Below are positions 1 to 54,591 of a stretch of DNA of 54,591 nt, piece after piece. The stretch's first letter is position 1. The number at the start of each line of letters is the position of its first letter. A program made the translations under genes and the position numbers. Source of the DNA: Bacteroidaceae bacterium (GTDB lineage Bacteria; Bacteroidota; Bacteroidia; Bacteroidales; Bacteroidaceae); contig JAFUVE010000029.1 of NCBI GenBank assembly GCA_017483765.1, positions 1 through 54,591 of the forward strand, in the 5' to 3' direction. The notes beneath the pieces are model-generated. The model was given only the letters and a program-made list of their open reading frames with translations, ran no database searches and was not told the origin of the DNA.

Positions 1-860
1 GAAGCAATATCTTTGTTTTCTGCCAGTTGCCTGCGGAAATCCGCCTGTTGGCCGGGGTCGTCATAGCAAAAGCCCCATGCACCTTCCGAACAATAAATCA
101 CAGATGAGAAGCCGTGGAAGAAGAGATAATTGGAATAGCCATCATATTTTGAGCGGTCTTCTCCGTCGGCAGCATCCGAAGCTGCAGTGGACATTCCTTC
201 GTTGTCGGAATCTTTCTTCCGTTTGTTATTTCGTCGTTTGGAGGTTTTGATGTTATCCTTGTTCTTTTTAGCCTCACGTTCAGCTTTTTTCACTTTTTTC
301 CTCACCTCCATTGCCTGTTTCCGTAACTTCCAAGCGTGTTTGCGCTGATCCATCTGCGTCTGACGCTGAGATTTCAGAAATGGGGATGTTGGCATGTCGA
401 AATAAGTGACGAGCCAGATGCTGTCGCCAACAAGCAGCTCAGGCGGCACGTGGTCGGTAGAATCCCCTTTCGCGAGGTAGGCCATATAGACAGCCCCGTC
501 ATTCTCGCGGAATTGAAATGTCCACCACTTCGTTTTTTCCACGGGTTGAGAGTCCACAACTCCAAAACGGCACTTGCGTGAATCTATCGTATGCGCTTCG
601 ACAGAAATAAAGCGCCAATGCGCCAAGGTGGCACCCAAGAAAAAGAAAGCAGCGAGGGCTGCGGCTCCGAAACGATTGTTGCGTGTAGGAACCGACTTGT
701 TCTTTCGGTAGAAAAGACATATAGAACAAGCCACAGAGAGGGCAAAAAGCGCAAAAGGGATATAGATGCTGAAATGGACTCTACCCAAAACCACATTAGC
801 GCCCACCATCCCCAATAGGAGAGCAATGGTGGGCCGCAGTATGGGATAGGAGTTCCACAT
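1..860 (-). CDS. comEC: ComEC/Rec2-family DNA uptake channel, N-terminal part (3' end outside window)
   Basis: About 286 N-terminal residues are visible and the frame is still open at the window edge. ComEC forms the inner-membrane channel that carries single-stranded DNA into the cell. The start is the first ATG after an in-frame stop at 870-872. Hydrophobic segments lie near residues 9-25, 31-50 and 66-80, followed by a soluble DUF4131-like stretch (motifs RKCRFGVV, GDSIWLVTYF and later NYLFFHGF), which is the usual N-terminal order. Residues about 164-236 are an unusual Lys/Arg/Glu-rich stretch inserted just before the NYLFFHG motif. The gene lies downstream of rpe on the same strand, with a 156-bp spacer in which nothing was recognised. 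The family call rests on the N-terminal pattern and gene order, because the competence and beta-lactamase-like domains are out of view. Confidence 0.72.
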   Translation of the reverse strand, partial: MWNSYPILRPTIALLLGMVGANVVLGRVHFSIYIPFALFALSVACSICLFYRKNKSVPTRNNRFGAAALAAFFFLGATLAHWRFISVEAHTIDSRKCRFGVVDSQPVEKTKWWTFQFRENDGAVYMAYLAKGDSTDHVPPELLVGDSIWLVTYFDMPTSPFLKSQRQTQMDQRKHAWKLRKQAMEVRKKVKKAEREAKKNKDNIKTSKRRNNKRKKDSDNEGMSTAASDAADGEDRSKYDGYSNYLFFHGFSSVIYCSEGAWGFCYDDPGQQADFRRQLAENKDIA

Positions 861-1016
861 TGAAGTAATTCAGAAGAATAATATTTAAAGATGACTGAAA
901 GAAGTGAATGCAAGACAGCAGCCCGCAGAGCGACATGACTTGGTAAAATCACAGAGAAACAATTTGTCTGCTCCACTGAAATGATGTCTGCCTCGATGGA
1001 CGCGAGTAGATAAAAG

Positions 1017-1664
1017 TCAGAGATTCTTCAGGTAGTCGATTCGTTCAAAGGGATTGTCGGCTCCAAAGACATAACTTCCTGCCACGAGCACATCTGTTCC
1101 GGCCTCGGCGAGTTGTACGGCTGTGGTTTTGTTGACACCGCCATCCACTTCGATGAGTGCTTTCGAGCCGGTTCGCTGAATCATGTCACGCAGCTGGCGT
1201 ACTTTATCGAGTGAATGCTCGATAAATTTCTGTCCTCCAAATCCAGGATTCACCGTCATGAGCAGTACCATATCGACATCTCGGATGACATCCTCGAGCA
1301 AGCATACCGGCGTGGAGGGATTGAGGGTGACTCCCGCCTTCATGCCGGCCTCATGAATCTCATGTATGACGCGGTTGAGATGAACGCATGCCTCATAATG
1401 CACGTTCATCATCATAGCACCTAAAGCTGCCACCTCTTTGACAAACTTCTCTGGCCTGACAATCATGAGATGGACATCAAGCGGCTTCCTGCAAATTTTC
1501 GCCACAGCTTCAAGCACAGGAAATCCGAAACTGATGTTGGGCACAAACACGCCGTCCATCACATCCAGATGGAGCCAGTCGGCGTTGCTTTGGTTAATCA
1601 TCTCTATGTCTTTCTCCAGATTGGCAAAATTCGCTGCCAAAAGCGATGGTGATACGATTTGCAT
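1017..1664 (-). CDS. rpe: Ribulose-phosphate 3-epimerase
   Basis: This 215-residue protein has the normal family length. It interconverts D-ribulose 5-phosphate and D-xylulose 5-phosphate in the pentose phosphate pathway, in the cytosol. The TIM-barrel signatures are all present: SPSLLAANFANL at the N terminus, the metal/catalytic LHLDVMDGVFVPN, DVHLMI, MTVNPGFGGQKF and the C-terminal EVDGGVN with GTDVLVAGSYVFG. A canonical Bacteroidota promoter lies just upstream at 1685-1715. The gene probably leads a transcript into comEC, an arrangement common in Bacteroidales. Confidence 0.97.
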   Translation of the reverse strand: MQIVSPSLLAANFANLEKDIEMINQSNADWLHLDVMDGVFVPNISFGFPVLEAVAKICRKPLDVHLMIVRPEKFVKEVAALGAMMMNVHYEACVHLNRVIHEIHEAGMKAGVTLNPSTPVCLLEDVIRDVDMVLLMTVNPGFGGQKFIEHSLDKVRQLRDMIQRTGSKALIEVDGGVNKTTAVQLAEAGTDVLVAGSYVFGADNPFERIDYLKNL

Positions 1665-1684
1665 AACAAAAAGAATTTATTATG

Positions 1685-1715
1685 CAAAGTTAAGAAAAGC
1701 TGACATGATAGCAAA
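1685..1715 (-). promoter_or_regulatory. Promoter of rpe (Bacteroidota -33/-7 type)
   Basis: Read on the minus strand, TTTG (1715-1712) is followed by exactly 19 bases and then TAACTTTG (1692-1685). This is the TTTG-N19-TAnnTTTG form used by the Bacteroidota primary sigma factor. The start codon of rpe follows about 20 bases later. Confidence 0.8.
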
Positions 1716-1738
1716 ATAATTCATCAAAAAAATGGCAA

Positions 1739-4603
1739 TCATTCCATCACTTGATATTCGAAGAAATAGAAGCCCTCTTTGAGTTTCGGCAATTCCATTG
1801 TCGCAACATCAGTTGCCGTTCTGCCTTCCGTCAGGTCGATATTGCTGAATAATTTCTTGAAAACCGTTTTTCCTTTATCATTGCGAATGGTCAGGAGTAT
1901 TTGTGCCGTTTTTCTCCCGCCCAAGTTCATCACAACAATCTTTGGTTTGTCCTTCGGTCCATAAACCATATCCACATCCTTCGACCCAGCAATAATCTGC
2001 TGGAATCCCATCCTATGCGCATAAAACGCCAGTTTCTTATGACCAAGAGCATCAATAAGAGGTTTCTGGTAAGTTCCCATGTTTCCACCTCCCCACATAC
2101 AACACCATGAAAGTCCGTCATAATCAAGCCACCTCATCTTCCTTATGCACTCGTAGGCAGAGAAAGCCTGCCAGGCCTGACTTTCCCTCCATTCTTCAGT
2201 AGAGAGGAGCCGTCCGATGCTGCCTTCATCATAATCCCATTCATAGGAATGATACTTATAGACAGGAGAGCCCTTGAAAAGGCTCCAATTCATTTGTCCG
2301 ATGGTCTCCTCCTGCTCAAAATTGAAATAAGCCCTGTCTTTTGATGTGAGGAAACTGTTGATGTCTGCATTACCCGGCCATTTATGGGGGAAGGGCCACC
2401 TTCTGAGATACTCCCAATCCTGTCCGAAGCCAGTGGGATAATCCATACTTCCGCGACTGATACGATTAGCGGTCCAGACCGGGTCGCATTCATCCACCGT
2501 CCGTCCTTTGTTATCTTTGGTACCGTCATCATTATAGACCCTCGTGTGTCGGAAATCAGCCGTAGGTGTGATGAGACGTGTGGTGTCGTTAGGATAGATG
2601 GCATCATACACATTATGCCAATAAGTCATAGCCGAATTCCAATCGGTGAGGCTGGGATGGTTTGAGGGTTGCCATATGATGATGCTCGGAGCATTCCTTA
2701 CTTGCCGTACATCGCTAGCCATCCCCTTGAAATCAGCCACCAAAGGCGATCTCAGCCGTATCCATGATGCAGTCTGCCATATAAACATCATGCCAAGTTG
2801 GTCTGCCATCTCAGTGAACCTTGGATCGTTGGTGCCATCCTGCGGATTATCGTCGCTCCAATGTGCCGACATCCGCATTCCGTTTCCGTTCATCTTCTTC
2901 ACTGCCAATAACTCCCTCATAATATCCTCATCGTGAGGCGACAAGAGGTCTAACGCATTTTGCTCCAGCGGGAATCTCTGTCCAAAATATAAAGGTGCCC
3001 TGAGCAATTCGGGCTTTCCGTTAATTCTGAAAGTACCTCCATCCTGCTCAATCGTTCTGAATCCAGTGGTCACTACATTATCATCGGTCAGCTTGTCGAT
3101 ATAGAGTTCGCGTGTTCTTGCCAAATCTCCGTCAACGGCAGAGAAGGTCTCCGTTTTCTTTCCGCTTTGACTGTTTACAAGCAATGCCCTGACCTGATAG
3201 AGCTGTGGTTTTTGACAAGACCATAATTTCAGATTTCTCACATTGAAATCCAAACGGAATGTTTTCGTTTCCTGCGGTTTTAAATCAATCTTCAAAGAAT
3301 CAGCCATCCACTCTTGTCCTTCATTAGGGAACCATTCACTCAAAAAGAGTTGCAGCTGTCCTTTATAAAAATTATATGATGTGTTGTTGACCGTTACCTC
3401 TGCCGTAATATCGCCGTTAAGATTCCTCAAATACACATACTGGTCATCAATATTTGTAGCCTTCGTAAGATGCAGGAATGCTCTTCCTGCAAACCATCCG
3501 ATATTAGGGTCGGTAGGACAGTGATGCATCATCTGCTTTGGATTAGCGTGGAAAGGGTCAATTCTCAAGGCAATCAGATTCCGCTCGTTTGGTCTCAAAT
3601 ATTTTGTGACATCAACCCATTTGCGATGCGCATCCTTCATCACTTCCACCACTTTGCCATTAATCCATAATTCTCCGGATGGAAAAAGTGACTCCAACTC
3701 AAAATAAGCCTTTTCGAAATCTCCCGTTTCCACCCATTTTCTCAAGAGCAAAGCCTCTCCCTCATGTCGTTCAGTCCCATGATTCTTAGGTAAGGAGCAA
3801 GTTTCCCACGAGGAGTCATCATACCCCGTCTCAGTCCATCCTTTCGTGCTGACAGGCTTATGCGAACTTGCATCCAGGAAAGTCTTTGCATACATAGGCT
3901 GATTGATCCGCTTAGTATCTGTGGTTTTCGTATATCCGAGTCCCCAGATATTGTCTGCATTGCAACCGTTGAGCGAAAGTCCGTCCACACCACCCTCACG
4001 TGTCATCAGAGGCTGGAAGTCCACAGTCAGCTTACCATCAATTCTCAAGTTATACCTCCGTTCCTCAGGAGTTAAATCCACTTCGAACACCACTTTATGT
4101 TTGTGTCCGTCATTACGGTATATGCAAACAGGAGTCTGTCCATTAAGCAAGTTGACAGTTCCAGTGCCATTCACTTCCATTTCCAAGCGGAAGCGCCATG
4201 TTTGCATATCAAACTTATAATCATCAGACAAAGGCTTGAAATGAATGGTTGACGGTGCCCATCTCCATTTATCCAAAGGTATTTTGTTTCTCACTTCAGG
4301 CAGAGGCTGCGGCTTCAGGCTGTTCATAGCCGTTTTAACCTCCTCATCCGATACAACCAGTTGATCCAGTGAGTGATCATCAAAAAAGTTACATGCATAA
4401 TCAGCCCATTTTTTGAGATACTCCACGCGTTGGTCGGTGTTCATCCACTCGGTAGATCCTTTGAAATCGGTCTCACCGTTGGCTTTTTCATCATTAGTGA
4501 CATATCGCAGTTCAAAAGAACGCGACAAAACATTATTCACTTTCTGCGCCTTGACACTGAGATTCAAGGCAACAAACAATGCAAAAAGTACGATTCTATT
4601 CAT
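1739..4603 (-). CDS. Secreted glycoside hydrolase, GH2-like
   Basis: A 954-residue protein with a signal peptide (LFALFVALNLSVKAQ). Its order is typical of GH2 enzymes: an N-terminal region of unknown role (to about residue 250), a galactose-binding-like sugar-binding domain (WVETGDFEKAYFELES, GELWINGKVV), an immunoglobulin-like domain (ETKTFRLDFNVRNLKLW) and a TIM barrel starting near GGTFRINGKPELLR. The usual acid/base motif WNxxNE reads IIIWQPSNHPSL, so the Glu position is His. A possible nucleophile lies in YFNFEQEETIG. The protein may therefore be an atypical subfamily or have a shifted acid. It sits downstream of a GH43-like/GH28 fusion and a GH28, so an exo-acting role on pectin side chains is likely. 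The exact substrate cannot be read from the sequence. Confidence 0.8.
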   Translation of the reverse strand: MNRIVLFALFVALNLSVKAQKVNNVLSRSFELRYVTNDEKANGETDFKGSTEWMNTDQRVEYLKKWADYACNFFDDHSLDQLVVSDEEVKTAMNSLKPQPLPEVRNKIPLDKWRWAPSTIHFKPLSDDYKFDMQTWRFRLEMEVNGTGTVNLLNGQTPVCIYRNDGHKHKVVFEVDLTPEERRYNLRIDGKLTVDFQPLMTREGGVDGLSLNGCNADNIWGLGYTKTTDTKRINQPMYAKTFLDASSHKPVSTKGWTETGYDDSSWETCSLPKNHGTERHEGEALLLRKWVETGDFEKAYFELESLFPSGELWINGKVVEVMKDAHRKWVDVTKYLRPNERNLIALRIDPFHANPKQMMHHCPTDPNIGWFAGRAFLHLTKATNIDDQYVYLRNLNGDITAEVTVNNTSYNFYKGQLQLFLSEWFPNEGQEWMADSLKIDLKPQETKTFRLDFNVRNLKLWSCQKPQLYQVRALLVNSQSGKKTETFSAVDGDLARTRELYIDKLTDDNVVTTGFRTIEQDGGTFRINGKPELLRAPLYFGQRFPLEQNALDLLSPHDEDIMRELLAVKKMNGNGMRMSAHWSDDNPQDGTNDPRFTEMADQLGMMFIWQTASWIRLRSPLVADFKGMASDVRQVRNAPSIIIWQPSNHPSLTDWNSAMTYWHNVYDAIYPNDTTRLITPTADFRHTRVYNDDGTKDNKGRTVDECDPVWTANRISRGSMDYPTGFGQDWEYLRRWPFPHKWPGNADINSFLTSKDRAYFNFEQEETIGQMNWSLFKGSPVYKYHSYEWDYDEGSIGRLLSTEEWRESQAWQAFSAYECIRKMRWLDYDGLSWCCMWGGGNMGTYQKPLIDALGHKKLAFYAHRMGFQQIIAGSKDVDMVYGPKDKPKIVVMNLGGRKTAQILLTIRNDKGKTVFKKLFSNIDLTEGRTATDVATMELPKLKEGFYFFEYQVME

Positions 4604-4691
4604 TTATATTATAAATATTCAGTTTTTCGACAATCCGGCACAGAGATATTTACTCATTCTACGGATGGACATATCGATATAGGGACAAACA

Positions 4692-7247
4692 CTACTTCTT
4701 TCTATATTCACAATCATTCATCCATACATTCTCAAATGTGGCATCCTTACATCCATCCTCAATCAAGACGTTGTTATCACATACGACATTCACATTTGTC
4801 AGATGTAATCCATCAAAATCCCTGATGATTCCCAGTTGAGTTGCCTCGGCTTTCATGTTCTTTATATGAAAATTCAGAAAAGGTCTCTCGGGCAATCCAA
4901 CCAGAGAGAAAAGTTTCTCACAATGGCTGATATATACATTATCAATGCGGACATTTCGGAAAAAGGGTGTCAGAGGAGTGATGTCGCGCTGGGGGAAACG
5001 CTTTGCCAATTCCCCACCCCATTTGACACTGCCCAGCATATCGCAGTAACAGGCAACACCCGTGACATCAGCCCAGACTCTTTCAATGATGATATTGTCG
5101 ATGCCTCCACCTCTTTTACGAAGTGTCTTGAAACGGAAAGCCTGGTCGGTCCCGTCAAACACGCAATCGTGCATGTAGACATTCCTGATTCCTCCAGCCA
5201 ATTCAGTACCGCACACAATACCTCCTGCTCCCCTCAATGCGATATTATATCTGAGCACTACATTCTCCGTCGGTATTCCAACCTTCAATCCGTCCTCATT
5301 CCTTCCACTCTTCATCGTATAACAGTCGTCCTGACAGTCAAGAGAGCAATATTCGACGAGGACATTCCGGGATGAGTCGATGTCGATGCCGTCAGTCCTT
5401 CCATGTCCAAAACTGTTGACCGTCACCCCTCTAATAATGACATGATCGCAATATTGCGGTACGATATTCCAATAAAGCCCATTATCAATGGTCAAACCTT
5501 CAATCAAGACATTTTTGCAACGGATTGGCGCTACGGACTTTGGAAGAAAGACGACACTGTCGTTATCTACACCGTTATAACGTCTCTGACTCAGAGGGGT
5601 GTCAGGATTAACGATATTCTCTATATTCAGGGCTTTCCTCTGATTCAACTGATATATCTCACAATCCGTAGGGGGGCCGACAATATGTCCCTTCCCAGTA
5701 AGCGCTATATTTTCCGCATTGTACGCGTAGATGAATGCCCCTAAAGAAAACACATCGATACCCTCATCCCTTGTAAGCACAACAGGCAGGTAGTCAGCAA
5801 TCTTACCGCTAAAATGTAATTCCGCACCTTCGAGAAGATGCAGTTCCACTCCCGACTTCAGTTGAACACGTCCAGTCGACCAGACTCCTTCTGGAATGAT
5901 GACCCTTCCTCCTCCATTCTTTGATATCTTATCAATCGCTTTCTGGATGTTCTTTGTGGACAGGCCATTTCTATTCATCTTCACAAGAACCGTGTTTGCG
6001 GAATCAAACTCAGGTCTTTTAAATTCCGGCATAGGAAATGGTGCTGCGACAGGCATAATTTGAGGTTTCATCCCATCCGGTCCGACCTGGCATCGTCTTG
6101 GCATCGTCATTTCCTCAATAGTCCATTCGTCTCTCCATTTGAGGGAAGGCTTTCCGCTCTCATCAAAATCAATCGGCAAAAAGACATATCTGGCATTATC
6201 AGTCGCGTCCCACTTCGACCGTTTCACTGATGTTTTATCTTTTACAACAGGAGTCCTGAAATCCCTTTCAAACGGCTGATGATTCAAATAAGCCTTCTCT
6301 TTGTTAACCAGTGTTCTTTTCGGCACATCAGTCATCCACAGATTCGGCAGCCATCTGTCAGCTAAAGCCACGTACAGGTCCGTTCCCGGAATGTTGATAA
6401 CCGAGGTGATCTGCGATCCGAAAGAGTCCTCGTACAGATCATTGACATGAGGTGAGCCCAAATTCGTATATTCCGCATGATAGTCTTGAAAAGTGCATAC
6501 CAAAGACGGATTAGGGACATACCCTGTGGTTCCGGAAGTGAACATATAATGTTGCCCGTTTCTCAAAAAATGAGCAGGCGCTTCCCTTGTGAATGGCGGG
6601 CGGATACCCACAAAGTGTTCTGAGAATTTACCATTAGTTCCAAGATAATCATCAGTAAGCTCAGCACAAATCATTTCCCAGTGCGGCCGCTCAAACCACA
6701 CATATCCCTGTCCACTCTGTTGATTCACATACAAGTCGAAATCTCCGACGCCGAATCCTTCAGGCTTGAAGGATTTCACGTAGCTGTATGGCCCCTCGAA
6801 ACGGTCGGCTTGCAAAACCACGAAAAAGCCGTCGGTGTCCATGGACTTAATCCAGCAGACCCATTTTCCGGTTTTCTTATTGTGCAATATATGTGGCCTG
6901 TCTAAAGTCTGCGAAAAATGCAAAGGCGAAAGAGGATTGACTGTATCAGGAGGGATTATCAGTCCCAGATCTTCCCAATTATAGAAGTCAGTAGAGCGGT
7001 AAGCCCTGATACCCCAAGTCCACACATTAGAGCCCTCCTTTGTGAATTCCTTGTTTTCTCCATACCAATAAAATGTGCCATCATCATCTGCAAAAATCTG
7101 GAATCCATGCGCTTGTATCGGCTTACCACTGGTGTCAAGCCACAGTTCACCTGGGCGAATGGAAGAATAGCGCTGGGTATATCCTTCATGAATAAAAGCA
7201 AATACGGTAACGAGTAATAAATAGATTCTTTTTAGGCTCATAGTCAT
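4692..7247 (-). CDS. Bimodular secreted glycoside hydrolase: GH43-like propeller fused to GH28 pectinase
   Basis: An 851-residue protein with a signal peptide (LLLVTVFAFIHEGYTQ). Residues about 25-400 resemble a five-bladed GH43-family propeller (QAHGFQIFADDDGTFYWYG, TLDRPHILHNKKTGKWVCW, GVGDFDLYVNQQSGQGYVWF). Residues about 420-851 are a right-handed parallel beta-helix of the polygalacturonase family GH28: an N-terminal entry (IQKAIDKISKNGGGRVIIPE), the Asp-containing DGIDIDSSRNVLVEYC, and the paired Asp in CQDDCYTMKSG. GH28 enzymes cleave galacturonic-acid linkages, while GH43 members often remove arabinose or galactose, so a two-step attack on decorated pectin is inferred. The gene has its own promoter with a palindrome just upstream, and the GH2-like gene follows 88 bp downstream. 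A substrate assignment would need biochemistry. Confidence 0.83.
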   Translation of the reverse strand: MTMSLKRIYLLLVTVFAFIHEGYTQRYSSIRPGELWLDTSGKPIQAHGFQIFADDDGTFYWYGENKEFTKEGSNVWTWGIRAYRSTDFYNWEDLGLIIPPDTVNPLSPLHFSQTLDRPHILHNKKTGKWVCWIKSMDTDGFFVVLQADRFEGPYSYVKSFKPEGFGVGDFDLYVNQQSGQGYVWFERPHWEMICAELTDDYLGTNGKFSEHFVGIRPPFTREAPAHFLRNGQHYMFTSGTTGYVPNPSLVCTFQDYHAEYTNLGSPHVNDLYEDSFGSQITSVINIPGTDLYVALADRWLPNLWMTDVPKRTLVNKEKAYLNHQPFERDFRTPVVKDKTSVKRSKWDATDNARYVFLPIDFDESGKPSLKWRDEWTIEEMTMPRRCQVGPDGMKPQIMPVAAPFPMPEFKRPEFDSANTVLVKMNRNGLSTKNIQKAIDKISKNGGGRVIIPEGVWSTGRVQLKSGVELHLLEGAELHFSGKIADYLPVVLTRDEGIDVFSLGAFIYAYNAENIALTGKGHIVGPPTDCEIYQLNQRKALNIENIVNPDTPLSQRRYNGVDNDSVVFLPKSVAPIRCKNVLIEGLTIDNGLYWNIVPQYCDHVIIRGVTVNSFGHGRTDGIDIDSSRNVLVEYCSLDCQDDCYTMKSGRNEDGLKVGIPTENVVLRYNIALRGAGGIVCGTELAGGIRNVYMHDCVFDGTDQAFRFKTLRKRGGGIDNIIIERVWADVTGVACYCDMLGSVKWGGELAKRFPQRDITPLTPFFRNVRIDNVYISHCEKLFSLVGLPERPFLNFHIKNMKAEATQLGIIRDFDGLHLTNVNVVCDNNVLIEDGCKDATFENVWMNDCEYRKK

Positions 7248-7267
7248 TTAATTTGTTAAACTCTTTG

Positions 7268-7298
7268 CAAATTTAGTAAATTCATATTCAATGGCAAA
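7268..7298 (-). promoter_or_regulatory. Promoter of the GH43-like/GH28 gene
   Basis: On the minus strand TTTG (7298-7295), 19 bases, then TAAATTTG (7275-7268), which ends about 20 bases before the ATG. Spacing and both boxes match the Bacteroidota consensus. Confidence 0.75.
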
Positions 7299-7303
7299 TA
7301 GAT

Positions 7304-7327
7304 TTTGTCCATAAAAATATGGACAGA
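7304..7327. promoter_or_regulatory. Palindromic operator candidate upstream of the pectinase promoter
   Basis: TGTCCATA and TATGGACA form perfect 8-bp arms around AAAA (7306-7325). The symmetry extends outward with one mismatch. It lies just upstream of the -33 box, where an activator would bind. No regulator gene lies next to it, so the partner protein is unknown. Confidence 0.5.
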
Positions 7328-7481
7328 ATCACACCCGTCGCCATGAGCGAAATGACTGGAATATCAGGCTGTGAGTGTTTTTCTGATCTGCACATATCAC
7401 AATGCTTAAAGAATCGTAAAAAAAAGCCAAGTTCATTTTTTAAAACTTGACCTTGAGCGTATTCATATCACCGCGTTCGTC

Positions 7482-8825
7482 CTACTGAATTGCCTGTCCG
7501 TTGATGACCACATTTTTCAGCGTCAGCCCGTCGACCGGTCGCTTGGTAAACGCTTTCTCCTTGGCGCCATCCTTGCAGTCGATATTCTCGAACGAGAAAT
7601 TTTTCAAAACGTACTTGTCCGACCCTTCCACATTGAAGAAGACACCACAGTCCATGTTGACGTTCTTGAAAACGATGTCGTTACACTGAGAGAGGGGCAT
7701 ATCATCGCGGTCCTCCTTCTGATAGAACTGGGTCCAAGGCTTGACAAGCAGGAAATTACGGCATTTCCCCGTAAAATTCTCCACACGCACATACTCATAA
7801 TGCTGAGGTGTGTCCGGCCGCATCTTGAGCCAAAGCACGTTGTTGGTGTTGTCGGCCCTGCAGTTGCGCATGATGACATTCCAGTCATGGAGAGACTCCG
7901 ATCCGAGCGTCATGCATCCATGCACTGTACCGTAATGGCAGTTCTCAACAAGAATATTATAGCACGGGCCATTCTCAGGCGCCTTGTCAGCGAAAGTTCC
8001 CTTCCCACCCTTAAGTACAACCGCGTCGTCGTTCACGTTCATATAGCATCCGCGTACAAGCACGTCGTGACATGCGTCGATGTCAATGGCGTCAGTCGAC
8101 GGCCCTTTGATGTCGACAGTGGATGAATAGATATAGAGGTCGAGATAGCGCACATGGTCGCATTTATAGATGTGGTTGGTCCAAAACGGTGAGTTGATGA
8201 GCCTCACGTCCTGGATGGTCACGTTTTTCGAATTGGAGATATAGGTGAGCCTTGGACGCTGGGCATCCTTGTTAGTACACTCACGATTCCACTGACGTCG
8301 GATCCAGAACTCCTCCCAGTAGGCAGTACCGTTCCCGTCGATGGTGCCGTGTCCGGCAATGGTGAATCCGTCAACGTTATCGGCATTGATGAGCGCAGTG
8401 AAGTATTTGCAGGTCTGGCCTTCTATGCGGGTCTCCCGGATTTCGAAGTCACGGATTCGCTCAGAGCCTTTCAGTACGGCACCCTCATCGAGATAGAGGT
8501 GAGTACCCTGCTTGAAGAAAAGATTACCAGTGAAAAACGTCCCCTTCGGCACGACAATCACACCACCCCCATTTTCTGCAGCCTTGTCGATGACTGCCTG
8601 TATGGCCTTCGTCTGGATTTCCCCGGTCCCCTGTCTGACACCATAGTCTGTTAGCACGTATTGTTTTCCAAGTGATTTGACATCCACCTTGGTAGTGTCG
8701 GAGAACCAAGCGTCAATTACCTCACCATTAGGCCAGGTGTCCGGCAGCGGTTTCTTCGGTTTAGCGAAAGCAGCGCACACCGACAACAAGACGCATGCCA
8801 GAGTCATAAACGTAGTTTTTTTCAT
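7482..8825 (-). CDS. Secreted GH28 polygalacturonase-like hydrolase
   Basis: A 447-residue protein with a signal peptide (FMTLACVLLSVCAAFAK). GH28 enzymes hydrolyse alpha-1,4-galacturonic linkages in pectin. The helix starts with TKAIQAVIDKAAENGGG and IVVPKGTFFTGNLFF. The catalytic region reads STDAIDIDAC, then NVNDDAVVLKGG (paired Asp), HGCMTLGSE (the His-Gly motif) and LWLKMRPD (the basic substrate-binding motif). Length and motif order are normal for an exo-type Bacteroidota GH28. It stands first in the three-gene minus-strand pectinase run. A TAATTTTG box with only a weak -33 lies at 8882-8889. No SusC/SusD pair is present in the window. Confidence 0.92.
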   Translation of the reverse strand: MKKTTFMTLACVLLSVCAAFAKPKKPLPDTWPNGEVIDAWFSDTTKVDVKSLGKQYVLTDYGVRQGTGEIQTKAIQAVIDKAAENGGGVIVVPKGTFFTGNLFFKQGTHLYLDEGAVLKGSERIRDFEIRETRIEGQTCKYFTALINADNVDGFTIAGHGTIDGNGTAYWEEFWIRRQWNRECTNKDAQRPRLTYISNSKNVTIQDVRLINSPFWTNHIYKCDHVRYLDLYIYSSTVDIKGPSTDAIDIDACHDVLVRGCYMNVNDDAVVLKGGKGTFADKAPENGPCYNILVENCHYGTVHGCMTLGSESLHDWNVIMRNCRADNTNNVLWLKMRPDTPQHYEYVRVENFTGKCRNFLLVKPWTQFYQKEDRDDMPLSQCNDIVFKNVNMDCGVFFNVEGSDKYVLKNFSFENIDCKDGAKEKAFTKRPVDGLTLKNVVINGQAIQ

Positions 8826-9282
8826 TTGATATAAATTTAGTTAGAATTAAGCAGCATAGAATAGATAAGATAACCGTCATGCAAAATTACTAAAAAAATC
8901 CTAAATGGCATAACAGAGTCAACAAAAACGGATATTCGCAATAGATTTTGAATAATTGACTCATGTCAAGAAGTGGAAATCGAGGGTAAAGAGAATACAA
9001 ATCGGGGTGTTAAAATGTTAAAGGCATAAAAAAAACACAATAAATAAAAGAGAAATGCCTAAAATAAAAATAAAAACACTAACTTTGCAGACGTCAAGAC
9101 CACGCAATTGACATCCATTGTGAAAAGCCACCAGATAAGCACGCCCCCAAAAACGGAAACCAACGTTCAGACAGCGAAATGCAAGACTGCACGAGTGGCC
9201 TGCACACGAATCATGTAATGAGTTCGTCCATGAACACATAAATATAAATAATAGAAACAGCAACAAAAAACATACAAAAACA
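8826..9282. other. Divergent intergenic region between GH28 and SGNH hydrolase
   Basis: This 457-bp spacer holds a minus-strand -7-like box (TAATTTTG, 8889-8882) for the GH28 gene. It also holds a plus-strand TAACTTTG box (9080-9087) without a clear -33, which would give the SGNH gene a leader of about 190 nt. The leader is not visibly a known riboswitch, and no open reading frame in it looks real. Confidence 0.45.
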
Positions 9283-9963
9283 ATGAGAAGACGATTAATG
9301 ACATTCATCGCAGCATTTGCCTGTTGCCTTATGATTTGCGGACAGAGCAAGCCGTCGGTGACCATTTTCGGTGATTCGTACTCCACATTTGAAGGATATG
9401 TGACACCAGACAGCATGGAACTCTGGTATTTCAAGGGCAACACGCTGAACCGCACAGACGTCATAGACGTGAAGCAGACATGGTGGTGGCAACTGATCAA
9501 AGAGAAAGGCTGGAAGCTGGAGCGCAACAACTCATGGTCTGGCTCCACGATCAGCTACAGCGGCTACAACAAGGCCGACTACCGTCCACGTTCGTTCATC
9601 ACCCGCGTGGACAACCTGGGCACACCCGACATCATCCTGCTGTTCGGCTCCACGAATGACGCATGGGCCGGCAGTCCCATAGGCGAGTACAAATACGAAG
9701 GATTCCAAGACAACGACTTCTATGCCTTCCGTCCTGCATTCGCCTATCTGCTTGAGCAACTTCAAGAGCGCTACCCCACTGCCGACCTCTACGTGATATC
9801 CAACTGCGAGCTGCGCGAGGAGATCCCATCGTCGATGCAGGCCATATGCAGTCATTACGGCGTGGAGATGATTCAGCTGAAAGACATCGACAAGAAAAAC
9901 GGCCACCCCACAATCAAAGGAATGAAACAGATAGCAGAGCAGGTGGGAGCCCACATCAAGTAA
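9283..9963 (+). CDS. SGNH/GDSL-family hydrolase
   Basis: A 226-residue secreted esterase-like protein with a signal peptide (MTFIAAFACCLMICGQ). SGNH blocks are visible: block I VTIFGDSYSTFEG with the nucleophile Ser, block III GSTNDAW with the oxyanion Asn, and block V NGHPTIKGMKQIAEQ with the catalytic His. Such enzymes remove acyl groups from sugars, lipids or peptidoglycan. Beside pectinases a carbohydrate esterase role is plausible, but this is inference from position only. Confidence 0.82.
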   Translation: MRRRLMTFIAAFACCLMICGQSKPSVTIFGDSYSTFEGYVTPDSMELWYFKGNTLNRTDVIDVKQTWWWQLIKEKGWKLERNNSWSGSTISYSGYNKADYRPRSFITRVDNLGTPDIILLFGSTNDAWAGSPIGEYKYEGFQDNDFYAFRPAFAYLLEQLQERYPTADLYVISNCELREEIPSSMQAICSHYGVEMIQLKDIDKKNGHPTIKGMKQIAEQVGAHIK

Positions 9964-10003
9964 AAATAACATAAATTACTATAAAAATAAAAAACGAATT
10001 AAC

Positions 10004-10528
10004 ATGTTGATGAATAACTGGTTCGAGTGCAAGGTGAAGACAGAGAAGACACTCGAGAACGGAACACAGAAGAAAGTGACAGAACCCTATTTGGTAGACG
10101 CCTTGAATTTCACGGAGGCCGAAGCCCGCATCATCCGCGAAATCAGTCCCTACTGCAATGGGGAGTTGGAAGTCGTTGACATCAAGCGCGTGAAATACTC
10201 CGAGATGTTCACAAACGAAGCGGAAAGCGCTGACAAATGGTACAAAGTGAAGGCGATGTTCATCACGCTCGACGAGAAGAGTCAGACAGAGAAGAAAAGC
10301 GCCACGTTCATCCTGGTTCAGGCCAGCGATTTCCAAAACGCAGTCGACACATTCGTCAACGGCATGAAAGGCGGAATGTCGGACTACGAGATCCACACGA
10401 TTCAGGAGACGAACATTCTTGACGTGTTCCCGTTCGAAGCCGTCAGCCGGGAAAAACTACCAACGACGGACGACACTCCAAACGAAGAAGAACAGTTCTC
10501 CGTGAAGGAAGGAAGTCCAGAGGAATAA
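10004..10528 (+). CDS. DUF4494 domain-containing protein
   Basis: A 174-residue cytosolic protein of a conserved Bacteroidota family of unknown function. The N-terminal signature is NWFECKVKTEKTLENGTQK, followed by VTEPYLVDALNFTEAEARI. The C terminus is acidic. It has no signal peptide, membrane segment or recognisable catalytic motif. It lies 40 bp after the SGNH gene and 78 bp before the YggS-family gene on the same strand, so the latter two may be co-transcribed. No function is proposed. Confidence 0.85.
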   Translation: MLMNNWFECKVKTEKTLENGTQKKVTEPYLVDALNFTEAEARIIREISPYCNGELEVVDIKRVKYSEMFTNEAESADKWYKVKAMFITLDEKSQTEKKSATFILVQASDFQNAVDTFVNGMKGGMSDYEIHTIQETNILDVFPFEAVSREKLPTTDDTPNEEEQFSVKEGSPEE

Positions 10529-10606
10529 GCATCATGAAAGAAACGGCGGCATTTGCCGCTGTCGGATGGGCAATTCAAAAAAACAAACTAAAGCAACACA
10601 ACAACC

Positions 10607-11272
10607 TTGATACAAGAAGAGTTAGACAAGATACGAGAGGAGCTGCCGGAGGGCGTCCGTCTGGTGGCCATCTCCAAATATCATCCCACCTCCGCTATAG
10701 AAGAGGCCTACGACTGTGGCCAGCGGATATTCGGCGAGAACCACGTACAGGAACTGATGGAAAAAGAGTCCGTCCTTCCTAAAGACATCGAATGGCATTT
10801 CACAGGCCACTTGCAGACCAACAAAGTGAAGTATATCGCTCCATTCATCCGTCTGATTCATGCCGTGGACACAGAGAAACTGCTTCGCGAGATAGACAAG
10901 CAAGGCAGGAAAGCCGGCAGAAGGATTCCCTGCCTGCTTCAGTTGCATATCGCCAAGGAGCAGACAAAATACGGATTCACCCCAGAGGAACTGGATGCCT
11001 TTCTTCAGACAGGCATCCACAAAGAACTGGACTTTGCAGAGATTCACGGCCTGATGTGTATGGCCACTTTCACAGACGACCAGTCACAGATAGACGCCGA
11101 GTTCGCCCGGGCACATGACATTTTCGAGCAGACAAAAGAGCGATATTTTTCCGACTCGCCCTTCTACACAGAACTGTCGATGGGTATGAGCGAAGACTAC
11201 ACCTTGGCACTACGTCATGGGAGCACCCTCGTAAGGATCGGCACCCGGATATTCGGAGAGCGGGTGTATTAA
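10607..11272 (+). CDS. YggS/PLPBP-family pyridoxal phosphate-binding protein
   Basis: A 221-residue single-domain protein with the fold III alanine-racemase barrel. It binds PLP and takes part in vitamin B6 and amino-acid homeostasis. The PLP lysine lies in VRLVAISKYHPTSAIEEAY. Also seen are FGENHVQEL, EWHFTGHLQTNKVKYI and the C-terminal LSMGMSEDYTLALRHGSTLVRIGTRIFG. The start is a TTG, which gives the usual short helix (IQEELDKIREEL) before the barrel. No in-frame ATG fits better. Confidence 0.93.
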   Translation: MIQEELDKIREELPEGVRLVAISKYHPTSAIEEAYDCGQRIFGENHVQELMEKESVLPKDIEWHFTGHLQTNKVKYIAPFIRLIHAVDTEKLLREIDKQGRKAGRRIPCLLQLHIAKEQTKYGFTPEELDAFLQTGIHKELDFAEIHGLMCMATFTDDQSQIDAEFARAHDIFEQTKERYFSDSPFYTELSMGMSEDYTLALRHGSTLVRIGTRIFGERVY

Positions 11273-11285
11273 GCCTTTGAGTTTG

Positions 11286-11306
11286 ACTGCGTTGGCAACG
11301 CAGTAT
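11286..11306. repeat. Small inverted repeat after the yggS-like gene
   Basis: CTGCGTT and AACGCAG form a perfect 7-bp stem around GGC. No T-run follows on the plus strand, so it is a poor intrinsic terminator and may be only an RNA 3'-end stabiliser. Confidence 0.35.
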
Positions 11307-11435
11307 ACCCAACAGGTCCCGGCCAACAACGATGATGACAAGTAGGCTGGCTTAAGGTACAGCTATTCCAGGTATAAGATGTTTGAATTCAGGATAAGAG
11401 CCATTATTGACAAAAACTGAAAACGGAAACAACCT

Positions 11436-12053
11436 ATGGAAAAGAACCGCGAAATAGCCCGTTTGTTTGCCAAGCGCTATGGTGAGAACGGCACGCTCAG
11501 CAGCCAAAGCATAGAATGGCTGGCTCAGATACTGATTCCCATCAAGACACTGAAGGGCGATTATGTTCTGACCGAGGGCACGGTATGCAAGCACATCTAC
11601 TACATTGACCGCGGCCTGGTGCGTCAGACCTACACAAAGAAAGGGAAAGTGCTGACCGAACATATCGGCCATGAGGGCAGCATAATCATCTGCATAGAGA
11701 GCATGCTGAACAAGGTTCCGTCCCATCTGTCGATCGAATGTCTGGAGCCATGCTGGATTTACGCCCTGCCCTACGATGACATCGTCACCATCTCCCACAG
11801 CTCGTTTGAATTATGCAATGTGCTGATGTCGATATTCAAGGAGTCGCTGATTCTGTCGCAACGCAAAGCCGACACGCTGCGCTACTCCAATGCGATGGAG
11901 CGATACAAGCAGACACTCGCCGACTATCCTGAGATTATCCGCCGCACACCCCTCCATATTGTAGCCTCCTACCTCCAGATCACGCCCGAGACACTGAGTC
12001 GTGTCCGCACGCAATATCACGAGGAACAGGCTGCAGCAAACAGCAGTCAATGA
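11436..12053 (+). CDS. Crp/Fnr-family transcriptional regulator
   Basis: A 205-residue protein. Residues about 25-135 resemble the cyclic-nucleotide-binding beta-roll (LKGDYVLTEGTVCKHIYYID, RGLVRQTYTKKGKVL, GHEGSIIICIESML). Residues about 165-200 form a helix-turn-helix (RRTPLHIVASYLQITPETLS, RVR), the usual Crp/Fnr C-terminal reader. No cysteine cluster for an Fe-S sensor is seen, so the signal is unknown. The last codons overlap the next gene by 4 bp (ATGA), so the two are translationally coupled. The regulator may control that small operon. Confidence 0.87.
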   Translation: MEKNREIARLFAKRYGENGTLSSQSIEWLAQILIPIKTLKGDYVLTEGTVCKHIYYIDRGLVRQTYTKKGKVLTEHIGHEGSIIICIESMLNKVPSHLSIECLEPCWIYALPYDDIVTISHSSFELCNVLMSIFKESLILSQRKADTLRYSNAMERYKQTLADYPEIIRRTPLHIVASYLQITPETLSRVRTQYHEEQAAANSSQ

Positions 12054-12466
12054 TGAAAACAGAAGAGATACTGATAGATTTCCCCGTGGCAGTGGATCCC
12101 CGTGGGAGCCTGGCCATCGCTGAGGGCACCGCACTTCCCTTTGAGGTGAAGCGCGTGTTCTGGATATACGACATAGCCGAAGAGAAAACACGTGGCGGCC
12201 ATGCCCATACCAGCTGCGAGGAGATTGTGATAGCCGTAGCCGGAAGTTTCGACATGGTGGTCGACGACGGCCTCGAGCGCATGGTGGTCAGGATGGACAG
12301 CCCCTCGAAAGGGATCTATATCAAGAAAAACGTGTGGTGCGAGCTCCGGAATTTCAGCAGCGGAACGGTATGCGTGGTCCTGGCGTCCGAGCCTTACAAC
12401 CTGAACGGCTATATGAAGGACTACGATGAGTTCAAGAAAATGAAGAATTGTTTAAGTGAAAAGTGA
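12050..12466 (+). CDS. FdtA/QdtA-type cupin, sugar 3,4-ketoisomerase-like
   Basis: A 138-residue cupin of the WxcM-like family. Family members isomerise dTDP-4-keto-6-deoxy-glucose to the 3-keto sugar for surface polysaccharides. Signatures are VDPRGSLAIAEG, VKRVFWIYDI, the metal/substrate-binding RGGHAHTSCEEIVIAVAG, and SPSKGIYIKKNVWCELRNFS. The length is normal for the single-domain family. A 4-bp overlap couples it to the upstream Crp/Fnr gene. No other dTDP-sugar gene lies nearby, so the acting pathway is not shown here. Confidence 0.85.
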   Translation: MMKTEEILIDFPVAVDPRGSLAIAEGTALPFEVKRVFWIYDIAEEKTRGGHAHTSCEEIVIAVAGSFDMVVDDGLERMVVRMDSPSKGIYIKKNVWCELRNFSSGTVCVVLASEPYNLNGYMKDYDEFKKMKNCLSEK

Positions 12467-12485
12467 AGAGTGAAGAGTGAAAAGT
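12454..12485. repeat. Heptamer tandem repeat at the 3' end of the cupin gene
   Basis: About four and a half copies of AAGTGAA/GAGTGAA, the first copies overlapping the stop codon of the cupin gene. It matches the 7-bp periodicity seen in several other spacers of this window. Confidence 0.7.
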
Positions 12486-12594
12486 GTATTTACTTTGTAC
12501 TTGGTATTCATCTGACAGTCAAAGCGTAGGAACACACTTATTCTTCCTTTGAACCTGCATCAGTCCATGTATTATCCCATTAAACAGAAAAAAA

Positions 12595-13551
12595 TTGCTG
12601 ACACTTGTGCCCTATACAACAGAAATGGAACCGCAATGGAACGCGGCCATTGAAAGAAGCCGGAACGGAACGTTTCTGCTCGACCGTCGTTTCATGGACT
12701 ATCATCAGGAACGGTTTCACGACTGCTCACTGATGTTTCTCAAGCGGGACAAAGTGCTGGGATGCTTTCCCGCCAATTACGACACAGAAAGCCACACCGT
12801 CTACTCCCATCAGGGACTGACATACGGGGGGCTGCTTCTTCACGACGAGACAAGTACGAGCCAGGTGCTCGACATGTTTGACTTACTGAGAAGTCACTAC
12901 AAGCAAGAACTCGGAGCCGACAAGCTTGTGTATAAAGCCATTCCGTCAATCTACCATCGCTATCCGAGCGAGGAAGACCGCTATGCCCTGTTTCGTAATG
13001 GTGCCAGTCTGACGGCCCGCGGCATATCATCGGCAATCGACCTCAGATGGCCCATCGGATATGACAAAAGCCGCAGACGCATGCTCCGCAAAGGCGAATC
13101 CTCTTCGTTGAGGCTTTACGAAACCAATGCCCCAGAAGAAATCGAAGAATACTGGAATATGCTGGACACATGCCTCACAGCCCGCCATGGGGTGCATCCC
13201 GTACACAACTGTGCTGAGATGAGATTGCTGACCAGCCGCTTTCCTGAGCAAATCAAACTATACGCATGCCGGACATCAGACGGAGAACTCATGGCCGGAT
13301 GCTGGCTATTTATCAGCAGCAGGGTGGTCCACACACAATATATGACAGTGAGCGACCAAGGGAAAAAGACAGGCGGCCTGGACTATATGATCAGCCGCCT
13401 AAAGGAGAAATACAGCCAGAAATATGACTATCTCGACTTCGGTATTTCCACAGAAAACGGCGGAAGATACCTAAACGAGAATCTGATTTACCAGAAAGAA
13501 GGCCTGGGTGGCCGGGGAGTATGCTACGATATCTATGAGATGAAATTATGA
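12595..13551 (+). CDS. GNAT/FemAB-like acyltransferase family protein
   Basis: A 318-residue protein resembling Bacteroidota FemAB/GNAT-fold transferases of unassigned substrate. Recognisable pieces are RNGTFLLDRRFMDYHQERF near the N terminus, YSHQGLTYGGLLL, VYKAIPSIYHRYPSEEDRYA and, near the C terminus, KYDYLDFGISTENGGRYLNE. The chosen start is TTG. An ATG at 12567 lies in another frame and would join this gene if one A were lost from the run of seven A at 12588-12594, so the true start may be about nine codons upstream. It follows a sugar-modifying cupin and may add an acyl group to a surface sugar; this is inference. Confidence 0.72.
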   Translation: MLTLVPYTTEMEPQWNAAIERSRNGTFLLDRRFMDYHQERFHDCSLMFLKRDKVLGCFPANYDTESHTVYSHQGLTYGGLLLHDETSTSQVLDMFDLLRSHYKQELGADKLVYKAIPSIYHRYPSEEDRYALFRNGASLTARGISSAIDLRWPIGYDKSRRRMLRKGESSSLRLYETNAPEEIEEYWNMLDTCLTARHGVHPVHNCAEMRLLTSRFPEQIKLYACRTSDGELMAGCWLFISSRVVHTQYMTVSDQGKKTGGLDYMISRLKEKYSQKYDYLDFGISTENGGRYLNENLIYQKEGLGGRGVCYDIYEMKL

Positions 13552-13553
13552 CC

Positions 13554-14003
13554 TTATTTGAAAAGGTGCTCAATGATGTCAATCGCATCTTTCACAGCAG
13601 AGAAGTCCTTAGGGTAAGCCATATAGCCACCAGAACTGATTGACTCTCCATTTTCGAACTTCACACCGACTGTCCAGGAATATCCGTCGTAAATCCTCAC
13701 ATGAGGCCTATAGCGTTCCTTGTAGTTTTGGATTTTGCCTCTTTTCAGGCAATCATAGATCTTGTCCATCACCTCCGGCCCACACACTGTAGAATCCACT
13801 TTCTCAAAGTCTACCATCTGGGCAAGACATCGTCCGTCGGGCATAAGAGATACAGACCTGACCATATCAGGGACGGACCTGGTCCCTTGCTTGACATAAT
13901 TGAAAGAGAGGATTCTTGAATCAGGCAATGACTTTCGGGACGCACATCCGGCAAACAGCAAGATAAGACCACAGGAAGTCAAGAAAAACAAAAAATATTT
14001 CAT
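13554..14003 (-). CDS. Small lipoprotein of unknown function
   Basis: A 149-residue protein with a clear lipoprotein signal (FFLTSCGLILLFAGC, Cys at about residue 20), so it is anchored in a membrane after export. The mature part is compact (VRSVSLMPDGRCLAQMVDFE, YDGYSWTVGVKFENGESISS) and no catalytic motif is seen. It starts 3 bp after the stop of the uracil-DNA-glycosylase-like gene, so both probably share one transcript. Its 3' end meets the acetyltransferase-like gene tail to tail with 2 bp between. Confidence 0.7.
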   Translation of the reverse strand: MKYFLFFLTSCGLILLFAGCASRKSLPDSRILSFNYVKQGTRSVPDMVRSVSLMPDGRCLAQMVDFEKVDSTVCGPEVMDKIYDCLKRGKIQNYKERYRPHVRIYDGYSWTVGVKFENGESISSGGYMAYPKDFSAVKDAIDIIEHLFK

Positions 14004-14006
14004 AGG

Positions 14007-14600
14007 CTAAAATAATAAAAACTGCTGGAACATTCGTTTATAGGCCTCTGCTTTCTTTGTGATGCTGAGCGGATAGGCCCTGGAACTTGACGGGAGACGA
14101 TAGAGACAGACACCATCAAGGATGGGAATCGGAACAGACTCCCCCACTTTCGGTGTCAGAGGAATTTGAAGTGACTCAACGATGGTGTCGGTAGCTTTCG
14201 TCCCTGTGGTGACGATGGCCTTGAGCTGACTGCACTGGCTTATAAGTGTGCGGATGTCGGTGGGCTCCACCACTTCGAGAAACTTGTCTGACGCATTGTC
14301 TGCAAGCCGGCGTACTGCCGTTGCCGTGTCGTAATATCCGATACCAAGCCGACGGCAATGAGAAATGATTTCGTCGAGTTTGAATTTCTTGCTGTCAAGG
14401 TCAACAAAATGGTCCTTGTCGTTATAAAACACCATCCCTTGGATCCGCCAGTGGTCGTTGATGAAGTTCGGATAAAAAAAATCGACACACCAGCGTTTGC
14501 GCTGTGGTGGGAAACTTCCAAGAAAAAGGATTTTCGTGTCGGCATGGATAAAAGGCTCGAGCGGATGCCGCTCTACGGGAGGAAGTGATTTGTCTGGCAT
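14007..14600 (-). CDS. Uracil-DNA glycosylase family protein
   Basis: A 197-residue cytosolic protein of the UDG superfamily, a Bacteroidota branch. It shows the N-terminal pattern DTKILFLGSFPPQRKRWCVD, then FFYPNFINDHWRIQG, and a later IVTTGTKATDTIVESL strand-helix. The C-terminal LPSSSRAYPLSITKKAEAY is the likely DNA-contacting loop. Family members remove uracil or related bases in base-excision repair, but this branch is not well characterised. A CAAAGATA (minus-strand TATCTTTG) box at 14661-14668 is the likely promoter of this gene and the lipoprotein. Confidence 0.78.
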   Translation of the reverse strand: MPDKSLPPVERHPLEPFIHADTKILFLGSFPPQRKRWCVDFFYPNFINDHWRIQGMVFYNDKDHFVDLDSKKFKLDEIISHCRRLGIGYYDTATAVRRLADNASDKFLEVVEPTDIRTLISQCSQLKAIVTTGTKATDTIVESLQIPLTPKVGESVPIPILDGVCLYRLPSSSRAYPLSITKKAEAYKRMFQQFLLF

Positions 14601-14660
14601 TTTGGGATAAAAATAAGGAAAAAGAAATCATTGATGGCTAATCAAGCAACAATAGTTTTA

Positions 14661-14668
14661 CAAAGATA
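14661..14668 (-). promoter_or_regulatory. Likely -7 box for the UDG-like/lipoprotein pair
   Basis: The minus strand reads TATCTTTG, a match to TAnnTTTG, about 60 bases before the ATG. The -33 position carries only ATTG, so the promoter is weaker than the consensus examples in this window. Confidence 0.5.
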
Positions 14669-14747
14669 GGAAATAGAAATTAAACTGACAATTTTATCAA
14701 TTGAAAAATTATGCGTAAATTTGCAAATGAATTAAAATGTCGAAGTT

Positions 14748-15311
14748 ATGGAACAGAACACATCAACTGAAAAACGCTGGAAAATATTGAAATCAGAATA
14801 TATCAGCCGTCGTCCATGGATGACGGCCAGGAAGGACTGCGTGGAATTGCCCGACGGACGTGTGAATCCCGAATACTGGGTGTTGGAATACCCCGACTGG
14901 GTAAACGTGATAGCCATCACGAAGGACGGACGGATGCTGATGGAACGTCAGTACCGCCATGGCCTGGGCCGCACCTGCTATGAGTTGCCCTGCGGAGTAG
15001 TGGAGGAAGGAGAGGCTCCATTGCTGGCCGCCCAGCGCGAGCTGATGGAAGAGACGGGATTCGGTGGTGGAGAATGGAAGGAGATCATGACGCTGTCGGC
15101 CAACTCAAGCGCGATGACCAACCTCTCGCACACGTTCCTGGCCATTGGCGTGGAAAAGATCGGAGAGCAGAGCCTTGACGACACAGAGGACCTCGAGGTT
15201 TACATCATGGAACAAGAGGAAGTAAAGAAACTTTTACTCGACAACCAGATTATGCAGGCCCTGATGGTGGGTCCGCTTTATAAATATTTTTTCGAATTGA
15301 AAGGAAAATAA
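14748..15311 (+). CDS. Nudix hydrolase
   Basis: A 187-residue ADP-ribose-pyrophosphatase-like protein. The Nudix box is complete: G-x5-E-x7-REL-x-EE-x-GF, within residues about 83-105 (GVVEEGEAPLLAAQ, then RELMEETGF). The preceding VIAITKDGRMLMERQYRHG and the flanking ELPCG are typical of ADP-sugar hydrolases. It would cleave a nucleoside-diphosphate sugar in the cytosol. A TAAATTTG box at 14716-14723 lies in the spacer shared with the divergent UDG-like gene. Confidence 0.93.
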   Translation: MEQNTSTEKRWKILKSEYISRRPWMTARKDCVELPDGRVNPEYWVLEYPDWVNVIAITKDGRMLMERQYRHGLGRTCYELPCGVVEEGEAPLLAAQRELMEETGFGGGEWKEIMTLSANSSAMTNLSHTFLAIGVEKIGEQSLDDTEDLEVYIMEQEEVKKLLLDNQIMQALMVGPLYKYFFELKGK

Positions 15312-15323
15312 ACCTTTGAGATT

Positions 15324-15355
15324 TAACCATGAAGACGGATATGCGACATGGTTAG
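15324..15355. repeat. Inverted repeat after the Nudix gene
   Basis: TAACCATG and CATGGTTA are perfect 8-bp arms separated by about 15 bases. An A-rich tract follows on the plus strand, so it would only be terminator-like on the minus strand. Its role is unclear. Confidence 0.4.
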
Positions 15356-15386
15356 CTGACAAAAACAAAAAAACGGACCAGAAGTT

Positions 15387-15432
15387 CGTGAACAATAGTT
15401 GTTTCATAACGTGAACGATAGTTGTTTCATAA
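15387..15432. repeat. Tandem 23-bp repeat upstream of cca
   Basis: Two abutting 23-bp copies (15387-15409 and 15410-15432) differ at one base. Each holds the dyad AACAATAGTTGTT (AACGATAGTTGTT in the second copy). The spacing of about two helical turns and the position about 50 bp before the cca start suit a tandem operator. Confidence 0.6.
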
Positions 15433-15479
15433 ATAGGTAATTGGTTATAAAAAACTGAATAATTAGAGAGGAATACAGA

Positions 15480-17042
15480 ATGAAGTTATATACCGACGAA
15501 GAACTTAAGGAGAAGATATCGAATGAGATGTTCCGCCTGGTTGGGGAGGTGGCGGACCAATTAGGCTACGAATGCTATACGATAGGTGGCTTTGTGCGCG
15601 ACCTGTTTCTGGAGCGCAAGAGCGACGACGTGGACTGCGTGGTCGTGGGAAGCGGCATCAAGATGGCAGAAGCTGTGGCAGACGAGATTCAAAGACGCTA
15701 CCGCCACCGTCCTCATGTGGCCACTTATGCCAATTTCGGCACGGCACAGATGAAGCTCCGCAGCAAGTACATGGACCTTGGCGGGCTGGACGAAGTGGAG
15801 CTGGAATTCGTGGGTGCACGAAAAGAGAGCTACAAGCGGGGCTCACGCAAGCCAATAGTAGAAGACGGCACACTGGAAGACGACCAGAACCGCCGCGACT
15901 TCACAATCAACGCAATGGCACTTTGCCTGAACCACGACCACTTCGGCGAATTGGTGGATCCTTTCGACGGACTGTTCGACCTGGAAGACGGCATTATCCG
16001 CACCCCACTCGACCCCGACATCACCTTCAGCGACGACCCGCTGCGAATGATGCGCTGCATCCGGTTTGCCTCACGCTTCAATTTCATGATAGAGGACGAG
16101 ACGTTCGAGGCACTGGAGCGCAACAAAGAACGCATCAAAATCATCAGCGGCGAACGTATCATCGACGAGCTGAACAAGATCCTGATGTGCGACCATCCCT
16201 CCAAAGGCCTTGTAGACCTTGAGCGCTGTGGACTGCTCGAGCTTATCTTCCCTGAACTGCATGCCTTGGAAGGAATCGACTCAGTAAACGGACGTGCCCA
16301 CAAGGACAATTTCTACCACACGCTGGAGGTGCTGGAAAATGTGGTGAAAGCACAGAAAGAGGCCAGAGAGAAAGCTGCCTCACAGCCGGAGGCTGAAGAT
16401 AAGGCAGAGAAAACGCCAGAGACAGATGAACCAGCCAAGACCGTGACCGACCCGCTTTGGCTCCGCTGGGCCGCCTTGCTTCATGACATCGGAAAGCCTC
16501 GGAGCAAGCAATGGGACGGTAAGACCTGGACGTTCCACAACCACGATCATATCGGGAAAAAGATGGTGCCGGGAATTTTCAAGCGAATGAAACTCCCTAC
16601 CGACGAACGGATGAAATACGTGGAGCGACTTGTGGGACTGCATATGCGGCCACAGGTGATAGCCGACGAAATCGTGACGGACTCAGCCGTACGGCGGCTG
16701 GTGCATGACGTATCGCCTTATATCGACGACCTGATGATGCTCTGCGAGGCTGACATCACATCGAAAAATATGTTCAAGAAAGCCCGTTTCCTGGAGAACT
16801 ACCGCATGGTGAAGGAAAAGATCGAGGATTTGAAAGCCCGCGACTACGTCCGCCTGCTCCAGCCGGTCATCACAGGCGACGAAATCATGGAGCTCTTTCA
16901 TCTGCAGCCCGGCCCCGTCGTCGGCGAACTGAAAAAAGCACTGAAGGATGCCATCCTTGACAACACCGTGGAAAACGAGCACGGCGCCCTGATGCAGCTG
17001 CTCCAGACAAAAGCAAACGAATTGGGAATAGGCGACAGATGA
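15480..17042 (+). CDS. cca: CCA tRNA nucleotidyltransferase with HD domain
   Basis: A 520-residue class II nucleotidyltransferase that adds or repairs the 3'-CCA end of tRNA in the cytosol. The head domain shows CYTIGGFVRDLFLERKSDD (GGxVRD) followed by the metal-binding DVDCVVVG, then RRDFTINAMALCLN and DPLRMMRCIRFASRF. A C-terminal HD domain carries LLHDIGKPRSKQWDG, HNHDHIGKKM and a metal-type His-Asp set. Between them is a charged, Ala/Glu/Lys-rich linker (residues about 295-325) that is longer than usual. The direct-repeat pair lies upstream and an intrinsic terminator downstream. Confidence 0.95.
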   Translation: MKLYTDEELKEKISNEMFRLVGEVADQLGYECYTIGGFVRDLFLERKSDDVDCVVVGSGIKMAEAVADEIQRRYRHRPHVATYANFGTAQMKLRSKYMDLGGLDEVELEFVGARKESYKRGSRKPIVEDGTLEDDQNRRDFTINAMALCLNHDHFGELVDPFDGLFDLEDGIIRTPLDPDITFSDDPLRMMRCIRFASRFNFMIEDETFEALERNKERIKIISGERIIDELNKILMCDHPSKGLVDLERCGLLELIFPELHALEGIDSVNGRAHKDNFYHTLEVLENVVKAQKEAREKAASQPEAEDKAEKTPETDEPAKTVTDPLWLRWAALLHDIGKPRSKQWDGKTWTFHNHDHIGKKMVPGIFKRMKLPTDERMKYVERLVGLHMRPQVIADEIVTDSAVRRLVHDVSPYIDDLMMLCEADITSKNMFKKARFLENYRMVKEKIEDLKARDYVRLLQPVITGDEIMELFHLQPGPVVGELKKALKDAILDNTVENEHGALMQLLQTKANELGIGDR

Positions 17043-17087
17043 TTTTCAGACGTCTGTTTTATCTTCTATTTCTATGACACTTGAAAA

Positions 17088-17122
17088 GAAAAAGCACTCA
17101 GACTCGTTCTGGGTGCTTTTTC
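17088..17122. terminator. Bidirectional terminator between cca and the metallophosphoesterase
   Basis: GAAAAAGCACTCAG pairs with CTGGGTGCTTTTTC (14 bp, one G-T pair) around ACTCGTT. A-rich and T-rich flanks on the two sides allow use from both directions. It overlaps the last codons of the minus-strand gene. Confidence 0.8.
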
Positions 17123-18462
17123 TTGTATTCTTCAATGCGTTGCTGAAACTTGCGGTATTTCGAACGGTCGGAAGGAGGAGTATATTCCAGGTATTCTTTG
17201 ATGTTTTTTCCATAATCGTCGATTCGGGCGGGCATGCTGTCCTGCTTGACGATGTTGAGGGAATCGTAGAGCGTATGACCATACACCTCGTAAGTGGCAA
17301 GGGAGAGCGTGTCGCGGCTGACGTGCACCGTCTGATAATAACGTGAGGAGATGCCGAACTTGTCGAAGTCGTCATCGAAATCGATGAGGTAGTTCTTCGG
17401 GGAGCAGTGGCTGATGGTATAGACCGGCGTGGTCTGTGTTCCGTCGTCGTTCTTCGTCGTGCGACGGGCATATGCGTGCTCATGTCCTTGGAGAACGAGG
17501 TCCACGCCATACTCCTGCACCAGCCCGTTGAACATCCACTTCTGGATGAGGTTGTTGCCCTTGATGGAATAGAGAGGATGGTGAATCACCAGGATTTTCC
17601 ATTTCGCCGTGCTCTGGCTGAGCTTATCCTTAAGCCAGCTGCGCTGCGTCCAAAGGTAGAAGAACTCGCGGTTGGAGTCGAGCACAAAGAACTGCGCGTT
17701 GCCGTAAGTCATGGTATAGACCATGTTGTCGCCAACCTTCGAGTCGAGGAAATAAGAAAAGATAAGCGGGAACCGCATCTCCAGTTCGGCAATGACACCC
17801 TTCAGGTAGTCGTGGTTGCCCGTGACATTGAGCAAGGGTTTGTACTGACAGATGGAGTCAAGTCCGTCGAAGGTCTCCTGCCAGTACTGGTGGGTTGGCC
17901 GCTCGGTGAGGTCACCTCCGCAGACGAGGAACTCGGCATCAGGATTCCGTCGGAACGCCTCCTTGAGTAAGCGGTTCGTCTGCCCCTTAATGGTGTCCTG
18001 CACATCGCCTACGTATAGGAAGGAGAAGCGGTCGCGCGAGGCCGTATAAGTGCGGAACTGATACCACTCCGATGCCTGGTTCTCCACGCTGACACGGTAT
18101 GCATACACAGAGTTAGGCTCGAGGTCGTTGAGCTTGGCACTGTAATAGGCGGCCTTTCCCGCCCTGGACTGAAAGTCTTCTCCCGCTGCCCAGACGACAG
18201 AGGTGTCACCTTTCTCCAGGTTCACCAGCTCCACTTTTGCCTCGTATGGTTCCTCGCCGCACATCCAGCTGACGTATCGTGAGTTCTCGTTGCCGTTGCC
18301 GAAGGTGAGATGCACCCATTGTGGAGTCTTCCCCACCTCATATGGAGTTTCAGGCGGATTATAGAACCAGATATTCCACCTCAATGCTGTCAGCACTCCG
18401 AAGGCAAGCAGCAGCACAATAATGAAGGAAAGAAGCTTATGACGTTTTACGAATTTGAGCAT
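17098..18462 (-). CDS. Membrane-anchored metallophosphoesterase (purple acid phosphatase-like)
   Basis: About 454 residues from the chosen ATG. The order is an N-terminal anchor (LLSFIIVLLLAFGVL), a fibronectin-like domain (PQWVHLTFGNGNENSRYVSW) and a calcineurin-type phosphoesterase. Metal and catalytic motifs are FLYVGDVQDT, LVCGGDLTER, NVTGNHDYLKG, LVIHHPLYS and VLQGHEHAYAR. It should hydrolyse phosphate esters on the outer face of the inner membrane. In-frame ATGs exist at 18471, 18468 and 18462. The last is preferred because the -7 box lies at 18480-18487, and the earliest codons upstream would fall inside the promoter. Confidence 0.85.
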   Translation of the reverse strand: MLKFVKRHKLLSFIIVLLLAFGVLTALRWNIWFYNPPETPYEVGKTPQWVHLTFGNGNENSRYVSWMCGEEPYEAKVELVNLEKGDTSVVWAAGEDFQSRAGKAAYYSAKLNDLEPNSVYAYRVSVENQASEWYQFRTYTASRDRFSFLYVGDVQDTIKGQTNRLLKEAFRRNPDAEFLVCGGDLTERPTHQYWQETFDGLDSICQYKPLLNVTGNHDYLKGVIAELEMRFPLIFSYFLDSKVGDNMVYTMTYGNAQFFVLDSNREFFYLWTQRSWLKDKLSQSTAKWKILVIHHPLYSIKGNNLIQKWMFNGLVQEYGVDLVLQGHEHAYARRTTKNDDGTQTTPVYTISHCSPKNYLIDFDDDFDKFGISSRYYQTVHVSRDTLSLATYEVYGHTLYDSLNIVKQDSMPARIDDYGKNIKEYLEYTPPSDRSKYRKFQQRIEEYKKKHPERV

Positions 18463-18475
18463 GACCATCATTTTT

Positions 18476-18511
18476 TTTGCAAAATTACAAAAAAAGCGGT
18501 AACTTTGCAAG
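18476..18511. promoter_or_regulatory. Overlapping divergent promoters (metallophosphoesterase / LtaS-like)
   Basis: Plus strand: TTTG (18476-18479), 20 bases, TAACTTTG (18500-18507). Minus strand: CTTG (18511-18508), 20 bases, TAATTTTG (18487-18480). Each promoter's -7 box lies beside the other's -33 box, so the two cannot be occupied at once. Confidence 0.68.
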
Positions 18512-18545
18512 TTGAATTGGTCGGAAGGCCGGATATGTAACCTAA

Positions 18546-20546
18546 ATGAAATTTACATCAAACTTGAAAATGAGAAAAATACTCGACTATATCTATCTGA
18601 GCAACCTCAAGCCACTGGTCAGGAACCTGCTGACCGTATATCTCGCTTACACCCTGTGCAGGCTGGTGTTTTTCCTGAATAATTACCACATGTACTCCGA
18701 CATCAGCACCTCCCATCTTATCGAGTTGTTCGGAGCCGGCCTTATATTCGACACTTCCGCTATTCTCTACACCAATATCATCATCATCCTGATGTTCTTG
18801 TTTCCACTTCATTGGAAGGAGCGGACGGGGTATTACAAGGTGGTGAGATGGGTGTACACAGTCATCAACAGCCTATGTGTGACAACCAACTTGATAGACT
18901 GTGTCTATTTCCAATACACAGGCAAGAAGACCACCTTCTCCGTTCTGCAAGAATTCGGGAATGAAGGTGTGGGCAACATGGTGAACATCCTGTGGAAGCA
19001 AGTGCTCGACAACTGGTATCTGCTGCTGGTTGGGATTCTGATGTGGATGATGTTCTACAGGTTTTTCCGTTATCCCAAGCATGACGCATCCGGACGTATT
19101 TTACCCTACTATGTGTCGAACGGTGTCGCGCTGGTCCTTGCCATCCCGTTGTCAGTGGCCGGGATGCGTGGAGGCTTCACCACTGCCACCCGCCCTATCA
19201 CGATCAGCAACGCCAACCAATACACCGACAACCCCAGTGAGACCGGCATCGTGCTGAACACGCCGTTCGCCGCCATACGCACCTTCAACAAGAAGCCGTT
19301 CGTCACGCCCGACTATATGTCGGAAAGTGAGGCGCTGAAATATTTCAATCCCATACACGAAGTGAAATCCACGGAGCCGTTCCGTCCGATGAACGTGGTG
19401 GTGCTGATTGTGGAAAGCTACAGCAAGCAGCATTTCGGTTTCTATAACAAAACGCTCCGACCAGAGGGATACAATGGATTCACCCAGTTCCTCGACTCAC
19501 TGATTACGAGCAGCGCGCTCACCTATCAATATTCATACGCCAATGGCTGCAAGAGTATTGAAGGGATGCCGAGCGTGCTTTCGGGCATACCGAATTTCGT
19601 GGAGCCATTATTCCTGACCCCTGCTTCCCTGAACGACATCAGCGGCATTGCCCGTGAGCTGAGCACGAACAAAGGTTATTATTCGGCTTTCTTCCATGGA
19701 GCCATGAACGGTTCGATGGGATTTGAGGCGTTTGCCAAGAGCACCGGGTTCAAGGACTATTTCGGCAGAACAGAATATAACGACGACCCGAACTATAACG
19801 GCGACGAAGACTTCGACGGCACATGGGCCATCTGGGACGAGGAGTTCATGCAGTTCTATTGCGACCGCATGAATGAGATGAAGCAACCGTTCATGACGGC
19901 GCTGTTCACGGCTTCCTCACATACGCCATTCGCCTTGCCTGAGCGCTATAAGGGTGTGTTCCCACAAGGTGAGGACCCGTTGCAGGAGTGTGTGGCTTAT
20001 ACGGACAATGCCATCCGGCTGTTCTTTGAGAAAGCAAAGAAGCAAACTTGGTTCAAAAACACATTGTTCGTGATAACGGCTGACCATACCAGCCATCAGA
20101 TTGACCCGTACTACCTTACGTCGCTAGGGCATTTCTGTGTACCCATTATCCTCTATGCCCCTGGCGACCCTTCACTGCGAGGCTACGACACGGAGAAGGT
20201 GGTGGAGCAGACCGACATCATGCCCACTGTGCTGGGCTACCTTCATTACGACCAGCCCTACGTGGCATTCGGCGAGGACATGCTGAACACGCCAGCCGAC
20301 AGCACATATGCCATTCACTGGGTACCAGGCTCTGAATCCTACCAGTTTGTATATAACAAGTATATGATTGATTTCGACGGAAAGAAGGTGACAAGCGCAT
20401 ACAACTACCGCACGGACTCTCTTTTGAAACACGACATCAAAGGGTCCATGCCAGCTGACACCCTCCGCTATATGGAAATGAAGACGAAGTCCATCATCCA
20501 GCAGTACATGCAGCGTATGAACACGAACAACCTGGTGATAAGATAA
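18546..20546 (+). CDS. LtaS-like phosphoglycerol transferase/sulfatase-fold membrane protein
   Basis: A 666-residue protein. Five or so transmembrane segments (to about residue 210) precede an extracytoplasmic alkaline-phosphatase-fold domain. Signatures are VVVLIVESYSKQHFG (metal), CKSIEGMPSVLSGIPNF (nucleophile region), SSHTPFALPERYKG and VITADHTSHQIDPY. Gram-positive relatives make lipoteichoic acid. Bacteroidota members probably transfer phosphoglycerol or phosphoethanolamine-type groups to envelope lipids or glycans. It is transcribed away from the metallophosphoesterase through an overlapping promoter pair, which suggests opposed control of two envelope phosphate enzymes. Confidence 0.88.
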   Translation: MKFTSNLKMRKILDYIYLSNLKPLVRNLLTVYLAYTLCRLVFFLNNYHMYSDISTSHLIELFGAGLIFDTSAILYTNIIIILMFLFPLHWKERTGYYKVVRWVYTVINSLCVTTNLIDCVYFQYTGKKTTFSVLQEFGNEGVGNMVNILWKQVLDNWYLLLVGILMWMMFYRFFRYPKHDASGRILPYYVSNGVALVLAIPLSVAGMRGGFTTATRPITISNANQYTDNPSETGIVLNTPFAAIRTFNKKPFVTPDYMSESEALKYFNPIHEVKSTEPFRPMNVVVLIVESYSKQHFGFYNKTLRPEGYNGFTQFLDSLITSSALTYQYSYANGCKSIEGMPSVLSGIPNFVEPLFLTPASLNDISGIARELSTNKGYYSAFFHGAMNGSMGFEAFAKSTGFKDYFGRTEYNDDPNYNGDEDFDGTWAIWDEEFMQFYCDRMNEMKQPFMTALFTASSHTPFALPERYKGVFPQGEDPLQECVAYTDNAIRLFFEKAKKQTWFKNTLFVITADHTSHQIDPYYLTSLGHFCVPIILYAPGDPSLRGYDTEKVVEQTDIMPTVLGYLHYDQPYVAFGEDMLNTPADSTYAIHWVPGSESYQFVYNKYMIDFDGKKVTSAYNYRTDSLLKHDIKGSMPADTLRYMEMKTKSIIQQYMQRMNTNNLVIR

Positions 20547-20727
20547 TGTTTGAAATTTGAGGATTGAAAATTGAGGTTTAGCCATGCGGACGAAAAGTAT
20601 CCTTACTGACACAAGGAAATTACTCTTAAATAGGCGTACACGCATGAATTAAGTCTCACAGCCTGCTATAGCAGTTAAGGGCTGTTCTAAAAATCCTGAT
20701 TTTAAAAATATAATCTGGTGATGGTTC

Positions 20728-21810
20728 TTATTTCGGCTGCTTTTTTGCTTTCTCCTTTTGAGATTTCTTTTGCTTGGAAGTGTCCTTTCCTGTTGATTCT
20801 TTCTTCCGTTTCTCCTTATCCTTATTTTCTCTTGCCGGCTGTTCCTGCTTCTTTTTGGGAATCATATTCTCAAGCCGTTTGACTGGGAAATTAAAAGAAG
20901 TCTCGGGGTATGGCTCATTGATGAGAGAGAAATGCCACCATTCGGTACCGGCAATTTTGAAGCCGTTGTTTTCCATGGCAGTACGCAGGATGGCACGGTT
21001 ATTCTTCTGCTCTTCGGTGAGCGTCTCGGTGTAGTTGGAATGTGAGGTCTCGCTGAAGAAGTCGAAATGTCCGCCCATGTCAATGTCGTTGCCGTCGAGA
21101 TCGCAGAGGGTCATGTCCACGGTGCTTCCGTGGCAATGCTTGGAGCGCGATGAGATATATCCCTGCTTGAAGAGCGTCTCCTTGTCCACCTCAGGATAAA
21201 ACTCATCCTTCATCTTCTGGTCTTTCATATCGCCCACCCACCGTCGGAAATGCTGTACGGCGTCGTCAGGGCGGTAAGCGTCGTAAATCTTGATTCTATA
21301 GCCTTTCTCGCGCAGCTCGTCGGCGGCGTTCTTCAATGCCTCAGCGCCTTCACGCGTCATCAGGGCAACGGAGTCCTGGTAGCCCTCAATGCGACGGCCC
21401 ACGAAGTTATGGTCGGTAAAATACCTGATTTCCTGAATCAGGTCAGGGATGACAGCCTTAACCTCCACAAAGTTCTTGACGGCAAACTGTTCCTCGGTCA
21501 ACAGTTCGTCTTCCAGCAACGAGTCAGCAAGCTCATCAGCCTGCAGGCTGTCGGCAAGGGTCTCGAGCGAGTCGGTCAGCAACGAGTCTGTCAGCAGCGA
21601 GTCTTCAAGAAGAGAATCGACAAGCAGCGAGTCTATCTCAAGCGTGTCAACAGACGGTTTTCGCGGCTTCCGTTTTTTTTGTGTCCTTTTTTCTTGGTTC
21701 TTCGGTTTGTCGGAACCGCAGGAGCCGCATGAGCACAAGTATGTCAAGGCACAGCAGACAAGCAGCAATGTCAGACTACGTTTTGGAAATATATGAATAT
21801 CACGCTTCAT
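20728..21810 (-). CDS. M15D (VanX/DdpX-like) D-Ala-D-Ala dipeptidase lipoprotein
   Basis: A 360-residue protein with a lipoprotein-type leader (VCCALTYLCSCGSCG). Residues about 115-310 carry the zinc peptidase: YDAYRPDDAVQHFRRW, SSRSKHCHGSTVDMTLCDLD (zinc His/Asp) and GTEWWHFSL (catalytic Glu, zinc His). It cleaves D-Ala-D-Ala-type dipeptides in cell-wall recycling. A low-complexity stretch of repeated SLLxDSL units (residues about 58-100) joins the anchor to the enzyme, and a Lys/Glu-rich tail follows it. No vanHA-type genes are nearby, so there is no sign of a resistance cluster. Confidence 0.9.
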   Translation of the reverse strand: MKRDIHIFPKRSLTLLLVCCALTYLCSCGSCGSDKPKNQEKRTQKKRKPRKPSVDTLEIDSLLVDSLLEDSLLTDSLLTDSLETLADSLQADELADSLLEDELLTEEQFAVKNFVEVKAVIPDLIQEIRYFTDHNFVGRRIEGYQDSVALMTREGAEALKNAADELREKGYRIKIYDAYRPDDAVQHFRRWVGDMKDQKMKDEFYPEVDKETLFKQGYISSRSKHCHGSTVDMTLCDLDGNDIDMGGHFDFFSETSHSNYTETLTEEQKNNRAILRTAMENNGFKIAGTEWWHFSLINEPYPETSFNFPVKRLENMIPKKKQEQPARENKDKEKRKKESTGKDTSKQKKSQKEKAKKQPK

Positions 21811-21895
21811 AGGGGCAAAATTAGAATTTGCCTATTATTTAAATTTAAGTGATTATTTTGAAACGGAATAGCGTATTAGCAAAAGATCACTCACC

Positions 21896-22309
21896 TCACT
21901 CTCCCATTATTGTGACAACCAATTTCCGGGTTCCTCCATAGTTGCGGTATTCGCCAAAGTAAATGCCCTGCCATGTACCGAGATTGAGTCGTCCGTCGGT
22001 GATGGGAATCGTGATGCTGACACCGCTGAGAGTGGACTTGGCGTGTGCGGGCATGTCGTCAGGACCTTCGAGAGTGTGCTCGTAGTCTGGACAGTTTTCC
22101 GGCACGAGGCGGTTGAAGATGGTCTCCATGTCGAGCCGTACGTCGGGATCACAGTTCTCATTGATGGACAGTCCGCAGCTGGTGTGCTTGCAGAAGATAT
22201 TGACGAGCCCGGTCTTCGGCAGCTTTGGCAACTGACGGACAATGTCCGCGGTGATTAGATGGAAACCGCGGGACATGGGCCGAAGTGACATTTCGAATTG
22301 ATGAACCAT
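21896..22309 (-). CDS. YjbQ/UPF0047 family protein
   Basis: A 137-residue protein of a widely conserved small family, reported in some bacteria to have a weak thiamine-phosphate-synthase activity. The conserved positions are seen: HTSCGLSINENCDPDVRLD, HTLEGPDDMPAHAKSTLSG and the terminal GTWQGIYFGEYRN. It lies 52 bp after the GHL10-like gene on the same strand and may share its transcript. The precise role is unknown. Confidence 0.93.
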   Translation of the reverse strand: MVHQFEMSLRPMSRGFHLITADIVRQLPKLPKTGLVNIFCKHTSCGLSINENCDPDVRLDMETIFNRLVPENCPDYEHTLEGPDDMPAHAKSTLSGVSITIPITDGRLNLGTWQGIYFGEYRNYGGTRKLVVTIMGE

Positions 22310-22361
22310 TTTCAGGAAGGAGTAAATAGTGAAAAGTGTAAACAGAGTTGAACATTAGCGG

Positions 22362-23897
22362 TCATTCCAGCTTGAGAATAGCGGGGAGCGATTCGTTGTG
22401 GAGATGGTCGAGGGCAGTGACGAGGATGGTGTGTCCGTAGAAGTCGCCTTGGAGAGCCACGGAGTTGTTTCGTGTGATGGCACGTATGGCGGCAGGATTC
22501 TCGAGGTCGATAATCTCGTTAGGCGGAAAGTCGTAGATGACGTATGAAATGGCTTTGTTCATCTCCTTTCTGAACTTGTCCTTCTTCCATGAGAGGACAG
22601 TGATGCCGTTTTGGAGTTTCACCTTGAGCTTCTTCGGAGCTTTAGGCGGGTTGTTGTCGATGAACGGCATGGCAGGCTGTAGTGCCGGATAAGGATGGTA
22701 CACCTTTTCAAGGATAGTGGCGTAGTTACCAGGGTTACTTGCCACCGCTGCCGCATACCACTGGCAAGAACCTTGTATGTTAGGCAGTTGGCGTTGCAGT
22801 CGGTATTTGGCGTCCATCTGGTGACGAGTAGGGTCGTTGAGATCCTGTCCCTTGACCGTGCGCTCCACGTCCTGACCGATGAAGACGGGGCGGTTCTTGC
22901 AGTTGTCGTTCCACCAGTTAAGCAATATGCCATAGTCCGCCGCTTTCGTTCCGAAATTCCAGTACACCTGCGGGATGAGATAGTCCACCCATCCTTCCTG
23001 CTCCCACTTGAGCACGTCGGCATAAAGGTCGTCATAATTCTGCAGTCCGTTGGTGGCACTGCCATAGGCTGTGTTCTGTCCCGACTTGTCGTTGCGATAG
23101 ATTCCGAAGGGCGAAATGCCGAACTTCACCCATGGCTTGACCTCACGGATGAGGTTGTGGAGGTCGCGCACCAGCATGTTCACGTTGTCGCGGCGCCAAT
23201 CGGCAAGCGTATTGAATCCCCGAGGGTCGCGGTCGTAGTATTCCTTGTCGTTGAACTCCATTCCCCCTTCCGGATAGGGATAGAAGTAATCGTCCATATG
23301 TATGCCGTCGACGTCGTAATGACGAAGGATGTCCTCCACGACAACACAGGTGTGCAGCCTTGCCACCTCGAGTGCCGGGTTGAGGATGAGCAGGTCGCCG
23401 TATTGGATAACCCACTCCGGATGCTGTATGGCAAGGTGTGAGGCAGCCAGCTGCGTTGTGTTCTTCGTCTTCATGCGGTAGGGGTTGATCCATGCGTGGC
23501 ATTCCATGCCGCGTGCATGGCATTGCTCGATCATCCACTGCAGAGGGTCCCATCCGTCTGCAGGCGGCAGTCCCTGTTGCCCTGTAAGGTAACGGCTCCA
23601 CGGTTCAATGTTGGAACGATAGAGAGCATCGCCCTCAGGACGAACCTGGAAGAGGATGGCGTTAATGTTGGCACGTTGCAGCACGTCGAGCTGCGATGTG
23701 AGCATATCCCTGATTTGCTGTGAGGTCTTGCCGAGATACATCCCGTTGACACACTGCATCCATGCTCCCCTGAATTCTCTTTTAGGCTGCGCGTAGCGGT
23801 TCACAGTCAACACCTGCTGTGTAGGCTGCTGAGCCTTGGTGCAGCTGAAACTGCCGCACAAAAGCGTTAGCGCAAGAATCATTGATAATTTTCTCAT
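22362..23897 (-). CDS. GHL10/DUF187-family glycoside-hydrolase-like lipoprotein
   Basis: A 511-residue lipoprotein (LALTLLCGSFSCTKAQ). The chosen ATG gives a proper signal peptide; a longer frame to 24005 would run into the 178-bp repeat and lacks one. The TIM-barrel part carries REFRGAWMQCVNGMYLG, NAILFQVRPEGDALYRSN, ECHAWINPYRM, DGIHMDDYFYPYPEGGMEF and VKFGISPFGIYRNDKSGQN, the pattern of DUF187 (GHL10). A C-terminal fibronectin-like domain (KLKVKLQNGITVLSWKKDK) follows. Family members are suspected to act on peptidoglycan or glycans. The substrate is not shown. Confidence 0.88.
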   Translation of the reverse strand: MRKLSMILALTLLCGSFSCTKAQQPTQQVLTVNRYAQPKREFRGAWMQCVNGMYLGKTSQQIRDMLTSQLDVLQRANINAILFQVRPEGDALYRSNIEPWSRYLTGQQGLPPADGWDPLQWMIEQCHARGMECHAWINPYRMKTKNTTQLAASHLAIQHPEWVIQYGDLLILNPALEVARLHTCVVVEDILRHYDVDGIHMDDYFYPYPEGGMEFNDKEYYDRDPRGFNTLADWRRDNVNMLVRDLHNLIREVKPWVKFGISPFGIYRNDKSGQNTAYGSATNGLQNYDDLYADVLKWEQEGWVDYLIPQVYWNFGTKAADYGILLNWWNDNCKNRPVFIGQDVERTVKGQDLNDPTRHQMDAKYRLQRQLPNIQGSCQWYAAAVASNPGNYATILEKVYHPYPALQPAMPFIDNNPPKAPKKLKVKLQNGITVLSWKKDKFRKEMNKAISYVIYDFPPNEIIDLENPAAIRAITRNNSVALQGDFYGHTILVTALDHLHNESLPAILKLE

Positions 23898-24280
23898 AAC
23901 GAATATACGATAATTTTCTTTAAACTTTAAACTATAAAATGCGCGGACATACATGAAGTAAGTCCCTACAGCATGTGGTCTATTCTCTTTAAATTTTAAA
24001 GGCATGTTCTAATAATTAATAAATCCAAGAGAATTATCTTTGCCTGTGTTTGCCTCTTTTTGGCATCTTTGCCCTTAACCTCTTGAACCGTAGCTCGCTA
24101 CGCTTCTGCGAGTTTGCGGGCAAATCTGCTCAAAAATTGTCTAAACTCAGCCTAAAGCTAATTTTTAGAACCTGCCTAAACAATAAAAATAAATCTAGAT
24201 TCGTTTGGTATGTAAGAAAAAAAACGTTTAATTTGCAAAAAAATAAGAACTCTATTTAAGAATCTAAATAAAAAAGGACT
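23898..24280. other. Spacer holding MITE-like repeat copy 1 and the barrel promoter
   Basis: A 383-bp gap between divergent genes. Most of it is the 178-bp palindromic element at 24000-24177. After it come TTTG (24204-24207), 20 bases and a TTAATTTG box (24228-24235), a near-consensus promoter for the plus-strand barrel gene. A 69-codon frame across the element has no coding features. Confidence 0.6.
24000..24177. mobile_element. MITE-like palindromic element, copy 1
   Basis: 178 bp, 97% identical (173/178) to copy 2 at 33506-33683, with no gaps. The ends AGGCATGTTCTAATAATT and (reverse complement of the right end) AGGCAGGTTCTAAAAATT match at 16 of 18 positions. Nested inner stems are TTTGCCC/GGGCAAA (24068-24074 with 24118-24124) and a GTAG-CTCG-CTAC-centred hairpin. 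No transposase is encoded and target duplications are not clear. Confidence 0.75.
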
Positions 24281-24928
24281 ATGAGAAAAATCATAACGAC
24301 CATCTGCGCCTGCATCCTCACCATAGGCGCATCAGCACAAATGATGAGTGGCGGATTTCATCTCGACCACAGAAGTGTTTACTACGGACTGCGCATGGGA
24401 TTCACCTCCGCCCATATCGGAGGCGATTTCGACACCGACGCACGGACAGGACTCAACCTCGGAGCCGTAGTCGGACTGCGCTGCTCGCCATACACCCCCA
24501 TGTTCCTCGAGAGCGGCATCTACTACACCGAGCGCGGAGGAAAAGAGGGAGTGCCCGGACTTGAGAGAGGAGAGAATGCCACCCTCAAGTACAACCTCAG
24601 CTACCTGGAGATTCCGGTGCTGATGAAATACGGCATCGAAGTGGCCGACCAGTTCGCCGTCCTGCCTTACGTGGGACCCACATTCGCTTTCGGAGTGGGA
24701 GGGCAGACCAAAGAGTCCTACCCGGGAGGTAGCCGCAAATACGACTCTTTCGACAGCGACCGATTCAAACGCTTCGACGTGGGCATCAAGCTGGGATGCG
24801 GAGTGGAATGGAACATGATCTACGCCGAGCTGGGCTATCAGTGGGGCATCACCAACATCAGCGAGTTTCCCGACGACGCTGACGCCTTCAACCGAGCATT
24901 CTACATGAACATTGGTATCAACTTTTAG
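24281..24928 (+). CDS. PorT-family outer-membrane beta-barrel protein
   Basis: A 215-residue protein with a signal peptide (TTICACILTIGASAQ). It has alternating hydrophobic strands and an aromatic C terminus (AFYMNIGINF), typical of an eight-stranded outer-membrane barrel of the OMP_b-brl/PorT type (YYGLRMGFTSAHIGGDF, LSYLEIPVLMKYGIE, LPYVGPTFAFGVGG). Function is unassigned. It stands alone behind the MITE-like element. Confidence 0.83.
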   Translation: MRKIITTICACILTIGASAQMMSGGFHLDHRSVYYGLRMGFTSAHIGGDFDTDARTGLNLGAVVGLRCSPYTPMFLESGIYYTERGGKEGVPGLERGENATLKYNLSYLEIPVLMKYGIEVADQFAVLPYVGPTFAFGVGGQTKESYPGGSRKYDSFDSDRFKRFDVGIKLGCGVEWNMIYAELGYQWGITNISEFPDDADAFNRAFYMNIGINF

Positions 24929-24949
24929 TTGAAAGTTTAATGTATAAAG

Positions 24950-24998
24950 TTTAAAGAGCTATGCGGACTGGTGCCTGACACCAGGGAGGCCCTTTAAA
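24950..24998. repeat. Palindromic element after the PorT-like gene
   Basis: Outer arms TTTAAAG and CTTTAAA enclose a hairpin CTGGTG-CCTGA-CACCAG. The left part (TTTAAAGAGCTATGCGG) recurs, with one change and inverted, at 33469-33485. Role unknown. Confidence 0.5.
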
Positions 24999-25057
24999 GA
25001 ACCAAGCAGATATAGTTGGTAATCCCGCTCAAAACAAAAAACAGAAAGGAAAACAAT

Positions 25058-25294
25058 ATGACAACAGCAGAATTATACGCAGAAACACTAAGGAATATGA
25101 GCATCGTAGCTGAAGACGAGAGCCTGATGAGACGTGTGGCGAAATACCTTAGAAAGGTAGTGGCAGAAAAAAAGGCTGACCCTACGGAAATGACGAAAGA
25201 GGTGTTCTTCCAACGCATAGATAATGCAAAGAAAGGACCATCAAAGTCATTTGCAAACATAAAGGAACTTGACAACTACATCAGATCGCTTTAA
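25058..25294 (+). CDS. Antitoxin-like protein of a YoeB-type module
   Basis: A 78-residue protein, mostly helical and charged (LYAETLRNMSIVAEDESLM, RRVAKYLRKVVAEKK), lying 2 bp before a YoeB-like toxin, which is the classical antitoxin position. It lacks the YefM/Phd beta-alpha N-terminal pattern. It resembles small Bacteroidota antitoxin-like proteins with a C-terminal FANIKELDNYIRSL-type toxin-binding end. An upstream in-frame codon (25016) would add a tail without support, so the ATG is preferred. Confidence 0.75.
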   Translation: MTTAELYAETLRNMSIVAEDESLMRRVAKYLRKVVAEKKADPTEMTKEVFFQRIDNAKKGPSKSFANIKELDNYIRSL

Positions 25295-25296
25295 GT

Positions 25297-25569
25297 ATGT
25301 ATAAAGTCGAGATTAAGGAACAAGCGCAAAAGGATCTTAAGAAACTTCTGACAAATGAACCTAAAGCCTATAAAAAGGCGTTGGAACTTATTGCAGAATT
25401 ATACGAGCATCCAAGCACTGGCACAGGACATCCGGAACGGTTGTCTGGTGACAGAAACGGACAATGGAGTCGTCGGATTTCAAAAAAGCATAGACTTATC
25501 TACGAAATCCATGAGATGCAGGTTATTGTCATCGTTTTATCTGCCTACGGTCACTATACCGACAAGTAG
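25297..25569 (+). CDS. yoeB: Txe/YoeB-family mRNA-interferase toxin
   Basis: A 90-residue RelE-fold ribosome-dependent endoribonuclease. Signatures are KEQAQKDLKKLL at the N terminus, TGTGHPERLSGDRNGQWSRR, ISKKHRLIYEI and the C-terminal LSAYGHYTDK with the His-Tyr pair typical of YoeB. It would cut mRNA in the ribosomal A site when released from the antitoxin. Its 3' end meets the priA 3' end tail to tail with 4 bp between. Confidence 0.92.
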   Translation: MYKVEIKEQAQKDLKKLLTNEPKAYKKALELIAELYEHPSTGTGHPERLSGDRNGQWSRRISKKHRLIYEIHEMQVIVIVLSAYGHYTDK

Positions 25570-25573
25570 CCTC

Positions 25574-27583
25574 TCACACCGGGTCCACATCAAAATAAAC
25601 ACGAAGAGAATTGGCAATGGGCTGCGACTGCACCTGAGTCACAACCGACTGCAACAACTGACGGGTAGCGTTCACGCTGTCCGTCAGTTCCATTTTCAGG
25701 ATAATCTTACGGATATGCATCGACTGCACCCGGCCCACAGGAGGGCAGTCCGGCCCCATCACACGCCGGCCCAGCGACTGGCGCAACAGTTTGGCGGTCT
25801 GCTCCGCCAGGTGCTCCACCGTCTTGAAGTCGCGATGAAGCAGATACACGTATATCAGACGGGTGAACGGTGGATAGCGGAACAGCTCACGCTCCTCCGA
25901 CTGAACGCGGAACATACCATCATAGTCGTTTTCAACAACATTCTTGATGATGTCGCTGTCGGCACTGCGGGTCTGAAGAATCACACGGCCTTTCTTCCCT
26001 TTACGGCCGGAACGTCCGGCCACCTGCGACAGCATATGGAACGTGCGCTCGTAGCTGCGGAAGTCGGGTAAGTTCAACATCATGTCAGCATCCAAAATGC
26101 CCACCACTCGCACGTTGTCGAAGTCCAGACCCTTCGACACCATCTGGGTGCCGATCAAGATGTCGCTCTCATGACGGGAGAACTCCTCGATGATGCGCTC
26201 ATAGGCGTTCTGGGAACGGGTCGTGTCCAAGTCCATACGAGAGACGCGGGCATCGGGAAAGAACTTCACCACCTGCTCTTCTATACGCTCCGTGCCCAGA
26301 CCTATCGTGGTGAACGAACTCTCCTCGCAGTTAGGGCAACGGGCTGGCAACGAATAGGTGCTGCCGCAGTAATGACAAGTCAGCGCGTTTGTCTTCTTGT
26401 GGAACGTCAGGCTGACGTCGCAATGCGAGCAGCGGGGAACCCACCCGCAGGTCTTGCACTCGATGAAGCTGGAGAAGCCACGGCGGTTCTGAAACAAAAT
26501 CACCTGACCGCCATCTGCCAGGGCCTCACCGATGGCGTCGAGCAGGGTCTGCGAGAAGCTGCCCTTCATCCGCTTCTGAAAACGAAGACGCTTGATGTCC
26601 ACCACCTCAATCTCCGGCAACTGCATGTCGCTGTAGCGTTTGTCCATACGGACATAGCCATAGCGGCCGTCGAGGGCCATCTTATAAGTCTCCACGCTTG
26701 GGGTGGCTGTGCCCAGCAGCGTCTTTGCCCCATACTGGCGGGCAAGCATGATGGCGGCAGCGCGGGCATGGTAGCGCGGCGCCGGGTCCTGCTGCTTGAA
26801 CGACGTCTCATGTTCCTCATCCACAATCACCAGTCCCAGATTTCGGAACGGAAGGAATATGGAAGAGCGGACGCCAAGTATCAGTTGGTAAGGACTGTCG
26901 CTCAGCTGCTTGTGGTAGACCGCCACGCGGTCGGCATCCACGAACTTGGAGTGGTAGACACCAAGCTGCGAGCCGAAGACCGCCCGCAGGCGGTTCGTGA
27001 TCTGAGTGGTCAGCGCAATCTCAGGCAGCAGGTAAAGCACCTGCTTGCCTTCATCCAGGTATTTCTGAATCAAGTGGATATACACCTCTGTCTTGCCGCT
27101 CGACGTCACACCGTGCAGCAACGTGATGTCGTGGGTGGTCCAGCTCTCCAATATCGACTTGTAAGCTTCCTGCTGCGACTCGTTCAAAGCATGCTGAACA
27201 CCGGGAACTCCCAGGCCGGCGGTCTGCTCCACGATATTCTTCCGACGGCGTTTCTTCTCCTCCTCGTCCTTCTTCATCCCAGCAGGAAAGGCGGCCTTGA
27301 ACACATCGCCAAACGGACTCATGTAGTAATGGGCTATCCAGCGCCAGAACTCCAGCTGCAGAGGAGTGACGATAGGCTGAGCGTCCAGCACGGACTCGAT
27401 GCGCTTGATGGTCACGCCCAGGGGGGAATCATCACGCAAGGCAACAACCAGTCCGACATATTTCTTCGACTTTCCAAACGGAACAACCACACGAACACCA
27501 ACCGACACCCCGGGCTCCAGCTCAGGGGGGACGGAATAAGTGAACGTGTCGAACGGAACTGGTATTACAATCTCAGCGAACAT
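25574..27583 (-). CDS. priA: Primosomal protein N' (PriA), short form lacking the winged-helix domain
   Basis: A 669-residue superfamily 2 helicase that restarts stalled replication forks. The N-terminal 3'-DNA-binding domain (FAEIVIPVPFDTFTYSVP to AAFPAGM, residues 1-103) is followed almost directly by the helicase: Walker A LLHGVTSSGKTEVY, VIVDEEHETSFKQ, LLGTATPSVETY. The zinc-binding insert (CKTCGWVPRCSHCD, CHYCGSTYSLPARCPNC) and ILDADMMLNLPDFRSYERTF come after. The winged-helix domain (about 70-80 residues in E. coli PriA) is reduced to a charged stretch of about 30 residues. All catalytic motifs are intact and no frameshift is visible. Whether this shortness is common in Prevotella should be compared. 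Confidence 0.95.
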   Translation of the reverse strand: MFAEIVIPVPFDTFTYSVPPELEPGVSVGVRVVVPFGKSKKYVGLVVALRDDSPLGVTIKRIESVLDAQPIVTPLQLEFWRWIAHYYMSPFGDVFKAAFPAGMKKDEEEKKRRRKNIVEQTAGLGVPGVQHALNESQQEAYKSILESWTTHDITLLHGVTSSGKTEVYIHLIQKYLDEGKQVLYLLPEIALTTQITNRLRAVFGSQLGVYHSKFVDADRVAVYHKQLSDSPYQLILGVRSSIFLPFRNLGLVIVDEEHETSFKQQDPAPRYHARAAAIMLARQYGAKTLLGTATPSVETYKMALDGRYGYVRMDKRYSDMQLPEIEVVDIKRLRFQKRMKGSFSQTLLDAIGEALADGGQVILFQNRRGFSSFIECKTCGWVPRCSHCDVSLTFHKKTNALTCHYCGSTYSLPARCPNCEESSFTTIGLGTERIEEQVVKFFPDARVSRMDLDTTRSQNAYERIIEEFSRHESDILIGTQMVSKGLDFDNVRVVGILDADMMLNLPDFRSYERTFHMLSQVAGRSGRKGKKGRVILQTRSADSDIIKNVVENDYDGMFRVQSEERELFRYPPFTRLIYVYLLHRDFKTVEHLAEQTAKLLRQSLGRRVMGPDCPPVGRVQSMHIRKIILKMELTDSVNATRQLLQSVVTQVQSQPIANSLRVYFDVDPV

Positions 27584-27616
27584 CTTTTAGTTTGAAGTTT
27601 GAAATTTATTGACATG

Positions 27617-27678
27617 ATTTTCGGCTGCGCTCAACAAAGCTCAATCGAGCTTGGCTTTGTATTCACTTGCACGAAAAT
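27617..27678 (+). repeat. 62-nt hairpin repeat, copy A
   Basis: Ends ATTTTCG and CGAAAAT form the outer stem and ACAAAGC with GCTTTGT the inner stem. It matches the reverse complement of copy B at 58 of 62 positions. It lies between priA and the PorT-like gene. Confidence 0.8.
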
Positions 27679-27722
27679 TGAGATTGGAAATTTAGAGTAT
27701 GTCCGAATTTCTGCGAAACAAA

Positions 27723-27744
27723 AAGCCTGACCGTGGTCAGGCTT
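27723..27744 (-). terminator. Terminator after the PorT-like gene
   Basis: AAGCCTGACC and GGTCAGGCTT form a perfect 10-bp stem around GT. Read on the minus strand it is followed by a T-rich run, so it ends transcription of the barrel gene. Confidence 0.8.
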
Positions 27745-27772
27745 CTTGATATTTCTTCTGAATTTCTGAGAA

Positions 27773-28360
27773 TCAGAACAGATAAGCCACAGAAATCTGG
27801 TGAGAGTTGTTCTTCATCTTGATTTTCTTGGTTGCATCAAGAGGGCTGTTCACATCTGCGGTCTTTCCCATTGCGATATTATAGTTATAACCCACCTGAA
27901 TATGGTTGATCAGCTTCACGCCGGCACCTACGTTCCAGCTGAAATTTGAAGACTTCATCTTATAGGTTTCACTGTCAAAAAGCTTTTTGTCGCCCACGTT
28001 GAAAGAGAACTGAGGACCTGTGGCAAAATAGATACCGGCCATACTGCCAAGACCTAATGTATATTTCAGGTTGATTGGGATGTCGATAAACTGCAATTTT
28101 TCCTTTGTGTCGTTCACCTCGATATTCTTCTGGTCATACAGCACTGCAACGTCAGCGCCTATGCCTACAATCGGAATTGTGAACTCTGCCATCGGACCAA
28201 TAAAGAAGCCTGTACGGTTGTCTGCCTTGGCAATATCCTTGTCGAACTTCACTTTTGTGATATTCAGACCACCCTTCAAGCCAAACTTAACTGGCAGCTG
28301 GGCATGAGCCGCTGTGGTCACCAGCAGCATTAACACGATGATTCTTAACGATTTTTTCAT
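27773..28360 (-). CDS. PorT-family outer-membrane beta-barrel protein (paralogue 1)
   Basis: A 195-residue barrel with a signal peptide (IIVLMLLVTTAAHAQ) and an aromatic C terminus (HQISVAYLF). It is a tandem paralogue of the next gene: LPVKFGLKGGLNITKVKFD, FFIGPMAEF, YDQKNI and NHIQVGYNYNIAMGKTADV recur almost unchanged. The family forms small outer-membrane barrels of unknown ligand. It has its own promoter, minus-strand TTTG (28421-28418), 20 bases, TAAATTTG (28397-28390), and its own terminator. Confidence 0.86.
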   Translation of the reverse strand: MKKSLRIIVLMLLVTTAAHAQLPVKFGLKGGLNITKVKFDKDIAKADNRTGFFIGPMAEFTIPIVGIGADVAVLYDQKNIEVNDTKEKLQFIDIPINLKYTLGLGSMAGIYFATGPQFSFNVGDKKLFDSETYKMKSSNFSWNVGAGVKLINHIQVGYNYNIAMGKTADVNSPLDATKKIKMKNNSHQISVAYLF

Positions 28361-28389
28361 AACATTTTTTTTGTGTGTAACTTACGATA

Positions 28390-28421
28390 CAAATTTAATG
28401 CTTTTCCGTTAAGGGTGCAAA
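28390..28421 (-). promoter_or_regulatory. Promoter of PorT-like paralogue 1
   Basis: TTTG, 20 bases, TAAATTTG on the minus strand. The same arrangement and nearly the same surrounding bases occur before paralogue 2 (29193-29224), so promoter and gene were duplicated together. Confidence 0.75.
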
Positions 28422-28535
28422 TTTTTTCTTAATTTTTTTATAGCAATTTGTTCTATCGCCTTTCAATCTTCTTGATAAAAATTGTTTTATCTAGGTCTGA
28501 AAGAACTTTTATTGAAAAACATAATGCCATTATCA

Positions 28536-29159
28536 TCAGAATAGATAAGCTACGGAAATCTGATGAGAACTGTTTTTCATCTTTACCTTCCAGACTGTAT
28601 CCTCGGTATATTGAAAATCAACATCGGCGGTTTTTCCTATAGCTATATTATAATTGTACCCTACGAGAATATGGTTTATCAACTTCACACCGGCACCGAC
28701 ATTCCAGCTGAAGTTCGAAGATTTCATCTTATAATTATCTCCTGCAAATCCCATTGTCCATGTATCACCATAAAAAAGTCTTTTATTTCCTATATTGAAT
28801 GAAAGCTGAGGACCTGTAGACAGATAGACACCAACGAAGTCGCCAAGTCCCAGATTATACTTCAAATTAATTGGGATATCAATAAACTTTAATTTCTCCC
28901 TTGTATTATTGTTTACCTTAATATTCTTTTGGTCATATAATATTGCAACATCAGCACTAATACCATTAATTGGAAGCGAGAATTCAGCCATCGGTCCAAT
29001 GAAGAAACCTGCTCTATTATCAGACACTGCAATATTCTTGTCGAACTTCACTTTTGTGATATTCAGACCGCCCTTCAAGCCAAACTTAATCGGCAGCTGG
29101 GCATGAGCCGCTGTGGTCACCAGCAGCATTAACACGATGATTTTGAATGTTTTTTTCAT
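28536..29159 (-). CDS. PorT-family outer-membrane beta-barrel protein (paralogue 2)
   Basis: A 207-residue barrel sharing the signal peptide and most barrel strands of paralogue 1 (LPIKFGLKGGLNITKVKFD, GPMAEFSLP, HILVGYNYNIAIGKTADV). It differs mainly in loops, including an added stretch DTWTMGFAGDN. Base composition drops toward A+T in its 3' half while the signal-peptide region stays nearly identical to the neighbour, which suggests duplication then loop diversification or partial gene conversion. Outer-membrane location is inferred from signal peptide and strand pattern. Confidence 0.85.
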   Translation of the reverse strand: MKKTFKIIVLMLLVTTAAHAQLPIKFGLKGGLNITKVKFDKNIAVSDNRAGFFIGPMAEFSLPINGISADVAILYDQKNIKVNNNTREKLKFIDIPINLKYNLGLGDFVGVYLSTGPQLSFNIGNKRLFYGDTWTMGFAGDNYKMKSSNFSWNVGAGVKLINHILVGYNYNIAIGKTADVDFQYTEDTVWKVKMKNSSHQISVAYLF

Positions 29160-29192
29160 AACTGTTTATTATTGTGTGTTTAACTTTCGGTG

Positions 29193-29224
29193 CAAATTTA
29201 ATGCTTTTCGGCAAATGTTGCAAA
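29193..29224 (-). promoter_or_regulatory. Promoter of PorT-like paralogue 2
   Basis: Minus strand TTTG (29224-29221), 20 bases, TAAATTTG (29200-29193). It lies in a 133-bp spacer with the divergent promoter of the next gene pair. Confidence 0.75.
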
Positions 29225-29240
29225 TTTTTCTGACTTATAA

Positions 29241-29272
29241 TTTGTTTTATTTTTCTATTTTGTGTACTTTTG
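29241..29272 (+). promoter_or_regulatory. Promoter of the 144/138-codon gene pair
   Basis: TTTG (29241-29244), 20 bases, TACTTTTG (29265-29272), with the ATG 20 bases further on. It fixes the start of the first gene at 29293 rather than at the earlier in-frame codon at 29113. Confidence 0.75.
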
Positions 29273-29292
29273 CAAATAAAAAAGAGGAAACT

Positions 29293-29727
29293 ATGTGTGA
29301 ATCAGCAGTTATATCAGACAAGGTCGTTAAGCTCAGCAGAAGAAGCTACAACCACAGGTTGGAAATTGCTTCTCCGCGGGGCTACCAACTCAGTCAATTG
29401 CAAAAGCTCAACAAAGAACTTGACAAGCTATATGAGCTCATTTATGACGAGTGGAACACCATTACGGAGGAGGATTACAAAGTTTTTGGGGAGCAACTGG
29501 TAATCCTGACTCAGACCATAAAGCAACTATATAATGCTTGCAAGAGACTGCCTAAGCACATGGGAATGGAAGAAGACACAAAAAAACTGGGCATGAATTT
29601 TGCCGCTCTCTACGAACTCAACAGCGACATCGTCAACTTCCGTATCAAGACGCCGAAAAGTGATAAAATCAAACAAGCACTTCAAAAACTGTCTGAAGTG
29701 GACGCAAACCAAAAGCATCCGGCGTAG
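29293..29727 (+). CDS. Small helical protein, possible antitoxin partner
   Basis: A 144-residue protein that I do not recognise. It is predicted largely helical (YQLSQLQKLNKELDKLYELI, EQLVILTQTIKQLYNACKRL, KIKQALQKLSEVDANQK), with no signal peptide and no clear helix-turn-helix. It starts behind a good promoter and lies 12 bp before a gene with RelE-like residues, so it may be the antitoxin or a partner subunit. It could instead be an unrelated conserved hypothetical protein. Confidence 0.6.
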   Translation: MCESAVISDKVVKLSRRSYNHRLEIASPRGYQLSQLQKLNKELDKLYELIYDEWNTITEEDYKVFGEQLVILTQTIKQLYNACKRLPKHMGMEEDTKKLGMNFAALYELNSDIVNFRIKTPKSDKIKQALQKLSEVDANQKHPA

Positions 29728-29739
29728 GAATTTTAAATT

Positions 29740-30156
29740 ATGGCCACATTTTTTACCACAACAAACTTTCGGATTAGGATTACAGCCCTTAAGTCGGTTA
29801 AAAGAGGGGTGTATGCATCTGTAGAGGATGAAATCCGTTCCTCATTTTCAGGCCTCACAATAGAGCAAATTCGCCAAAACAGGGACATGATTCTTCTTGA
29901 CGATGAATACATTCTCATTAAACTTCGCCTACCCGACAAAAAACACAAGTTAAGCAAAAGAGACGGATTCAGACTGATTTATCTTGTATATAAAAACACA
30001 GAAGAAGTTGTTTTCATGGACATTTACCCCAAAAATGGTCCTATGCAACAACTAGACATAGATGATGCACAATTGGCCGTTCTGATTCTTCAACTTGCCG
30101 AAGAAAAAAGACAGAACATCCTCATGCAATTTACCATGGAAACAGCAAGCACATAA
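29740..30156 (+). CDS. RelE-like protein, possible toxin of a two-gene module
   Basis: A 138-residue protein. Its centre reads IKLRLPDKKHKLSKRDGFRL and IYLVYKNTEEVVFMDIYPKNG, which resembles the core strands of RelE/HigB-type toxins (Arg-x-Gly-x-Arg, then Tyr and a terminal Lys). The N-terminal part (FRIRITALKSVKRGVYASVE, SSFSGLTIEQIRQNRDMILL) is longer than in typical RelE toxins. It ends 11 bp before the 3' end of the BspA-like gene on the other strand. The toxin call is from motif shape and pairing only. Confidence 0.6.
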   Translation: MATFFTTTNFRIRITALKSVKRGVYASVEDEIRSSFSGLTIEQIRQNRDMILLDDEYILIKLRLPDKKHKLSKRDGFRLIYLVYKNTEEVVFMDIYPKNGPMQQLDIDDAQLAVLILQLAEEKRQNILMQFTMETAST

Positions 30157-30167
30157 TTATCATTCCG

Positions 30168-33100
30168 TCAACCACCCGCAATCACATTGATTATCGCCAC
30201 GATGTCGGAGATATCCGTACTGCCGTCACCGTTCACGTCGCTCGATGTCTGGTACGTCTTGTCGCCGGCGATGCAGTTGATCACTGCTACGATATCTGAG
30301 ATGTCGACACTGCCGTCACGGTTCACATCGCCTTTCAAGCCACCACTGCCGGCGCTGATCTCAACGAACTCGCCGGAAACGGGATAACCTCCCACACACA
30401 CGGAGTTGTACTCGAAAACGGCTCCCTGAGGCAGGCAGATGGAAAGGCCATCAGACAGGCTCAGGCTGTTAAAGTTGTAGAGACTACCGTCCTGCCCACG
30501 GACCCTCACCACCGTATATTCGCCACGGACCTCCATGTCTGTATAGTAGGTTATGCCACCAGGACCTAACAATCCGCTGCCGCATATACCGAATCTCGAT
30601 CCGTCAAAGTTGACTTTCACACCGTCGCTGATGACCAGCGAATGCATGTCATAGCCAAGTAAATCAAGACCTTTCTCGCCTTTCACCGACAAACTGCCAC
30701 CGCCCATCAGCGTGAGTCCGCTACTGCACATGCCATCCCACAGCTTTGACTCAATCGTGTTGTCGCCCACCAAGTTGACAGTCAGGTCATCCAAATTGCT
30801 TTGTAGTCCATATACGAATGCTCCGTCTGCCTTGATGATGACATTTTTCAGTGTAAGGAATTTGGATTCAGGCTTATACGCAATCTGCATCACGCCCCGT
30901 TCATACCGTCTCCAGGCTTCTGCGTCCAAACTGGCAACCAGCTTCGTGATCTCACCGAGGTTTTGGTTCGTCAGCTCTATGCCGGCTATGACGATTCCGT
31001 AGTTGACCAAAGGGGTCTCTATCACGACCTCCTCGTTTTTCACAACGCTATTGTCATAGCCAACCACATCATAATAATCGTAGCGTGCGTCCTCGGGAGA
31101 CACGATACGGGTGTCGCCACCATACCTGACATCTATCAGATGGTGGATGCTGCTCTCGGTGCCATAGGCCCTGACCTTGCCGTTTCCAACCGGAATCTCC
31201 AGTATGCCGCCTCTCACCACAGCCCCCACACCTGCTTTTTGGCCAAGGATGCCGTACAGCCCCCAGCCGCCCAGGGTCCCGCTTTCAACGGTCAGCGTGT
31301 CTGTGATGTAGACGCCGGCTCTTAAATTACCGCCACGGCACAGCAGCTCGCCGTCTCCCGTCAGGGTGGTGCGGTCGTGGATGCAAAGGCCGTCATGCCC
31401 CATCTGGTCTGTGGCTGAGATGTAGTTCTTGCCCTCCAGGTCGATTTTCAATCCGTGGTTTCGGCATGACACAAGTTCAGCTGCTCTGCCCTGAATGGAG
31501 CAGTCCTTCAGCATCAGGGTGTTGGAATCGGGGTCGTATTTCGCATAGCCGGACTCCTTTACGCTCACACCATCGATTACGGTCAGGTCCTTGTAATTAC
31601 GGTGACTGACCTGTTTGCCCAGAATTGTTATATCGTAGACCGGTGCGTCGGGATGCTCGATGGTCACCGCCTTGCCCTTCACGAAGTCAGTACCGTCGCT
31701 GATCACCACACCCGTGGTTCCCCCACTCTGCTGATATCGGGCTCCAGCCGGAGAGACCACGTCCAGGCCGTCCTCAAGAATCAGTACCGGCAACAGTCCA
31801 ATGGAATACAAAACCTTGCCATAGGCCGTCACCTTGGTTGTTGCGCCACGCACAATCAGGGATCCGCGAAGAGTATTCCAGTCTGGAGGGGCAAACCCAC
31901 CAAAAATTCCGGCTGCACCGCCCATGAAATGAGCGTTCAGACCGCCTTCCACGGTGGTGGTGGTCCATATTTCCAGCCCCATCCCTTTGACATTCACGTC
32001 AAGAATCGCTTGTTTCCGGCTTCCTGCGGTCAACGTGGTGTTTTGCTCAAGCCGAATGCCGGTCGAGGCCTCACCATCGATGAACACAGTTCCTGCTATC
32101 TCTACCGTCAGACCGTCAACCCCCTCGTTGCGAAGGGCACACTCGGCATCAGAAGTGATGCGGACGTCGCGCAGACGCAGCGTCTTCGTCGACTGGTCAT
32201 AGCTCGCCTTTCCTGTCTTCGAGTCGGTCAGTGTCACGCCCTGGATTCGGGTCAGGTCATAGTTGTTGGTGTTGTCCACCTGGGTGCCGTTGATATAGAG
32301 GGGATAATCCTTATAGTAATAGAAATAGCCATCGGTGGGATTGGCATAAGCAACCTCAAGCTTGGACGGGTCGTAAGGGATGGCGCCTCTCAGATTCACG
32401 CAGTCCAGAAACATACCAAGCGACAAATCAGCGCTCCACGCGTCATTGCATCTGATTCGCTCCAGAGAGGTGCATCCCGCGAACATCTGAGTCATGTTCG
32501 TCACGTTCCTGGTGTTGAATTTCCGGAGGTCGAGCGTCTTCAACCCGGAGCAGCCGTAGAACATATATGCCATGTTCACCACTCTGCCGGTGTAAAGCTC
32601 GGTGAGGTCCAGCTCTTTGAGCGAAGAGCAGCCATAGAACATGGAGCTCATGTCGGCCACGTAGGTCGTAAGGAAGGTGTGGTTCAGCAGCGTGTGGAAG
32701 GTGATGGACCTCAACGACGAACAGCCTTCGAACATATGTGCCATATTTTCCGCCGACCAGGTGTTAAAACGGCTGACATCCAAATATTTCAGACTTACAC
32801 TTCCACGGAACATACTGCTCATGTCCTCCACGTTCTCGGTCTTGAAGTGCGACACATCAAGTTCATCCAGCAAGTCACACTCGCAGAACATCTCAGCCAT
32901 CGTGGTCACGGCTGAGGTGTTCAGATATTCCAGCCCTTTTATCGACTTCAGTTTCTTGCAGCGGTAAAACCACTGGCGCATACTTGTCGGACGGGCTTCT
33001 CTGAACAACGAGTCTATCACCACTTCCCGCACTGAACTACGGATCTCCGGATTCCACTGGGGCTGAACTCCCGTATTGACCACCATATCGCCTTTCCATA

Positions 33101-33287
33101 AATGGTTGATCGTGGAGCCGGCAAATGTGTCACCGGTCTTCAGCACCTTGTTGGTACACGTGAAATACAACGTTGAGCCACTCAGCCAAAGGGCATAGGG
33201 AGTCTGGCCACTGGCCAGAGGACTCAACAACAGAAGCAGCAAGACTGCCATGCTTCTGAACCAGGAGGTAAATGCAATCTTTCTCAT
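30168..33287 (-). CDS. BspA-like surface protein with DUF285 repeats and a dockerin-like C terminus
   Basis: About 1039 residues with a signal peptide (SMAVLLLLLLSPLASGQ). In-frame ATGs at 33299 and 33287 both fit; the nearer one gives the more compact signal. Residues about 95-290 hold DUF285/BspA repeats (NMTQMFAGCTSLERI, DMSSMFRGSVSLKYLDVSRF). Then come beta-helix-like modules with YDQSTKTLRLRDVRI-type units repeated about three times. The last 55 residues are two dockerin-like calcium loops, DVNRDGSVDISDIVAVIN and DVNGDGSTDISDIVAIIN. BspA proteins mediate adhesion or co-aggregation. The dockerin-like tail may act as a surface-retention module, because no cohesin is seen in the window. Confidence 0.85.
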   Translation of the reverse strand: MRKIAFTSWFRSMAVLLLLLLSPLASGQTPYALWLSGSTLYFTCTNKVLKTGDTFAGSTINHLWKGDMVVNTGVQPQWNPEIRSSVREVVIDSLFREARPTSMRQWFYRCKKLKSIKGLEYLNTSAVTTMAEMFCECDLLDELDVSHFKTENVEDMSSMFRGSVSLKYLDVSRFNTWSAENMAHMFEGCSSLRSITFHTLLNHTFLTTYVADMSSMFYGCSSLKELDLTELYTGRVVNMAYMFYGCSGLKTLDLRKFNTRNVTNMTQMFAGCTSLERIRCNDAWSADLSLGMFLDCVNLRGAIPYDPSKLEVAYANPTDGYFYYYKDYPLYINGTQVDNTNNYDLTRIQGVTLTDSKTGKASYDQSTKTLRLRDVRITSDAECALRNEGVDGLTVEIAGTVFIDGEASTGIRLEQNTTLTAGSRKQAILDVNVKGMGLEIWTTTTVEGGLNAHFMGGAAGIFGGFAPPDWNTLRGSLIVRGATTKVTAYGKVLYSIGLLPVLILEDGLDVVSPAGARYQQSGGTTGVVISDGTDFVKGKAVTIEHPDAPVYDITILGKQVSHRNYKDLTVIDGVSVKESGYAKYDPDSNTLMLKDCSIQGRAAELVSCRNHGLKIDLEGKNYISATDQMGHDGLCIHDRTTLTGDGELLCRGGNLRAGVYITDTLTVESGTLGGWGLYGILGQKAGVGAVVRGGILEIPVGNGKVRAYGTESSIHHLIDVRYGGDTRIVSPEDARYDYYDVVGYDNSVVKNEEVVIETPLVNYGIVIAGIELTNQNLGEITKLVASLDAEAWRRYERGVMQIAYKPESKFLTLKNVIIKADGAFVYGLQSNLDDLTVNLVGDNTIESKLWDGMCSSGLTLMGGGSLSVKGEKGLDLLGYDMHSLVISDGVKVNFDGSRFGICGSGLLGPGGITYYTDMEVRGEYTVVRVRGQDGSLYNFNSLSLSDGLSICLPQGAVFEYNSVCVGGYPVSGEFVEISAGSGGLKGDVNRDGSVDISDIVAVINCIAGDKTYQTSSDVNGDGSTDISDIVAIINVIAGG

Positions 33288-33790
33288 AATCATCAACATA
33301 TCAGGATTTGTAAACTCATTTTTCTTCCGATAGCATGCTGACTATCGCTATCAATCACAAAGATACTTCTTTTTTTTGATATAACAACCCTCAAACGATA
33401 AAAAAGCTATAATATGTGTCATTTCCCTTATTATTATTGACAAATATTTTTTTCAAAAAATCCTACGGCCGCATGGCTCTTTAAACTTTCAACTTTCAAC
33501 ATTAAAGGCATGTTCTAATAATTAATAAATCCAAGAGAATTATCTTTGCCTGTGTTTGCCTCTTTTTGGCATCTTTGCTCTTAACCTCTTGAAGCGTAGC
33601 TCGCTACGCTTCTGCGAGTTTGCGAGCAAATCTGCTCAAAAATAGTCTAAACACAGCCTAAAGCTAATTTTTAGAACCTGCCTAAACTAAATTGAGTCAT
33701 CTTATTTTCCACCGATACACAATAATTAAGCGCAACAATCGTTATAAACTTTTAGTGGAGGTATGTTTTGTCCACTGCAAACCAACATCA
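33288..33790. other. Spacer with BspA promoter and MITE-like copy 2
   Basis: A 503-bp gap. On the minus strand a GTTG-N19-TATCTTTG promoter lies at 33388-33358. A heptamer run (CAACTTT-like, 33484-33504) and the inverted TTTAAAGAGCCATGCGG motif (33469-33485) precede the 178-bp element at 33506-33683. A degenerate box (TATGTTTTG, near 33762) may serve porP. Confidence 0.55.
33506..33683. mobile_element. MITE-like palindromic element, copy 2
   Basis: Same length and orientation as copy 1. The inner hairpin here is perfect (GAAGCGTAG-CTCG-CTACGCTTC). The stem base pair C-G of copy 1 (24073-24119) is T-A here (33579-33625), a compensatory change. It lies upstream of the T9SS operon. Confidence 0.75.
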
Positions 33791-34738
33791 ATGAACTTCA
33801 TAAGACAGACTTTTATCATTATCATAACCGCTATGGCCATCACGCTCACGGCCAGCGCACAGAGCGGTGTGCAGTTCTCCGACTTCAACCGACTCAAGTA
33901 TTACTACAACCCGGGAGCCAGCGGAACGGACGGGCTGCTCAACGTGGCCGCAGCCTACTCCATGCAGTTCGTCGGATTCGACAACGCGCCGAAGACACTC
34001 TATGCAGGAGCCGACATGCCCATCTATTTCCTCAATCCACACCACGGAGCGGGTATCAACCTCTTCAGCGACGACTTCGGTATGTTCAACCAGCAGAAAA
34101 TCGCAATACAGTATGCCTACAACTTCAAGATTGCGAAGAACACCAAGCTGGCCATCGGAGCACAGGTCGGTATGCTCAACGAGAAAATCGATCCGAAAGA
34201 CGTCAAGGCTGAGGACACGACCGACCCGGTATTTCCATCATCAACGGCCGACGGCAACCACGTGGACTTCGGTGCGGGTATCTACGTCTACAACCCTAAG
34301 TTCTGGGGAGGCATCAGCTCCCTGCACCTTCCGGCTCCCACCATTGTCCTCAGCGAAAAGTACGAGTTCAAAATCGACAGGATGTATTATTTGATGGGTG
34401 GAGGCAATATTAAGTTTAAAAATACGTTCTTAACTTTACAACCATCATTCATGGTGATGACAGATCTCGACAACTGGAGAGAGGACATACAGTGCAGACT
34501 GAACTACGAATGGGACAAGAAGTCCATGTTTATCGGAGTGGGATACAGCCCATCCATTTCAGCAACGGTACTCGTAGGCGGCAACTTCCACGGCGTCAGC
34601 CTGTGCTACTCCTATCAGATGTACACGTCGGGAATCAACCTCATCAACGGAACACACGAGATCACGCTCGGATACCAGACGGAACTCGACCTCTTCAAGA
34701 AAGGAAGGAACAAGCACAAGAGTGTCAGGTTCCTATAA
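33791..34738 (+). CDS. porP: PorP/SprF-family T9SS outer-membrane protein
   Basis: About 315 residues. The ATG at 33791 gives a clean signal peptide (FIIIITAMAITLTASAQ); an earlier frame start at 33692 lacks one. The family pattern is visible: FSDFNRLKYYYNPGASGTDG, VGFDNAPKTLYAGADMPIYF, then barrel strands such as TFLTLQPSFMVMTDLDNWRE and a C-terminal HEITLGYQTELDLF. PorP/SprF works with the PorKLMN complex in type IX secretion and gliding-related export. It heads the run porP-porK-porL-porM-porN, the same order as in Porphyromonas gingivalis. Confidence 0.93.
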   Translation: MNFIRQTFIIIITAMAITLTASAQSGVQFSDFNRLKYYYNPGASGTDGLLNVAAAYSMQFVGFDNAPKTLYAGADMPIYFLNPHHGAGINLFSDDFGMFNQQKIAIQYAYNFKIAKNTKLAIGAQVGMLNEKIDPKDVKAEDTTDPVFPSSTADGNHVDFGAGIYVYNPKFWGGISSLHLPAPTIVLSEKYEFKIDRMYYLMGGGNIKFKNTFLTLQPSFMVMTDLDNWREDIQCRLNYEWDKKSMFIGVGYSPSISATVLVGGNFHGVSLCYSYQMYTSGINLINGTHEITLGYQTELDLFKKGRNKHKSVRFL

Positions 34739-34774
34739 CGAATGGAATGAAATAAAAACAACGAATATATAAGA

Positions 34775-36298
34775 ATGAAAAAGATTTTTTTGTCAGCAGC
34801 TTTGCTGATTTCACTCTTTGCCTTTGTCGCTTGCCTCGGTGGCACGTCAAAGACTGGATCTAACGGAGGAGAAGTCACGGGCGTCAGCGGCAGCTCCATC
34901 AACGAGCCGACTCCTTACGGCATGGTACTGGTCAACAAAGGATCACTCAGAATGGGTACGGAAAACACCGACTCTCTGTGGGGTAAGGAACTGCCCACAA
35001 GGGACATTTCTGTCGACGCTTTCTGGATGGACGAACATGAGGTCACCAACTCCATGTACCGACAGTTTGTCTACTGGGTCAGAGACTCCATCATCAGAGA
35101 AAGACTGGCTGCAGGCGGCGACGAGTCGTTCAAAATCGAAGAGGACAAGAACGGAGAGCCTATCACACCTCACCTCAACTGGGGCAAGGCCATTCCCTGG
35201 AAAAACCCGGACGACGAGCAGAAAGAGGCCATCGAGAGCATCTACACCATACATCCTTTCGACGGAACCAAGATGCTGGACTACAAGCAGCTGAACTACC
35301 GATACGAGGTGTTCGACTACGTCACTGCAGCCAAGCGTAAATACCGACTCAACCCGGAGGAACGAAACCTCAACACCGACGTCACGGTCAACCCCAACGA
35401 GGTGGTGTGGATTTCAAAGGACACGGCTTACGTAGATGAGGAGGGAGTCATCCACAGAGAGACCATCACAAGGCCACTCTCTTCCATGTGGGACTTCGTC
35501 AACACATACATCGTCAACGTCTATCCCGACACCACATGCTGGATCAACGACTTCCAGAATGCGGAGAACGAGATGTACATGCGCACCTACTTCACACACT
35601 CCAACTACAACGAATATCCGGTGGTAGGAGTCAGCTGGGAGCAGGCCAACGCGTTCTGCAACTGGCGTACAGACTTCCTCATACGTGGACTCGGACCATC
35701 GGCCAAGTACATGCAGCGATACAGACTCCCCACCGAGGCGGAATGGGAATACGCAGCCAGGGGAAAGAACGGTAACGAACTGCCTTGGAATCAGGACGGC
35801 GTGAAGACCACCGACGGATGCTTCTTCGCCAACTTCAAGCCCGACAGGGGCAACTACACGAAGGACGGAAACCTCATCACATCGAAGGTGGGCATCTATT
35901 CGGCCAACTCTAACGGACTCTTCGACATGGCAGGAAACGTGGCGGAATGGACATCTACGGTCTACACAGAAGCCGGTGTGTACTCCATGAGCGACATGAA
36001 CCCTACCCTCACCTATAACGCGGCACTCGAGGACCCTTACGCACTCAAACGGAAAAGCGTCAGAGGCGGATCATGGAAAGACCCGGAGAGCTTCATCAAG
36101 TCGGCGTGGAGAACGTTCGAGTACCAGAACGTAGGACGCTCGTTCATCGGATTCCGCTGCGTTCGCTCACAGGTGGGTACACCAGGAAAGAAAGTAAAGA
36201 CCGGCAACAACTCCAAAGCCTCTAAGTCCAAAGGCGGTGGTGGAGGAGGACGCGCTGGAGGCGGATCAACCAAGTCCGTTCGCCGAACCAGAAGATAA
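34775..36298 (+). CDS. porK: PorK/GldK T9SS lipoprotein
   Basis: A 507-residue lipoprotein (LLISLFAFVACLGG) with a formylglycine-generating-enzyme-like fold: YGMVLVNKGSLRMGTENTDS, WMDEHEVTNSMYRQFVYWV, YPVVGVSWEQANAFCNW, YRLPTEAEWEYAARGKNG, MAGNVAEWTS and SVRGGSWKD. PorK forms the periplasmic ring of the T9SS together with PorN. A Gly-rich tail (KGGGGGGRAGGGSTK) ending in SVRRTRR is unusual. It starts 36 bp after porP. Confidence 0.96.
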   Translation: MKKIFLSAALLISLFAFVACLGGTSKTGSNGGEVTGVSGSSINEPTPYGMVLVNKGSLRMGTENTDSLWGKELPTRDISVDAFWMDEHEVTNSMYRQFVYWVRDSIIRERLAAGGDESFKIEEDKNGEPITPHLNWGKAIPWKNPDDEQKEAIESIYTIHPFDGTKMLDYKQLNYRYEVFDYVTAAKRKYRLNPEERNLNTDVTVNPNEVVWISKDTAYVDEEGVIHRETITRPLSSMWDFVNTYIVNVYPDTTCWINDFQNAENEMYMRTYFTHSNYNEYPVVGVSWEQANAFCNWRTDFLIRGLGPSAKYMQRYRLPTEAEWEYAARGKNGNELPWNQDGVKTTDGCFFANFKPDRGNYTKDGNLITSKVGIYSANSNGLFDMAGNVAEWTSTVYTEAGVYSMSDMNPTLTYNAALEDPYALKRKSVRGGSWKDPESFIKSAWRTFEYQNVGRSFIGFRCVRSQVGTPGKKVKTGNNSKASKSKGGGGGGRAGGGSTKSVRRTRR

Positions 36299-36330
36299 AG
36301 GCTCTGATAAAAGCTTGAACCTAACCCACC

Positions 36331-36455
36331 AGATAGAATATATAGAAAATATAGAATATATAGTATGTCTAGAACATCTAGAAAGTCTAGAGAATCTAGA
36401 AAAACTAATATCCCTCTCAACTCTCAACTCTCAACTCTCTAAAGAACTCTAAACT
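36331..36455. repeat. Nonamer and heptamer tandem repeats before porL
   Basis: Eight 9-bp units of the form xTCTAGAAx/ATATAGAAx (36331-36402) are followed by heptamers CTCTCAA (three copies), CTCTCTA, AAGAACT, CTAAACT (36414-36455). The last 28 bp are identical to those before porN. The start codon lies 10 bases later. Confidence 0.85.
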
Positions 36456-36465
36456 ATAAAAAATC

Positions 36466-37224
36466 ATGTCTAAACTGAAATTAAGAAGAAGAGCATCAGG
36501 ACTCCAGGCGTGGATGGACTCACGCACCGGACAGATGTTCCTGAATTACGCATACAGTTGGGGAGCCGCCATCGTCATCCTCGGCGCACTGTTCAAACTC
36601 ACACACATACACGGAGCCGACCTCATGCTCTTCATCGGTATGGGAACGGAGGTTATCGTGTTCTTCCTCTCCGGATTCGAGCGTCCATGGCGTGACGACG
36701 GGGTGCAGGAAGTGCAGCAGAGCGGTGCCATTCAGAACGTGGCCATCGAGACCATACCCGAGGAGGACGACGAAATCGAGGACGAGGACGACGAACAGGA
36801 GAAGAAGCCGGCCGCTGCAGCTCAGGGAACGGCAGCCACCACTGCCGGACAGCTCGCGGCTGCTGTGGCCAACGTGCCGGTACCTTCGGTTCACGGCATG
36901 ACGCCGGAAATGGCGGAGGCAACGAACAACTACGTGGAGCAGCTCAACCAGCTCACGGAGACACTCAAGCAGGTGTCGGAGCAGTCGGCTCGACTCACAC
37001 GCGACTCGGAGGAGATGGAGACGATGAACCGCACACTCACCGGAATCAACCGCTTCTACGAGATGCAGCTGCGCTCAGTGGGCCAGCAAAGCACCACCAT
37101 CGACGACGTCAACACCCAGACGAAGCGTCTCGCAGAGCAGCTTGAGGAACTCAATGCCGTGTATGCACGCATGGTGGAAGCACTCAAGATGAACATGAGC
37201 GGAGGAAGACCTCAGCAAGACTGA
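36466..37224 (+). CDS. porL: PorL/GldL inner-membrane motor protein
   Basis: A 252-residue protein with two membrane helices near the N terminus (NYAYSWGAAIVILGALFKL; ADLMLFIGMGTEVIVFFLSG). The second carries the Glu thought to take part in proton flow. A long cytoplasmic part, rich in Asp/Glu (IPEEDDEIEDEDDEQEKK) and then coiled-coil-like (YVEQLNQLTETLKQVSEQSA), follows. PorL and PorM form the proton-driven motor of the T9SS. It lies between porK and porM, behind the 7/9-bp repeats. Confidence 0.95.
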   Translation: MSKLKLRRRASGLQAWMDSRTGQMFLNYAYSWGAAIVILGALFKLTHIHGADLMLFIGMGTEVIVFFLSGFERPWRDDGVQEVQQSGAIQNVAIETIPEEDDEIEDEDDEQEKKPAAAAQGTAATTAGQLAAAVANVPVPSVHGMTPEMAEATNNYVEQLNQLTETLKQVSEQSARLTRDSEEMETMNRTLTGINRFYEMQLRSVGQQSTTIDDVNTQTKRLAEQLEELNAVYARMVEALKMNMSGGRPQQD

Positions 37225-37339
37225 CAAAAAAATAATCTGATTAGGTGAGACAAGTCACTCCCAAGTCACATATACCTATGAGTGAGAACTTCAGCTGAAT
37301 GAGACCGTGTACATCAGTAACTTTAAAGTTCAAGCCTCA

Positions 37340-37401
37340 ATTTTCGTGCAAGCGAATACAAAGCCAAGCTTGCTTGAGCTTTGTTGAGCACAGCCGAAAA
37401 T
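37340..37401 (-). repeat. 62-nt hairpin repeat, copy B
   Basis: Inverted relative to copy A and 58/62 identical. It lies inside the T9SS operon, 33 bp before porM, and is followed by two GTTCAAA heptamers (37414-37427). In the transcript it would form a hairpin in front of porM. Confidence 0.8.
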
Positions 37402-37434
37402 CATGTAAATAAAGTTCAAAGTTCAAATTAAAAA

Positions 37435-39093
37435 ATGGCTATACACAAAATAAAACTCTCGCCGCGACAGAAGATGATCAACCTCATGTACGTCGTGCTC
37501 ATGGCCATGCTGGCCCTCAACGTGAGCTCGGACGTGCTGCAGGGATTCTCCCTCGTCGACCAGATGCTCAGACGGAAGGTGGAGACCGCATCAGCGGGGA
37601 ACAACCTGCTGCTGAACGACATTCAGGAGGCGATGAAAAACAATCCTGAGGCCACAAAGGAATGGTTCGACAAGTCGCAGCAGGTGAAGAAAGCGTCCGA
37701 CGAGCTTTACAAATACCTGGAGGACCTGAAGGTCACCATCGTCAAGGAGGCGGACGGAGAGAACGGAGATATCCACAACATCAGCTCTAAGGAAAATCTC
37801 GAGGCGGGCACATACGTCATGGTGGCACAGAAAAAAGGTGAGGAACTGTTTGCGAAAATCAACGAATACAGACACTTCATGCAGCAGATGATCATCGACC
37901 CGCAGAAAAGGAACAACGTGCTGCAAAACCTGTCCACCGACCTGCCGGGAAAGAAGAACACGAGCGCCAGACAGTGGGCTTCCTATAACTTTGAGCATAT
38001 CCCCGTAGCTGCGGACATCGTGCTGCTCAGCAAGTTCCAGGACGACGTGAGATATGCGGAGTCTGAAGCGCTGCACGGATTTCTCGCCAACACCAGCATC
38101 AACGAGCTCGACATCAGAGTCAACGACGTCAGGGCCTATGTCATACCGAACTCACGCACGATCAACCAAGGAGAAAAATACTCCGCTCAGGTGGTCGTGG
38201 CGGCAGTGGACACAACACAAAGCCCGGAGGTGTACGTCAACAACACGCTGCTTGAGTCAGGAAACGGAAAATTCGAAACCATCGCTTCCTCACCTGGCGA
38301 GCACACCTTCTCAGGATACGTCCTGCTCAGAAAACGTGACGGATCGGTCATCCGGCGAAACTTCTTCCAGACCTACAACGTCATTCCGATGAAAGGACCG
38401 GGAGAAAAACCGGCGGAGAAGCCGAAGGAAGAGCCTAAGAAAGGCGGTGACGACGAAGAGGCACAGAAATCAAAATCAAAAGCACCGGCTCCGAAAATCG
38501 GATTTGCCACGGTGTCGGCCACTCTCATGAATGTGCTGTACGCGGGATTCGAGAACCCCATCAGCATCTCGGTAGGAGGTGCTAGCAGCATTCAGGCATC
38601 CATGACAGGCGGAACGTTCACTGACCTCGGAAACGGGAAATACACGGCAGTGCCGTCAACCGTAGGACAAGACGTCACCATCTCGGTGTCCGCCTCTGTC
38701 GGAGGACACACCGAGCATATCGGAGACTTCCCCTTCAGAGTCAGGAAACTGCCCGACCCGACTCCTTACATACAGACTGGAGCAGACGACCACTTCAAGG
38801 GCGGAAGAATGCCCAAGCAGGCACTGCTCGCACAGTCGGGAATCAAGGCGGCCATCGACGACGGACTGCTCAACATACCGTTCAGCGTCACGGGATTCAA
38901 GATGGTCATGTTCGACAGGATGGGTAACGCGGTCGTAGAAGCATCCAACTCGGCCAACTTCACCGAAGCGATGAAAGCACAGATGCGCGACATGCAGCGA
39001 GGACAACGATTCTTCATCACTGAGGTCAACGCCATCGGCCCCGACAAAATCGCCAGAACCCTACCCACCGCCATGCCTATCATCGTAAGATAA
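37435..39093 (+). CDS. porM: PorM/GldM T9SS motor shaft protein
   Basis: A 552-residue protein with one N-terminal membrane helix (MINLMYVVLMAMLALNVSSD) and a long periplasmic part. Family features are VLQGFSLVDQML, NISSKENLEAGTYVM, the PorM D2-D4-like strands, and a C-terminal FRVRKLPDPTPYIQTGADDH with ITEVNAIGPDKIARTLPT. PorM transmits motor rotation to the PorK/N ring. A Lys/Glu/Pro linker (GEKPAEKPKEEPKKGGDDEE, residues about 325-350) looks longer than usual for the family. Confidence 0.95.
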   Translation: MAIHKIKLSPRQKMINLMYVVLMAMLALNVSSDVLQGFSLVDQMLRRKVETASAGNNLLLNDIQEAMKNNPEATKEWFDKSQQVKKASDELYKYLEDLKVTIVKEADGENGDIHNISSKENLEAGTYVMVAQKKGEELFAKINEYRHFMQQMIIDPQKRNNVLQNLSTDLPGKKNTSARQWASYNFEHIPVAADIVLLSKFQDDVRYAESEALHGFLANTSINELDIRVNDVRAYVIPNSRTINQGEKYSAQVVVAAVDTTQSPEVYVNNTLLESGNGKFETIASSPGEHTFSGYVLLRKRDGSVIRRNFFQTYNVIPMKGPGEKPAEKPKEEPKKGGDDEEAQKSKSKAPAPKIGFATVSATLMNVLYAGFENPISISVGGASSIQASMTGGTFTDLGNGKYTAVPSTVGQDVTISVSASVGGHTEHIGDFPFRVRKLPDPTPYIQTGADDHFKGGRMPKQALLAQSGIKAAIDDGLLNIPFSVTGFKMVMFDRMGNAVVEASNSANFTEAMKAQMRDMQRGQRFFITEVNAIGPDKIARTLPTAMPIIVR

Positions 39094-39104
39094 AGCAACT
39101 ACAA

Positions 39105-39208
39105 GTCTGGAAAATCTAGAATATTTAGAAAATCCAGAGCATCTAGAATATCTAAAATCCCTCTAAACCCTCAACCTAAACTCTCAACTCTCTAAAGAAC
39201 TCTAAACT
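39105..39208. repeat. Nonamer and heptamer tandem repeats before porN
   Basis: Six 9-bp units (39105-39158) are followed by heptamers ending at 39208. Positions 39181-39208 are identical to 36428-36455 before porL. The start codon lies nine bases later. Confidence 0.85.
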
Positions 39209-39217
39209 AAATAAAAA

Positions 39218-40369
39218 ATGAAGAGATATCTGTTTTTAGCCATTGCCATCGTCATCACGCTGAGTGCTGCCGCACAGCCGAAGAAATCGCGTGTGGCAGA
39301 AAACAACAAGGCGAACAATCAGAAGACGGCTCAGAAAGTGGACCGGGCAAGCATCATGTACCCTACGGCTGTGGCAGTGCCGGAAGAAGTGGTATGGAGA
39401 AGAGACGTCTATCGCGAACTCGACCTCAGACTCGACGAGAACGCACCGCTCTACTATCCCAGCACACCGAAGGACGGACAGCAAAACCTGTTCTACACAC
39501 TTTTCCGCCTGCTCAATGTGGGACGCATACCGGCATACAACTACAAGACGGACGGAACGGAACACTTCGACCGGGCCAACCGCATGCACTTCAAGGACAT
39601 GCTCGACAGATACGAGATCTACTATCAGGTGGACTCGGCAAAAAGGGCTATCAACGTCAGCGACGCCGACGTACCGGGACAGGAGGTGCTCAGCTATTTC
39701 GTAAAGGAAAGCTCATACTACGACCAGAACACCGCCACCTTCCATTCTCGTATCGTGGCTATATGCCCCGTGCTGCACAGGGCCAACGACGAGTTCTCCT
39801 ATGAGTCCATGTCGCTCGACGAGGAAGACGAACTGGGAGACAGCCCGGCGGTGCAGAAATACCCTATGTTCTGGGTGCGCTTCGAAGATATCGAGCCGTT
39901 CATCAGCAAGCAGATGGCCATGATGTCGAACCACAACCAGGCTTCCAAGATGTCAATCGCGGACTTCCTCGCCACAAACAAGTACAAAGGAAAAATCTAT
40001 ATGACCACCAACCTGCAGAACAGGGCCATCATGGACTACTGCAAGACCGACAGTGCGGTGGCGAAGGAGCAGAAGCGAATCGAGAAGGAAGTATCCGACT
40101 TCGAGAAGCATATATGGACACCACCTGTGGACTCGGCGGCTATCGCACGTCGCGACTCCATCGCGGCAGCGGAACAGGCGGCAAAGACCAAGAAACGCCG
40201 CTCATCAAGAAGAACGGCAAGGCAGGATGACGAACAGCAGGACGACACGGTGAAGGCAGAGCCAAGAAGCAGTGCCAAACGAAAAGAATCCGATGCTGAC
40301 GACAAGAACGGAGAGACGACTGAGCCCAAAAGAAAAACCCGCGTCACCGCCAGACGTCAAAGACATTAG
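39218..40369 (+). CDS. porN: PorN/GldN T9SS ring protein
   Basis: A 383-residue secreted protein (LFLAIAIVITLSAAAQP). Core motifs are VVWRRDVYRELDLRLDENAP, LFYTLFRLLNVGRIPAYNYK, VLSYFVKESSYYDQNTATFH and IVAICPVLHRANDEFSYESM. PorN binds PorK in the periplasmic ring. The last 60 residues are a Lys/Arg-rich tail (KKRRSSRRTARQ, KRKTRVTARRQRH) with acidic patches, longer than the conserved core. It ends the operon, just before a strong terminator. Confidence 0.95.
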   Translation: MKRYLFLAIAIVITLSAAAQPKKSRVAENNKANNQKTAQKVDRASIMYPTAVAVPEEVVWRRDVYRELDLRLDENAPLYYPSTPKDGQQNLFYTLFRLLNVGRIPAYNYKTDGTEHFDRANRMHFKDMLDRYEIYYQVDSAKRAINVSDADVPGQEVLSYFVKESSYYDQNTATFHSRIVAICPVLHRANDEFSYESMSLDEEDELGDSPAVQKYPMFWVRFEDIEPFISKQMAMMSNHNQASKMSIADFLATNKYKGKIYMTTNLQNRAIMDYCKTDSAVAKEQKRIEKEVSDFEKHIWTPPVDSAAIARRDSIAAAEQAAKTKKRRSSRRTARQDDEQQDDTVKAEPRSSAKRKESDADDKNGETTEPKRKTRVTARRQRH

Positions 40370-40430
40370 GCCGAACTGCACGACTTAACACAACTGCAAC
40401 ACGCACACGCCTCAGCATAAATAATAATCA

Positions 40431-40461
40431 GAGAGCCGATTTTTTTCGGCTCTCTTTTTTT
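40431..40461 (+). terminator. Terminator of the T9SS operon
   Basis: GAGAGCCGA and TCGGCTCTC form a perfect 9-bp stem around T6, followed by seven T. It lies 61 bp after the porN stop and separates the operon from the xylanase gene. Confidence 0.93.
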
Positions 40462-40518
40462 AAACTATCAATTTGGCAACAATTACTTTAGAAAAACCAC
40501 ACGCGCATACTTTTCATT

Positions 40519-40549
40519 TTTGGCATGATGTTTTCTTTTCGTAACTTTG
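40519..40549 (+). promoter_or_regulatory. Promoter of the GH10 xylanase gene
   Basis: TTTG (40519-40522), 19 bases, TAACTTTG (40542-40549). The first in-frame start at 40547 falls in the -7 box, so the real start is the ATG at 40568. Confidence 0.85.
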
Positions 40550-40567
40550 CAGAAAAAGAAAACAAAT

Positions 40568-43129
40568 ATGAACAGCAGCAAAATCATACAAATCATCCTG
40601 GCTTTGCTCATTGGCAACGTGGCAATAGCTGAAGCGCAGAGAGACACCATCGACATCAGTGGCAACAACACATCATCCAGCTACGTGAGCTACAACAAAA
40701 GCATTCCCCTGCCGGCAGGAAAGACGAAGGACGTGTTGATGGCAAGATACTGCTATTTCTCGTCCACCATTGGAGGCAAAGGCACTTTATACCTACACGC
40801 CGGGGGAGAGCGTTGCTATCTCGGCACAGAGAAAGGAGCGTCATGGCCTACTTGGACAAACTTTTCCGGTGACATCCACATCATGCCTTACCAGAAGAAT
40901 GCACCGGCGGCGGGATTCTATGGAGTCGTGCTGGCACACGGAGGAAAGTCGTTCTCGGCTGAGAACATAGAAGACGGTATCAAAAGCGGGAAAGTCAACA
41001 ACTCCATGGAGAACAACCACGTCACACTCCACAACGGAGCCACTCTTTGCTGCGAGGCGAACACGAGCGGAGCAGGATTCCGCATCGGAGAGCTCAACAC
41101 CGAGCCGAACTCTCACATCATCGGGTACATGAAGAAAAACACCCGACCAGCCTACTTCCTGCTCGGATGCCTCAACACCGACGCGACTCTTGAAGGCACC
41201 ATCGCACCACCCGACTACAGCGACACCCACCCGCTCGGCATCATCAAAGAGGGAACTGGAACCTATTCCATCACCGGCAACAACAACTACCTGACCGGTG
41301 CATTACGCGTGCTGGATGGCACCGTACTCGTGATGAACGACTGCGAGGAAGCCAAGAGAAAGAAATTGAGAGGCGCGCTTGGAGCGAAGGCCAGCGACAG
41401 CGAGCCGGTGGCATTCGTCTTTGAGAAGGGCGTGCTGGGAGGCACGGGAAGCATCGGAGGAACAGTGGACAACTATGGCACCATATCCCCGGGGAACGAC
41501 AACGTGGGTACGCTCACACTTTCTAATTTCGTCAGCACCACGAAGAAGGCAAACTTGTTTGTAAGGCCGGCGTCAACGCTCCGCTTCAAAATCGAATCGG
41601 CGCAATCCCACGACCAGCTGAACGTGAGCGGAACCGTGAGATACTTCAATATCTGTCAGGACTTTGAGGTCAGCGACAAGATGCCCCGCATCGAGATTGT
41701 CCTGGCCGACGACGCAGATGTCAAGGTGGGGGATGAGTTCCTGGTTATGACGGCCAAATCAAAGTCCTCGCAAGGAGGTGAATGGAAGTTCGAGTTGAAA
41801 CAGCCAGAACGATTCACTTGGGAGATTGTGGAGACCGATGAGGACAACGCCTACACCGTCAAGCTCAGGCTGACATCACTCGACAAACAGCAAGGCGGGG
41901 ACGACGGACAGGAGGAAAAACCGGACGACACAGAGCACATGGGTGCATTCTACAATGACGGCATCGACGACGCTACGGACAAAACGACACTGCGTGAATA
42001 TGCCCGACAGAACGGAAAACATATCGGGACGGCCATCTCAACTTGGAAAAACGACATCACCAACGAAAGCCTCGCAGAGACCCGGGAAATCGGCGCGCAG
42101 TTCGATATGCTCGTAGGCGAGAACGAGATGAAGTTCGACGCGCTGGAGCCTTCACGTGGCGTGTTCAGCTATGGTGCCGCCGACAACCTCGTGGCGTTTG
42201 CACAACGCCACGACATGAGCGTGAGAGGGCATTGCCTGGCCTGGCACTCACAGGTGCCGGAATGGGTCAGCAGCGACGGGAAGAAAAACGACAAGGGATG
42301 GAGCAAGAAAGAGGCGTTGAGCATCCTGGAAAACCATATCAACAACGTGGTGGGACATTTCAAAGGCAAGATCAAGGAATGGGATGTGGTGAATGAGTGT
42401 CTCGACGACGACCAGACTTCCGTACGGACCAACCCTGACGGATATGACCTGAGGAAACAGAGTGTATGGAATCTGGCCATCGGTGAGGCTTTCATCGACT
42501 CAGCCTTCGTCTTTGCCCACAGAGCTGACCCCGACGCAAAACTCTACCTCAACGACTACGATGTGGAGTTGCAGGGAAAAGCAAAGGCCGAGGCGTTCTT
42601 CAACCTGGCAAAGAGGCTGAAAGAAAGCGGAATACCCATCGACGGTGTCGGACTGCAATGCCACTTCTCCATCGGCGATGTTGACTCAGTGAAAGTCGAG
42701 AACACAATCCGGCGCTTTGCGGCTATCGGGCTGGAATGTATCATCACGGAACTGGATATGGGCATCCCTTCCACATCTGATCTCGATTTGGAGGAGCAGG
42801 CCCGCAATTTCAGGGTGATGACCGACATCATGCTCAACAACGACAACTGCCCCAACCTCATCATCTGGGGATTGAAGGACAACGACAGCTGGCGGAGCCA
42901 AAGCAATCCGCTGCTCTACACCGCCGGCCTGCAACGCAAACCGGCATGGTATGCCGTAAGGTCAGCGTTGCGTCACAGAACCTTGGTTCCGTCATCCATC
43001 AAAGCGACACAACCAGCTCCCAACTCATCAGACGACACGATCTACGACCTCTCCGGAAGGCCAATGACCTCCAGCTCGCTTCAACCCGGCATTTACATCC
43101 AAGGCGGAAAGAAAATCCTCATCAGATAA
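40568..43129 (+). CDS. T9SS-exported GH10 endo-xylanase with autotransporter-like N-terminal module
   Basis: About 853 residues with a signal peptide (IIQIILALLIGNVAIAEAQ). Residues about 25-370 hold passenger-associated beta-strand repeats (GTGTYSITGNNNYLTG, FEKGVLGGTGSIGGTVDNYG, TISPGNDNVGTLTL). Residues about 457-805 are a GH10 barrel: GENEMKFDALEP, RGHCLAWHSQVPEWV, acid/base IKEWDVVNE (near residue 609) and nucleophile CIITELDMG (near 729). The C terminus (DTIYDLSGRPMTSSS, LQPGIYIQGGKKIL) is a T9SS sorting tag. It would cleave internal beta-1,4-xylose linkages outside the cell. Its place next to porP-N supports T9SS export. Confidence 0.95.
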   Translation: MNSSKIIQIILALLIGNVAIAEAQRDTIDISGNNTSSSYVSYNKSIPLPAGKTKDVLMARYCYFSSTIGGKGTLYLHAGGERCYLGTEKGASWPTWTNFSGDIHIMPYQKNAPAAGFYGVVLAHGGKSFSAENIEDGIKSGKVNNSMENNHVTLHNGATLCCEANTSGAGFRIGELNTEPNSHIIGYMKKNTRPAYFLLGCLNTDATLEGTIAPPDYSDTHPLGIIKEGTGTYSITGNNNYLTGALRVLDGTVLVMNDCEEAKRKKLRGALGAKASDSEPVAFVFEKGVLGGTGSIGGTVDNYGTISPGNDNVGTLTLSNFVSTTKKANLFVRPASTLRFKIESAQSHDQLNVSGTVRYFNICQDFEVSDKMPRIEIVLADDADVKVGDEFLVMTAKSKSSQGGEWKFELKQPERFTWEIVETDEDNAYTVKLRLTSLDKQQGGDDGQEEKPDDTEHMGAFYNDGIDDATDKTTLREYARQNGKHIGTAISTWKNDITNESLAETREIGAQFDMLVGENEMKFDALEPSRGVFSYGAADNLVAFAQRHDMSVRGHCLAWHSQVPEWVSSDGKKNDKGWSKKEALSILENHINNVVGHFKGKIKEWDVVNECLDDDQTSVRTNPDGYDLRKQSVWNLAIGEAFIDSAFVFAHRADPDAKLYLNDYDVELQGKAKAEAFFNLAKRLKESGIPIDGVGLQCHFSIGDVDSVKVENTIRRFAAIGLECIITELDMGIPSTSDLDLEEQARNFRVMTDIMLNNDNCPNLIIWGLKDNDSWRSQSNPLLYTAGLQRKPAWYAVRSALRHRTLVPSSIKATQPAPNSSDDTIYDLSGRPMTSSSLQPGIYIQGGKKILIR

Positions 43130-43142
43130 GTCCGCGCCCCAC

Positions 43143-43240
43143 CCCATTCACCTCATTCCGCCCATTTCACCCATTCACCCCATTTCACCCCATTTCACCC
43201 ATTCTGCCCATTACGCCCCATTACGCCCATTCAGCCCATT
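43143..43240. repeat. CCCATTnnn tandem repeat block
   Basis: About ten units of 9-10 bp built on CCCATT followed by TCAC/ACGC-type fillers. It is much too short in unit to be CRISPR. It shares the 9-bp period of the T9SS spacers but not their sequence. Confidence 0.75.
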
Positions 43241-43317
43241 TTTTTGCACAAACCTATAGTTGTGTGCAAACTTTCTACACATTTTTGCTCAATCTGTGCA
43301 CAAATAGGACTTTTATT

Positions 43318-43348
43318 TTTGCCAACTCAAATAAAATGAGTAACTTTG
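43318..43348 (+). promoter_or_regulatory. Promoter of the etfB-etfA-acyl-CoA dehydrogenase operon
   Basis: TTTG (43318-43321), 19 bases, TAACTTTG (43341-43348): both boxes and the spacing are consensus. Confidence 0.85.
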
Positions 43349-43442
43349 CATGCGTTTTTAGGGGAGATAGGATAAAAAGAGAGTTTTTATAACTACTGTA
43401 TACATAGAATTTTTTAACTATCACATTAAGTATAATTTATTT

Positions 43443-44315
43443 ATGGGTTTAAAAATCATTGTACTCGCGAAGCAGGTGCCAGACACCAGAAACGTCGGTC
43501 CTGACGCGATGACTCCTGAGGGCACAGTGAACCGTGCGGCTCTGCCGGCTGTGTTCAACCCTGAGGACCTCAATGCCTTGGAACAGGCACTAAGACTGAA
43601 GGATGCGAATCCGGGTTCCACCATCACCATGCTCACCATGGGTCTGCCGAAAGCAACGGAAGTGCTCCGTGAAGGACTCTTCAGAGGGGCGGACAAAGGC
43701 GTACTCCTGACCGACCGCGCACTCGGTGGAGCCGACACGCTCGCTACCAGCTACTCCCTGGCACAGGCCATCAAGAAAATAGGTGACTTCGACATCATCA
43801 TCGGTGGACGTCAGGCTATCGACGGTGACACAGCTCAGGTTGGACCGCAGGTGGCTGAGAAGCTCGGACTCACACAAATCACATACACCGAGGAAATTCT
43901 CGAATGTACGAAAGAGAAGATTGTGGCTCGCAGGCATATCGACGGAGGTGTCGAGACCGTGGAGGGACCGATGCCGATCGTCATCACTGTCAACGGATCT
44001 GCAGCTCCTTGCCGCAGCCGCAACATCAAGCTCGTCATGAAATACAAGAACGCCAAGACCCAGCAGGAAATCGACGCGCTGCCGGAAGAGCAGAAGGCTT
44101 TCTACGCTGAACGCCCCTACCTCACCATCACTCAGTGGGGTGCTGCCGACATCGACGCCGACCCGAACCAGATTGGTAAGGCAGGTTCGCCTACGAACGT
44201 GAAAGCTGTGAAGAGCATCGTATTCAAGGCCAAGGAGAACCAGACACTCACGGCCAGCGACGCTGACATCGAGGGACTGATTGTCGAACTCATTGAAAAC
44301 AACACCATAGGATAA
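43443..44315 (+). CDS. etfB: Electron transfer flavoprotein beta subunit
   Basis: A 290-residue protein. It binds the AMP or second FAD part of ETF and carries electrons from an acyl-CoA dehydrogenase. Signatures are KIIVLAKQVPDTRNV, NPEDLNALEQALRLKD, DIIIGGRQAIDGDTAQVGPQ and SIVFKAKENQTLTASDADIE. It is followed by etfA after 13 bp and an acyl-CoA dehydrogenase, all behind one consensus promoter. Confidence 0.97.
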   Translation: MGLKIIVLAKQVPDTRNVGPDAMTPEGTVNRAALPAVFNPEDLNALEQALRLKDANPGSTITMLTMGLPKATEVLREGLFRGADKGVLLTDRALGGADTLATSYSLAQAIKKIGDFDIIIGGRQAIDGDTAQVGPQVAEKLGLTQITYTEEILECTKEKIVARRHIDGGVETVEGPMPIVITVNGSAAPCRSRNIKLVMKYKNAKTQQEIDALPEEQKAFYAERPYLTITQWGAADIDADPNQIGKAGSPTNVKAVKSIVFKAKENQTLTASDADIEGLIVELIENNTIG

Positions 44316-44328
44316 AACCCGGACAGAC

Positions 44329-45369
44329 ATGAACAACGTATTCGTATATTGTGAACTTGAAGGCAACAAGGTTGCCGAGGTAAGTCAGGAGTTACTCACG
44401 AAAGGACGTAAACTCGCCAACACACTTGGCGTACAGCTCGAGGCTGTATGCGTAGGTGCAGGACTCGAAGGAGTTGAGAAGCAGATTATCCCTTACGGTG
44501 TTGACAAAGTACACGTGTTCGACGCACCGGGACTTTTCCCCTACACTTCTCTTCCACACACTTCCGCTGTGGTCAACCTCTTCAAGGAGGAGCAGCCGCA
44601 GATCTGCCTCATGGGTGCCACCGTCATCGGACGTGACCTCGGTCCACGTGTGTCATCGGCTCTCCACTCTGGTCTGACTGCCGACTGCACACAGCTCGAA
44701 ATCGGTGAGTTCGACATGAACGTGAAGAACGAGGCTGGAGAGATGGTGAAGAAGCACTATGAGAACCAGCTCTATCAGATCCGTCCGGCTTTCGGAGGCT
44801 CTATCATCGCCACCATCGTCAACCCGGAGCACCGCCCGCAGATGGCAACTGTGCGTGAGGGTGTGATGAAGATGGAGATTCTCGATGAGAACTACAAAGG
44901 AGAGGTTATCCGCCACGACGTGGACAAGTACGTGCCTGTGACTGACTATGTGGTCAAGGTGCTCGACCGCCACGTGGAGGCTGCGAAGAACAACCTCAAG
45001 GGCGCAAACATCATCGTGGCAGGTGGCTACGGTGTAGGATCTGCAGAAGGGTTCAACCTCCTCTTCGAGTTCGCCAAGGAAATCCACGCTGAGGTGGGAG
45101 CCAGCCGTGCCGCTGTCGACGCAGGATGGATCGACCACGACCGTCAGATTGGACAGACCGGTGTCACCGTTCGTCCGAAAGTGTACATCGCATGCGGTAT
45201 CTCTGGCGCTATTCAGCACATCGCAGGTATGAAAGAGGCTGGTATCATCATCTCTATCAACTCTGACCCCAACGCGCCGATCAACCAGATTGCAGACTAT
45301 ATCATCACAGGAACTATCGAGGAGGTTCTTCCTAAATTCATCAAGTATTACAAGAAAAACAGCAAATAA
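44329..45369 (+). CDS. etfA: Electron transfer flavoprotein alpha subunit
   Basis: A 346-residue FAD protein, partner of EtfB. The C-terminal FAD-binding domain is intact: IIVAGGYGVGSAEGFNLLF, VGASRAAVDAGWIDHDRQIG, QTGVTVRPKVYIACGISGA and the terminal INSDPNAPINQIADYIITG. The N-terminal domain shows LFPYTSLPHTSAVVNLF and CLMGATVIGRDLGPRVSSAL. It starts 13 bp after etfB and ends 2 bp before the dehydrogenase, so one operon is certain in layout. Confidence 0.97.
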   Translation: MNNVFVYCELEGNKVAEVSQELLTKGRKLANTLGVQLEAVCVGAGLEGVEKQIIPYGVDKVHVFDAPGLFPYTSLPHTSAVVNLFKEEQPQICLMGATVIGRDLGPRVSSALHSGLTADCTQLEIGEFDMNVKNEAGEMVKKHYENQLYQIRPAFGGSIIATIVNPEHRPQMATVREGVMKMEILDENYKGEVIRHDVDKYVPVTDYVVKVLDRHVEAAKNNLKGANIIVAGGYGVGSAEGFNLLFEFAKEIHAEVGASRAAVDAGWIDHDRQIGQTGVTVRPKVYIACGISGAIQHIAGMKEAGIIISINSDPNAPINQIADYIITGTIEEVLPKFIKYYKKNSK

Positions 45370-45371
45370 TC

Positions 45372-47081
45372 ATGGCTAATATATATACGGACAATCCAGA
45401 GATCAAGTTCCACATGCAGCACGAGCTCATGAAGAGAATCGTGGAGCTCAAGGAGCGTGGATTTGAGGACAAGGACAAATACGACTATGCGCCTCAGAAC
45501 TTCGAGGACGCGATGGACAACTACGACCGCACACTCGACATCGTGGGTGACGTCACTTCTAACGTCGTGGCTCCCAACGCAGAGGATGTGGACGCGGAGG
45601 GACCTCACTGCGAGAACGGACGCGTGCGCTACGCTTCCAAGACCTACGAGAACCTCGACGCCACCATCAAGGCTGGCATGAACGGTATGACAATGCCTCG
45701 TCGTTACGAAGGTCTGAACCTGCCTATCACCGTCTACACGGCTGCCAACGAGATTGTCAGCGCAGGCGACGCCGGATTCGAGAACATCTGGTCGCTCCAG
45801 GACTGCATCGAGACACTCTATGAGTTCGGTAGCGAGGACCAGCGTCAGCGTTTCGTTCCGCGCGTTTGCCACGGTGAGACCATGTCAATGGACCTCACCG
45901 AGCCGGATGCCGGTTCAGACCTGCAGAGCGTCATGCTCAAGGCTACTTACTCCGAGGAGGAGGGATGCTGGCTGCTTAACGGTGTGAAGCGATTCATCAC
46001 CAACGGCGACTCTGACATCCACCTCGTGCTCGCCCGTTCTGAAGAGGGCACTCGCGACGGACGTGGACTTTCCATGTTCATCTACGACAAGCGTCAGGGT
46101 GGCGTCAACGTACGCCGCATCGAGAACAAGCTGGGTATTCACGGAAGCCCTACTTGCGAGCTCGTCTACAAGAACGCGAAGGCTGAGCTTTGCGGCGACC
46201 GCAAGCTGGGTCTGATCAAATACGTGATGGCACTCATGAACGGTGCACGTCTCGGAATCGCAGCTCAGTCGGTAGGTATCGAGCAGAGCGCATACGACGA
46301 AGGACTGGCATACGCCCGCGACCGCAAGCAGTTCGGCAAGGAAATCATCAACTTCCCGGCTGTCTACGATATGCTCGCCACGATGAAGGCCAAGCTCGAC
46401 GCCGGTCGTTCGCTGCTCTATATGACCGCACGCTACGTAGACATCTACAAGGCTCTCGAGGACATCGCACGCGACCGCAAGCTCACACCGGAAGAGCGTC
46501 AGGAACTCAAGAAATACTCTCGTCTGGCCGACGCGTTCACGCCGCTGGCCAAGGGTATGAACTCTGAGTTCGCCAACCAGAACGCCTACGACTCCATCCA
46601 GATTCACGGTGGTTCGGGCTTCATGCTCGAGTACAAGTGCCAGCAGCTCTACCGCGACGCACGTATCACCAGCATCTACGAGGGTACCACTCAGCTCCAG
46701 ACCGTGGCTGCGCTCCGCTACATCACCAACGGAACCTACCTCGGCATCATCCGCGACTACGAGGCACTCGGAGCACTTCCTGAGTATGAGGCTTACATGA
46801 ACCGCATCAAGGAGATGGCCAGCAAGCTTGAGGCAGCCACCAACGCTGTCAAGGAGCAGGCTAACCAGGAGTTCACTGACTTCTGCTCTCGCAAGCTCTA
46901 TGAGATCACGGCTTACACCATCATGAGCCACCTCATCCTGCAGGACACCCAGAAGGCGCCTGAGCTCTTCGCTAAGAGCCTCAACGTGTTCATCAACCAT
47001 GCGGAGAGCGAAGTGGAGAAGCACTTCAACTACATCCGCAAGATGACTCCGGAGCTCCTCGACAACTACCGTGCAGAATAA
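45372..47081 (+). CDS. Acyl-CoA dehydrogenase, long Bacteroidota form
   Basis: A 569-residue FAD enzyme that oxidises an acyl-CoA to enoyl-CoA (or works in reverse), with ETF as partner. Motifs are MSMDLTEPDAGSDLQSVML, CWLLNGVKRFITNGDSD, YARDRKQFGKEIINFP, IQIHGGSGFMLEYKCQQLY and RDARITSIYEGTTQLQ. An N-terminal helical part and a C-terminal extension of about 120 residues (ALPEYEAYMNRIKEMASKL) make it longer than the usual 380-residue enzymes. Substrate chain length is not clear. A butyryl- or propionyl-type step is possible but not shown. Confidence 0.95.
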   Translation: MANIYTDNPEIKFHMQHELMKRIVELKERGFEDKDKYDYAPQNFEDAMDNYDRTLDIVGDVTSNVVAPNAEDVDAEGPHCENGRVRYASKTYENLDATIKAGMNGMTMPRRYEGLNLPITVYTAANEIVSAGDAGFENIWSLQDCIETLYEFGSEDQRQRFVPRVCHGETMSMDLTEPDAGSDLQSVMLKATYSEEEGCWLLNGVKRFITNGDSDIHLVLARSEEGTRDGRGLSMFIYDKRQGGVNVRRIENKLGIHGSPTCELVYKNAKAELCGDRKLGLIKYVMALMNGARLGIAAQSVGIEQSAYDEGLAYARDRKQFGKEIINFPAVYDMLATMKAKLDAGRSLLYMTARYVDIYKALEDIARDRKLTPEERQELKKYSRLADAFTPLAKGMNSEFANQNAYDSIQIHGGSGFMLEYKCQQLYRDARITSIYEGTTQLQTVAALRYITNGTYLGIIRDYEALGALPEYEAYMNRIKEMASKLEAATNAVKEQANQEFTDFCSRKLYEITAYTIMSHLILQDTQKAPELFAKSLNVFINHAESEVEKHFNYIRKMTPELLDNYRAE

Positions 47082-47104
47082 GCATCAACCATCATAAACC
47101 AAAA

Positions 47105-47136
47105 GAGGGCTGCCCAACAAGGCAGTCCTCTTTTTT
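47105..47136 (+). terminator. Terminator of the ETF/acyl-CoA dehydrogenase operon
   Basis: GAGGGCTGCC and GGCAGTCCTC form a 10-bp stem (one G-T pair) around CAACAA, followed by six T. It lies 23 bp after the stop codon. Confidence 0.92.
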
Positions 47137-47142
47137 ATGTAG

Positions 47143-47162
47143 AGACGCCCCGTGGGGCGTCT
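47143..47162. repeat. 20-bp palindrome AGACGCCCC-GT-GGGGCGTCT
   Basis: Perfect 9-bp arms around GT, directly behind the terminator. Its high G+C and lack of a T-run make it a repeat-like palindrome rather than a second strong terminator. Confidence 0.6.
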
Positions 47163-47224
47163 TGTAACTAAAACCATACCGCATGGCAAATAGCCGAATA
47201 AAAAAATAACCAAATAAATAGGAA

Positions 47225-47286
47225 AACTTTGGAACAGCGAGTGCAAAGTTAAGCTTGCTTAAACTTTGCCGAGTCGTGACAAAGTT
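47225..47286 (-). repeat. 62-nt hairpin repeat, copy C
   Basis: The same 62-nt length as copies A and B, but with AACTTTG/CAAAGTT ends and GCAAAGT/ACTTTGC inner arms. Aligned to copy B without gaps, six base pairs are exchanged on both sides. It is followed by CATGAAATAAA and two TCGTAAA heptamers. Confidence 0.72.
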
Positions 47287-47322
47287 CATGAAATAAATCG
47301 TAAATCGTAAATACAAAAAAAA

Positions 47323-48357
47323 TTAAAAATGGTCCGATGGTGAAACCTTATGCTTGACGAAGAAATACACATTCTCCATTGCGTTGAACAGCCACCATCG
47401 CTTCACCGGCGTATATCCGGGCTTGATACGCAGGTTCCAGGATATACGGCGAGTCTCTATGGTATTAAGTATTTCTGTGAACTGGCTCTTGATTTCCTGA
47501 CGTTCCTCGGCCGTGAACTGCTTCCGGTAGAGATAATAGAAATAATAGCAGTCCACGACGATGAGCCAACGGTGGGACTCATAGAAGTCGAGGATTTTCT
47601 GGCTCTCGCTGTCGCTGCCGAGCATGCCGGCTTCTGCCTCCCGTTCCAGCGTGCGTTTCAGGTTCAGATTGGCAAACATATACTCGAAACGCAATATTGT
47701 GGGCTTGCTCGTCGATGCGTCCTTGTGCTTCAGATAGAAATATTCGCCTTCGCTGAAGACGACATGGCGGGAATGAAGATAATGGACGCACGTCGTGTTG
47801 TCGTCGCTATACAGGCGGCAACTCGTGTCGTAAGGATACTGACGGAACAACTCGGCCCGGGCCAGGTAAAGACCGTGGATGCTCTGGTCGAGGCTCAGCA
47901 CGAACGCGTCCTTGCCGGTCATCAGCTTGTGGGTCGTGTGGTTCTCAAATTCTTCCATGCGTATTCCGTCACCCTCTTCCTCCGGATAGCACAACATCAG
48001 CTTGAACAACGCACAGTCGCACTTCTCACTCTCGTTCAGCGCGTTGTAGGCCTTCTCCAATGAGTCGGGCGCAAACCAGTCGTCGCTGTCCAGCATCGTG
48101 ATGAACTCGCCGTCAGCCAACTTGATGCCCTCGTTGCGGGCCACGGCCTGGCCGCGGTTCTCCTCCTGCTCAAGCACCAACACCCGCGGATCTTTCTCCG
48201 CATATTCATGGAGTATCGAGAGCGTGGAGTCTGTGGAGTGGTCGTCTATACAGATTATCTGGATGTCAGATAAGGTTTGTGAACAGAGCGAGTCAAGGCA
48301 TTTCCGGATGTGGGCCTCGTCGTTGTACACGGCGGTCAAAACACTGATCTTACTCAT
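47323..48357 (-). CDS. Family 2 glycosyltransferase
   Basis: A 344-residue GT-A enzyme, cytosolic or membrane-bound. It would transfer a sugar from a nucleotide donor. The nucleotide-binding start ISVLTAVYNDEAHIRKCLDS, the conserved IICIDDHSTDSTLSIL and the metal-binding EFITMLDSDDWFAPDSLE are intact, and RLYSDDNTTCVHYLHS follows in the acceptor part. It overlaps the flippase gene by 8 bp, so both are translated from one message and probably build one surface glycan. Confidence 0.92.
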   Translation of the reverse strand: MSKISVLTAVYNDEAHIRKCLDSLCSQTLSDIQIICIDDHSTDSTLSILHEYAEKDPRVLVLEQEENRGQAVARNEGIKLADGEFITMLDSDDWFAPDSLEKAYNALNESEKCDCALFKLMLCYPEEEGDGIRMEEFENHTTHKLMTGKDAFVLSLDQSIHGLYLARAELFRQYPYDTSCRLYSDDNTTCVHYLHSRHVVFSEGEYFYLKHKDASTSKPTILRFEYMFANLNLKRTLEREAEAGMLGSDSESQKILDFYESHRWLIVVDCYYFYYLYRKQFTAEERQEIKSQFTEILNTIETRRISWNLRIKPGYTPVKRWWLFNAMENVYFFVKHKVSPSDHF

Positions 48358-49840
48358 GGCGACGGCGGAATTTGGATTTTAGTTTTTCTATGAACTGGGT
48401 CTCTTTGGAAAGTATGCGGACGGACAAACCGAGGGAAAGCAGGCCCAACAGTCCTCCAAGGCACCATCTTACCCATCCGTGGCTATGGAAAGCCAGGACG
48501 ATGGCGCAGCAGAGCAAAAGACCATGGGCCACGTATATCCACATGTGACTGAAGTCGAATCGGAAATGATAACGCCAGCGGTACAGGCCGTAAATCATCA
48601 GAAGGTCAAGCAGACCGCAGGCAGATATCGTGAAGCCCGTGGCGGCAAGCCCCCACTTGGCGTAAGCATAAGGCACAACGACGGCTATCAGCACATCATA
48701 CACCAACTCGGTCAGCATATACATCTTAGAGTCTCCACGGGCCAGGGCCAGGTAACTTACTGGAAGGCACAACGCGCGGAAATACATGAACAGCAACGCA
48801 CCAATCGACATGCTGACACAGTCCACGAAGGCCTGTGTAAACAAGATCGGGATGATTAACGGCATGCCGATGGCAAAGAAGATGAGAAACGGGGAAATCA
48901 GCAGCACACAGACTTCTATCTGATGGTTCACCGTGTCGTTCTGAAGACGGATGTCGCCTCCTGTCGACGACAGGCGTGGATAATAGTCGGCATCCATCGC
49001 GCTGAAGATAATCGAGGCATACACCACGGCCATCGTGTAGCCACGATTGTAAAGACCCACATCGCCCAGACCGTTCGACTGCTCGATGAAATAATTCACA
49101 AACAGCTCGCTTCCCTTGCCGAACAGGCCGGCCACTATCAGGCCGATGCCCAGGCGGAGCATCGGCACTCCTTCACGAAGATACTCACGGGAGAAAAGGC
49201 CCAGACGGTAAGGAAAGCCTTGGGCGGAATAATGAAGAGTGGTCAGCATCACAAGCAACTGACTCAGCAACAAAGCGTATGGGATGCTTTCGCTTCGCAT
49301 GAAATAGAAGCAGGGAGCAAAAACGGCCAGGATGATGAATGCCACCAGCACGGACACTTTCGTCAGACTCATCAGCCGTTTCGTCCCTTTCAGCACGGCC
49401 ATCTCTCCTCCGGTCACGGCCATCATCAGAATCACGGGCGACACAACAAGGAAATTCACCGTCTTGTAGCTCTCCGACAACAGCCAATGGCAGCAGATGC
49501 AGGCCACCATGCCCAGCAGACCCACCATCACGCTGTAGGTGCGCAAAGTGGTCACGTAATGGAGCGTGCGCGCATGATTTTCCTGCGCCGACACCTCCGA
49601 CACATGTTTCACGCCGCTGATGGAGATGCCGAAATTGGTCGACTCGCTCAGCAGGTTTGTCGCCTTGTTGTACATGTCGAGCATGCCCATGCCCGACGGG
49701 CCTAAAAACATGGCGGCTATCTTGTTGCGGATGATGTTCATCAGCATGTTCAGCACCTGAACCAGCCCGAATATGCCGGTGTATTTCAGGATGTGATTCA
49801 GGCCACCATCGCGCTTATTATGTTGTTTTTCTTTGCTCAT
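48350..49840 (-). CDS. Polysaccharide flippase (Wzx/MATE-like O-antigen translocase)
   Basis: A 496-residue membrane protein with about 14 helices. It would move a lipid-linked glycan across the inner membrane. Family pieces are GIFGLVQVLNMLMNIIRNKI, FLGPSGMGMLDMYNKATNLL, SGMKHV-like SGVKHVSEVSA and DVGLYNRGYTMAVVYASIIF. Several later segments (LLLCCAIVLAFHSHG, WCLGGLLGLLSLGLSV) are strongly hydrophobic. It overlaps the glycosyltransferase gene by 8 bp. No polymerase is next to it, so the rest of the glycan pathway lies elsewhere. Confidence 0.92.
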   Translation of the reverse strand: MSKEKQHNKRDGGLNHILKYTGIFGLVQVLNMLMNIIRNKIAAMFLGPSGMGMLDMYNKATNLLSESTNFGISISGVKHVSEVSAQENHARTLHYVTTLRTYSVMVGLLGMVACICCHWLLSESYKTVNFLVVSPVILMMAVTGGEMAVLKGTKRLMSLTKVSVLVAFIILAVFAPCFYFMRSESIPYALLLSQLLVMLTTLHYSAQGFPYRLGLFSREYLREGVPMLRLGIGLIVAGLFGKGSELFVNYFIEQSNGLGDVGLYNRGYTMAVVYASIIFSAMDADYYPRLSSTGGDIRLQNDTVNHQIEVCVLLISPFLIFFAIGMPLIIPILFTQAFVDCVSMSIGALLFMYFRALCLPVSYLALARGDSKMYMLTELVYDVLIAVVVPYAYAKWGLAATGFTISACGLLDLLMIYGLYRWRYHFRFDFSHMWIYVAHGLLLCCAIVLAFHSHGWVRWCLGGLLGLLSLGLSVRILSKETQFIEKLKSKFRRRHE

Positions 49841-50088
49841 GGATAATTTGTCACAATAATTTAACGTTTTTTTATCGTTTATATTGCAAAAATCCGTATC
49901 TTTGTGCTGAATTTAATCACAGGGCACCTGTCTCTGCTTAAATCACACCACCCGCCAGCAGTGCGGCACAACATCCCCATGCCCCACACCTGGCTCCAGG
50001 TGTCGGGTGCCCATTGCAATATCTAAACAAACTGAAAACTGACAACTGATAACTGATAACTGACAACTGATAACTGATAACTAAAAAT
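49841..50088. other. Divergent spacer before the dehydrogenase
   Basis: A TATCTTTG box (49897-49904) without a clear -33 would give a leader of about 180 nt. The leader holds an 18-bp palindrome ACACCTGG-CT-CCAGGTGT (49986-50003), a 7-bp distant pairing GGGCACC/GGTGCCC, and eight heptamers. Confidence 0.5.
50030..50085. repeat. AACTGAt heptamer array before the dehydrogenase start
   Basis: Eight uninterrupted 7-bp units (AACTGAA, AACTGAC, AACTGAT and so on, ending AACTAAA), 3 bases before the ATG. It is the clearest of several heptamer arrays in the window. Confidence 0.9.
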
Positions 50089-51048
50089 ATGAAAATCGTA
50101 ATTCTTGACGCATACACTTCCAATCCCGGCGACCTCTCATGGGATGGACTTTCTGAACTGGGCGAGCTCCACGTCTACGAACGGACAGAGACGCCCGAGC
50201 TTGTTGTGGAGCGATGCAAAGGCGCTGAAATCGTGCTCACCAACAAGACCATCCTAAGCGCAGAAATCCTCAACCAACTGCCCCGCCTGCTCTATATCGG
50301 GGTTTTGGCAACGGGCTACAACGTGGTGGATTTCGAAGCAGCAAGGAAACAACATATTGTCGTCACGAACATTCCGGCATACAGCACCGACAGCGTGGCG
50401 CAGGCGACATTCGCGCATATACTCAACATCACAAACCGGGTGGGTGACTATGCGGACGGAATCGCACATGGAAAATGGGAGCAGTCAAAAGACTTCTCCT
50501 ACCTCTCCTACCCTCTCCATGAGCTTACGGGACAGACCATCGGTATTGTCGGCCTCGGAAACATCGGAACGAAAGTGGCTAAGATTGCATTGGCTTTCGG
50601 TATGAAAGTCATCGCCTTCACATCGAAAGAGCAGGAAGCACTCCCCGAAGGCATTGTCAGGATGAACATGGACGACCTCTTCGAGACGGCCGACATCATC
50701 AGCCTGCACTGTCCGCTGACCGAATCCACACGCCATCTCGTCAACAAAGACCGGCTCGCCACGATGAAGCCGAACGCCATCATCATCAACACCGGACGCG
50801 GACCATTGGTGGACGATCAGGCACTGGCCGACGCGCTCAATGCCGGAACCATACAGGCTTACGGGGCTGACGTCATCACCCAGGAGCCGCCACGCGACGG
50901 CAACCCGCTTCTGTCTGCCCGCAACGCCTTCTTCACCCCGCACATCGCATGGGCGACCTTCGAAGCCCGCCAGCGCCTTATTGACATCGCCACGGCCAAC
51001 GTCAAGGCCTTCATCAGCGGTTCCCCGCAAAACGTAGTGGAGTTCTAA
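50089..51048 (+). CDS. D-2-hydroxyacid dehydrogenase (glycerate/hydroxypyruvate type)
   Basis: A 319-residue NAD-dependent enzyme that reduces a 2-keto acid to the D-2-hydroxy acid. The NAD-binding GIVGLGNIGTKVAKIALAFG, the substrate Arg in IINTGRGPLVDDQALADAL, the catalytic Glu region (VITQEPPRDGNPLL) and the His in FFTPHIAWATFEAR are all present. The length is normal. A heptamer array lies directly before the ATG. The stop codon falls exactly at the truncated end of the C39-peptidase remnant on the other strand. Confidence 0.94.
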   Translation: MKIVILDAYTSNPGDLSWDGLSELGELHVYERTETPELVVERCKGAEIVLTNKTILSAEILNQLPRLLYIGVLATGYNVVDFEAARKQHIVVTNIPAYSTDSVAQATFAHILNITNRVGDYADGIAHGKWEQSKDFSYLSYPLHELTGQTIGIVGLGNIGTKVAKIALAFGMKVIAFTSKEQEALPEGIVRMNMDDLFETADIISLHCPLTESTRHLVNKDRLATMKPNAIIINTGRGPLVDDQALADALNAGTIQAYGADVITQEPPRDGNPLLSARNAFFTPHIAWATFEARQRLIDIATANVKAFISGSPQNVVEF

Positions 51049-51195
51049 AGACACACCCTCACGGGTGATGAAGCAGTGCCTACGAAGCATCTCCATGGAA
51101 TAGGTGCAGCCATAATAGGCGGCAACCATCCGAAGGCAAGCCGGGCCACAATCGGTGGCGTTATGCTGGGGGAAATGGGGAAAACGCTTATACAT
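51046..51195 (-). pseudogene. Truncated C39-peptidase (bacteriocin-processing ABC exporter) remnant
   Basis: About 50 residues at the 5' end of a C39-peptidase ABC exporter. The start reads YKRFPHFPQHNATDCGPACL, with the Gln and catalytic Cys of the peptidase, followed by RMVAAYYGCTYSMEMLRRHC and ITREGVSL. The family continues here for some 650 more residues (catalytic His/Asp, membrane domain, ATPase), but the frame then runs into the antisense of the dehydrogenase gene. Intact exporters cleave double-glycine leaders and export the peptide. The nearby leader peptide suggests this was its partner. Confidence 0.85.
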
Positions 51196-51218
51196 CACTC
51201 AATAAGACACTTACGTTC

Positions 51219-54101
51219 TTAGTTCACTTTCTTTTTCGGCTTCCTGTCAAGGCGGTACAGCAGGTGAACCGTCACATAGGAAGGCATTGTGTTGAAGCGG
51301 GTCTCTTTCATACCCTGGGCGTTGACAACACGGCGGATGCTCGGAAGCTGCTGCAGAATGTCGTAGCCAACCAACTTCACAACCCACTGGTTACGGCTGC
51401 CCACCCCGCGGGACAGAGAGATGTTCCAAACCCAGTCGGTCGTGTTCATCGAACTTTCGGAGAAACCACGGCGGCAGTAGGCCATCATGTCTGTCTCCAG
51501 GTCTATCGACCAGAATAGACGGCAGGACATGGACAGGCCGTAATTCAACTCCGTATAGCTGAAAGGGGAGAACACATCATCGCAACTGCGCATCCAGTAT
51601 TTGTTGTACGAGAGTTTCCCACCCAGGGTCAGCCGGTCCATCCGCCATCGCAAAGAAAGCTCGTCATGTATTTTATAACGGTTGGCGGCGGTGCGCGAGG
51701 CAACCGCATCCAAGGAGGAGCCTGCTGAGGAGTAGTCAACACTGTGGACAAGACCTGAGCTGAACTCATTGCTCAGCGTTATCCTGTCATTTCTGTCAAC
51801 TGACTGGGAGTAAGTCAGCATGGCCACTGCATCCCAGTTGCCGTCAACATTCACGGGTCTGTAGGTCGTCACACCGGAAAGACGGTTGTAGCTGCGGCTG
51901 ACGGCCACCAGGTTGTCTGAAACAGTAGCTGCCAAAAGGATATTGTACATTCTCAAGTGCTTCTGGTAAGTGCGCTGAAAACTTGCCTTATAGTCGTAAT
52001 GCCTCGTTTTTCTCAAATCTGGGTTGCCAAGGTTCACAACAAGGGGGGAGCTGTCATCACGGACATCAAGTATATGCGACATCTCCGGAAGGTTTTCCCT
52101 CATGATAAAGCTCAGGCCCCAGTTCAAGCCCTTGCCATACTGCCCTATGCTTATCACAGGATTGAATGTGGCTCCGGAATTATTCAATGATTGGCGGCGC
52201 GAGTCTCGCTCATCTGTGAGAGTTCTCTTGCGGAAACTCACTTCCAAGTCGGCCTGGACATTGAACTTGCCGGCAAGGAGGAATGAGGATTTCACCGTAT
52301 GGACATGGCTCTGACGTCTGGTATGGTAGCTGTTCCTGTGGTCGGCCAGCCACAAGCCGGAACCGGTCAGGGAGGGTAGCGGATTGGAAATGGAGAACAC
52401 CGTGTCGGAACGCTCCAGCCTGCGACTGCCTGAGTCATACGAATGCTCATACGTGTAACTGAGACTCCATTGGGCTGGAAGGAAGAAACCGGGGATGTCG
52501 ATGTTGTAGGAAAAGGGCTCCACGAATGCGGTGAGCCTGTGATTTCTGGCTGGAAGAGACGACCGTCTTCCCTCACTGGTGCCTTTGTCGCCCGTGCCAG
52601 AATAAACAATCAGGTCGGTGCTCCTCATCACGCTCTTCTGACCCCCGCCCTGAAAATAGAGACTCACTGGAAGCTTTTTCGTACCGGGGATTGGATTCAC
52701 AAAATCGAGCTTCATGCGCAGGCCTCCGCGCCAGTCGCGGATGCGGGTACGGTTTACGGACTGGTGACCGTAGGACAAGCAGCCATCAAAAGCAGCAAGA
52801 CCGGAGGGAAGGTAATAAACGTCGGGCGTGTCTCCCTTCAGCACAATGCCGTCACTTGATGACTTATTGTGGCTGTAGCGCAACTCAGGGGAGACGCTCA
52901 GGTGGACAAAACCAAGGCTCCGCGACCACTCGCCTGTCCACTTCAGCTCATGGGAGTCCGTGTTGCTGCGGCCCATGTTCTTTGTGTACGTGTTGCCTTC
53001 TGCGTAATATTCCTCACCGAGACTCCGGGAATTGCCCTCCACATGCTGGACCTGGGCCTGGAATGTGGACTTGAGTTTCGTCTTGCTCTCCTTCCACTCG
53101 CGGGAGTAGTCCATACCGCCTGTCAGCGTGCGCTTCTCGCCCTCGCCCGGATCAACACGCCTCCACTCACCCTTGCCGCCGGGGTTCTGGGAGTCGTTCA
53201 TGTTGTTCGCGTTCACATAGGTACCGATACTGCTCACGGGAGTGAAACGCATCGCGAACATCCGAAGTAGCCAGGCAGGACGTGAACCACCACCGCCCAT
53301 CCAGCCACCGCCCGCCTCGTAGTTCGTTATCCTGCTCGCGGAATATTCGCGCTTTAGGTGAACATCCATCACCAGAGGGTCGTCCTGCCTGCTCCGACGG
53401 GAATAGTCATGCTCCAGATAGGCCGTTTCCGGCTCCTTCTTATACACCTTTATCTTATCAACCGTGTAAGCTGGAAGGTTGTTCAAAGCCACCTTCGGAT
53501 TGCCCTTGAAAAAGTCGCGTCCGTTGATTAGGAGACTGCGGACGAACTCTCCGTTCACCGTGATGCGCCCCTGATCGTCAAGTTTGGCACCGGGAAGCTC
53601 ACGGATCAGGTTGTCGAGCATCGACCCCTCCGACAGGCGGAATGAAGAGGCGTTGTACTCTATCGTGTCACCCTTCATCACCATCAGGATTTTGGACGCC
53701 TTGACCGTCACCTCGTCCAGACGGTAGGAGGACTGGGGGAATAGTTCGATGTCACCAAGGCTGTATGTGTCAATCCGCTTGCCGTAACGCCTCAACGGAA
53801 CGTCACGCTCCAGCTCGATGTCCTTGTAGCCGGAAAGCGACACATGGAACTTGTAACGGGTGTGCCTCGCCACATTACAGTTGTACAGGATTGTTTCCTC
53901 GCTGCCACGCTTATTGCTCCCATACACCATGGTCTCAACCAGAACCCGGCCGGAGGGACCAGACACCCTTATCGTGGCACCCGGCAGCTGCTCGCCGGTA
54001 AAGCCGTCAACCACATGGCCGTAAATGTATAGCGAGTCCGTCTGGGAATGGACGGAGACAGCAGACAACAGGAAAAATAAAGCAAACAGATACTTTCTCA
54101 T
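51219..54101 (-). CDS. Large outer-membrane beta-barrel with carboxypeptidase-like and plug-like domains
   Basis: About 960 residues with a signal peptide (LFALFFLLSAVSVHSQ). The ATG at 54101 is preferred over an upstream GTG. Residues about 20-110 form a carboxypeptidase-regulatory-like domain (GHVVDGFTGEQLPGATIRVS). A plug-like part (DTIEYNASSFRLSEGSMLDN, FVRSLLINGRDFFKGNPKVA) follows. Then comes a long TonB-receptor-like barrel of the OMP_b-brl type ending YVTVHLLYRLDRK. It lies 23-36 bp after the leader-peptide gene and before the C39 stump. A role in passing the peptide through the outer membrane, or receiving it, is inferred from position only. Confidence 0.87.
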   Translation of the reverse strand: MRKYLFALFFLLSAVSVHSQTDSLYIYGHVVDGFTGEQLPGATIRVSGPSGRVLVETMVYGSNKRGSEETILYNCNVARHTRYKFHVSLSGYKDIELERDVPLRRYGKRIDTYSLGDIELFPQSSYRLDEVTVKASKILMVMKGDTIEYNASSFRLSEGSMLDNLIRELPGAKLDDQGRITVNGEFVRSLLINGRDFFKGNPKVALNNLPAYTVDKIKVYKKEPETAYLEHDYSRRSRQDDPLVMDVHLKREYSASRITNYEAGGGWMGGGGSRPAWLLRMFAMRFTPVSSIGTYVNANNMNDSQNPGGKGEWRRVDPGEGEKRTLTGGMDYSREWKESKTKLKSTFQAQVQHVEGNSRSLGEEYYAEGNTYTKNMGRSNTDSHELKWTGEWSRSLGFVHLSVSPELRYSHNKSSSDGIVLKGDTPDVYYLPSGLAAFDGCLSYGHQSVNRTRIRDWRGGLRMKLDFVNPIPGTKKLPVSLYFQGGGQKSVMRSTDLIVYSGTGDKGTSEGRRSSLPARNHRLTAFVEPFSYNIDIPGFFLPAQWSLSYTYEHSYDSGSRRLERSDTVFSISNPLPSLTGSGLWLADHRNSYHTRRQSHVHTVKSSFLLAGKFNVQADLEVSFRKRTLTDERDSRRQSLNNSGATFNPVISIGQYGKGLNWGLSFIMRENLPEMSHILDVRDDSSPLVVNLGNPDLRKTRHYDYKASFQRTYQKHLRMYNILLAATVSDNLVAVSRSYNRLSGVTTYRPVNVDGNWDAVAMLTYSQSVDRNDRITLSNEFSSGLVHSVDYSSAGSSLDAVASRTAANRYKIHDELSLRWRMDRLTLGGKLSYNKYWMRSCDDVFSPFSYTELNYGLSMSCRLFWSIDLETDMMAYCRRGFSESSMNTTDWVWNISLSRGVGSRNQWVVKLVGYDILQQLPSIRRVVNAQGMKETRFNTMPSYVTVHLLYRLDRKPKKKVN

Positions 54102-54136
54102 GACTGTTACCACCTTGTAGGTAATAAAAATGGCAC

Positions 54137-54400
54137 TTACAGTTGTATCCAGTGGGCATAGGACATGGTATATTCATGACATTTTGCACTGCCCGCTTCA
54201 GAACAATAATCCGCACATCCCTCGGTGCAGGAAGCGTCTGAATAGATACCATTCAACGAAACCACATATTCATCATACCTGCTTGTAGTAACATTGCAGG
54301 AACAAGCAAAAACCTCCACACCTCCTACTATTTTTTTCAACTCTTCGTCTGACAGTGGTGTCCCAGCTAAAGAACGCTCAAAAAGATTAAGTTTCTTCAT
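54137..54400 (-). CDS. Double-glycine leader peptide (bacteriocin/RiPP precursor candidate)
   Basis: An 87-residue precursor. The leader (residues 1-27) ends LSDEELKKIVGG, the double-glycine form cut by C39 peptidases. The core (28-87) has six cysteines at 33, 35, 58, 62, 66 and 74, with a dense CTEGCADYC cluster, and a hydrophobic/aromatic end (YAHWIQL). Such peptides are exported by C39 exporters and may be antimicrobial, a signal or modified (RiPP). A natural-product role is inferred; no modifying enzyme (radical SAM, LanM, YcaO) lies in the window. The ATG at 54400 is used, since the earlier TTG adds only two codons. Confidence 0.8.
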   Translation of the reverse strand: MKKLNLFERSLAGTPLSDEELKKIVGGVEVFACSCNVTTSRYDEYVVSLNGIYSDASCTEGCADYCSEAGSAKCHEYTMSYAHWIQL

Positions 54401-54591
54401 AATCAAAATTTTTAAATGTTAATAACTATATAAAACTAACTAATTTACATAGTTCTCTCCTTATAATATGGGATTCTCGTCCGCATATCATTTTTCTTCT
54501 ATATAACTAAATTATAACGCATTGCCAATCAGAGATTAGCGCATATAGCACTTTCGTTCTGTAGCCGCAGGATTTTAGCCTGTAACCGCTC
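54401..54591. other. Upstream region of the leader peptide, window end
   Basis: 191 bp of A+T-rich sequence. No consensus TTTG/TAnnTTTG pair is clear, and no gene is visible before the window ends. Further genes of the peptide locus could lie outside. Confidence 0.4.

Follow-up and report, generated by a model that had tools for sequence, protein, structure and literature searches.

An intact double-glycine peptide and outer-membrane barrel ahead of a truncated C39 exporter in a Bacteroidaceae draft genome

The window analysed here is a whole contig (C84; 54,591 bp) of a draft genome from a Bacteroidaceae bacterium, which comprises 3,134,341 bases in 105 contigs and is 69.9% complete. Towards one of its ends, three coding stretches follow each other on the minus strand in the order of transcription: the gene of an 87-aa peptide (54400-54137), that of a 964-aa barrel (54113-51219) and a fragment of a C39 gene (51198-51046), beyond which lies the 3' end of a plus-strand D-2-hydroxyacid dehydrogenase gene (50089-51048). 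A preliminary description of this DNA had placed a double-glycine peptide, a large barrel and the N-terminus of a C39 exporter in one minus-strand run, and all three were indeed found there. The features are as follows.

54137..54400, minus strand: double-glycine leader peptide, 87 aa, with a leader of 27 aa (54320-54400) and a core of 60 aa (open reading frame, homologue alignment)
51219..54113, minus strand: outer-membrane beta-barrel protein, 964 aa from GTG (open reading frame, PF14905, barrel tree)
51046..51198, minus strand: C39-peptidase ABC exporter stub, 51 codons (PF03412 match, alignment with the G107 exporter)
51046..51056, no strand: junction that fits both exporter codons and the 3' flank of the dehydrogenase in genome G012 (comparison with G012 and exporters)
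50089..51048, plus strand: D-2-hydroxyacid dehydrogenase, a flank outside the system (PF02826/PF00389)
54495..54591, no strand: start of a multi-copy element at the contig end (identical copies near the ends of contigs C41 and C28)

The contig stops 191 bp upstream of the peptide, inside a multi-copy sequence that sets in some 95 bp ahead of where the peptide starts and breaks the assembly there. Contigs C41 and C28 carry identical copies of this element close to their ends (97 and 96 bp, respectively); the sequence preceding it differs in all three contigs, and no match to it was found among plasmids. No Bacteroidetes-type promoter pattern was found upstream of the peptide, and a search of positions 49800-54591 against Rfam at gathering scores returned zero matches. 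On the far side of the dehydrogenase, a short interspersed repeat (about 49960-50095) also occurs in many contigs of this genome and of G012, its copies being 75-97% identical over 30-90 bp.

The peptide has a 27-aa leader ending in GTPLSDEELKKIVGG, followed by a core of 60 residues with six cysteines (CxC ... CxxxCxxxC ... C) and a net charge of -6. Family libraries gave sub-threshold matches only (TIGR04149, E 0.037; TIGR01847, E 0.04), and the score of 13.9 bits against a curated cut-off of 25 leaves it outside the radical-SAM-modified RiPPs of TIGR04149. It has, though, seven homologues, three in genome G107, one in G316 and three in G399, each located upstream of a barrel with a gap of 11 to about 93 bp, or of 226 bp in one G399 case. 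In an alignment of seven peptides, the window's included, the leader positions G-T-P-L, E-L-K, I and G and all six cysteines are invariant; the window peptide carries this leader pattern (GTPL..EL..I.G) with its six cysteines, and scores E 9.5e-32 against a model of the seven rows, itself among them. Across the eight peptides compared, leaders measure 26-27 aa and cores 56-65 aa, the net core charge ranges from -7 to +1, and each core holds six cysteines, except for the seven found in G316. The first 27 residues are 48-93% identical between pairs and the cores 19-40%; in the three G399 peptides leaders identical at 93% are joined to cores identical at only 19-29%. G399 additionally encodes a divergent variant of 89 aa with five cysteines. 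The cores match no family of known function. Among 399 genomes of the family, the peptide model matches three, the same three that hold close barrels (see below). Co-variation of the core with the barrel was also considered and is unsupported (rank correlation 0.28, p 0.15, over 28 non-independent identity pairs).

The barrel gene has no internal stop, and an in-frame ATG at 54101 precedes a signal-peptide-like stretch. Its product belongs to PF14905 (E 4.1e-7; 29.8 bits, with a gathering cut-off of 27), as do, at E <= 0.001, 26 of 35 aligned relatives. TonB-dependent transporters are 22-strand barrels with a plug and a TonB contact; no plug family was among the Pfam matches of the barrels, and a search of PDB sequences with the barrel profile gave no match. 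With an open barrel gene and a peptide that retains both its double-glycine leader and six cysteines, the earlier view that both are intact was borne out.

The third gene is a different matter. PF03412 matches positions 51043-51198 of the minus strand (E 2.5e-11) over profile positions 2-47 of 133, and the fragment is 64% identical to residues 2-48 of the complete G107 exporter, with the cysteine motif DCGPAC retained; at its start, 30 to 32 of 48 to 49 residues agree with the exporters of G107, G316 and G399 (contig C5). A complete C39 domain with both its catalytic cysteine and histidine is not present, and the remaining peptidase, the ABC membrane domain and the ATPase are missing, the dehydrogenase gene following at codon 51. 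The fragment is a stub and no exporter in itself. Its last exporter-like codon, TTA (51046-51048), reads on the opposite strand as TAA, the stop codon of the dehydrogenase, precisely where the exporter had been described as cut; the 50 residues originally given for the fragment hold if it is counted from ATG (50 codons) and become 51 codons if it is counted from GTG. The frame of the stub stays open for 186 further codons (a 237-aa open reading frame, 50485-51198), and this extension is the antisense of the dehydrogenase, a gene 97% conserved in G012, and not exporter. Judged from its reading frames, the peptide can be made, but the local pump cannot work.

What a complete locus looks like can be seen in three relatives. 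The first part of the G107 locus encodes a 662-aa protein resembling glycosyltransferase 25 and methyltransferases, a peptide, a barrel, an exporter of 735 aa and an HlyD-like protein of 240 aa, followed by a peptide, a barrel, and again a peptide and a barrel. G316 shows the order 669-aa protein (similar to the 662-aa protein of G107), peptide, barrel, 736-aa exporter and 243-aa HlyD-like protein. In G399 (Bacteroides sp. isolate Mgla_MAG_37-bin_35, JAAVCG010000005.1), which was found apart from the family barrel search, contig C5 harbours four peptide-barrel pairs, the last being followed by an 803-aa exporter reading frame and then by a 228-aa protein; the latter stands in the adaptor position and had no Pfam or NCBIfam match, HlyD models included, while HlyD_3 was found in the adaptors of G107 and G316. 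The exporters of all three genomes are open end to end and comprise C39, ABC membrane and ABC ATPase domains, and residues 6-728 of the G107 exporter align with solved peptidase-containing transporters such as 4ry2. Since an intact exporter stands directly behind a barrel in G107, G316 and G399, the stub marks the place of the missing exporter, and the proposal of an amputated exporter in a peptide, barrel and C39 system gains support from the relatives. No ATP-grasp or radical-SAM gene was identified among those genes of the six-cysteine loci that were scanned, and a search of 13 genus genomes, run without a positive control, found no glycosyltransferase-like protein. The G399 C5 locus also encodes a protein with C39-like and VKOR matches.

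The junction can be followed by comparison with a sister genome, G012, which matches the flank of the locus at 98.1% identity over 7,296 bp and at 97.2% over 979 bp, the latter match covering the dehydrogenase and running up to window position 51056. About 220-230 bp behind the same dehydrogenase, G012 has a barrel in the same orientation, which is only 29% identical to that of the window and branches far from it in the barrel tree; neither a PF03412 match nor a six-cysteine peptide was found in this 70%-complete genome. Positions 51046-51056 can be read as exporter codons (G-V-S-L, reverse complement) and equally as the G012 flank (TAAA..ACACACC), a microhomology of 7-11 nt with a short indel, which makes an illegitimate join at this point plausible. 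The truncation is most likely a real rearrangement, since the sister genome has another barrel after the same dehydrogenase and neither C39 nor peptide. Given that the genome is a draft assembly, the dehydrogenase and the barrel might instead have been joined artificially and not be true neighbours, but the sister genome shows a like-oriented barrel behind the same gene, and the overlap at the junction is far shorter than the 97 to 141 bp common to contig ends here; assemblers are not known to make joins over so short an overlap. A chimera is accordingly rejected as the leading idea and appears improbable. In G003 and G007 unrelated genes stand beside the dehydrogenase, and on these grounds, together with the distant barrel of G012, inheritance of the system at this site across the genus was rejected. 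The comparison of neighbours covered G012, G003 and G007, with G006 and G010 (weaker, partial matches) left aside; as none of the three shows this barrel and this dehydrogenase with a complete exporter in between, the exporter may equally well have been deleted in place or have been truncated before the cassette was inserted.

Truncated C39 genes are not confined to this locus. A C39 match (E < 0.05) was found within 700 bp behind 11 of 84 distinct barrel reading frames, a set that includes fragments of one gene and in which 78 members have at least 150 bp downstream. One of the 11 matches is weak and falls on the C39-like/VKOR protein of G399, and the other ten are genes of the exporter type. 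Five of these are open with all three domains (those of G107, G316, G399 C5, G399 C45 and L008), one is split (contig C78 of the window's genome) and four are truncated (window, C29 of the same genome, L013 and L012). The L013 stub has about 57 codons and an internal stop; at L012 (6676-7559) the whole C39 domain and a little more runs into a fragment with a match to the C-terminal SPASM portion of radical-SAM maturases. L024 has a further open exporter more than 700 bp behind its barrel. All four truncated genes keep the N-terminal part beside a barrel, with the retained frame open in three, as might be expected if a stub were a functional short protein, e.g. a leader-binding fragment, and not debris. 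The retained lengths, however, vary (about 51, 57 and 77 codons in three cases, a whole C39 domain in the fourth), the L013 stub is interrupted, and the search, confined to the stretches behind barrels, was bound to favour stubs with a retained 5' end; a function for the stub as such is very unlikely. The C39/SPASM fusion of L012 precedes another peptide of the double-glycine type and a barrel, and was read as another exporter scar.

The rest of the draft genome was likewise searched for a complete C39 exporter, as had been suggested, and no intact one was found, though an exporter could lie in the part missing from this 69.9%-complete draft. PF03412 matches three places: the window, C29:77719-77934 and C78. 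The second is another stub, about 77 residues long, with a barrel immediately ahead of it. The third is an exporter split over two frames, with the change at about residue 451-454, and its first residues match the window stub at 24 of 49. Within the genus, PF03412 was found in two of 13 genomes, the window's own included, and absences are weak evidence here as these genomes are 56-89% complete. It is possible, if tentative, that the peptide and barrel form a duplicating or moving unit of which many are served by one exporter, with the peptide still exported in trans and the stub left as a scar of copying a unit plus a bit of its neighbour. Such sharing would agree with the single exporter that accompanies three peptide-barrel pairs in the part of G107 that was read, with the four pairs sharing one exporter on C5 of G399 (an exporter of another type lies on C45), with the intact peptide leader and barrel of the window, and with the second C39 exporter of its genome on C78. 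The C78 gene, however, is broken into two frames in this assembly and is less similar to the stub than the exporters of the relatives are, and no relative of the HlyD-like adaptor of G107 was found in the genome in a search that had no positive control. The contig that carries the second stub (C29; L069, L070) has several barrels with neighbouring secreted proteins (one was scanned and matched PF09697, Porph_ging), a thioredoxin-like protein and, by eye, BlaI/M56-like regulators and sigma factors.

Barrels related to that of the window also occur apart from the cassette. A tree of 76 barrels places the nine linked to six-cysteine peptides (the barrel of the divergent five-cysteine variant being counted among them) in one clade of 13 with a support of 1.0. 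The same clade holds the G399 barrel ahead of the C39-like/VKOR protein, as well as three barrels (two in L005, one in L007) with no recognised peptide or exporter nearby, the L007 contig starting at about the barrel start, so that its upstream side lies outside the sequence examined. Close barrels (E <= 1e-150) occur in three of 399 family genomes, namely the window's own, G107 and G316, and an order-wide search at E <= 1e-120 found one in a single genome of 393, the window's own. At E <= 1e-20, in turn, all 13 genus genomes have a barrel match, and the window's genome alone gives 14 matches to about ten barrels. Ten plasmid records had barrel matches, the best covering 96% of the query at 22.8%, and the annotated neighbours of that one include a sigma factor and no exporter in an incomplete gene table; among viral contigs one stretch matched a pattern and no relative was found. 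The barrels without peptide or exporter fit, and do not prove, the idea of a barrel that is useful by itself. Such a barrel might protect against, or take up, the peptide of other strains, while the cell's own peptide and exporter are being lost. This possibility, which we hold no more than tentatively, is in line with the L005 and L007 barrels, with the stubs of L013 and C29 behind barrels that lack a recognised double-glycine peptide, and with the G012 barrel that has no C39 at the same site. It sits less easily with the window peptide, intact with all six cysteines, and with the size of the wider barrel family, most of which is not beside C39 and whose orphans may do other things. Proteins of about 560 aa with TPR repeats adjoin barrels at L005:10904-17191 and L068:12541-14247 (one scanned per locus), and are possibly regulatory partners.

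Taken together, these observations are best read as the surviving half of a secreted-peptide cassette, probably one whose exporter was lost by rearrangement while peptide and barrel were spared; we put the probability of this reading at about 0.7. It builds on the observed gene content, on the place of the missing exporter in the relatives, on the junction and on the other stubs behind barrels. C39 exporters cleave off double-glycine leaders and transport the resulting product. A complete cassette would make a six-cysteine double-glycine precursor, which the C39 ABC exporter would cut after GG and, aided by a short HlyD-like adaptor, move through the inner membrane; the six cysteines would form disulfides, and at the outer membrane a dedicated barrel, with the adaptor, would transport or accept the peptide, serving it in exit, self-protection or uptake. 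In the window, illegitimate recombination would have joined exporter codon 51 to the 3' edge of the dehydrogenase gene, removing the rest of the exporter and any adaptor from the locus. What is left would be, as the best reading, a bacteriocin-like cassette that is decaying or uses an exporter in trans, in which the barrel, whether for immunity, as a receptor or for outer-membrane exit, outlives the pump; we infer its secretion route and bacteriocin-like role, and likewise that the barrel is retained because it is useful alone. Decay, an immune or cheater locus and an exporter elsewhere would look the same in the sequence. A stronger proposal, that the barrel is a dedicated outer-membrane gate or immunity protein, that cassettes repeatedly shed their pump and that the barrel is the selected unit of an outer-membrane immunity system of Bacteroidales, seems rather unlikely.

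Several described systems share parts with this cassette. The bacteroidetocins have leaders of 15-16 aa and cores of about 42 aa, with four cysteines in the two characterised ones, and their loci encode a transmembrane protein and usually a thiol oxidoreductase (PMC6671954). A thiol-redox partner is a point of likeness, considering the C39-like/VKOR protein of G399 C5, but the six-cysteine cassettes differ in their 26-27-aa leaders, 56-65-aa cores and six (once seven) cysteines, in the barrel, in the HlyD-like adaptor of two genomes and in a core charge of -7 to +1. The two bacteroidetocins are cationic (Coyne 2019, PMC6671954), whereas the window core is acidic (-6), and that study found no immunity protein for them (PMC6671954). 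With a 27-aa leader, a 60-aa core and a barrel as neighbour, the window locus, the upstream side of which is cut at the contig end, does not belong to the bacteroidetocins. For graspetide loci of Bacteroidetes, C39 ABC transporters, HlyD-family proteins and PF14905 proteins are listed near precursors, and TonB-receptor-related proteins, mostly of Bacteroidetes, are predicted to mediate export (PMC8939145). All three kinds of gene recur in the six-cysteine loci, which differ, however, in having the glycosyltransferase-25-like/methyltransferase protein and no identified ATP-grasp or radical-SAM gene. In Myxococcus xanthus, the TonB-dependent barrel Oar is required for protein secretion (Oar/PopC, PMC6434023), a precedent for a barrel through which a protein leaves the cell; the abstract of that paper names no C39 pump, and in the six-cysteine cassettes the role of the barrel and the direction of transport are putative. 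No paper describing a six-cysteine double-glycine peptide with its own barrel was recognised among the matches listed, in a collection with few subscription journals, and the combination is apparently a rare, undescribed variant of the double-glycine peptide cassette.

The amputation itself is ordinary gene decay, and what deserves note is that a fast-changing peptide comes paired with a barrel and that this barrel persists. No established route for double-glycine peptides through the Bacteroidales outer membrane is known to us, and a fast-changing peptide paired with a barrel able to outlast the pump offers a testable candidate for immunity or outer-membrane crossing. The locus also carries a warning for genome mining, in that a peptide, a barrel and a 51-codon C39 stub can pass as a complete locus on domain matches alone. 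As a minor observation, a different type of double-glycine peptide was seen at L107:5064-11999 (where it is rich in Cys and Asn) and L024:5042-14397, beside a glycosyltransferase-2 protein with a weak C-terminal LanC-like match and followed by a barrel and a C39 exporter, with a radical SAM protein in addition at L107.
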